This document shows positions 1 through 43,625 of a stretch of 43,625 nucleotides of DNA, in pieces. The position numbers and the translations under genes are program-made. The stretch's first letter is position 1. Every line of letters starts with the position of its first letter. The DNA is taken from positions 1-43,625 of the forward strand of contig JACREC010000129.1 of assembly GCA_016218445.1 (NCBI GenBank), in the 5' to 3' direction. The notes below the pieces were generated by a model, which saw nothing but the letters and a program-made list of their open reading frames with translations, was not told the DNA's origin and made no database searches. This DNA comes from Nitrosomonadales bacterium. GTDB taxonomy: Bacteria > Pseudomonadota > Gammaproteobacteria > Burkholderiales > Gallionellaceae.

Positions 1-2
1 TC

Positions 3-860
3 TCGATTCTGGGCGGCGATGGCGCGGTCGAAAAACCGATGCTCGGCCGCTACCAGGTGGAAAAGGAGCTGGGCAAAGGCGCGATGGGCGTGGTCTATCT
101 CGGCAAGGATCCGAAGATCGGCCGCGTCGTCGCGATCAAGACGATGGCGCTGTCGCAGGAGTTTGAGGCCGAGGAGCTCACCGAGGTGAAGGAGCGCTTT
201 TTCCGCGAGGCCGAAACCGCGGGCCGGCTGTCGCACCCCAACATCGTCACCATCTACGACGCCGGCGAAGAGCACGACCTGTGCTACATCGCGATGGAGC
301 TGCTGAAGGGCGGCGACCTGGTGCCGTTCTGCAAGAGCGGCAACCTGCTGCCGGTCGAAAAGGCGGTGGCGATCGTCGCGCGCGCCGCCGAGGCGCTCGG
401 CTACGCGCACAAGCAAGGCGTCGTGCACCGCGACATCAAGCCGGCCAACATCATGTACTACATGGAGGGCGATACGGTGAAGGTGACCGATTTCGGCATC
501 GCGCGCATTACCGATTCTTCCAAGACCAAGACCGGCATGGTGCTGGGTACGCCGTCGTATATGTCGCCCGAGCAACTGGCCGGCGCGAAGATCGGGGGCG
601 CATCGGATTTATTCTCGTTGGGGGCGAGCCTGTATCAGATGGTGTGTGGTAAGCTGCCGTTCGAAGGCGACTCGATGGCGCAGCTCATGTTCCGCATCGC
701 CAATGAACCGCATACCGATATTTTGAGCGTCAAGCCGGATGTGCCGCCGTGTGTGGTGGCGATCATCAACAAGGCGCTGGCAAAGAAGGTGGAAGAGCGT
801 TACCAGACTGGCCAGGAAATGGCCGAGGCAATCCGCCAGTGTGCGGCCAATTTGCAGTGA
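3..860 (+). CDS. Serine/threonine protein kinase, 5' truncated by window edge
   Basis: Frame is open to the window start (SILGGDGAVEKPMLGRYQVEKELGKG...). Glycine loop GKGAMGVVYLG, VAIK, HRDIKPANI, DFG, GTPSYMSPEQ are present. Confidence 0.93.
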   Translation, partial: SILGGDGAVEKPMLGRYQVEKELGKGAMGVVYLGKDPKIGRVVAIKTMALSQEFEAEELTEVKERFFREAETAGRLSHPNIVTIYDAGEEHDLCYIAMELLKGGDLVPFCKSGNLLPVEKAVAIVARAAEALGYAHKQGVVHRDIKPANIMYYMEGDTVKVTDFGIARITDSSKTKTGMVLGTPSYMSPEQLAGAKIGGASDLFSLGASLYQMVCGKLPFEGDSMAQLMFRIANEPHTDILSVKPDVPPCVVAIINKALAKKVEERYQTGQEMAEAIRQCAANLQ

Positions 861-883
861 TAGAGAGCATGCAAGGATAGAAT

Positions 884-1708
884 ATGAACATTCAGGAAGC
901 GCTCGAAATAGTCAGCCAGACCAATTCCGGAATGGTGCGGTCGCACAACGAAGATAGTGTGATTTACGATGCTTCCCGTGGCTTGGTGGTGTTGGCTGAC
1001 GGTATGGGCGGCTACAATGCCGGCGAGGTTGCCAGCGGTATTGCGGTTTCCGTGCTGTCTACCGAGATCAAGCACAGCCTGGAAAGCATGCGCCGCGATG
1101 GCAAAAATGACAGCGGGGTGGAAATCGGCGTGGAGCTGCTGCGCGAGAACGTGCAAAAGGCCAATGCTTCAATATACAACGCAGCACAGAGCCAGCCCCA
1201 ATATGCCGGCATGGGCACCACAATAGTAGTCGGGCTGTTCTACGACAACCGTGTGGCTGTGGCGCATGTGGGTGATTCGCGTATGTACCGGCTGCGCGGC
1301 GCTTCCTTTGAGACCATCACGCGGGATCATTCGCTGCTGCAAGAACAAATTGATGGCGGCATGATCAGCAAGGAAGATGCGCGCTTGTCCAAGAACAAGA
1401 ATCTGGTGACACGCGCAGTCGGCATCGATGCCGAAGTGGCAGCGGAGGTAAATGTCTATGAGGTGCAAATAGGGGATATTTACCTGCTATGCTCGGATGG
1501 GCTGAACGACATGGTGGAGGACGAGGATATCGGCAGCACGTTGCAGATGCTACAAGCCAATCTGCCGCTGGCGGCAAACCAGCTGATCGAGATGGCAAAC
1601 GATAATGGCGGGCGCGATAACGTGTCCGTGATACTGGTCAAAGTTAACGGCGACTTCGCCGCACCGCGTGGCTGGCTGGCGGAATTGCTGTCCTGGTTTA
1701 GAAATTAA
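884..1708 (+). CDS. PP2C-family serine/threonine phosphatase
   Basis: HNEDSV, ADGMGGYNAGEVAS, GDSRMYR, CSDGLNDMV, GGRDNVSVIL motifs. Confidence 0.94.
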   Translation: MNIQEALEIVSQTNSGMVRSHNEDSVIYDASRGLVVLADGMGGYNAGEVASGIAVSVLSTEIKHSLESMRRDGKNDSGVEIGVELLRENVQKANASIYNAAQSQPQYAGMGTTIVVGLFYDNRVAVAHVGDSRMYRLRGASFETITRDHSLLQEQIDGGMISKEDARLSKNKNLVTRAVGIDAEVAAEVNVYEVQIGDIYLLCSDGLNDMVEDEDIGSTLQMLQANLPLAANQLIEMANDNGGRDNVSVILVKVNGDFAAPRGWLAELLSWFRN

Positions 1709-1747
1709 GTTTTAGGGTTTGAGAATTAAGTTACGGGGATCGATGAC

Positions 1748-2581
1748 ATGGCGGCGAAACTGATACTTAGCATGGATGGTGTGGTGCTGCATGAATACAC
1801 CCTGAATAAGGAGCGTATGACGGTGGGACGCAAACCGCATAATGATATTGCAATTGACAATCTTGCTGTCAGCGGTGAGCACGCTGCAATAGTAACCATT
1901 CTCAATGACTCGTTTCTGGAGGATCTGGACAGCACCAACGGGGTGATGGTGAATGGCGTGCAAATCAAGAAGCACTTTCTTCAGAATAACGATGTAATTG
2001 AAATCGGCAAGTACAAGCTGAAATACATGAACGAACAGCATGGTCAGGCTACTGCTGCCGATTTTGAGAAAACCATGGTGTTGCGCGCGCCGGTTAAAAC
2101 ACCACAAGCCAATGTGCCCCAAGCCAAGGCGCCCGGGGCGGGGGGTGATGCGCTTATGAAAACGCAGGTGAACCTTCCGCCGGTTCCGCCCGCGTACGAG
2201 GCGACTGGAAAATTCGAAGCTGTAAAACTACAAGCTGCCGTTGCCCGGCCAGTTGCGGCGTCCGCGTCCGCACAGCCGGCTGCACCAGCACCCGCACAGC
2301 CGGCTGCGGCCGCTCCTCCTCTGGCTGCGGTGCAGATACTCAGTGGCCCGAATGCCGGCAGGGAACTTGAGCTGGTAAAGAACCTGACCACTCTGGGTAA
2401 GCCCGGTGTGCAGGTGGCGGTTCTGACACGCCGCCCGCATGGTTATTTCATCACCCACGTGGAAGGGGCAAGTTATCCGACGCTCAATGGCAAGGCGCTG
2501 GACGAACATCAGCATCCACTGAATGACCACGATATCATCGAGCTGGCAGGAATCAAGATGGAGTTCTATTTCAAAAGTTAA
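1748..2581 (+). CDS. FHA-domain protein (N-terminal canonical FHA, Ala/Pro linker, degenerate second FHA-like domain)
   Basis: MTVGRKPHNDIAIDNLAVSGEHA...STNGVMVNG; C-terminal block resembles FHA strands but lacks the SxxH core. Confidence 0.88.
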   Translation: MAAKLILSMDGVVLHEYTLNKERMTVGRKPHNDIAIDNLAVSGEHAAIVTILNDSFLEDLDSTNGVMVNGVQIKKHFLQNNDVIEIGKYKLKYMNEQHGQATAADFEKTMVLRAPVKTPQANVPQAKAPGAGGDALMKTQVNLPPVPPAYEATGKFEAVKLQAAVARPVAASASAQPAAPAPAQPAAAAPPLAAVQILSGPNAGRELELVKNLTTLGKPGVQVAVLTRRPHGYFITHVEGASYPTLNGKALDEHQHPLNDHDIIELAGIKMEFYFKS

Positions 2582-2674
2582 CGGGGTGCGCGCATATTGC
2601 CCGCATATTGGCATATTGATTGATGGAATACTCCACTCGATAGATATACCGGCTGCCGGGTCAGGGGAAACCGT

Positions 2675-4906
2675 GTGAAACAACATGCACTGCTATTCGG
2701 GCTTGGCTTGGCGCTGGTCTTGGTGTTCCTGGGCAACGCCGCAAAGTTCTACCAAATCGGATTCATCCAGCAACTGGATGACATGCTTTACGATTACCGC
2801 TTGCAGCTTACCATGCCGCGCGAAGTGGACAACCGCATCGTCATCCTTGATATTGACGAGAAGAGCCTCAAGGAAGAGGGGCGCTGGCCATGGAGCCGTG
2901 ATCGCCTGGCGTTGCTGATGGATAAGCTGTTCGACCGCTACGGCATCGCAGTGGCCGGATTCGACGTGGTGTTCGCGGAAAAGGATGAAAGCTCCGGACT
3001 CAAGACATTGCAGGAATTGGGGCGCAACCAACTAAGGGATGTGCCGCAATTCCAGTCCACCCTGGCGCAGATCAGGCCACAACTGGATTACGACAACCTG
3101 TTCGCCGGCAAGATCAGGAACCGCAAGGTGGTGTTGGGGTATTACTTCACCAACAGCGCAAAGGGCGCCGAAAAAAATGTTTCCGGTGCGTTGCCGGAAG
3201 CGGTGTTCCCACCCGGCACGTTCAAGGGGCGCCCGGTCGGCTTTACCCAGTGGGACGGCTACGGGGGCAACCTGCCGGAATTGCAGAAGAGCGCGGCCAG
3301 CGCGGGCCATTTCAACCCGCTGGTGGATTCTGACGGCGAAGTTCGGCGCCTGCCGTTGATCGTAGAATACAATGGTGCTTATTATGAGTCCTTGTCACTC
3401 GCCATGGTGCGCACCCTGCTGGGTTTCCCGAAATTGATACCGGGTTACGCGACCAGCCAGGGTTCCGATTATGCAGGCCTGGAATGGCTCGATCTGGGAG
3501 CCGCGCAGGGCGATTTCAGAATCCCGGTGGATCAGGATGTGAGCACGCTGGTGCCTTATCGTGGCGGGCGGGGCAGTTTCCGCTATATTCCTGTCACCGA
3601 TGTGTTGCATGACCGCATTCCGCCAGACGAGCTGAAAAACAAGATCGTGTTGATCGGCACTTCCGCGCCGGGGCTGATGGATATGCGTTCCACGCCGGTC
3701 GGTTCGGTGTATCCCGGGGTGGAAATAAATGCCAACATGATTGCCGGCATTCTCGACCAGAACCTCAAGCAAAAGCCACCTTATGTGCTGGGCGCTGAAG
3801 TTGTGCTGCTGCTGGTCATCGGTGTGGCGCTGAGTTTGTTGTTGCCGCTGTTAAGCCCGGTGCAAACCACGCTGTTGACCGTGTTTACGTTAGCGTCCGG
3901 AGTGGCGGGCAATATGGCGATCTGGCATTACGCTAATCTGGCTCTGCCCTTGGCCAGCGGTATGCTGATGATATTGGGGCTGTTCGCGCTGGACATGTCT
4001 TACGGCTATTTCGTCGAAACGCGCACCAAGAGGCAGATTACCAGCCTGTTCGGGCAGTATGTGCCGAGCGAACTGGTTGACGAGATGAGCAAGCATCCCG
4101 AGCAGGTGTCAATGGAGGGCGACAGCCGCGAGATGACCATCCTGTTTTCGGATGTGCGCGGTTTCACTACCATTTCCGAGGGATTGGACGCCAAGGAACT
4201 GACCTTGCTGATGAATGAGTTTCTCACCCCGCTGTCGCGCGTGGTCTACAAGCACCGTGGTACCATAGATAAATATATGGGTGATTGCATCATGGCGTTC
4301 TGGGGCGCGCCGTTGCGTGATCCGGAGCATGCAAAACATGCGATGCTGGCGGGCATCGAGATGCAGCAGACATTGCAGGGATTACAGCCACACTTCAAGG
4401 AACGCGGCTGGCCGGAAATTCATGTCGGGGTCGGCATCAACACGGGCAGGGTAAGCGTGGGCAACATGGGTTCGGAGGTGCGCGTGGCCTATACGGTCAT
4501 GGGCGATGCGGTCAATCTTGCCTCGCGCCTGGAAAGCATCACCAAACAATATGGCGTGGGCGTCATAGTGGGCGAAAACACCAGAAATGCCGTAGCGGAT
4601 TTTGTGTACCGTGAGCTTGACCAGGTGCGGGTAAAAGGCAAGGATAAACCGGTTACCATTTATGAGCCTGTAGGCTTGAACGGGCAGGTTGACAAGACGG
4701 TGCTGGAAGAGCTCAAGCTGTTCCATCAGGCACTGAAGCTGTATCGCAAGCAGGATTGGGATCAGGCAGAGTTGCAGTTGTACAATTTGCAGCGCATGTC
4801 CCCGGAATGTAAGCTGTACAAAGTTTATGCCGAGCGGGTTGCGTATTTCCGGGGTAGTCCACCGGACGCTGATTGGGATGGCGTATTTGTTTTTCAAACC
4901 AAATAA
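2675..4906 (+). CDS. CHASE2-domain class III adenylate cyclase
   Basis: GTG start; N-terminal CHASE2-like sensor, three TM segments, catalytic ILFSDVRGFTTISE, IDKYMGDCIMAFWGAP, GINTGRVSVGNMGS, VMGDAVNLASRLE. Confidence 0.93.
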   Translation: MKQHALLFGLGLALVLVFLGNAAKFYQIGFIQQLDDMLYDYRLQLTMPREVDNRIVILDIDEKSLKEEGRWPWSRDRLALLMDKLFDRYGIAVAGFDVVFAEKDESSGLKTLQELGRNQLRDVPQFQSTLAQIRPQLDYDNLFAGKIRNRKVVLGYYFTNSAKGAEKNVSGALPEAVFPPGTFKGRPVGFTQWDGYGGNLPELQKSAASAGHFNPLVDSDGEVRRLPLIVEYNGAYYESLSLAMVRTLLGFPKLIPGYATSQGSDYAGLEWLDLGAAQGDFRIPVDQDVSTLVPYRGGRGSFRYIPVTDVLHDRIPPDELKNKIVLIGTSAPGLMDMRSTPVGSVYPGVEINANMIAGILDQNLKQKPPYVLGAEVVLLLVIGVALSLLLPLLSPVQTTLLTVFTLASGVAGNMAIWHYANLALPLASGMLMILGLFALDMSYGYFVETRTKRQITSLFGQYVPSELVDEMSKHPEQVSMEGDSREMTILFSDVRGFTTISEGLDAKELTLLMNEFLTPLSRVVYKHRGTIDKYMGDCIMAFWGAPLRDPEHAKHAMLAGIEMQQTLQGLQPHFKERGWPEIHVGVGINTGRVSVGNMGSEVRVAYTVMGDAVNLASRLESITKQYGVGVIVGENTRNAVADFVYRELDQVRVKGKDKPVTIYEPVGLNGQVDKTVLEELKLFHQALKLYRKQDWDQAELQLYNLQRMSPECKLYKVYAERVAYFRGSPPDADWDGVFVFQTK

Positions 4907-4935
4907 CCGGCAGACCGAATAATCAATCTGGATAG

Positions 4936-5706
4936 TTGATGATGAAACTCCGAATACTCGGCTGTAGCGGCGGCATAGGGGGTAACGCGCGTACCACCTC
5001 CATGCTGCTGGACAACGACATATTGATCGATGCGGGAACCGGCGTGGGCGAGCTCAGCCTGACCGAACTGAGCATGATTGACCACGTCTTCGTTACCCAC
5101 TCCCATCTCGACCACATCGCTTGCATCCCCTTTCTGGTGGACAGCGCGGGTTTCATGCGCGACAAGCCGCTGACCGTCCATGCCACCGGGGCGACGCTGG
5201 AAATCATCAGGCAACATATATTCAACTGGAAAATCTGGCCGGATTTCACCCAGATTCCCAATGCACTGCGGCCGTTCATGCGCTATAACACGATACAACT
5301 GGGGCAGACCATGGAACTGGAAGGGCGCAAGATTACCGTGTTGCCGGCCAACCATGTGGTGCCTGCGGTAGGTTTCCAGATTGACAGCGGGGCAGCCAGC
5401 CTGGTGTTCAGCGGCGACACCACCACCAACGATGCGCTGTGGAAAGTGGTCAACGGCATCGCCAACCTGCGTTATCTCATTATCGAAACCGCTTTCTGCA
5501 ATGCGGAAAAAGAACTGGCGGTGCGCTCCAAGCATCTATGCCCCAGCATGCTGGCTGAAGAGCTGCTCAAGCTCAAGCTCAATCCGGAAATTTACATCAC
5601 CCACCTTAAACCGGGGGAAGTCGAGCTGACCATGCAGGAAATCGGCGAATGCGTACATGGATTCACGCCCAGGATGTTGCAAAACGGGCAGGTGTTCCAG
5701 TTTTAG
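4936..5706 (+). CDS. Metallo-beta-lactamase-fold hydrolase resembling class II 3',5'-cyclic nucleotide phosphodiesterase
   Basis: THSHLDHIACIPF metal-binding motif, FSGDTT, ITHLKPGE; located next to the adenylate cyclase. Confidence 0.8.
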   Translation: MMMKLRILGCSGGIGGNARTTSMLLDNDILIDAGTGVGELSLTELSMIDHVFVTHSHLDHIACIPFLVDSAGFMRDKPLTVHATGATLEIIRQHIFNWKIWPDFTQIPNALRPFMRYNTIQLGQTMELEGRKITVLPANHVVPAVGFQIDSGAASLVFSGDTTTNDALWKVVNGIANLRYLIIETAFCNAEKELAVRSKHLCPSMLAEELLKLKLNPEIYITHLKPGEVELTMQEIGECVHGFTPRMLQNGQVFQF

Positions 5707-5729
5707 CGCCCGGTACGGATATAGACACA

Positions 5730-6818
5730 ATGATAAGCGGTATGCTGGACATCAGGATGCTCACCGCGCTGAAACCGATTTCATCATTCAGCCCGGCGCG
5801 CCTGCGCGAACTGCTCGACTACTGTCATCTGGAAACATTTGCCCAAGGGCAGGACCCGTTTAAGCTGCATAGCCTGCACGGGCAGTCCGTGTATCTGCTT
5901 CAGGGCGAACTGGAACTGGTGTATGAGGACGGCAACCGCGTGATTATCCGTGCCAATACTGAATGGGCCAAACACCCGCTGGGCAAGCGCCAGCCTGAGA
6001 TTATCAGCGCCACCGCGCTGAGTGGCATTCAGTTGTTGCGCATTGACGATGATATGCTCGACACAATGGTGACTTGGGATCAATTCGCGCCGCATGGTGG
6101 CATCAAGCCGATGCCTGATATGGAAGCGGCGTCCGATGCCTATGCCAGCGTAAAGCGCATGTTGAACTCCGGCATGTTCAGTGCGGAGTATCTTAAGCAT
6201 GGTCCGTTCGCCCACCTGCCGCCGGCGAACATCGGACAGTTGATCGACCGCATCGAGGCGATTGCGGTGTGGGCCAACGACGTCATTATCCGGGAGGGTG
6301 ATGAGGGTGATTATTATTACATGATTGAAAGCGGCCGAGCCCGGGTTACCCGCCTGGTGGGGGGCGTCAACATGCTGCTGGCGGAACTCAAGGCGGGCGA
6401 TGCGTTCGGCGAGGAGGCGCTGGTTTCCGGCGCCAGGCGCAACGCCACGGTAACGATGCAAAACAATAGCATGCTGTTGCGCTTGAAGCGGCAGGATTTT
6501 TTCGAGTTGATGCAGGAACCGCTGTTGCGTCGCTTGAACTATGTGGATGCCATAAAAAAAGTTGCGCAGGGTGCAATATGGATAGATGTGCGTCTTCCGT
6601 CGGAATACCGTTACGATAAATTGCCGGGCGCGATCAATGTACCGCTGAACGATATCCGCAACGCAATCGGTGCGCTCAACAAGAGCCATACCTATATTGC
6701 CTACTGCCAGAGCGGACGGCGCAGTTCCGCTGCGGCCTTCATCCTGGCGCAAGCGGGATATGACGTGTATGTACTGGAAGGCGGGTTGTGGACGGTGCCC
6801 AGGTCGCAGCAGCAGTAA
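5730..6818 (+). CDS. Cyclic nucleotide-binding domain protein with C-terminal rhodanese domain
   Basis: Phosphate-binding cassette GDAFGEEALVSGARRNATVTM; rhodanese IDVRLPSEYRYDKLPGAINVPL...YCQSGRRSS. ATG 5730 is preferred over the ORF-track start at 5649, which overlaps the upstream gene. Confidence 0.87.
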   Translation: MISGMLDIRMLTALKPISSFSPARLRELLDYCHLETFAQGQDPFKLHSLHGQSVYLLQGELELVYEDGNRVIIRANTEWAKHPLGKRQPEIISATALSGIQLLRIDDDMLDTMVTWDQFAPHGGIKPMPDMEAASDAYASVKRMLNSGMFSAEYLKHGPFAHLPPANIGQLIDRIEAIAVWANDVIIREGDEGDYYYMIESGRARVTRLVGGVNMLLAELKAGDAFGEEALVSGARRNATVTMQNNSMLLRLKRQDFFELMQEPLLRRLNYVDAIKKVAQGAIWIDVRLPSEYRYDKLPGAINVPLNDIRNAIGALNKSHTYIAYCQSGRRSSAAAFILAQAGYDVYVLEGGLWTVPRSQQQ

Positions 6819-6824
6819 CAAGAG

Positions 6825-6845
6825 GACTGAGTGCTGAGGACTCAG
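6825..6845 (+). repeat. Heptad-stuttered repeat H1 (GACTGAG TGCTGAG GACTCAG), small hairpin
   Basis: Three consecutive 7-mers ending in AG; CTGAGT/ACTCAG pairing. Confidence 0.6.
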
Positions 6846-6867
6846 CCCTATGATTAAGGAGTAGTGG

Positions 6868-9273
6868 ATGAATAGCGTAGCAACAGACAATCCGGCACAA
6901 GGTAATGTTGGCGACATTACGATGCAATTGGAATTCACCAAGAGCCTCAACCACGTCACCAACAATATCCATGCTACCAGCAATATCGACGAGATCATGC
7001 TGGACGTCAGCAAGGATATCTGCAACCTGTTTAACGCCGACCGTCTCACCATCTACGTGGTGGCAGAGGACAAGGCTTCGCTGATTTCCAAGGTCAAGAC
7101 GGGGTTGAACTCGTTCAAGGACCTCAAGCTGCCTATCGCCGAGCAGAGCATTGCCGGTTATGCCGCGCTGAACAAGAAAATGCTCAACCTTAAAGATGTG
7201 TACGACGAGAAGGAGTTGGCTACGTACAGTCCGCACCTGCGCTTCTTGCAGGACGTGGACAAACGCACCGGCTACCGCACCAAGCAGATGCTGGTGGCGC
7301 CTATCGTCGAGGCGAGCAACAACGAGTTGATCGGCGTCATGCAGGTTATCAACAATAGGGCTAATCAACCTTTCCCGTCGATGGTTGAAGATGGCGTGCA
7401 TGAACTGGCGCAAACCCTGGCGGTGGCGTTGCGCCAGCGCCAGCAACATGCCATTGTCAAAACAAAATATGACTATCTGGTGGCGGATGCGGTCATATCC
7501 GCTGCCGAGTTTGAGTTGGCCACCCGTACCGCACGGCGCAAGGGTGTGGATATTGAAGGCGTGTTGATTGATGAGTTTCAGGTTGCCCTGCCCGCGCTGG
7601 GCAAGGCACTTTCGACCTTCTTCGGGGTGCCCTACGAGCCATATAAGCCTGAGCGCATCAAGCCTTCTGAACTGCTGAAAAACCTGAAGCGGGAATTCGT
7701 CGAAAGCAGCCATTGGGTGCCGATAGAAGAGTCACAGGAAGGTCTGGTGATACTCACCACTGAACCTGAACGGATACAGGTTTCGCGTGTGGTCAACTAC
7801 ATTTTCCCCAAGAACCGCCTGGTCTATAAGGTTTGCTCGCAACGCGAATTTAAACAGACCCTGGATTTGTTCTATGGTGGAGGCGCATCTTCCGATGCCA
7901 CCGGCGGCTTTGCGGTGGATGAATCATCCATGGATGACCTGCTCACTTCCCTGGGTGGGGAGGAGGACGAGGAAGCCACAGGCGTCAGCCAGGAGGACGT
8001 CAGCGCCGCAGCCGATAATGAACTGGTCAAACTGGTCAACAAGATCATCGTGGATGCTTACCGCATGGGCGCATCCGACATTCACATCGAACCCATGCCG
8101 GGCAAGGGCAAGACGGGGATACGCGTGCGCAAGGACGGTTCGCTGCTGAATTACATCGAAGTGCCCGCCACTTACCGCAATGCCCTGGTGACGCGTCTCA
8201 AGATCATGTGCGACCTGGATATTTCCGAGAAACGCAAGCCACAGGACGGCAAGATTAAATTCAAGAAATATGGCCCCTTGGATATTGAGCTGCGCGTGGC
8301 AACCATCCCGTCACAGGGCGGCGTCGAGGATGTGGTGATGCGTATTCTCGCTTCCGGCGAACCGTTGCCACTGGAGAAAATGGGTTTCTCGGCACGCAAT
8401 TCAGAGTTAGTCAAAGCCACCGTCAGCAAGCCATACGGACTGTTCTTCGTGTGCGGCCCGACAGGTTCCGGCAAAACCACTACGCTGCATTCCATCCTCA
8501 AATACATCAACAAGCCGGACACCAAGATCTGGACGGCGGAAGACCCGGTGGAAATCACCCAGAAGGGGCTGCGTCAGGTGCAGATCAACAAGAAAGCGGG
8601 GCTGGACTTTGCCACCATCATGCGCGCCTTCTTGCGTGCCGACCCGGACGTGATCATGGTCGGCGAAATGCGCGACAAGGAAACCGTGTCCATCGGTATC
8701 GAAGCATCACTGACCGGTCACCTGGTGTTTGCCACCCTGCATACCAACAGCGCGCCGGAATCCATCAACCGCTTGCTGGACATGGGTATGGATCCGTTCA
8801 ACTTTGCCGATGCACTGCTGGGTATTCTGGCGCAGCGTTTGGCGAAGCGCCTGTGTGGCGACTGCAAGAAGCCGCATATCGCGACCGCTGATGAAATGAA
8901 ATCGTTGCTTGCCGAGTACAGCGAAGAGTTAAAAAATACCGCTACCTGGAAGAAAGACCCGCTTGCCGCGACCAAGACCCTGTATGCCGAGTGGGTCAAG
9001 CTGTTTGCCGATGACAAGGGGCAATTCACGTTGTATGAACCGGTTGGCTGCGAGAAATGTTCCGGTACCGGCTATCGCGGGCGGGTGGGCTTGCACGAAC
9101 TGTTGATCGGAACCGATGCGGTCAAAAAAGCCATTCAGGAACATGCCCATGTCGCCGAGTTGTTGGCCATCTGCCTTGAAGATGGCATGCATACCCTGAA
9201 GCAGGATGGGATGGAGAAGGTGCTGCAAGGTATTACCGATATGCACCAGATACGCGCAGTTTGTATCAAGTAA
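6868..9273 (+). CDS. GAF-domain-fused GspE/PilB-type secretion/pilus assembly ATPase
   Basis: N-terminal GAF-like region; Walker A CGPTGSGKTTTLHS; DPDVIMVGEMRDKET; tetracysteine CGDC...CEKCSGTGYRGRVGLHELL. Confidence 0.93.
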   Translation: MNSVATDNPAQGNVGDITMQLEFTKSLNHVTNNIHATSNIDEIMLDVSKDICNLFNADRLTIYVVAEDKASLISKVKTGLNSFKDLKLPIAEQSIAGYAALNKKMLNLKDVYDEKELATYSPHLRFLQDVDKRTGYRTKQMLVAPIVEASNNELIGVMQVINNRANQPFPSMVEDGVHELAQTLAVALRQRQQHAIVKTKYDYLVADAVISAAEFELATRTARRKGVDIEGVLIDEFQVALPALGKALSTFFGVPYEPYKPERIKPSELLKNLKREFVESSHWVPIEESQEGLVILTTEPERIQVSRVVNYIFPKNRLVYKVCSQREFKQTLDLFYGGGASSDATGGFAVDESSMDDLLTSLGGEEDEEATGVSQEDVSAAADNELVKLVNKIIVDAYRMGASDIHIEPMPGKGKTGIRVRKDGSLLNYIEVPATYRNALVTRLKIMCDLDISEKRKPQDGKIKFKKYGPLDIELRVATIPSQGGVEDVVMRILASGEPLPLEKMGFSARNSELVKATVSKPYGLFFVCGPTGSGKTTTLHSILKYINKPDTKIWTAEDPVEITQKGLRQVQINKKAGLDFATIMRAFLRADPDVIMVGEMRDKETVSIGIEASLTGHLVFATLHTNSAPESINRLLDMGMDPFNFADALLGILAQRLAKRLCGDCKKPHIATADEMKSLLAEYSEELKNTATWKKDPLAATKTLYAEWVKLFADDKGQFTLYEPVGCEKCSGTGYRGRVGLHELLIGTDAVKKAIQEHAHVAELLAICLEDGMHTLKQDGMEKVLQGITDMHQIRAVCIK

Positions 9274-9277
9274 GCAG

Positions 9278-9354
9278 TTGTTAGCGGCTAGTCGTTAGTC
9301 GCTAGTTAAAATCAAACCAAAGCCGTCAATCAACTATCAACTAACGACTAATTC
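9278..9354 (+). repeat. Heptad-stuttered inverted repeat H2
   Basis: TTGTTAG CGGCTAG TCGTTAG TCGCTAG ... CAATCAA CTATCAA CTAACGA CTAATTC; right arm ends at the start codon at 9355. Confidence 0.8.
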
Positions 9355-10989
9355 ATGGACTCTGCGGATAATCTGCTCCACCGGCTCAAAGAACTCAACG
9401 AGATCGGCATCGCGCTGTCGCAGCAGCGCGACATCAATAGCCTGCTCGAAACTATTATGGTTGCGGCCAAGCGCATCACCAATGCCGATGCCGGCACGCT
9501 TTATCTGCACGAAATGGAACAGCGGGTGCTGCGTTTCGAAATACTGCGCACCGATTCGCTGAACATTGCGATGGGCGGAACCAGCGGTGTGCCGATCAAG
9601 TACTATCCCGTCCAGCTTTACGATAAGGCGGGTAATCCAAACCACGCCATGGTGGTGAGCCACTCGGCGCTCAGTGGTGAAACAGTGAATATCCCTGATG
9701 CCTATACTGCGGAAGGCTACGATTTTTCCGGGACCAAAAATTTTGATGCCAAGAACGGCTACCGCTCCACCTCGTTTCTTACGGTGCCGATGCGCAACCA
9801 CGAGGATGAAGTCATCGGCGTGCTGCAACTGATCAACGCGCAGGACCGGAAAAGCGGCGCGATAGTCCCGTTCTCAAAGGACGATCAGCAGTTGCTGGAA
9901 TCGCTCGCTTCGCAAGCCGCCATTGCACTGACCAATCGCCGCCTGATTGAGCAGTTGGAAGAATTGTTCGAGTCCCTCATCCAACTCATCAACACCGCAA
10001 TCGACGACAAGTCGCCTTATACCGGCGGGCACTGCGCGCGCGTGCCGGTGCTGACCATGATGATTGCCGAGGCGGTCAACCGCACCGAGCGCGGCCCGCT
10101 CAAGGATTTTGTGATGACCGACAAGGACCGGTATGAGCTAAAAATCGCCGGCCTGTTGCACGATTGCGGCAAGATCACTACGCCGGTGCACGTGGTGGAC
10201 AAATCAACCAAGCTGCAGACCATTTTTGACCGTATCCATTTGCTGGATACACGATTCGAGGTGCTCAAGCGCGATGCCGAAATCGCCATGCTGCGTGAAA
10301 CAACGACGCGTGCCGAATACGCGGCGCGCATTCAGCAACTCGATGACGACCGCGAATTTTTGCGCCATTGCAACATCGGCGGCGAAGTCATGCCGGAAGA
10401 AGCGCAGCAGCGTGTGCGCCAAATCGCCACCTATCAATGGCGCGATGCTGCAGGGGTATCGGGCAATTTTGCGAGCATCCGCTCCGCGGATTGCCTGCTT
10501 AAACCATTTCTGAGTGACGATGAAGTCGAGAATCTCACCATACGCGCCGGCACCTTAACGGCGGCAGAGCGTGAGATTATCAACCATCACATTGTCGTAA
10601 CCATCAAGATGCTGGAATCGCTGCCGTGGCCGAGACACCTCAAGAACGTGCCGGAATACGCCGGCGGACACCACGAGCGCATGGACGGCAAAGGCTACCC
10701 GAAAGGTTTGACGCGCGAGCAAATGTCGGTACAGGCACGGGTGATGGGCATCGCCGATATTTTTGAAGCGCTCACCGCCAAGGACAGGCCATACAAGCTA
10801 GGCAAGACCCTCACCGAATCACTCAACATTCTCGGCAAGTTCAAACTCAACGGGCATATTGATCCCGACCTGTTCGATATCTTCGTGCGCGAAAAGGTTT
10901 ACCTGGACTACGCGCAGCAATTCCTGCACCCCGAACAGATAGACGAAGTGGACGTGAGCAATATTCCCGGCTACCAGCCACTGGACTGA
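9355..10989 (+). CDS. GAF-domain HD-GYP protein (putative c-di-GMP phosphodiesterase)
   Basis: GAF N-terminus; HD motif LLHDCGKIT; GYP motif GGHHERMDGKGYPKGL. Confidence 0.92.
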   Translation: MDSADNLLHRLKELNEIGIALSQQRDINSLLETIMVAAKRITNADAGTLYLHEMEQRVLRFEILRTDSLNIAMGGTSGVPIKYYPVQLYDKAGNPNHAMVVSHSALSGETVNIPDAYTAEGYDFSGTKNFDAKNGYRSTSFLTVPMRNHEDEVIGVLQLINAQDRKSGAIVPFSKDDQQLLESLASQAAIALTNRRLIEQLEELFESLIQLINTAIDDKSPYTGGHCARVPVLTMMIAEAVNRTERGPLKDFVMTDKDRYELKIAGLLHDCGKITTPVHVVDKSTKLQTIFDRIHLLDTRFEVLKRDAEIAMLRETTTRAEYAARIQQLDDDREFLRHCNIGGEVMPEEAQQRVRQIATYQWRDAAGVSGNFASIRSADCLLKPFLSDDEVENLTIRAGTLTAAEREIINHHIVVTIKMLESLPWPRHLKNVPEYAGGHHERMDGKGYPKGLTREQMSVQARVMGIADIFEALTAKDRPYKLGKTLTESLNILGKFKLNGHIDPDLFDIFVREKVYLDYAQQFLHPEQIDEVDVSNIPGYQPLD

Positions 10990-11108
10990 CGCAAATTGTC
11001 ACGCCAGATGACGCGGGTGGGCGGGTGGTGCCGGGTGTATGCCTTGAAGAAATATATGCCTCCCCTGCAACCCTTTAAAATACCGTATGTTAGACAGGCA
11101 GGCTGCTG

Positions 11109-11124
11109 TGGCATAAATCCTGCT
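11109..11124 (+). promoter_or_regulatory. Putative sigma54 (RpoN) promoter upstream of the pilin gene
   Basis: TGGCAT-AAATC-CTGCT with exact GG-N10-GC spacing, ~60 bp before the pilin ATG. Confidence 0.65.
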
Positions 11125-11137
11125 GCTAACTGAATCG

Positions 11138-11154
11138 CACACACTTCGTGTGTG
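11138..11154 (+). promoter_or_regulatory. 5'-UTR hairpin of the pilin mRNA
   Basis: CACACAC-TTC-GTGTGTG, a 7-bp perfect stem between the putative promoter and the RBS. Confidence 0.5.
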
Positions 11155-11181
11155 ATGTTCAACCCTACAAGGAGCTTCATC

Positions 11182-11826
11182 ATGAAACGACTACAAAAAG
11201 GTTTTACCCTGATTGAATTGATGATCGTGGTGGCCATTATCGGTATTCTGGCTGCTGTGGCCATTCCTGCCTACCAGGACTACATCGTGAAGGCCAAGCT
11301 GTCCAAGGTAGTGTCCACCCTGGATCCGGTGAAGACCGCGCTGGCGCTGTATTTCCAGGAACAAGGCGGTTTCCCCATACCCGATCCTGCCACGGATTTG
11401 ATCGGTAGTGGCGGCAAGACTCCCGGAACCCAGACGGTAGTAGGCACTTTCTGGAACTCGCTCGGTTTCAGCGTATATCCGTCCCTGCCCATCGAAGTGA
11501 AAACGCTGGGCGTGCATGCAGCAGGGCCAGCCGGGGGAACGGCACCCAATATTGCCTTGATCCTGGAGGTACAGAGCGTCAAGGCGGGCACGATCGACGG
11601 TGCATGGATCGCCTTGTCACCCAATAACATGGGCAATGCAGCCAACGCATTTGTTACTCCTGCGTCAGCGAGCACCTCTTCCCTGACTGCTACCGAAACC
11701 GTCAGCGGCGCCTCGGCGTTGCAGTGGTACTACGGTTGCAACAAAGGCAACATCACCGGCGCGGCGGTGGATGCTGTGGTCAAGAATTTCTTCAAGAATG
11801 GCAACAGCCCGATGACCACTTGCTAA
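11182..11826 (+). CDS. Type IV pilin (prepilin) protein
   Basis: [34 protein letters not shown] class III signal/prepilin peptidase site; GGAG RBS; C-terminal Cys pair. Confidence 0.93.
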
Positions 11827-11847
11827 TTCTGCCGTATCCATGACCGC

Positions 11848-11877
11848 AAACCCCTCCCCGGAGGGGTTTGTTTTTTT
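11848..11877 (+). terminator. Rho-independent terminator after the pilin gene
   Basis: AAACCCCTC-CCCG-GAGGGGTTT followed by TGTTTTTTT. Confidence 0.9.
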
Positions 11878-11887
11878 GTGAGGGCAT

Positions 11888-13588
11888 ATGTCTTACCGCG
11901 CAAAGTTGCTGGACTATTTTCGCCAACGCGACCGCGGCTGGCTGCTTTCGCTGTTCGCGGCGGTGTGCCTGGTCTATTTGCCATTTCTCGGCAATCCGTT
12001 CGTGTTCGATGACCTGAATTTCTTTTCCGGTGCGGTGCCTGAGATTTACGCGCACTCGTGGTTCCATTTTGATCTGCGCTGGCTGCCATACGCCAGCCTG
12101 GGCTGGACTGCGGCGATATTCAGCGATGCGGTGCCGCATTTCTTCCACTTGGGCAATGCGCTGCTGCATGCCGCCAACGTTGTGCTGCTGTTTTACCTGC
12201 TGCGCCAATTGGCCGGTATGGTTATAGCCGGGCATGAAAAATCTTCCGCTGTCATCTGGGGCGCGTGGTTCGGCGCCCTGTTTTTCGCCATCCACCCGGT
12301 AGCGGTGTATGCCGTCGGCTATGTGATCCAGCGCAGCATCCTGCTGGCGACCCTTTTTTCGCTAGTGATGCAACTGGCCTATGTGCGCGGACTGCTGACC
12401 GGACAGAAACGCTGGCTGGCGCTGGCGGTAGCCGCCTATTTTCTGGCCGTATTTTCCAAAGAGCATAGTGTCATGATGCTGGGTGTACTGGCAGCCACGA
12501 CCATCTTGCTGCGCAAGGGTGACGGCGAAGCAGTCGGGCACCCTGCGGCGTCCCCCTTGCGGGGGCTGCGCGAAAAAAACCAGACAGACACGCGCATGCT
12601 GTGGCTGGTGTGGGGAGCATTTATTGCCGTCGGGCTGTTGGTGGTATTGCGCGCCAAGGGGGTATTCGGCACGCCCTATGAGGCAATGGCAGCCTCCTTG
12701 TTCGAGCAACAGGGCGTGGTGGAGAGCACGCCGATGTTGCACCTGTTGAGTGTACTGACGCAGGCAGGGCTATTCTTTAAATACCTGCTGCTATGGTGGT
12801 TGCCAAACCCGGCCTGGATGTCGGTGGACATGCGCGAGCATTTTATTTCCTCATGGTCGGCATGGCAGGGCTGGCTGGGAATAATCGGTTTTATGGTGTA
12901 TGGCGCGCTGGCTGGCTGGTTGATGTTGCGTCCACGCTGGGCAGGGCTTGCCGGGCTGGCGCTGCTGTACCCATGGTTGCAGTTCGTGGTGGAGTTCTCC
13001 AGCATCCGTGTGCAGGAACCCTTTGTGCTCTACCGCAGTTATCTGTGGCTGCCCGGCATGATGCTGTTCTTTCCGCTGTTGCTGACGAAGCTGCCCGGGC
13101 GCAGGACGCTGCTTGGTCTGGGACTCGCAACATTGCTGTTTTTGCCGCTGGCTTGGGATCGCTTGTGGACATTTGCCGACAACTATCGCCTGTGGAACGA
13201 TGCTGCGCAGTTGTTGCATAGTGAACAAGAACCGGGTGCTGACCGGATCTTCTATAACCGGGGACAGGCCGAAGCGGCGATGCACAAATGGGAAGACGCC
13301 ATTGCAGATTTTCAGCGTGTGGTGGCAGTCAGCCCGCAGCTTGCGCCGGTGCGCTATGAACTGGGCATGACCTATGTGAATGTGGGGAATTATCAGAAGG
13401 CGAGAGAACAATTTGATGTGGAGATTGCGCTTGCGCCGGATGAGGGAAGGGCTTATTTCGGCAAAGGGCTGGCGCTGATGGGTCTGCATGAAAAAGAACA
13501 GGCTTCGATACAATTGCAGAGGGGATGCAAGCTGGGCATTTGGGAGGCTTGTTTGGTGGCGGGAAACCCGCAACAAGAGAAGAAATAA
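11888..13588 (+). CDS. Polytopic membrane protein with C-terminal TPRs, GT-C/TMTC-like glycosyltransferase candidate
   Basis: Multiple TM helices, FVFDDLNFF near the N-terminus (acidic pair as in GT-C enzymes), C-terminal TPR repeats. Confidence 0.75.
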   Translation: MSYRAKLLDYFRQRDRGWLLSLFAAVCLVYLPFLGNPFVFDDLNFFSGAVPEIYAHSWFHFDLRWLPYASLGWTAAIFSDAVPHFFHLGNALLHAANVVLLFYLLRQLAGMVIAGHEKSSAVIWGAWFGALFFAIHPVAVYAVGYVIQRSILLATLFSLVMQLAYVRGLLTGQKRWLALAVAAYFLAVFSKEHSVMMLGVLAATTILLRKGDGEAVGHPAASPLRGLREKNQTDTRMLWLVWGAFIAVGLLVVLRAKGVFGTPYEAMAASLFEQQGVVESTPMLHLLSVLTQAGLFFKYLLLWWLPNPAWMSVDMREHFISSWSAWQGWLGIIGFMVYGALAGWLMLRPRWAGLAGLALLYPWLQFVVEFSSIRVQEPFVLYRSYLWLPGMMLFFPLLLTKLPGRRTLLGLGLATLLFLPLAWDRLWTFADNYRLWNDAAQLLHSEQEPGADRIFYNRGQAEAAMHKWEDAIADFQRVVAVSPQLAPVRYELGMTYVNVGNYQKAREQFDVEIALAPDEGRAYFGKGLALMGLHEKEQASIQLQRGCKLGIWEACLVAGNPQQEKK

Positions 13589-13589
13589 T

Positions 13590-15011
13590 CTAGCGCTTCT
13601 TGCTGTGCGCTGCCGCAATTTCGCGGAACTGCTTGAGTTCGCTTTCAATGATGGAAAGCTGGTAGTAATCGGAACCGCTCTGCTTCGCCAGTTCCAGTTG
13701 TTCAATCGCGCCGTACAGGTTGCCGCGCAAGGCGTAGGTATAGGCGAGCGTGTGGTGCTCTTCCTGCCGCTTGCCCAGGGCCGAGTAGGTGCGTGCCTGC
13801 AATTCATACAGGCGCGGGTCGCTGGGGTGGCTGATGACCTGTTCGTTGAGCAGTTTGAGCGCATCTTCATGTTGCCGGGCTTGTAGCAGCAGTTCGACGT
13901 AATCGTAGGCCAGCGCGCGGTGTTGTGGGAAATTCTGCGTGGCAGTGCGGTAGAACTCGATGATGCCCTTGTCATTCTTGTCTGTACGCATGATTTGTCC
14001 GGCCAGCGTCGCGATCATCGGGTTTTGCGCCGCCAGGTCTTGTAGCGGGGCGAATTCCTGCGCGGCGCGTGATGTTTGCTTGCTGCGCAGCAGCGCCAGC
14101 GCCAGGCCGTAGCGCTGTGCGGTCTGGTTGCCGTATTTTTGTGCGCCCATCGCATCGGTGAAGAAGGCAACCGCTTCCTGCGGGCTTTTCTGCATGGCCT
14201 GCAGCCTGGCGCGTACCAGATGGAAGCTGAGGCTGTCGGCAACCTGGCGATAGGGAATTTGCTGCACACGGTTGGCGATATCGGCGACGCGTTCGCTGGT
14301 GACCGGATGGGTGCGCAGATAGGAAGGGGTATTGCCTTCCAGCAGGCGCGTGGCTTTTTGCAGGCGCTCCAGAAAGGCGGGCATGGCATGGGTGTCGAAG
14401 CCGGACTTTTGCAAGAGGTCGAGGCCGATGCGATCCGCTTCCTGTTCGTAGGTGCGGCTGAAATTCAGTTGCCGCTGGATGGAGCCAGCCTGCGCACCGA
14501 CGATGGCCGCCTGCGATGCTTCCGGGTTGTTGCGCGCGGCCAGGATAGCGACCGCAATGGCCACCATGGAAGTTAGCGTGTCTATTTTCTGGCCCGCAAT
14601 CATGCGTATTACGTGATGCTGAGTGGCGTGGGATATTTCATGGGCCAGCACTGAGGCAAATTCGGACTCGCTTTGCGTGATGAGGAACAGGCCAGTGTTC
14701 ACCCCGATAAAACCGCCGGGCAGCGAAAAGGCGTTGATGGCGTTGTCGTTGATGGCGAAAAATTCGAACCCCAGCCCCGGCTCGCTACTGTTGGATGCCA
14801 GCCTGTAACCGATTTGATTGAGGTAGTCGCTGATTTCCGCATCGTCCAGATAACTCCTGGCGGCGCGGATCTCGAACATGCTCTGTTCGCCGATCTGGCG
14901 TTCCTGTTGCGGTGAGACCGTCGCCTGTGAAACATCGCCCAAGTCGGGCAGGCCTTCCGCGCGGCACAGCAACGATGACGTGCAGAGCACGATGAATAGC
15001 AAATTTCTCAT
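13590..15011 (-). CDS. M48-family metalloprotease with C-terminal TPRs (BepA/YfgC-like)
   Basis: Signal peptide, VLAHEISHATQHH (HExxH), YEQEADRIGLDLL, TPR-rich C-terminus. Confidence 0.92.
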   Translation of the reverse strand: MRNLLFIVLCTSSLLCRAEGLPDLGDVSQATVSPQQERQIGEQSMFEIRAARSYLDDAEISDYLNQIGYRLASNSSEPGLGFEFFAINDNAINAFSLPGGFIGVNTGLFLITQSESEFASVLAHEISHATQHHVIRMIAGQKIDTLTSMVAIAVAILAARNNPEASQAAIVGAQAGSIQRQLNFSRTYEQEADRIGLDLLQKSGFDTHAMPAFLERLQKATRLLEGNTPSYLRTHPVTSERVADIANRVQQIPYRQVADSLSFHLVRARLQAMQKSPQEAVAFFTDAMGAQKYGNQTAQRYGLALALLRSKQTSRAAQEFAPLQDLAAQNPMIATLAGQIMRTDKNDKGIIEFYRTATQNFPQHRALAYDYVELLLQARQHEDALKLLNEQVISHPSDPRLYELQARTYSALGKRQEEHHTLAYTYALRGNLYGAIEQLELAKQSGSDYYQLSIIESELKQFREIAAAHSKKR

Positions 15012-15122
15012 GGCCGGTATGATACCCGTTTTGCCCGGCGGTTCCCAAGCGTCAGCCTAGACAGGGACAAACTAAACCCGCAGAATGACCACCGTCAGCA
15101 GCCATTTATTGATATTAAGCTT

Positions 15123-16412
15123 ATGGATAAAATCGGCAAGTACGAAATCATCAGGGAACTCGGCAGCGGTGCGACCAGCACCGTGTATCTGGCGCTTGAC
15201 CCCTTCAGCAACCAGAAGGTTGCGATCAAGTTGTTCAACATGGATAAGCAGCACAATACCGCCTTTGCCAAGGCCCGTCACAGGCTGTTGCGGACTGAGG
15301 CATCGTTGGTTGGAAAGCTATCCCATCCGCATATCGTTAAGGTTTTCGATGCCGTGATGGATGGTCCGGTGAATTACATGGTGATGGAATATGTTGAGGG
15401 CGAGACACTGGAACACTATGCTGAAGTGGATCACCTGCTGCCGTTAAACACGGTTGCGGAAATTATTTACAAGTGCTGCAAGGCGCTGGAATACGCACAA
15501 CACCAGGGTGTGATCCACCGCGACATCAAGCCTGCCAATATCCTGCTGTGCGGACAAAGCGACATCAAAATTTCCGATTTTGGCGCGGCGGTGATCGTGA
15601 GCCAACAGACTACCCTGATAAGTGGCGTGGGTTCACCCGCCTATATGTCGCCGGAGCAGGTTAAGGAGCAGTTGCTGACGCACCAGACCGACATTTATTC
15701 ACTGGGAGTGACGATGTACAAGCTGCTTACCGGCAGGTTGCCGTTTGATGCGGGCAACAATTACAGCCTGATCTACCAGATCATGAATATAGAGCCGCCG
15801 CCCGTCAGTACATTCCGCCCGGAAATCCCGCCGGAACTGGATGCCATCGTGCTGCGTGCAATGCAGAAGGACCTGTCGCGGCGTTACCATGAATGGGGAG
15901 AGTTCGCGGACGATCTGGTGCGCTTCTTCAGCAACAACGTGGCGCCCCAAACGGAAATATTCGACACTGAAAAATTCGATACCTTGCGCTCGCTGGAGTT
16001 CTTCAAGAACTTTAGTGATGTCGAATTGTGGGAAGTGCTGCGCGTTAGCGAGTGGCACAAGGTGCATCAGGATGAACGCATTATCAGCGAGGGTGACGAA
16101 GGGCGTATATTTTTCATTCTGGCCAACGGTGCGGCCAAAGTGCTCAAACAGGGACGTATATTGAGCATATTGCACAAAGGGGATTGTTTCGGTGAGATGG
16201 CGCATCTTTCCGAGCGCGAGTTCAGGCGCTCCACGGATGTGGTGGCAAAGTCTGATGTAACCCTGATCGAAATCAACCCTGAAATGCTGGAGAAAGCTTC
16301 GGCAGGATGCCGTTTTCAATTTGACAACGCCTTCCTGCGTATGTTGGTGAAGCGCCTGTCTGTTGCGAATACGCGCATTTCACACCTGTTGAATGACCAG
16401 GCAGAGGGGTAG
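15123..16412 (+). CDS. Serine/threonine protein kinase with C-terminal cyclic nucleotide-binding domain
   Basis: GSGATSTVYLAL, VAIKLF, HRDIKPANIL, DFG, GSPAYMSPEQ; C-terminal GDCFGEMAHLSEREFRRSTDVV cassette. Confidence 0.92.
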   Translation: MDKIGKYEIIRELGSGATSTVYLALDPFSNQKVAIKLFNMDKQHNTAFAKARHRLLRTEASLVGKLSHPHIVKVFDAVMDGPVNYMVMEYVEGETLEHYAEVDHLLPLNTVAEIIYKCCKALEYAQHQGVIHRDIKPANILLCGQSDIKISDFGAAVIVSQQTTLISGVGSPAYMSPEQVKEQLLTHQTDIYSLGVTMYKLLTGRLPFDAGNNYSLIYQIMNIEPPPVSTFRPEIPPELDAIVLRAMQKDLSRRYHEWGEFADDLVRFFSNNVAPQTEIFDTEKFDTLRSLEFFKNFSDVELWEVLRVSEWHKVHQDERIISEGDEGRIFFILANGAAKVLKQGRILSILHKGDCFGEMAHLSEREFRRSTDVVAKSDVTLIEINPEMLEKASAGCRFQFDNAFLRMLVKRLSVANTRISHLLNDQAEG

Positions 16413-16469
16413 GATTGTTAATCGCCCATTGCAGGGTTGATGCGCAACGGGCAAACAGTTTTTCAGTTT

Positions 16470-17768
16470 ATGAAACGTATCGGAAAATATAAAATTGTCA
16501 GGAAGCTGGGGGGCGGTGCGACCAGCACGGTGTATCTGGCGCTGGATCAATTCAACAACCAGCAGGTTGCGCTCAAGCTGTTCAACCCGGGTGCACTGCG
16601 CAATACGATAAGTGCTAATGCGTATCGCAAGTTGTTGCTTACCGAGGCATCCCTGGCAGGCAAATTGTCACATCCGCATATTGTAAAAATATTCGATGCG
16701 GTGCTGGATGGTGAATTGAATTACATGGTGATGGAGTACGTTGAGGGGAAGACCCTGGAAAGATATACCGAAGCGAATCATCTTTTGCCGTTCGGCACGG
16801 TTGCGGAAATTGTTTACAAATGCGGCAACGCATTGGAATATGCGCAGCGACAGGGAGTAATACACCGTGACATCAAGCCGGCAAATATAGTGATGCGGAG
16901 CGAAAGCGACATCAAAATTACGGATTTTGGTGCGGCGCTGATCGAAAGTCAGCAGATATCCCAGCAGTTGACCCAAGTGACAGGTGTCGGTTCTCCCGCC
17001 TATATGTCGCCGGAGCAGATTCAGGAACGGCCATTGACTCACCAGACGGATATCTATTCGCTGGGTGTGACGTTGTACAAGCTGCTGACTGGCAGGCTGC
17101 CGTTCCATTCGGACAACAGTTACAGCTTGCTCTACCAGATCATGCACAGCGACCCGCCCCTGCCCAGAACCCTTCGTTCGGACATACCGGAAGAACTGGA
17201 AGCCATCGTACGGCATGCGATGCAGAAGGAGATGTCGCAGCGTTACCAGACTTGGGGAGAGTTTACGCGTGACCTGGTAAATTTCTTCAGCAGCAACGCG
17301 GGGGTGCAGGCGGAAATTTTTGATACGGAAAAGTTTGACACCCTGCGCTCACTTCATTTTTTCAAGAACATCGGGGATACCGAGCTATGGGAGGTGCTGC
17401 GCATCAGTGATTGGCGGGAGGTGAAAAAGGGCGAATGCATCCTGCAGGAGGGTGACCAGGGCCGTGAATTTTTCATATTGGCCAGTGGCATGCTGAAGGT
17501 GATGAAGCAGGGCCGCGTGCTGAATATGTTGCGCAAGGGGGACTGTTTCGGTGAAATGAAGCGCTTTCCCGACAGCAACTTTTTGCGCACCACTGCAGTG
17601 TTGGCGGAAACCGACGCCACCTTGATCGAGATCAGTCTGGATGTACTGGCAAAGGCGTCGGTGGAATGCCGTTTCCAGATTGATGATGCGTTCCTGTACA
17701 TTCTGCTGAAACGACTGGATGTGGCGAATACACGCATTTCTAATTTGCTGGATAGCCACAGCAATTAG
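16470..17768 (+). CDS. Serine/threonine protein kinase with C-terminal cyclic nucleotide-binding domain (paralog of preceding gene)
   Basis: GGGATSTVYLAL, HRDIKPANIV, DFG, GSPAYMSPEQ; GDCFGEMKRFPDSNFLRTTAVL. Start at ATG 16470 is preferred over 16437. Confidence 0.9.
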   Translation: MKRIGKYKIVRKLGGGATSTVYLALDQFNNQQVALKLFNPGALRNTISANAYRKLLLTEASLAGKLSHPHIVKIFDAVLDGELNYMVMEYVEGKTLERYTEANHLLPFGTVAEIVYKCGNALEYAQRQGVIHRDIKPANIVMRSESDIKITDFGAALIESQQISQQLTQVTGVGSPAYMSPEQIQERPLTHQTDIYSLGVTLYKLLTGRLPFHSDNSYSLLYQIMHSDPPLPRTLRSDIPEELEAIVRHAMQKEMSQRYQTWGEFTRDLVNFFSSNAGVQAEIFDTEKFDTLRSLHFFKNIGDTELWEVLRISDWREVKKGECILQEGDQGREFFILASGMLKVMKQGRVLNMLRKGDCFGEMKRFPDSNFLRTTAVLAETDATLIEISLDVLAKASVECRFQIDDAFLYILLKRLDVANTRISNLLDSHSN

Positions 17769-17856
17769 TTTATTCAGCCGCTGCGCTCTTTTCTATTTCC
17801 TTGGCCAGGAAAAACGCCATCACGGTACGGATCACCACAATTTTGCCCGTTCTTTC

Positions 17857-20800
17857 CTAGCCTAGTTTCGTGCGCTGCGCCTGCAGTTGCATCAGCATGG
17901 CGCCGAAATCATCCAGGCGCTTGTGCTCCTGTTCCACCACCTGCGCCGGGGCGCGCTCGACGAAGCTGGCGTTGCCCAGCTTGCCTTGTGCCTTGGCGAT
18001 CTCGCCGCGCAGACGGGTGATTTCCTTGTCCAGACGCTCGCGCTCGGCGGCCACGTCAATTTCGATTTTCAGCATCAGCTTGAAATCGCCGACGATGGCG
18101 ATTGCCGCATCGGTGTCCGGAAGGTCGTCCAGCACGCTGACTTCGCTCAGCTTGCCCAGCGCTTGCAGATAGGGCGCGCAGGCGTGCAGCGTGGCGGCAT
18201 CCCCCGCAGCCAGCAGCGGCACTCGCTGTGCAGGCGAGAGGTTCATCTCGCTGCGCAGCTTGCGGCAGGCATTGACCATTTCCTGCAACAGGCGGATGTG
18301 CTCCAGAGCGGTCTGGTCTATCATTTCAAGGTTGGCTTGCGGATAGGGTTGCAGCATGATGCTGTCGCCCTGTTTGCCCGCGAGGGGCGCGACCTTTTGC
18401 CACAGTTCCTCCGTGATGAACGGAATGATGGGGTGCGCCAGGCGCAGCATGGTTTCCAGCACACGCACCAGGGTGCGCCGCGTGGCGCGCTGCCGGGCAG
18501 GGATTAAAGATTTGTCACGCAAAAGCGTGACATCGTTTGCCCCCTCGCCCGCGTGCGGGAGATAACCAGCGACTTGCCCGCTTGCGGGCTTAGTCGAATG
18601 GCTAGTAGTTCCATCAGGGGTGGGGAGAGGGGTGCCGCTAAGCTGCACCTTGGCCAGCTCCACATACCAGTCGCAGTAGGTGTCCCACACCAATTCATAC
18701 AGTGCTCGCGCCGCCATGTCGAAACGGTAGTCGGCGAAGTGCATTGCCATTTCCGCCTCGGCCTGCTGCAGCAAGCTGATCATCCACTTGTCAGCGGCAG
18801 AGAATTCCAAGGGCAGCGATTCGTCTAGCCCTACGTCCTGACTTTCGCAATTCATCAGCACGAAACGTGTGGCGTTCCACAGCTTGTTGCAGAAGTTGCG
18901 GTAGCCCTCGCAGCGCTGCATGTCGAACTTGATGTCGCGTCCGGGCGAGGCCAGGGAGGCGAAGGTGAAGCGCAGCGCATCGGTGCCGAATGCGGGAATG
19001 CCATTCGGGAATTCCTTGCGTGTGCGTTTCTCGATCTGCTCCGCCTGTTTGGGATTCATCAGGCCGGTGGTGCGTTTCTTCACCAGGTCCTCGAGGCCGA
19101 TGCCGTCGATCAGGTCTATCGGATCGAGCACATTGCCCTTGGATTTGCTCATCTTGTGGCCTTCCGCATCGCGGATCAGGCCATGCACGTACACGTCCCT
19201 GAATGGAATTTTGCCGGTGATGTGTTTGGTCATCATCACCATGCGCGCCACCCAGAAGAAGATGATGTCGAAACCGGTGACCAGCACCGAGGAGGGCAGG
19301 TAGAGATCGAGCGCCGGGTTGGATTTCTGCGGCCATTCCGGCGTCCAGTCCAGTGTGGAGAAGGGCCATAGCGCGGAGGAATACCAGGTGTCCAGCACGT
19401 CCGGGTCGCGCGTGAGGGCACCGGTGTAACCATCCTGCGCCGCGAGTTGTTTCGCCTCGGCCTCGTCATGCACCACCCACACGCGGCCATCGTCGCCGTA
19501 CCACGCCGGAATCTGGTGTCCCCACCACAATTGCCGCGAGATGCACCAGTCCTGGATGTTGTTCAGCCACTGGTTGTAGGTGTTGGCCCAATTCTCCGGA
19601 TGGAACTTGATCTCGCCGTTAGCCACCACTTCCAGCGCCTGAGCGGTGATGGACTTGCCATCTTTGCCGGGTTTGCTCATCGCCACGAACCACTGGTCGG
19701 TGAGCATGGGTTCGATCACCGCGTGGCTGCGGTCGCCGCGCGGCACCATCAGCTTGTGCGGCTTGGTGGCGGCGAGCAGTTGCTGAGCTTCCAGATCGGC
19801 CAGAATTTTCTTGCGCGCCTCGAAACGATCCAGTCCTTGATAAACGGCGGGAGCATGTTCGTTGATCTTTGCCTCCAGCGTAAAAATACAGATCGGGGTG
19901 AGGCCATGCCGCTGCCCCATCGCGTAATCGTTGAAGTCGTGCGCCGGGGTGATTTTCACGCAGCCGGTGCCGAAGGTCGGATCGACGTATTCGTCGGCGA
20001 TGATGGGGATGCTGCGGTTGGTGAGCGGCAGTTTCAACTGCTGGCCGATCAGGTGTTTGTAGCGAGTGTCTTCTGGATGCACGGCAACTGCAACGTCGCC
20101 GAGCAGCGTTTCGGGGCGGGTGGTGGCGACAATCAGCGCGCCCACGCCCACTTCCAGCGGGTAGGCGATGTGCCACATATTGCCATCTTCTTCCTGCGCC
20201 ACCACTTCGAGATCGGATACCGCTGTGCCCAGCACCGGATCCCAGTTGACCAGTCGCTTGCCGCGATAAATGAGTCCCTCGTTGTAAAGGCGCACGAAGG
20301 TTTCGGTGACGATCTTGGACAGCCCCGCATCCATGGTGAAGCGCTCGCGCGACCAGTCCGGCGAAGTGCCGAGGCGGCGCATCTGGCGCGTGATGGTGGA
20401 GCCGGAATGTTCTTTCCACTCCCATACCTTCTTGAGAAATAGTTTGCGTGCTTCATCAGTGCCGTGCTGTTCGATAAGGCTGTGGCGTGAGATGCCTTGC
20501 GCGTCGAGCTGGCGTTCCACCACGATCTGCGTGGCGATACCCGCATGGTCGGTGCCCGGCTGCCACAGCGTGTTGTCCCCCTTCATGCGGTGGTAACGGG
20601 TGAGTGCATCCATCAGGGTCTGATTGAAGCCATGTCCCATGTGCAGCGTGCCGGTGACATTGGGCGGCGGCAGCAGGATGCAGAAATTGTCGGTCTTGTT
20701 CTGGTCGAGCCCGGCCTGAAAATAGCCGGATTCCTCCCACTTGGGATACCAGTACGCTTCGATGGCCTGCGGTTCAAAACTTTTTGCGAGTTCCATTGTT

Positions 20801-21336
20801 ATCGTGTTTGGTTTGGGCGTTTCCGCCGTTGCGGAAAGGGGCGCGATTATACCAAGGGCAGGGTGACTATCTTTCGTGAGGCTTGCCTCACTGAAAGTTG
20901 CCTCCCTTTGGGGCAATCCACTATCCGCCGAGTGCGTGGTTGTTGCCGGTTCATCGGCTCTACAACCACGGCCTACCTCTTGCGGGTAAGCGGATGTGGA
21001 GTTGTCACTATCGGATTGCGCTGGTGCGGCAAGCCGGGCGCGGATCAGGCTGGGCAAGCCGGCTTGCGCCTCGCGCCAGGCATCCTGCCATAGCGCGCCA
21101 AACCGTGGGGCAAGTTTATCGCGCAGCAGCGTTTCCAGTTGTGGTGCAATCTGTGCCGCGAGACGCTGGCATTCCACATCGGACAGCGGCGCGGGTGCGG
21201 CAGTTTGCATGATGAGTGCGGGGACTTCTTCGGCAAGTATCTCGGTCAGGACAGGAATTTCTGTTTCCGTATCCACCACTTCAGTCAGTACCGGTAGATT
21301 GGCGAATTCATTGGCTTGCTTGGGTGATTGAGTCAT
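17857..21336 (-). CDS. valS: Valyl-tRNA synthetase with ~180-aa N-terminal extension and a ~45-aa internal in-frame insertion
   Basis: [41 protein letters not shown]. Canonical start [20 protein letters not shown] is at 20796, but the frame stays open to ATG 21336. Confidence 0.93.
18513..18635 (-). repeat. In-frame palindromic repeat insertion inside valS (copy A)
   Basis: TGTCACGC-AAAA-GCGTGACA, GCCCGC-TT-GCGGGC inside CGACT/AGTCG, CCCCTC...GAGGGG outer arms. Flanks ATAACCAGCGACTT and TAGTCGAATGGCTAG are shared with 21788-21849. Confidence 0.75.
20918..20999 (-). repeat. Nested palindromic repeat in the valS N-terminal extension (copy C)
   Basis: CCACTATCCGC/GCGGATGTGG outer arms, GTGGTTGT/ACAACCAC middle stem, GCCG/CGGC inner; aligns end to end with 40630-40707. 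Confidence 0.75.
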
Positions 21337-21338
21337 AT

Positions 21339-21767
21339 TCAACAGGTTTGCTTGCGCAAATCAAAGTGGCGCATCTCGTAACCGCGGTCGCGGTAAAAGC
21401 CATAGCGTTCGCGCCCCAGGCGCGCGTCTTCTGTGCTCTCGCCGACGATTTCGATGACGCGCTCGAAGCGGCTGAAGAACGGCAGGCAGGCCGTGTGCAG
21501 GCTGATCAGCACCTCGCTGTGCGGAAAGGTTTCGCTCTGATGTCCAACCACCACCGGCATTTCGTGCGCCGCAGTTTCGTGGCTGCGGCAATGCGGGATG
21601 AAGGCAATGGCCGGGTAATGCCACAGCAGCTTGTCGAGCGCCTCGGTGGTGGCCTCGTCCGGGGTGTGCAGCAGCACGCGCATGCCGTTCTGCATCGCCT
21701 TGTGGCTCAGCTGGCAGGCGGTGCGCAGCTTGTCGGCGCTGCCGGTGTAGAAATCAACTTTGGTCAT
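21339..21767 (-). CDS. holC: DNA polymerase III chi subunit
   Basis: [38 protein letters not shown]...LDKLLW; position between pepA and valS. Confidence 0.9.
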
Positions 21768-21787
21768 GATAAAAACCATTCAGCCAC

Positions 21788-21849
21788 ATAACCAGCGACT
21801 TGGCTGACGTCTTTTGGCAGCCTAGTCGAATGGCTAGGGGTTGCATCAG
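21788..21849 (-). repeat. Palindromic repeat upstream of holC (copy B)
   Basis: ATAACCAGCGACTTG...TAGTCGAATGGCTAG shared with copy A; the inner stem GGCTG/CAGCC differs in sequence but keeps pairing. Confidence 0.75.
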
Positions 21850-21851
21850 AG

Positions 21852-21913
21852 ATCACAGAGGACACAGAGAAAACCACAGCCTCTTTCTCTGTGATCTCTG
21901 TGTGCTCTGTGGC
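21852..21913. repeat. Inverted repeat with 9-bp periodic arms (CACAGAGnn / CTCTGTGnn)
   Basis: ATCACAGAG GACACAGAG ... CTCTGTGAT CTCTGTGTG CTCTGTGGC. Confidence 0.8.
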
Positions 21914-21918
21914 AAAAA

Positions 21919-23451
21919 TCATTTGCTGTTTGCACGATTGATCAGGTATTGCGTCAGTAACGGCACAGGGCGACCGGTCGCACCCTTGTCCTTGCCGGAC
22001 TTGTGTGCGGTGCCGGCGATGTCGAGGTGCGCCCAGCGGTAATCCTTGGTGAAGCGCGACAGGAAACAGGCGGCGGTGATGGTGCCGCCCGCGCGCCCGC
22101 CGATGTTCTGCATGTCGGCGAAGTTGCTGTCCAGCAGTTGCTGGTAATCCTCCCACAGCGGTAACTGCCAGGCGCGATCGTAAATCTGCTCGCCCGCTGC
22201 CAGCAGCTCTTTTGCAAGGTCGTCACGGTTGCTGAACAGCCCGCTGGCGACATGGCCCAGCGCGATGACGCAGGCACCGGTGAGGGTGGCGATATCAACT
22301 ACGGTGTCTGGTTTGAATTTGCCCGCGTAGGTCAGCGCATCGCACAGGATGAGGCGGCCTTCCGCATCGGTGTTGAGGATTTCAATGGTCTGCCCGGACA
22401 TGCTGGTGACGATGTCGCCGGGCTTGGTGGCGCGCCCGCTGGGCAGGTTTTCGCAGGCAGGAATGACGCCGACCACATTCAGCTTCAGGCCCATCTCGGC
22501 GATGGCTTGCAGCGTGCCGAGCACGCTGGCCGCGCCGCACATGTCGTATTTCATCTCATCCATTTCAGCGCCCGGCTTGAGTGAGATGCCGCCGGAATCG
22601 AAGGTGATGCCCTTGCCGACCAGCACGATGGGTTTCTGTTTCTTGTCTGCGCCGTGGTATTCCAGCGTGATGAGCTTGGCGGGCTGTTCGCTGCCGCGCG
22701 TGACGGAAAGCAGCGAGCCCATGCCCAGTTTCCGCATGTCTTTTTCTTCCAGCACGGTGGTCTTGATGGATTTGTGGGACTTGGCCAGCGCCAGCGCTTG
22801 TGCGGCAAGATACGTCGGGGTGCAGATGTTGCCCGGCAGGTTGCCGAGATCCTTGGCCAGTTTCATGCCCTGTGCAGTCGCCACGGCTTGGGCCAGCACC
22901 GTTTTCAGGGCGGCGGCCTGCTTGCCGTCAAGCAGCCCGAAGTGGATTTTGTGCAAGCTCTTGTTGTCTTTTTCGGGTTTGCTTTTCAGGCGGTCGAAAC
23001 GGTAACTGGTTTCGTATGCTGCCAGCACCGCCTGGGTCAGGCACCATGCCTGTCCTGAGCCTGTCGAAGCGGCCTGTCCTGACCATTGGACTGCGCTCAG
23101 GACAGGCAACTCGGCCAGATACAGCGTGGCATCCTTGGCGCCGGTCTTCTGCACGGCGCGCATTGCGGTACACGCGGCATCAAGAAATTGTTTGGCATGG
23201 AATTCGGTGCTTTTGCCCAGCCCGACCAGCAGCACCCGCTCGCCAAGGGTATTGGGCACGTGGTGCAGCAGCAGGGTGGTGGTGGTTTTGCCGTTCATGT
23301 CGCCGCGTGCGATGATGTCGCTGAGGTAGTGTTTGGCGGCCTTATCCAGCGCCAGCGCCGAGCCTGACAATTTGCCGCCCTCGAATACACCAACCACTAT
23401 GCAATCGCTGCGCTGTTTTTCCGGGCTGCCTGTTTTTATGCTAAATTCCAC
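21919..23451 (-). CDS. pepA: Cytosol (leucyl) aminopeptidase
   Basis: [49 protein letters not shown]-type M17 features. Confidence 0.95.
23047..23108 (-). repeat. In-frame palindromic repeat insertion in pepA
   Basis: Perfect 14-bp inverted repeat TGCCTGTCCTGAGC/GCTCAGGACAGGCA; contains TTCGACAGGCTCAGGACAGG; encodes [20 protein letters not shown]. Confidence 0.75.
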
Positions 23452-23485
23452 TCGCTTCTCCTTATAATTTCTCTTGCCATAAATA

Positions 23486-24625
23486 TTGCGCCAGATGCCG
23501 GATTATCCGCAAACTCACAGACAAAAGTCAAAGCCGCCGCGCACCGGTATCTTTCACCGTGCGCTGGTGCGTGAGTTTGCCGGCATGGGGGTGCCGATAT
23601 TCGCCATCCTACTCGGTATCGTTGTCCTCTCCCAGCTAATCCGCCTGCTGGGTGAATCGGTCAGTGGTGCCCTGGCGGTTGATGGCATATTGGCGCTGCT
23701 GGGTTTTAGCGCCCTGAACTACCTGCCGGTGCTGCTTTCCCTCAGCCTGTTTATGTCAGTGTTGCTGACGCTGACGCGCAGCTACCGCGACAGCGAGATG
23801 GTGGTGTGGTTCTGTTCCGGCATAGGGCTGACGCGCTGGATACGCCCGGTTTTATGGTATGCATTGCCGGTGGTGGGCGTGATTGCGCTGTTGAGCCTGG
23901 TGCTGTCACCCTGGGCATTGTCCAAGGCGGAGGAGTTCAAGCGCAGACTGGATGGCCGTGATGATGTATCTGCCGCTACGCCTGGCGCGTTCCGCGAGTC
24001 CAAACATGATAGCCGCGTGTATTTCATCGAAAACGTGGAGGCAGGGAAGAACCGCGTCGGCAATATCTTCGTGCAATCGGTGCAGCACGGCAAAATCGGC
24101 ATCATGGTGGCCAGGCAGGGATTGCAGGAAACCGCAGCGAACGGCGACCGATTCCTGGTGTTGTTGAACGGAACGCGTTACGAAGGCACGCCCGGCCAAT
24201 ACGATTTCAGGATCGTCGAGTTCGAGCGTTATGCCATGCGCATCGAAGCGGTGGAGGCCAAACAAGGGGTGGTCCCGCTGCAATCCCTGTCTACCTTGCA
24301 CCTGTTGCGGAACCGCAGCAGTTGGAATATGGGCGAGCTGGAGTGGCGGCTGGGGTTGCCGCTCAGTGCATTGATCCTGACGTTACTGGCAATCCCGCTG
24401 AGTTTTGTCAATCCGCGTGCCGGGCGCTCGCTCAACCTGGTCATGGCGCTGGTGATTTACATGCTTTACAACAACATGATCAGCGTGACCAATGCCTGGG
24501 TGGGACAGGGCAAGATAGGCCCAGTAATGGGGTTGGTGGGTATCCACGCGCTGATGTTTGCGCTGATGCTGCTGCTGTTCTACCGCAGGTTATCGGTGTT
24601 TTCCTTGCGGCGGCTGGTGCGATGA
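23486..24625 (+). CDS. lptF: LPS export ABC transporter permease LptF
   Basis: YjgP/YjgQ-family TM pattern; divergent from pepA and overlapping lptG by ATGA. Confidence 0.93.
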
Positions 24626-25698
24626 AACTGCTGACCCGTTATCTGGCGCGCGAGATTTACGCCAGCATTGCGCTGGTGTTCGCCGCCCTGCTGATGCTGT
24701 TTTCTTTTCTCGACCTGATCCATGAGTTGAGCGTGATGGGCCACGGTGACTACCATTTGGGCTATGTGTTGCTGTATGTGTTGTTGACCGTGCCCAGCCA
24801 TATCTACGACCTGTTTCCGGTGGCGATCCTGATCGGCACCATTTTTGCGCTGGTGCAAATGGCGGCGAATTCTGAGTTGGTCGTGTACCGTTCTTCCGGT
24901 GCTTCATTGCGGCAGATGGTGGACGCCTTGTTCAAGATAGGCTTGCCCCTGGTGCTGCTGAGTTACCTGTGCGGCGAATTGCTTGCCCCAACCAGCGAGC
25001 GCCTGGCGCAGAGCCTGCGGCTCAGGGCGCAGAATGCCGAGGTGACGCTGAAGGAATTCCGCTCCGGGGTGTGGGTAAAGGACGAGCGCAGTTTCGTGAA
25101 TGTGAAAAATGTGCTGCCGGACACCTCACTACTGAATATCAGTATTTACGAATTTGACGACAGTTACCATCTGCGGGCCATTACGGCAGCCAAGCGTGCG
25201 ACCTTTGTGGAAGAGAACCGCTGGCAACTGGAAGATGTGACGCAGACCCACTTCAACAAGCAGGGCACGGCAGTAAGCAGCTTGGCTAATCTGGAATGGC
25301 GCTCGGTGCTTAACCCGGACATTCTGGGCGTGCTGCTGGTGGTGCCGGAGCAGATGTCGGCGTGGAATCTTTATCAGTACACCCAGCATTTGCGCGACAA
25401 CCACCAGAAGACTGCGCGCTTTGAAATTGCCATGTGGAATAAGCTGGTATATCCGTTTGCGATATTGGTGATGATGTTGCTGGCCTTGCCGTTTGCCGCG
25501 CATCACCGGCGTGAGGGCGGCATCAGCGCCAAGATATTTGCGGGTATCGTGCTGGGGTTGTCTTTTCACTTCCTCGGCCGGTTGTTTGCCAGTTTGGGTG
25601 CGCTAAACGAGTGGCAACCCTTGCTGAGCGCCATGGCGATGCCTATGCTGTTTTTGCTGCTGGCGACGATGATGCTGTGGTTTACGGAGCGGCGCTGA
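24622..25698 (+). CDS. lptG: LPS export ABC transporter permease LptG
   Basis: [36 protein letters not shown] 24622 overlaps the lptF stop, so the longer ORF-track start is rejected. Confidence 0.93.
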   Translation: MKLLTRYLAREIYASIALVFAALLMLFSFLDLIHELSVMGHGDYHLGYVLLYVLLTVPSHIYDLFPVAILIGTIFALVQMAANSELVVYRSSGASLRQMVDALFKIGLPLVLLSYLCGELLAPTSERLAQSLRLRAQNAEVTLKEFRSGVWVKDERSFVNVKNVLPDTSLLNISIYEFDDSYHLRAITAAKRATFVEENRWQLEDVTQTHFNKQGTAVSSLANLEWRSVLNPDILGVLLVVPEQMSAWNLYQYTQHLRDNHQKTARFEIAMWNKLVYPFAILVMMLLALPFAAHHRREGGISAKIFAGIVLGLSFHFLGRLFASLGALNEWQPLLSAMAMPMLFLLLATMMLWFTERR

Positions 25699-25785
25699 AG
25701 TGGGATAAGCGGGGATGGGCTGTTTCACCGCCCAACCTGCACAACTCCACATCACCTTCCGGCGATAGTGGATTTTGGTATTGGA

Positions 25786-26202
25786 CTAGCGCACTGGTGC
25801 GACTGGCGGTACGCCGCTTGCGGCTGTTTTGCTGGCTTCTTCCTGCTGCCGCACCATTTGTTTGACCTGTTCGCGGCGTTCCGGCGGCACCTTGCTGAAG
25901 GCGCTGAATTTTTCTCTTGCGCGCATGCGCTGTTCCGGAGTCAGCTTGCTCCATTTCTCAAGCCTGTTCTGGAATCGCTGTTTTTGCTCCGGTGTGAGTT
26001 TCGGGTAGCGCTTGGCGGCATGCAACAGATTCTTTTGCAGCTTGGTGGATAGTGAATCCCACTGTGTGGACAGGGGTTGCAAGGCTTCCTGCTGTACCGG
26101 GGTAAGTTGAGTCCACGATTTATAGGGAGCTGCTACAGCCAGGCTTGCCTGCAGCAGGAGGGTGATACAAATCGCCAAAACTGAAAAACGAATCCTGATC
26201 AT
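25786..26202 (-). CDS. DUF3106-family protein
   Basis: Signal peptide; repeated LTPEQ/PPERR helical motifs (YPKLTPEQKQRFQNRLEKWSKLTPEQRMRAREKF). Confidence 0.85.
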   Translation of the reverse strand: MIRIRFSVLAICITLLLQASLAVAAPYKSWTQLTPVQQEALQPLSTQWDSLSTKLQKNLLHAAKRYPKLTPEQKQRFQNRLEKWSKLTPEQRMRAREKFSAFSKVPPERREQVKQMVRQQEEASKTAASGVPPVAPVR

Positions 26203-26208
26203 TCGTGG

Positions 26209-26556
26209 TTAATCCACATACATTTCAATCGGCAGGTCATCAGTCAGGATTGCAATATCCACGTCGCTGACATCATGATCAACTGTGTGATGCCAGTAGG
26301 CGGTGCCACTGAACAGAATGGCAGCGAGCAGCACGGCGGCAGCCAGGTAATGAGATTTGTGATGCGAATCGGCAGCGTGGCGGTGGTCTGTCCATAAGCT
26401 TGCCCAGGCGAAAGCCGGCGCCGCACTATGCGCGTCATAGCGCGCCAACGCCTGTGCACGCGCATCGCGCAAACGGGCCAGCGTCGGCTGGTCGAGCCGG
26501 GCCAGCGAGCGGTTGAGCAGTTGCTTGATTTGCCCGGAGTGAAATTTTTGGTTCAT
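26209..26556 (-). CDS. DUF3619-family membrane protein (putative anti-sigma-type partner)
   Basis: MNQKFHSGQIKQLLNRSLARLD..., single TM; ATGA overlap with the sigma factor gene. Confidence 0.82.
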   Translation of the reverse strand: MNQKFHSGQIKQLLNRSLARLDQPTLARLRDARAQALARYDAHSAAPAFAWASLWTDHRHAADSHHKSHYLAAAVLLAAILFSGTAYWHHTVDHDVSDVDIAILTDDLPIEMYVD

Positions 26557-27122
26557 GGCAAGTTGACTCCTTTCGCCTTCAATGCGGCTGCGAGCGCGTG
26601 AGTCGCGCGCGAACAATGGGTTTTGACACTGCCTTCGGAACAACCCATGGCTGCAGCGGTTTCCGCAGTATCCATATCATCCCAGTAACGCAACAGGAAG
26701 GCTTCGCGTTGACGTGCGGGCAGGTCCATTAATGCTTTTTCAATCAAAGCAATTAGTTGCGATTGTTCCAGTGAGGCGTCGGGGGCTAGCGCCTGGCTAT
26801 TGTTATCCTTGTCCTGCAGGGTGTCCAGTGGGTCGTGATCTGACTCCTCGTGTTGCGGCACCAGCGAGGACATCAGCGTGGTCCACATCGAGCGCACCTT
26901 CTGTCTGCGATAATGGTCGCGGATGGTGTTTTGCAGGATGCGCTGGAACAGCAGGGGCAGTTCCTCGGACGGTTTCGCTGCGTATTTGTCGGCGAGCTTA
27001 AGCATGGCGTCCTGCACGATATCCAGCGCCATGTGCTCGTCCCGTACCGCGAACAGCGCCTGTTTGTAGGCGCGGCGCTCGGTCTCGGCGAGAAATCTGG
27101 AAAGTTCGTCGCGGCTGGCCAG
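26553..27122 (-). CDS. ECF-type RNA polymerase sigma factor
   Basis: HMALDIVQDAMLKLADKY region 2, LPARQREAFLLRYWDDMDTAETAAAMGCSEGSVKTHCSRA region 4. Frame extends upstream of ATG 27032 to a probable CTG start (LASRDELSRFLAETERRAYKQALFAVRDEH). Confidence 0.85.
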   Translation of the reverse strand: MASRDELSRFLAETERRAYKQALFAVRDEHMALDIVQDAMLKLADKYAAKPSEELPLLFQRILQNTIRDHYRRQKVRSMWTTLMSSLVPQHEESDHDPLDTLQDKDNNSQALAPDASLEQSQLIALIEKALMDLPARQREAFLLRYWDDMDTAETAAAMGCSEGSVKTHCSRATHALAAALKAKGVNLP

Positions 27123-27210
27123 GTTGAATTACTCTAGATGATGAGCGGCGAATACTATCAAATTACGCCATCCGGGGTGTAATCAGCCAATCCGGGGTTG
27201 GTTTTGGGGG

Positions 27211-27239
27211 TTGACCAAAATGCGTCTAACCTTTATCTT
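27211..27239 (+). promoter_or_regulatory. Putative sigma70 promoter for ilvBHC
   Basis: TTGACC-N17-TATCTT, ~34 bp before ilvB ATG. Confidence 0.6.
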
Positions 27240-27272
27240 GCGCGGTTCTTCATTATCGCTTGCCAAGGCAGT

Positions 27273-28985
27273 ATGAATATGGAACTGACGGGTGCGGAAA
27301 TAGCCATCAGGTGTTTGCAGGAGGAGGGGGTCGAGTACGTATTCGGCTACCCGGGCGGGGCTGTGCTGTTCATTTATGACGCGCTGTTCAATCAGGATAA
27401 GATCAAACACATTTTAGTCCGCCACGAGCAGGCCGCAGTGCACGCAGCCGATGGTTACGCGCGCTCTACCGACCGGGTGGGCGTCGCGCTGGTCACCTCG
27501 GGTCCGGGGGTGACCAATGCGGTCACCGGTATAGCGACTGCCTACATGGATTCCATCCCGCTGGTGATCATCAGCGGCCAGGTGCCGACGCGCGCTATCG
27601 GTGAGGATGCCTTCCAGGAGGTGGATGCTGTTGGCATTACGCGGCCATGCGTGAAGCACAATTTCCTGGTCAAGGATGTCAAGGAAATCGCGAATACCAT
27701 CAAGAAGGCTTTTTATCTTGCCAGGAGCGGACGCCCCGGCCCCGTGCTGGTGGATATTCCCAAGGACGTTTCGAACCAGAAAACGGAATTTCATTACCCG
27801 GCTACGGTGAGCGTCCGCTCCTACCACCCGGCGCAGCATGGTGAAGTGGGGCTAGTCAAGCAAGCCGCGCAGTTGTTGCTGGGAGCCAGGCGGCCCATGG
27901 TTTACGCCGGTGGCGGAGTGGTGTTGTCCGATGCCTCCAAGCAATTGACTGAGCTGGTGCGCCTGCTGGGTTTCCCCTGCACCAACACCCTGATGGGTTT
28001 GGGTGGTTATCCGGCAACGGACAAACAGTCTCTCGGCATGCCGGGCATGCACGGCACGCTGGAAGCCAATATGGCGATGCAGCATTGCGATGTGCTGCTG
28101 GCCGTGGGCGCGCGCTTCGACGACCGCGTGATCGGCAACGTGGAGCACTTCAACCGGGAAAAACGCAACATCATCCACATCGACATTGATCCTTCCTCCA
28201 TTTCCAAGCGCGTCAAGGTGGATGTGCCCATTGTCGGTGACGTGGCGCATGTGCTGGGGGATCTGCTGGCGGTGTTGCATGGCAGCAAGCAAAAACCCGA
28301 GCCGCAGGCACTTGCGGCGTGGTGGGCGCAGATCGAGGAATGGCGCGGCAAGCGTTGCCTGGGCTATAAAAATTCGGATGAAATCATCAAGCCGCAATTC
28401 GTGATCGAAAAATTGTATGAGGTCACCCGTGGCGATGCCTTCATCACCTCCGATGTCGGGCAGCACCAGATGTGGACGGCGCAATATTACAAATTCGACC
28501 AGCCGCGCCGCTGGATCAATTCCGGCGGCTTGGGCACCATGGGCTTCGGCATGCCTGCCGCGATGGGCGTGCAGATGGCCCATCCCGATGCGACCGTCGC
28601 CTGCGTGACCGGCGAGGGCAGCATCCAGATGAACATCCAGGAATTGTCCACCTGCAAGCAGTTCCGGTTGCCGCTCAAGATCGTGTTGTTGAACAACCGT
28701 TATCTGGGCATGGTGCGGCAGTGGCAGGAATTTTTCCACGGCAACCGCTATTCCGAATCTTACATGGAGGCGCTGCCCGATTTCGTGAAGCTGGCGGAAG
28801 CCTACGGCCACGTAGGCATGCGCATCGACAAGCCTTCGGATGTGGAACCGGCTCTGAAGGAAGCGTTTGCGCGCAAGCATGACCTGGTGTTCATGGATTT
28901 CAGGACCGACCAGACGGAAAACGTGTTCCCCATGGTACCCGGCGGCAAGGGCTTGTCCGAAGTGATACTGGCGGAGGAGCTATAA
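27273..28985 (+). CDS. ilvB: Acetolactate synthase large subunit
   Basis: MNMELTGAEIAIRCLQEEGVEYVFGYPGGAVLFIYDAL; TPP-binding region GEGSIQMNIQELSTC. Confidence 0.95.
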   Translation: MNMELTGAEIAIRCLQEEGVEYVFGYPGGAVLFIYDALFNQDKIKHILVRHEQAAVHAADGYARSTDRVGVALVTSGPGVTNAVTGIATAYMDSIPLVIISGQVPTRAIGEDAFQEVDAVGITRPCVKHNFLVKDVKEIANTIKKAFYLARSGRPGPVLVDIPKDVSNQKTEFHYPATVSVRSYHPAQHGEVGLVKQAAQLLLGARRPMVYAGGGVVLSDASKQLTELVRLLGFPCTNTLMGLGGYPATDKQSLGMPGMHGTLEANMAMQHCDVLLAVGARFDDRVIGNVEHFNREKRNIIHIDIDPSSISKRVKVDVPIVGDVAHVLGDLLAVLHGSKQKPEPQALAAWWAQIEEWRGKRCLGYKNSDEIIKPQFVIEKLYEVTRGDAFITSDVGQHQMWTAQYYKFDQPRRWINSGGLGTMGFGMPAAMGVQMAHPDATVACVTGEGSIQMNIQELSTCKQFRLPLKIVLLNNRYLGMVRQWQEFFHGNRYSESYMEALPDFVKLAEAYGHVGMRIDKPSDVEPALKEAFARKHDLVFMDFRTDQTENVFPMVPGGKGLSEVILAEEL

Positions 28986-29477
28986 ATGCGGCACATCATC
29001 TCCCTGCTGATGGAAAACGAGGCGGGTGCGCTGTCGCGTGTCGCCGGGCTATTCTCGGCGCGCGGTTACAACATCGAATCGCTCTCCGTGGCACCCACCG
29101 AAGATGCCACCCTGTCGCGCATGACCATTGTGACCAGCGGTTCGGACGACGTGATCGAACAGATTATCAAGCAGCTCAACAAGCTGATTGAGGTAGTCAC
29201 GGTGATGGATTTGAGCGAAGGAGAGCATATCGAGCGCGAATTGATGCTGGTCAAAGTGCGTGCGGTGGGCGAGATGCGCGAGGAAATGGCGCGCATAGCC
29301 GGCATCTTCCACGGGCGCATCATAGACGTCTCCGACAAGACTTACACCATCGAGCTGACCGACACCGTCTCCGGCCTGGACAGTTTCCTGCAAGCCATAG
29401 ACCGCAGCCTGATCCTGGAAACCGTGCGCACCGGCGCATCCGGCATCGGGCGTGGCGACAGGGTTTTGAAGCTTTGA
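28986..29477 (+). CDS. ilvH: Acetolactate synthase small subunit
   Basis: MRHIISLLMENEAGALSRVAGLFSARGYNIESLSVAPTED ACT domain. Confidence 0.96.
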   Translation: MRHIISLLMENEAGALSRVAGLFSARGYNIESLSVAPTEDATLSRMTIVTSGSDDVIEQIIKQLNKLIEVVTVMDLSEGEHIERELMLVKVRAVGEMREEMARIAGIFHGRIIDVSDKTYTIELTDTVSGLDSFLQAIDRSLILETVRTGASGIGRGDRVLKL

Positions 29478-29480
29478 ATG

Positions 29481-30615
<1,135 letters not shown>

Positions 30616-30726
30616 CCGTAAGTTGGAAGACGTAAGTTGTTAGTTAAGGCCAGCTTCGACTAGCAACTTATGTCTTCAGTTGTAACTTATGTATCCAACT
30701 CCCTACTTACGTCTTCCGACTACCAA
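30616..30726 (+). repeat. Heptad-stuttered inverted repeat H4 between ilvC and psd
   Basis: CCGTAAG TTGGAAG ACGTAAG TTGTTAG ... CTAGCAA CTTATGT CTTCAGT ... CTTACGT CTTCCGA CTACCAA. Confidence 0.82.
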
Positions 30727-30734
30727 CTGCATTT

Positions 30735-31370
30735 ATGAACTATCCCCACCCCATCATCGCCCGCGAGGGCTGGCCATTCCTGGCGATTGCGCTGGCGCTG
30801 GCCGCCGCTGTCACCGTCTGGTGTGCCACATGGTCCATTCCATTGTGGATCATCGCGCTATTCGTGCTGCAATTTTTCCGCGATCCGGCGCGCGCGATTC
30901 CGCAAGACGCGGGCGCGGTGCTGTCTCCGGCGGATGGCCGCATCGTGGCGGTGGAGCGTGTCAATGATCCTTACGTGCAGCGCGATGCCATCAAGGTCAG
31001 CGTGTTCATGAACGTGTTCAACGTGCATTCCAACCGCAGCCCGGTGGACGGCACGGTGCAGCGCGTGCAGTATTTTCCGGGCAAATTCGTGAATGCCGAT
31101 CTGGACAAGGCCTCACTGGAGAACGAGCGCAATGCCGTATGGCTCAGGACGACAGATGGGCAGGATATCACCAGCGTGCAGGTGGCCGGTCTGATTGCGC
31201 GGCGCATCCTGTGCTACGTGAAAGCGGGTGACGTCCTTGCACGCGGACAACGTTATGGTTTCATCCGTTTCGGTTCGCGCGTGGATGTGTACCTGCCGCT
31301 GACGGCTTCCGTCAAGGTTGCCATTGGTGATAAAGTGTCTGCCACGACCACCATTCTGGCGCAGCTTTGA
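30735..31370 (+). CDS. psd: Phosphatidylserine decarboxylase proenzyme
   Basis: [13 protein letters not shown]-like N-terminus, [30 protein letters not shown] cleavage motif. Confidence 0.95.
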
Positions 31371-31372
31371 TT

Positions 31373-32137
31373 ATGCCCGAACTGAACAACCGTAAGCCCC
31401 TGGACCTGCGTAGGCGCGGCATTTACCTGCTGCCCAACCTGTTCACCCCGGCGGCATTGTTTGCCGGGTTTTATGCCATCGTGCAGGCGATGAACGGCAA
31501 GTTCGAACATGCGGCAGTGGCGATTTTCATCGCCATGATCATGGACGGTCTGGATGGCCGTGTGGCGCGCCTGACCCATACCCAGAGCGAATTCGGCGCG
31601 CAGTATGACAGCCTGTCCGACATGGTGTCATTCGGCGTTGCCCCCGCGCTGATTGCTTACGAATGGTCATTGAAGGGGCTGGGCAAGTGGGGCTGGTTTG
31701 CGGCCTTCATCTATTGCGCGGGCACCGCCTTGCGCCTGGCGCGCTTCAACACCAACATAGACGTGGTTGACAAGTACAGCTTCCAGGGGCTGCCCAGCCC
31801 TGCCGCCGCCGCGCTGGTGGCGAGTTTCATCTGGGTGATGCTGGACAACCATTTCACCGGGCACGAATTGCGCTGGTACGTCTGCGCATTGACCGTCTTC
31901 GCCGGCATCACCATGGTGAGCAACCTGAAGTATTACAGTTTCAAGGCGGTCAACATGCGTAAGAGCGTGCCGTTCATCGTAGTCTTCCTGTTCGCGTTGT
32001 TTTTCATTTTTGTGTCGGTTGACCCGCCCAGCATCCTGTTCCTGCTGTTTTTCGGCTATAGCCTGTCAGGCTATGTGATGCATATATGGTCGCTGCGCAA
32101 AAAGAATAATGGCGCTTCGCCCGGTGTTGCGCCCTGA
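31373..32137 (+). CDS. pssA: CDP-diacylglycerol-serine O-phosphatidyltransferase
   Basis: CDP-alcohol motif DGLDGRVARLTHTQSEFGAQYDSLSDMVSFGVAPA. Confidence 0.95.
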   Translation: MPELNNRKPLDLRRRGIYLLPNLFTPAALFAGFYAIVQAMNGKFEHAAVAIFIAMIMDGLDGRVARLTHTQSEFGAQYDSLSDMVSFGVAPALIAYEWSLKGLGKWGWFAAFIYCAGTALRLARFNTNIDVVDKYSFQGLPSPAAAALVASFIWVMLDNHFTGHELRWYVCALTVFAGITMVSNLKYYSFKAVNMRKSVPFIVVFLFALFFIFVSVDPPSILFLLFFGYSLSGYVMHIWSLRKKNNGASPGVAP

Positions 32138-32162
32138 AACAAAAGCCGTTATATTCCGTTCC

Positions 32163-32240
32163 ATGCACTTCTCTACACACATCGCACAACTTCATTCCAC
32201 GTTCAGCCTGCTGGCTGCACTGCTGCTGCAACAAAATTAG
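32163..32240 (+). CDS. Putative leucine-rich leader peptide upstream of leuA
   Basis: 25-aa ORF MHFSTHIAQLHSTFSLLAALLLQQN* with CTG CTG GCT GCA CTG CTG CTG; followed by hairpin at 32247-32270. Confidence 0.6.
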   Translation: MHFSTHIAQLHSTFSLLAALLLQQN

Positions 32241-32376
32241 GCACTTCACTATCGCCTGATAGGCGATGTGGAATTGACACCGCCTCGCGCGCTAATCCTG
32301 TTCTCCACAAGTTTGAAGCAAGCGTGGCAACCGCATTGGTTCCGCAGGTTAAACCTATTTTGCAACGGAGTTAAGC

Positions 32377-33912
32377 ATGAAAGACAAATTGATAATTTTT
32401 GACACCACCTTGCGCGATGGCGAACAAAGCCCCGGTGCGTCCATGACCAAGGAAGAGAAAATCCGCATTGCGCGGCAACTGGAAAAGCTCGGCGTGGATG
32501 TCATCGAGGCGGGGTTTGCCGCCGCCAGTCCGGGCGATGCCGACGCAATACAAAGCGTCGCGAGGGTCATCGAGCATTCCACGGTTTGCTCACTGGCGCG
32601 CGCCAACGAGCGCGACGTGCGCGCTGCGGGCGAGGCGATCAAGCCGGCCAAATCCGGCCGTATCCACACCTTTATCGCCACTTCACCCATCCACATGGAA
32701 AAGAAGTTGCGCATGACGCCGGACCAGGTGGTGGATGCGGCGGTGAAGGCGGTGAAGCTCGCGCTGGAATATACCGATGACGTGGAGTTTTCCGCCGAGG
32801 ACGCGGTGCGCTCGGAAATGGATTTTCTGGTGCGCGTCTTCGACGCGGTGATCCGGGCCGGCGCCAGGACACTCAACGTGCCGGACACCGTCGGTTACAG
32901 CATCCCGGCCTTGTGGGGCGAGCGCATCCGGCAGCTGATCGAGCGTGTGCCGAACAGTAACCGGGTGGTGTGGTCCACCCATTGCCACAACGACCTCGGC
33001 ATGGCCGTGGCCAATTCGCTCGCCGCCGTGATGAACGGCGCGCGCCAGGTGGAATGCACCATCAACGGCCTCGGCGAGCGTGCCGGCAACGCCAGCCTGG
33101 AAGAAATCGTGATGGCGGTGAAGACGCGCCGCGACGTGTTCACCTGCGACTCGCGCATAGACACCGCGCAGATCGTGCCGACCTCCAAGCTGGTGTCGAG
33201 CATCACCGGTTACCCGGTGCAGCCGAACAAGGCCATCGTCGGCGCGAACGCGTTCGCGCATGAATCCGGCATCCATCAGGATGGCGTGCTCAAGCACCGC
33301 GAGACCTATGAAATCATGCGCGCCGAGGACGTGGGCTGGAGCACGAATAAATTGACGCTGGGCAAGCTCTCCGGCCGCAATGCTTTCCGCACGCGCTTGC
33401 AGGAACTCGGCATCGTGCTGGAAAGCGAGGAAGCGTTGAATGCGGCCTTTGCGCGCTTCAAGGACCTGGCAGACCGCAAGTCGGAAATATTCGATGAGGA
33501 TTTGCAGGCGCTGGTCAACGAGGAAACCGTGGCGCATGTCAGCGAGCATTACCGCCTGGTGTCCATGCGCGCCCATTCCGAAACCGGCATCTTGCCCGAG
33601 GCACGGGTGGTGTTGAGTGTGGGCGGGCAGGAGCGCAAAGCCGAGATGCAGGGTGGCGGCCCGGTGGATGCCACGTTCAAGGCCATTGAACAGATCGTGC
33701 AGAGCGGCACCGAGCTGCTGTTGTATTCGGTGAACAACATCACCAGCGGCACCGATGCGCAGGGCGAAGTGACGGTGCGCCTGGCCAAGGGCGGGCGCAT
33801 CGTGAACGGGCAGGGCGCGGATACCGACATCGTGGTGGCTTCCGCCAAGGCGTATCTCAACGCGCTGAACAAGCTGCACGGCAAATTGGAGCGCGCCCAC
33901 CCGCAGTTGTGA
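32377..33912 (+). CDS. leuA: 2-isopropylmalate synthase
   Basis: [63 protein letters not shown]. Confidence 0.97.
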
Positions 33913-33942
33913 ACTTTTCGGTAGATAGCCCGTCAGAGTACG

Positions 33943-33968
33943 CGGCGCACGTTTTGTGCGCCGTTTTT
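33943..33968 (+). terminator. Rho-independent terminator after leuA
   Basis: CGGCGCAC-GTTTT-GTGCGCCG followed by TTTTT. Confidence 0.88.
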
Positions 33969-34009
33969 ATGAATTTCCGCCATTTTTGTAAATTTCACTG
34001 GAGATTATC

Positions 34010-35080
34010 TTGAAGAAAATTTTGTTGAGTTCCGCGTTTCTACTGGCTTCACTGGCTGCCAATGCAAGCTGGGCCGAGTGCTGGATCATTCCGAAGTCGC
34101 AATGCCCGCATGCTGAGCTATCAGGTAGAAATCTGGTTGGCGCTGATATGCATGGAGCATATATGTTTGAGGGCGATCTGACCAAGGCCGACTTTTCCAA
34201 GGCTAATCTCAAGGAGGCGAATATTTATCACGGCAAGCTGATGGGCGGCAATTTTACCGAAGCGGACATGACCGACATCACGCTGTATAACGCCGACCTG
34301 ACCGGCGCCAACCTGACCGGAGCGAATATGACGCGCGCCAAACTCAAGGGCGCAAATCTCAGCGAGGTTAATTTGACCGACACTAATTTTACCGATGCAG
34401 AGATTGACGGTGCAAAGTTCAACAAGGCTGTTTTTTGCCGTACCACAATGCCGAATGGCATCGTGAATAGCGGCGCGAACTGTCCCGCCAAGAAAACTGA
34501 AAAAACTGCCAGAGCCGAGCAGGCAGAAGTCGTGGAGAATGCCATCAATGGCTGCGTGATCCAGCCGCGCACGGTATGCATGAATGCTGCGCTGGCCGAG
34601 GCCAATCTGGGTTCTGCCAATCTTTCCGGCGCACAGCTATACATGGGCAATCTCGCGCAAGCCAACCTGTTCAAGGCCAACCTCGGCAAGGCTAATTTGA
34701 CCGAGGCCAATCTGACCCATGCCAATCTGACCCGTGCCAACCTGTCGCAAACCAACCTGACCGAGGCCAACCTGAACAAGGCGACGTTGCGCGGCGCGCA
34801 ACTGGAGCGCGCCAATCTGACCGGCGCGATTCTGCTGAATGCCGACCTGACCGATGCCGACCTGACCGGCGCCAATATTGCCGAAACCACGCTGACTGGA
34901 GCGACTTTATGCAATACGGTCATGCCCAACGGCACGGTGAACAACAGCAGTTGCATGCCTGAAAAAAAACCAGAAGCGATTACTGAACCGGTGAAGATCG
35001 AACCCGTGAAAATCGAGCCGACCGTACCGGAAATCAAGCCGGCTCAGCCAGCGGCAAAAGTAAAGACCAAGAGCAGGTAA
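34010..35080 (+). CDS. Secreted pentapeptide-repeat protein with two repeat modules
   Basis: TTG start, signal peptide, tandem A(N/D)LxxA repeats; both modules end in xCxTxMPNGxVNxxxxC. Confidence 0.9.
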   Translation: MKKILLSSAFLLASLAANASWAECWIIPKSQCPHAELSGRNLVGADMHGAYMFEGDLTKADFSKANLKEANIYHGKLMGGNFTEADMTDITLYNADLTGANLTGANMTRAKLKGANLSEVNLTDTNFTDAEIDGAKFNKAVFCRTTMPNGIVNSGANCPAKKTEKTARAEQAEVVENAINGCVIQPRTVCMNAALAEANLGSANLSGAQLYMGNLAQANLFKANLGKANLTEANLTHANLTRANLSQTNLTEANLNKATLRGAQLERANLTGAILLNADLTDADLTGANIAETTLTGATLCNTVMPNGTVNNSSCMPEKKPEAITEPVKIEPVKIEPTVPEIKPAQPAAKVKTKSR

Positions 35081-35101
35081 TCAGCCGGCAGGATAAAGGG
35101 C

Positions 35102-35132
35102 AAGGGCACGCAGCGCGTGCCCTTTATTTTTG
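35102..35132 (+). terminator. Rho-independent terminator after pentapeptide gene
   Basis: AAGGGCACGC-AGC-GCGTGCCCTT then TATTTTTGTT. Confidence 0.88.
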
Positions 35133-35204
35133 TTGCGGAAATAAATCGGCCAATGAAAGAAATGCCGGTAGCGGGTGTTATTTAAGCTGAGAGTTTCAAC
35201 GCGG

Positions 35205-35315
35205 TCAGCGCAAGCCGCCCGCTTGCTTGATGCCGCGTGCAATGAGTTCCGCCATTTGGCGCGTGGCGCAACGCTGGCTGTAGTACAGCACCAGAATTTC
35301 TTTGTCGGTTATCAT
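35205..35315 (-). pseudogene. Truncated wrbA-like NAD(P)H:quinone oxidoreductase relic
   Basis: Minus-strand 36-aa ORF MITDKEILVLYYSQRCATRQMAELIARGIKQAGGLR* matches a WrbA N-terminal flavodoxin motif; the rest of the gene is absent. Confidence 0.7.
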
Positions 35316-35399
35316 GTGCTGGTTATAAGGGCTTTCGCACAAATGCCGTGCCTGGCGATGCTTCATCGAAAGCGGTTCAAAATCTAAGGCGGGTTAATC

Positions 35400-36629
35400 A
35401 TGCAAGAGAATTGGCGGAACCTTCTGAATTTCATGCGCTTCATTGTGATGCGCTTCCACCAGGATCGCTGCATACAGATTGCGGCAAGCCTGACTTTTAC
35501 CACGCTGCTGTCGCTGGTGCCATTGATCACCATCGCACTGACGATGTTCTCGGCATTCCCGGTGTTCGAGGATTTTTCCAACCAGATCAAGGCTTACTTG
35601 GTTAACAACCTGATGCCGAATATGGCGGGGAAAGTTATTACGCAATATATGCAGCAGTTCACCGAGAGCGCGATGCGCCTGACGGCGGTTGGCATCGTGT
35701 TTCTTGCGGTGACGGCCATGCTGATGATGCTGACTATAGACCATGCATTCAACACCATCTGGAGGATATCCCGTCCGCGGCCATTGCTCAAACGGCTGAT
35801 TGTTTACTGGGCGGTACTCACTCTCACGCCGTTGCTCATCGGTGCGAGCCTGTCATTGACCTCATGGCTGGTTGGATTGTCGATGGGTTATGTCAAGCAG
35901 ATTCCGATATTCGGCGTGGGCGCGCTGAAAATATTGCCGGCGCTGTTTACCACATTGGCGTTCACCATGTTGTTCGAGCTGGTGCCGAATCGCTATGTGC
36001 CGCGCATGCACGCGCTAATCGGCGCGGTCGCGGCCGCAATCGTTTTCGAATCCATGAACCGCGTGTTCGGCTACTACATCAGCCATTTTCCAACTTACAA
36101 GCTGGTATATGGCGCGTTCGCCAGCGTGCCGGTTTTTCTGATGTGGATTTACCTGTCCTGGCTGACCATTCTGGTCGGCGCGGTGATCGCGGCATCATTG
36201 TCGCATTGGCGCGCTCCTGCAGCACAGCAGCTACCACCCGCCGCCCAATTGCTGGACGCGCTGCGCGTGTTACAAATCATGGTAAGTGGTTTGCAACAGG
36301 GCAGGGTGAGCACTTTCCCGGAATTGTCCAGGTCTTTGCATCTTGGCTATGACGTGCTGGAAAAAATTCTTGAAAAGCTGGCAAATGCCGATATGGTGCG
36401 CAAGGCAGAGGGGCAGGGCTGGCTGCTAATGCGCGATGCGCAACACGTGCAATTGGCTGAGCTGTACCGCCTGTTCGTGTTCGACCCGTCCATGCTGGCC
36501 GCGCAGGATGATGATGCGGAAATCCATGCGTGGCTCGGGCAAATTGAGCGGCGTGTGGCGGATGCGACGGCGGTTACGCTGCATGACCTGTTCACCGGGA
36601 CGGGCAGCCATGGCCCGAATGTTTCATGA
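35400..36629 (+). CDS. YihY/RNase BN-family inner membrane protein
   Basis: QIAASLTFTTLLSLVPLITIALTMFSAFPVF, LTPLLIGASL, YGAFASVPVFLMWIYLSWLTILVGAVIAASL. Confidence 0.93.
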   Translation: MQENWRNLLNFMRFIVMRFHQDRCIQIAASLTFTTLLSLVPLITIALTMFSAFPVFEDFSNQIKAYLVNNLMPNMAGKVITQYMQQFTESAMRLTAVGIVFLAVTAMLMMLTIDHAFNTIWRISRPRPLLKRLIVYWAVLTLTPLLIGASLSLTSWLVGLSMGYVKQIPIFGVGALKILPALFTTLAFTMLFELVPNRYVPRMHALIGAVAAAIVFESMNRVFGYYISHFPTYKLVYGAFASVPVFLMWIYLSWLTILVGAVIAASLSHWRAPAAQQLPPAAQLLDALRVLQIMVSGLQQGRVSTFPELSRSLHLGYDVLEKILEKLANADMVRKAEGQGWLLMRDAQHVQLAELYRLFVFDPSMLAAQDDDAEIHAWLGQIERRVADATAVTLHDLFTGTGSHGPNVS

Positions 36630-36762
36630 GTCGGCACGCGCCCTTGATGGTCTTGATGTCGCCTATAATGCATGCGTTGTATCCATAGCCACCGCTGTTG
36701 ATTGGGCGGGTATTGCCTGTCGCAATGGGTGGATTAAAAATGTTACTGTTGTTTGATGAAAA

Positions 36763-37152
36763 ATGATTCGCACTGGAAAACCCGGCGGCTGGACATTCGC
36801 CGCGCTGGTCACCGCCATCCTGGGCGGTGGCGGCCTTGCATACCTTGATCGAGCCGATTCGGCGCAGCCTCCGGCACTCGCCACACAGCATGAGCAGGCT
36901 GGTGTTGAAGCGGAGCCAATCACGCCCCTGCCCTTGGCAATGTCTCTCGATAACAGGAAGGTTGAGCTTGGCCGCCGCCTGTTTCACGATGCGGGACTGT
37001 CTGGTGACGGCTCGGCAAAGACCCTGGAAGACGCAGTGCGGGTAATGGCTCGCTATCAGCTTGGCGAGCAGATCAGCACGGACGAATTGAAAAAGATCAT
37101 CGCATTCCTGCATACCCCGACCGGGGAATATCAGGGGAAACCACTCGAATGA
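36763..37152 (+). pseudogene. Cytochrome c peroxidase-like remnant lacking the heme-binding core
   Basis: N-terminal EPITPLPLAMSLDNRKVELGRRLFHDAGLSGDGS joined to C-terminal AKTLEDAVRVMARYQLGEQIS...FLHTPTGEYQGKPLE; no CxxCH motif. Confidence 0.75.
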
Positions 37153-37185
37153 AGCCAGATAATCCATTAAAGGAGAAACGTTGTT

Positions 37186-37243
37186 GTAGGAGCGCAACTT
37201 GTTGCGCGATTGCACTGAATCGCCCGATAAATCGGGCTCCTAC
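37186..37243. repeat. REP-like multi-stem palindrome (GTAGGAGC family)
   Basis: GTAGGAGC...GCTCCTAC outer arms; GCGCAACTTGTTGCGC and GCCCGATAAATCGGGC internal hairpins. Confidence 0.85.
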
Positions 37244-37274
37244 GGGGCATGAATAATCTAATGGACAATTTGGG

Positions 37275-39800
37275 ATGAAGCCAATTAAGCGCGGGGGTGA
37301 ACATGCAGACCTGTATCGCATTGCCGCTGCGGTTGCGGCGGCGGTGCTTCTGGTGGTTGTTTTTGTTGTCACGCAACCGGTCGATCTGCACCGCCACAAT
37401 ACCTTGCTGGGCTATTTCAGCCAATTGCAGAGGGATGATGCGCTGCTCGGCGAAGCTGTGTTGCAACTGCATTTTAATCTGGCGAACAATTATGACCAGG
37501 TGACCGCCGTCAGCAAAAACATGCGCGATATCGCAGGCGAACTGCGCAGAGGTGAAGCGGCCCGCGACCTGCGCGAAGGCGTTGAATTCCGGCAACAATT
37601 GCAGTTACTCGAGCAGCAACTCTCAGCCGATCAGGAGGCGCTGGAAAGATTCAAGTCCAGCAATTCGGTGTTGAAAAATTCGCTGGTCTACCTGCTGCAT
37701 GCACGGGATGAGCTGGAGCAAGACTTGCCATCCGGGACGGCGGTTCATGAAGATATCGACAGCCTGGTTGAGGAAATGCTGTTCAAGCGCTTCAAGGCGT
37801 CGATATATGAGCACGATCACACAGAGGCAAGCATTGCCGCTCTGGAAAAGGCCACGACGAAGCTGGCCGCCAACACTCGCAAGAAACTTGACAGCTTGCT
37901 GCGCCATATCCGCCAGATCGACAAGATCGAGCGGGACATGCCCGTCCTGATTCGGCAGTTGACCGCCAACGGCGAGAATGAACGCCTGGATGAAGCCTAC
38001 CGGCATTATTACGACCGCCAGCAGGAGCGCGCGGCAGCTTATCGTTTCTTCCTGTTGCTGGCGACACTGTCCATGCTCGGCTACGCAGCCTTTGTTTTTC
38101 TGCGCTTGCGGGAGAAGTCCCGCAGCTTGCAACTGGCGGCCAGCGTCATTGCCCATGCTCATGAGAGCATTATCATTACCGACAGCACAGGCAACATCGT
38201 GGACGTGAATCCGGCCTTCACCAAGGTGACCGGCTATACGCGCGAGGAAGCATTGGGCAAAAATCCGCGCCTGTTGCAATCCGGGCGTCATGGTCCAGAG
38301 TTCTATGCCGGGATGTGGCAGTCAATCAAAGGCGTTGGCCAATGGAGCGGCGAAGTCTGGAACCGGCGCAAGAACGGCGAGATATTTCCCGAGTGGCTCA
38401 GCATCACCACCGTCACCGGCGAGGATGGAGGGGTTACCCACTACGTCGGCTCCGGCACCGACATCACGGAACGCAAACAGAGTGAGGCCGATATCCACAA
38501 CCTCTCTTTTTACGACCCGCTCACTCAGTTGCCCAATCGCCGCATGTTGATGGATCATTTATACCAAACACTGGTCATCGGCACCGGCGGCACCGGTCAT
38601 CGTGCGCTCTTGTTCGTCGGCCTCGACAACTTCAAGGTTATCAACGATAGCAAGGGGCATGGCATTGGCGATTTGTTGCTGATAAGAGCGGCCAGCCGCC
38701 TCAAGACTTGCATAGGTGAAGACGATATCATTGTCCGCACGGGCGGAGATGAATTCGTGGTGGTGCTCGAAAACCTGAGCGAGGAAGCGGAACAAGCTAC
38801 AGCACAAGCCAAACTGGTGGCCGAAAAAATTCTTGGCGCCATCAGTCAGCCATACAGCTTGCAAGGGCATGAATACCACATCACCATCAGCATCGGCGTC
38901 GGCCTGTTTTGCGAACATGAGATGTCCGTCGACGACTTGCTCAAGCGCGCGGATACGGCGATGCATCAGGCCAGGCAATCCGGCCGTAACATACTGCGCT
39001 TCTTTGACCCCACCATGCAGGACGCGCTGGAAGAGCGCATGGCACTGGAGTCCGACCTGCGCGCTGCATTGCAGCAACAGCAATTCAGGCTTTACTACCA
39101 GATGCAGGTTGACCACACGGGTCATGTTCTCGGCGCGGAGGTTTTGCTGCGCTGGATACATCCTTCGCATGGCTTGGTTTCACCCATGAAATTTATCCCG
39201 CTGGCAGAAGAAGTCGGACTTATTCTCCCCATTGGGCAATGGGTATTGGAGGCTGCCTGCAAACAGATCAAGGCATGGGAGGCTGACCCGCACACCCGTG
39301 ATTTACAGCTTGCGGTCAATGTCAGCGCGGGGCAATTCCACCAGCCGGATTTCGTTGAGCGCGTGAATAAAGTGCTCAAGCAAACCACCATTTTTCCATC
39401 GCGTCTCAAGCTCGAATTAACCGAGAGCATGGTGCTCGACGATGTTGCCGATACCATTGCCAAGATGCATGCACTGAAACAAATGGGCGTGCGTTTTTCC
39501 ATGGATGATTTCGGTACAGGGTATTCATCGCTGGCTTATCTGTCCCAGTTGCCACTCGACCAACTTAAAATTGACCAGTCTTTCGTGCGCAACATCGGCA
39601 CAAAATCTGCCGATGCGGTGATTGTTCAAACCATTGTCGGCATGGCCGGCAACCTGGGCATGGAAGTTATTGCCGAAGGTGTGGAAACGCAGGCGCAACG
39701 TGATTTCCTTGAGAGGATTGGATGCATGGCCTATCAGGGGTATTTATTCAGCAAGCCGGTGCCATTGGAAGATTTTGAGAAGAAGCTGAAGAACGCCTGA
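37275..39800 (+). CDS. PAS-GGDEF-EAL protein with N-terminal helical extracytoplasmic sensor
   Basis: Two TM segments around a helical domain (possibly DAHL-type); PAS; RTGGDEFVVV; AEVLLRW (EVL variant of EAL), DDFGTGYSSL, EGVET. Confidence 0.93.
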   Translation: MKPIKRGGEHADLYRIAAAVAAAVLLVVVFVVTQPVDLHRHNTLLGYFSQLQRDDALLGEAVLQLHFNLANNYDQVTAVSKNMRDIAGELRRGEAARDLREGVEFRQQLQLLEQQLSADQEALERFKSSNSVLKNSLVYLLHARDELEQDLPSGTAVHEDIDSLVEEMLFKRFKASIYEHDHTEASIAALEKATTKLAANTRKKLDSLLRHIRQIDKIERDMPVLIRQLTANGENERLDEAYRHYYDRQQERAAAYRFFLLLATLSMLGYAAFVFLRLREKSRSLQLAASVIAHAHESIIITDSTGNIVDVNPAFTKVTGYTREEALGKNPRLLQSGRHGPEFYAGMWQSIKGVGQWSGEVWNRRKNGEIFPEWLSITTVTGEDGGVTHYVGSGTDITERKQSEADIHNLSFYDPLTQLPNRRMLMDHLYQTLVIGTGGTGHRALLFVGLDNFKVINDSKGHGIGDLLLIRAASRLKTCIGEDDIIVRTGGDEFVVVLENLSEEAEQATAQAKLVAEKILGAISQPYSLQGHEYHITISIGVGLFCEHEMSVDDLLKRADTAMHQARQSGRNILRFFDPTMQDALEERMALESDLRAALQQQQFRLYYQMQVDHTGHVLGAEVLLRWIHPSHGLVSPMKFIPLAEEVGLILPIGQWVLEAACKQIKAWEADPHTRDLQLAVNVSAGQFHQPDFVERVNKVLKQTTIFPSRLKLELTESMVLDDVADTIAKMHALKQMGVRFSMDDFGTGYSSLAYLSQLPLDQLKIDQSFVRNIGTKSADAVIVQTIVGMAGNLGMEVIAEGVETQAQRDFLERIGCMAYQGYLFSKPVPLEDFEKKLKNA

Positions 39801-39984
39801 ACGAACCAGAAACACGGTTCGATGCATTCGGCTGTACCCCGCATCATCATGTGCAGCAGCCATGCCGCACAGCTTGCCCGGCGCACGCTTTTGCGCTCTA
39901 ATGCGCGCCGGTAAGCAAGTTGATGAAAAGCCGGTTTGTATTGTTCAAGAGGCCGGTTTGGTATTTGTCTGAAAAGGTATTGAT

Positions 39985-40566
39985 ATGAAATTCCTGGAAT
40001 GGTTATTTGAAGGGTCATTGTGGAACAGCCGTTTTGTTATTCTGGCGGCCGTGGTGGGCAGCTTATTTTCCGGTTTTGCGATTTTCTACATTGCCACGGT
40101 GGACGTGGTGTATCTGGCGCAGCATACATTGCATTACGCCGATTCCGGAATGACCACCGAAGCGCGCAAGATACTGCATGACAGCACGGTGTCGCATATC
40201 GTCGAGGTGGTGGACGGTTATTTGCTGGCAACCGTGATGCTGATTTTTTCGCTCGGCCTGTATGAGTTGTTCATCAGCGACATTGACCAGGCGCACGGCA
40301 GCAGGGCATCCAGCAAGATACTGGTGATCAGCAGCCTGGACGACTTGAAATCGCGCTTGGCCAAGGTGATCATCATGATCATGATAGTCACGCTGTTCGA
40401 AGAGGCGCTGAACATGAAGATGTCCGCGCCGATTGACCTGCTCTATCTGGGCGGCAGCATCGCATTGGTTGCCCTGGCGCTCTATTTGACCCATTCCGCC
40501 GAACATGGCGCGCAGCCGCAAGAAGACGAGCCGGAAGAGGGCGCTGAAACCGGGGACGAACACTAA
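39985..40566 (+). CDS. YqhA (UPF0114) family membrane protein
   Basis: Multi-TM pattern, SRFVILAAVVGSLFSGFAIFYIATVDVV, FISDIDQA, SSLDDLKSRLAKVIIMIMIVTLFEEAL. Confidence 0.85.
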   Translation: MKFLEWLFEGSLWNSRFVILAAVVGSLFSGFAIFYIATVDVVYLAQHTLHYADSGMTTEARKILHDSTVSHIVEVVDGYLLATVMLIFSLGLYELFISDIDQAHGSRASSKILVISSLDDLKSRLAKVIIMIMIVTLFEEALNMKMSAPIDLLYLGGSIALVALALYLTHSAEHGAQPQEDEPEEGAETGDEH

Positions 40567-40629
40567 TGGAACGGGGTCAGCAGGGATGGGCCGCCTTTAA
40601 CGTGAACGTCGCGAAGCGATACCACAGCA

Positions 40630-40707
40630 CTCTCCCCCGCCTGCGTGTGTTGTTGGGGCTTCAGCCCCTTACAACCACGGCGTACCCCTTGCGGGTGAGG
40701 GGGAGAG
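40630..40707. repeat. Nested palindromic repeat (copy D), intergenic yqhA-like/tlpA-like
   Basis: CTCTCCCCC/GGGGGAGAG outer arms, TTGT/ACAA middle, GGGGCT-TC-AGCCCC inner; aligns with 20918-20999 (shared TACAACCACGGC and CTTGCGGGT). Confidence 0.8.
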
Positions 40708-40784
40708 GTAGGAGAGAGGGAACGGACACGGCGGCGTTCATTTTCTGCGAAGGCGCTGCCCTGTCCGTTTGCCCAACTCGCAAA

Positions 40785-41237
40785 ATGCTGCGTGCGCTGT
40801 TGGCGGTGTGCCTGTTGCTGGCCGCATTCAGTGCGGCGGCGCATGAGTTTGCGTTCAAGGATACGCATGGGCAGGAGCAACGCCTCTCCAACTACCGCGG
40901 CAAGTGGGTGCTGGTAAATTTCTGGGCGATCTGGTGCTCGCCTTGCCTGGAAGAGATTCCTGATCTGATCTCACTGCACAATGCGCACAAGGACACCGAC
41001 CTGGTGGTAATCGGTATTGCGCTGGAATATTCCTCGCCCAAGGGAGTAATGGAGTTTGCCGAGCGGCATGCCATTTCGTATCCGATAGTGCTGGGCACTC
41101 ATAAAATGGCGGCGCAGGTTGGCGAAGTGAATGCGTTGCCGACCACTTACCTGTTTGATCCGGCTGGCAAGCCGGTAAGCCATCAGGAAGGCGCTATCAC
41201 GCGCGACAGCGTGGAAGAATATATCCACAAGAAATAA
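40785..41237 (+). CDS. TlpA/ResA-like thiol-disulfide oxidoreductase
   Basis: Signal peptide MLRALLAVCLLLAAFSAAAHEF; WCSPCLEEIP CxxC; NALPTTYLFD cis-Pro. The ORF-track start at 40566 would translate the repeat region and is rejected. Confidence 0.87.
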   Translation: MLRALLAVCLLLAAFSAAAHEFAFKDTHGQEQRLSNYRGKWVLVNFWAIWCSPCLEEIPDLISLHNAHKDTDLVVIGIALEYSSPKGVMEFAERHAISYPIVLGTHKMAAQVGEVNALPTTYLFDPAGKPVSHQEGAITRDSVEEYIHKK

Positions 41238-41299
41238 CCAGCTTCGCTGGGTGATGGGTGGCGATACGCTCCACCCGTACTGCTTGACTGCTTGCCGGG

Positions 41300-42001
41300 T
41301 TAGCCGGCGTGCTGGATGCCGGATCCGGGGGTGTGGCGTGCCGACAATTTCCTATCGGATTTAGCCGATAGGGATCTGTTTAATTTCGGCGTGGTGTCCC
41401 AGTATTTGTGCCAGGCGGTACGCACCAGGTTGGGATATTCCGGCCTGCCGAGACTGCCGTTGTAGCGCCCAAGGGCGCGGTAGAGGTTGCCATTTTCCAT
41501 GTCCAGGTAGTGGCGCAGGATGGTGCAGCCATAGCGCAGGTTGGTGCGCAGGTGAAACAGGTTGTGGTCCGACGTGCCGATTTCCTTTACCCAGAATGGC
41601 ATCACCTGCATGTAGCCGCGCGCCCCTGCGCTGGAAACGGCGTATTTCTTGAAGCCGCTTTCCACCTCGATCAGCCCCAGCACCATTTGCGGATCCACTC
41701 CGGCGCGTTTGGCTTCGTAATGCACGGTCTTGAGAAAGTCCGTGCGGTACTCGGTATCCGGCATCCGTTTTTGCAAACGACGCGACATTTCATTCAGCCA
41801 GACATCGGCTTCATATTGTGTGGCAAACACCGGTTTGGACACGGCCTGATCTGACACGCTGCGCTGCAACACCGCGCGCACACTGGCGGAGAGCGGCGTG
41901 TGGACTTGTGCTCCGGCCTGCGCTGTGGACGCAAACAGCAACCCGGCAGCCAGCAGCGGCAGCGCGAGGTGGTGCGGGTAATGTTTTTGGGTCAGTCGCA
42001 T
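41300..42001 (-). CDS. Lytic transglycosylase (SLT domain)
   Basis: [35 protein letters not shown], Signal-like N-terminus, [14 protein letters not shown]. Confidence 0.9.
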
Positions 42002-43625
42002 AGTTTTGATTGTACGAGCTTGGCAATATCTTGCAAGGGGATGTGTTGCGCTTCCGCATCACGCTGTCCCTTGTATTCCACCATACCCTCTTTCAGGCCG
42101 CGTTCGCCGATCACGATACGGTGCGGAATACCGATCAGTTCCAGGTCGGCGAACATCACGCCGGGCCGCTCATCGCGGTCATCCAGCAATACCTCGATGC
42201 CGGCTTCGGTCAGGGCTGCGTAAAGCTCTTCCGCCGCGTTGCGCACGGCCTCGCTCTTTTTGATGCCGATGGCGGCGATGGCTATCTGGAACGCTGCCAT
42301 CGCTACGGGCAGGGTGATGCCGCGCTCGTCGTGATTCTGCTCGATGGCGGCGGCGACGATGCGCGATACGCCGATGCCGTAACAGCCCATTTCCATCGCT
42401 TGCGCCTGGCCGTTCTCGTCCAGATACGTGGCCTTGAGCGCTTCGGAATATTTGGTGCGCAACTGGAAAATGTGGCCGACCTCGATGCCGCGGCACAGTT
42501 CCAGCGTGCCCTTGCCGTCCGGGCTGGGGTCGCCGGTGACGACGTTGCGCAAGTCATGCACGTCCGCTTCATCCAGATGGATGTCGCGCCCGAAGTTGGC
42601 TCCGGTGTAGTGGAAGCCGTCCTCGTTGGCACCGCACACGAAGTTGCTCATCGCGGTGGTGGAACGGTCAAGCAGGATGCGCACGGTCGCGTTGACCGGG
42701 CCGATATAACCGGCTCGGCAGCCCATGTAGTATTGGATTTCCTCATCCGTGGCGAAGCGGAACTCGCCCAATACCTTGCCGGCCTTGATTTCATTCAGCG
42801 TGTGGTCGCCACGCAGCAGCAGCAGGATGAAATTTCCATCCGCATCCACCACGGCAATGGACTTGAGCACTTGTTGTGCTGCCACATTCAGAAACGCTGC
42901 AACTTCCTCGATAGATTTCTGCCCGGGAGTGATGGTTTTTACCATTGTTTCCAGATGCGCGGCCGGAGCAGCCTGGGGAGTAACCGCCTCCGCCAGCTCA
43001 ACATTGGCGGCGTAATCGGAATCGGGGCAGAAGGCCAGTGCGTCCTCACCGGAATCGGCCAGCACGTGGAATTCATGCGAGCCGCTGCCGCCGATGGCGC
43101 CGGTTTCCGCCGCCACGGCGCGGAACTGCAACCCGAGGCGGGTGAAGATGCGGCTGTAGGTGTCATGCATCACGCGGTAAGTTTGTTCCAGGCTTTCATA
43201 ACCGGCGTGGAAGGAGTAGGCGTCTTTCATCACGAATTCGCGCGCGCGCATGACGCCGAAACGGGGACGCACTTCGTCGCGGAACTTGGTCTGGATCTGG
43301 TAGAAATTCAGCGGCAACTGGCGGTAGCTTTTCACTTCGCGGCGCGCGATGTCGGTGATGACTTCTTCATGGGTAGGGCCGAAGCAAAAAAGATTGTTGT
43401 GGCGATCCTTGATTTTCAGCATCTGCGGGCCGAACACTTCCCAGCGTCCGGTTTCCTGCCACAGCTCGGCGGGTTGCACGGCGGGCATCAGCAATTCGAT
43501 ACCGCCGCTCTTGTTCATCTCCTCGCGCACGATGTTTTCCACCTTGCGCAGCACGCGCAGGCCAAGCGGCATCCAGGTGTACAGGCCGCTGGCGAGTTTC
43601 CTGATGTAACCGGCGCGCAGCATCA
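41992..43625 (-). CDS. proS: Prolyl-tRNA synthetase, N-terminus truncated by window edge
   Basis: [41 protein letters not shown]..., [36 protein letters not shown], internal editing-domain region, class II motif 3. Confidence 0.96.

Follow-up and report, generated by a model that had tools for sequence, protein, structure and literature searches.

The window analysed here, a stretch of 43,625 nucleotides, is contig C104 of a draft genome (1.92 Mb in 137 contigs, 85% complete) whose close relatives are Gallionellaceae MAGs. It contains a 129-aa open reading frame (ORF), running from ATG to TGA with the sequence quoted earlier, between genes for a BrkB-family membrane protein and a DAHL-PAS-GGDEF-EAL protein (Table 1). 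Residues 64-84 of the ORF resemble the start of CCP_MauG/MbnH-family proteins and residues 82-123 the C-terminal end of di-haem cytochrome c peroxidases (CCPs) of known structure; each part matches its own stretch of a single chain in 9qdt, 3o5c and 1iqc. No CxxCH is left in the 129 residues, so that both haem motifs are gone, and the match to PF03150 (17.0 bits) falls under the curated cut-off of 25.6 bits. Both ends are homologous to bacterial di-haem CCPs (PF03150 plus a C-terminal cytochrome c domain; 1iqc, 3o5c, 9qdt), from which the ORF differs in lacking both CxxCH motifs and 215 codons, and similarity to the MauG/MbnH di-haem enzymes is weak and confined to residues 49-85. Judged from its sequence, the ORF is a di-haem CCP of the bCCP/CcpA type in which the 5′ part of the gene has been joined in frame to the 3′ part, and its product, if made, could neither bind c-type haem nor have peroxidase activity.

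Table 1. Features at the CCP locus of the window, with the evidence for each.
Feature	Position	Strand	Evidence
Upstream BrkB-family membrane protein, Rrf2-like C-terminus	35400..36629	+	3′ end fused to CCP remnant in G002
Internally deleted di-haem CCP ORF, 129 aa, both CxxCH lost	36763..37152	+	ORF and ortholog alignment
Retained 5′ part, codons 1-84: N-terminal membrane-anchor-like segment and KVELGRRLFHDAGLSGDGS	36763..37014	+	57-64% aa identity to L034/L032 N-termini
Deletion junction GACGGCTCGG, formed by merging of the 10-bp direct repeats on either side of the missing 645 bp in relatives	37006..37015	+	Alignment and BLAST overlap
Retained 3′ part, codons 85-129 and stop: C-terminal helices AKTLEDAVRVMARYQLG...GKPLE	37015..37152	+	81-85% aa identity to L032/L034/G003 C-termini
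Inserted ~120-bp palindromic repeat element	37155..37274	.	Absent at this place in relatives; other copies in genome
Intact operon partner, DAHL-PAS-GGDEF-EAL protein, 841 aa	37275..39800	+	ATG overlaps CCP stop codon in relatives

Full-length orthologs of 343 aa are encoded in Gallionellaceae relatives, directly 5′ of the same DAHL-PAS-GGDEF-EAL gene. They include L034 (JAHFRA010000003; 343 aa counted from the matching start), L032 (JAIELH010000088) and, more distantly, L004 (G058) and L006 (G030). Each of these and L033 has two CxxCH motifs, as does the partial gene of G003, a member of the same genus, in which the CCP gene is split across the ends of contigs C266 and C121. A true truncation in G003 was rejected, since the fragments lie at contig ends with 36 bp in common; beyond these 36 bp, C266 ends in ~95 bp of other, unrelated sequence (L038, 1-95) and is probably chimeric there. 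The first 84-89 residues of the ORF share 57-64% identity with the N-termini of L034 and L032, and its last 48 residues (82-129) share 81-85% identity with L032, L034 and G003, a likeness that, at a syntenic locus, is far beyond chance on sequence grounds. The retained parts are orthologous to this gene, making the ORF a di-haem CCP by descent. L034 matches PF03150 with an E value of 3.6e-59 (200 bits) and the di-haem peroxidases of the PDB at 5.5e-92 (9qdt) to about 1e-65; its match to MauG (about 1e-22) is far weaker, indicating that the parent gene was a bCCP and not a MauG.

DNA alignment of the window with L034 and L032 revealed one clean gap of 645 bp, or 215 codons, between GGCTCG and GCAAAG, and the BLAST matches of the two halves of the ORF overlap at about 37005-37015, a stretch containing GACGGCTCGG. 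In relatives, GAYGGYTCGG occurs on both sides of the missing segment as two DGS codon runs, one before the first haem motif (GATGGCTCGG, e.g., in L034) and one before AKTLEDAV (GATGGTTCGG, in L032 and G003); this ~10-bp repeat is near-identical and imperfect in the relatives, and a single copy is left in the window. The preliminary description had proposed that N-terminal and C-terminal CCP segments were joined, with in-frame loss of both haem motifs, by recombination at repeated DGS codons. Alignment to full-length homologs bears out the joining and the loss and maps the junction to the repeat listed in Table 1, and both DGS runs of the relatives coincide with this in-frame junction, as the proposed recombination would predict. 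A single repeat copy at a junction is what slippage or illegitimate recombination between short repeats typically leaves behind. Because an in-frame outcome is expected by chance for one deletion in three, the in-frame state, owed solely to 645 being a multiple of three, needs no special explanation.

With these features, the ORF is very probably what a deletion has left of a di-haem CCP of the Gallionellaceae. Two direct repeats of ~10 bp, one preceding the first CxxCH and the other close to the end of the second haem domain, would have served as sites of replication slippage or illegitimate recombination. The 645 bp lost between them would have encoded both CxxCH motifs and almost all of the two cytochrome domains. 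This loss would be recent and would belong to a more general disappearance of the gene from the genus, which the presence of other di-haem CCPs may have made tolerable. As in bacterial pseudogenes formed by deletion between short direct repeats, relatives carry intact orthologs, a single clean deletion has removed essential active-site residues and a repeat of ~10 bp marks the junction; unlike the usual pseudogene of this kind, the relic is in frame and so is still an open reading frame. A relic of this type is almost certainly an ordinary kind of dead gene, and its 129-aa product is probably without function. The structure predicted for the product is poor (pLDDT 57, pTM 0.27), consisting of three short helices, and the Leu of FLHTLTGEY that is conserved in 27 of 27 homologs is a Pro in the window ORF. 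The locus also carries a warning for automatic annotation: family-like ends on an open frame do not make an enzyme.

The same gene has been lost in G002, a second species of the genus, in which the last 35 CCP codons (L013) follow directly on the 3′ end of the upstream BrkB gene, with an ATGGC microhomology at the join; the fusion gives BrkB a new C-terminus. The G002 deletion differs from that of the window and is larger, comprising nearly the whole CCP gene, and from their sequences the two appear to be independent events; alternatively, the G002 deletion may have arisen on an allele already carrying that of the window. Of the nine amino acids at which the two remnants differ, G002 has the derived state at eight and the window at one, the latter being the Leu-to-Pro change at the invariant site. 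Their pairwise dN/dS is 1.27 over the 35 CCP codons, as opposed to 0.27 over the adjacent GGDEF/EAL gene (dS 0.23). Given this ratio and the eight changes, the G002 remnant looks neutral and long dead. The C-terminus of the window ORF has a single amino acid change in 35 polarisable codons versus about nine expected had it been free to change since the split (Poisson P about 0.001), which over only 35 codons is compatible either with a recent deletion or with constraint on the fragment. This scarcity of changes and the frame left open over 129 codons count against a relic; the scarcity points to a recent deletion or, with lower probability, to constraint that has persisted, and we regard the relic as probably both recent and non-functional. 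If so, the locus neatly illustrates, on a small scale, a gene in the course of being lost, since within one genus three species have the peroxidase gene full-length, internally deleted in frame or almost gone, and the operon partner survives in all three.

An assembly artefact, in which a full-length gene was collapsed or a minority strain variant was assembled, could also yield such a frame, given that the genome is a draft in 137 contigs and 85% complete and that the relatives are MAGs. Strain mixtures can give pairs of intact and in-frame-deleted copies such as those of another CCP in G088 (96-98% DNA identity). This explanation is unlikely, however, because the repeat of ~10 bp is too short, being below the usual assembler k-mers, and too imperfect in the relatives to collapse a usual assembly. 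In addition, the contig extends a further 36 kb in one direction and 6 kb in the opposite one, with synteny to sister genomes on both sides where compared, the genome has no second copy of the gene, and G002 has lost the same gene. The G088 pair itself, from another family of the same order, consists of loci L060 (C283) and L061 (C399), one of them full-length and the other shortened in frame by 435 bp and left with one CxxCH, reflecting either a separate deletion or a strain mixture.

In L034, L032 and G003, the stop codon of the CCP gene and the start codon (ATG) of the partner gene overlap (GAATGAA), and the same pairing of a CCP with a DAHL-PAS-GGDEF-EAL protein is found in G058, G030 and G005. 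A di-haem peroxidase gene followed by a DAHL-PAS-GGDEF-EAL gene, with stop and start overlapping in several cases, is a conserved two-gene unit of the Gallionellaceae, and from this arrangement it is conceivable that peroxide handling is linked to c-di-GMP signalling. Of four papers that name Gallionella together with cytochrome c peroxidase, none deals with this gene, to judge from titles and the beginnings of abstracts, and a literature search on the function of DAHL domains found nothing. A scan of a viral collection with the GGDEF/EAL protein turned up nothing beyond a weak partial match. In the window, the ~120-bp element separates the CCP remnant from its partner, breaking the ATGA coupling of the relatives. 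The element has 15-nt terminal inverted repeats (37155-37169 and 37259-37273) and a palindromic core, GTAGGAGC...GCTCCTAC (37186-37243). Related copies are present on C76 (twice, one of them near-complete with 87% identity over 108 bp) and, as shorter matches, on C24, C46 and C5; no Y1 transposase (PF01797), a possible mover of such palindromic elements, was found in this genome.

The preliminary description had left the choice between a relic and a heme-free decoy, of which the relic is favoured and the decoy found no positive support. That selection maintains the short protein as a haem-free, membrane-anchored product, acting as a decoy or as a regulator of the neighbouring c-di-GMP enzyme, would agree with the open 129-codon frame, the little-changed C-terminus and the intact partner gene, but a recent deletion accounts equally well for the few changes. 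Moreover, a selected haem-free microprotein should be conserved in several genomes, whereas the short form is unique to the window among the listed matches from 158 family genomes. The sister species discarded nearly the whole gene and keeps its partner (88% identity) without any CCP beside it, and the substitution of an invariant Leu by Pro, the low-confidence fold and the broken ATGA coupling likewise speak against selection, leaving this explanation decidedly improbable. The narrower proposal that the fusion was adopted as a haem-free membrane-anchored partner or decoy of the DAHL-PAS-GGDEF-EAL protein itself is more doubtful still; if true, a peroxidase-signalling pair would have become a haem-free regulatory pair. 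Finally, there is next to no likelihood that the short form belongs to a distinct small CCP-like family, for which no point was found and which is contradicted by the syntenic full-length orthologs: a single orthologous gene at this locus matches the two ends of the ORF with its own two ends, and the listed matches from the 158 genomes include no further short relative of the same form.

The survey behind these comparisons found matches to the full-length protein in 82 of the 158 family genomes at E values no higher than 1e-40, and an internal deletion of this kind was seen in none of the matches listed for the full-length query; frames below 318 aa among these matches (G003 and G005) were cut by contig ends. 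Of the short CCP-like frames checked in relatives, L013 of G002 is a real remnant and L031 of G088 is a separate in-frame deletion. The window genome encodes two complete di-haem CCP paralogs, on contigs C14 (404 aa) and C77 (372 aa). An apparent ortholog of the C14 paralog (78% identity) is present in G002, and no PF03150 match other than the full-length gene was found in G003, a pattern that in these three genomes only is compatible with redundancy.

Upstream of the relic, the window diverges from its sister genomes over BrkB codons 1-350, where dS to G002 and G003 is about 0.5 to >1 and the two sisters are close to each other (about 0.25). Over the last ~50 BrkB codons and the DNA at 27582-33912, the window is again close to both. 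In G003, no counterpart of the pentapeptide-repeat gene at 34010-35080 lies between the genes that flank it in the window. From these sequence distances, positions 34010-36450 look like a replaced tract, perhaps including the pentapeptide-repeat gene.
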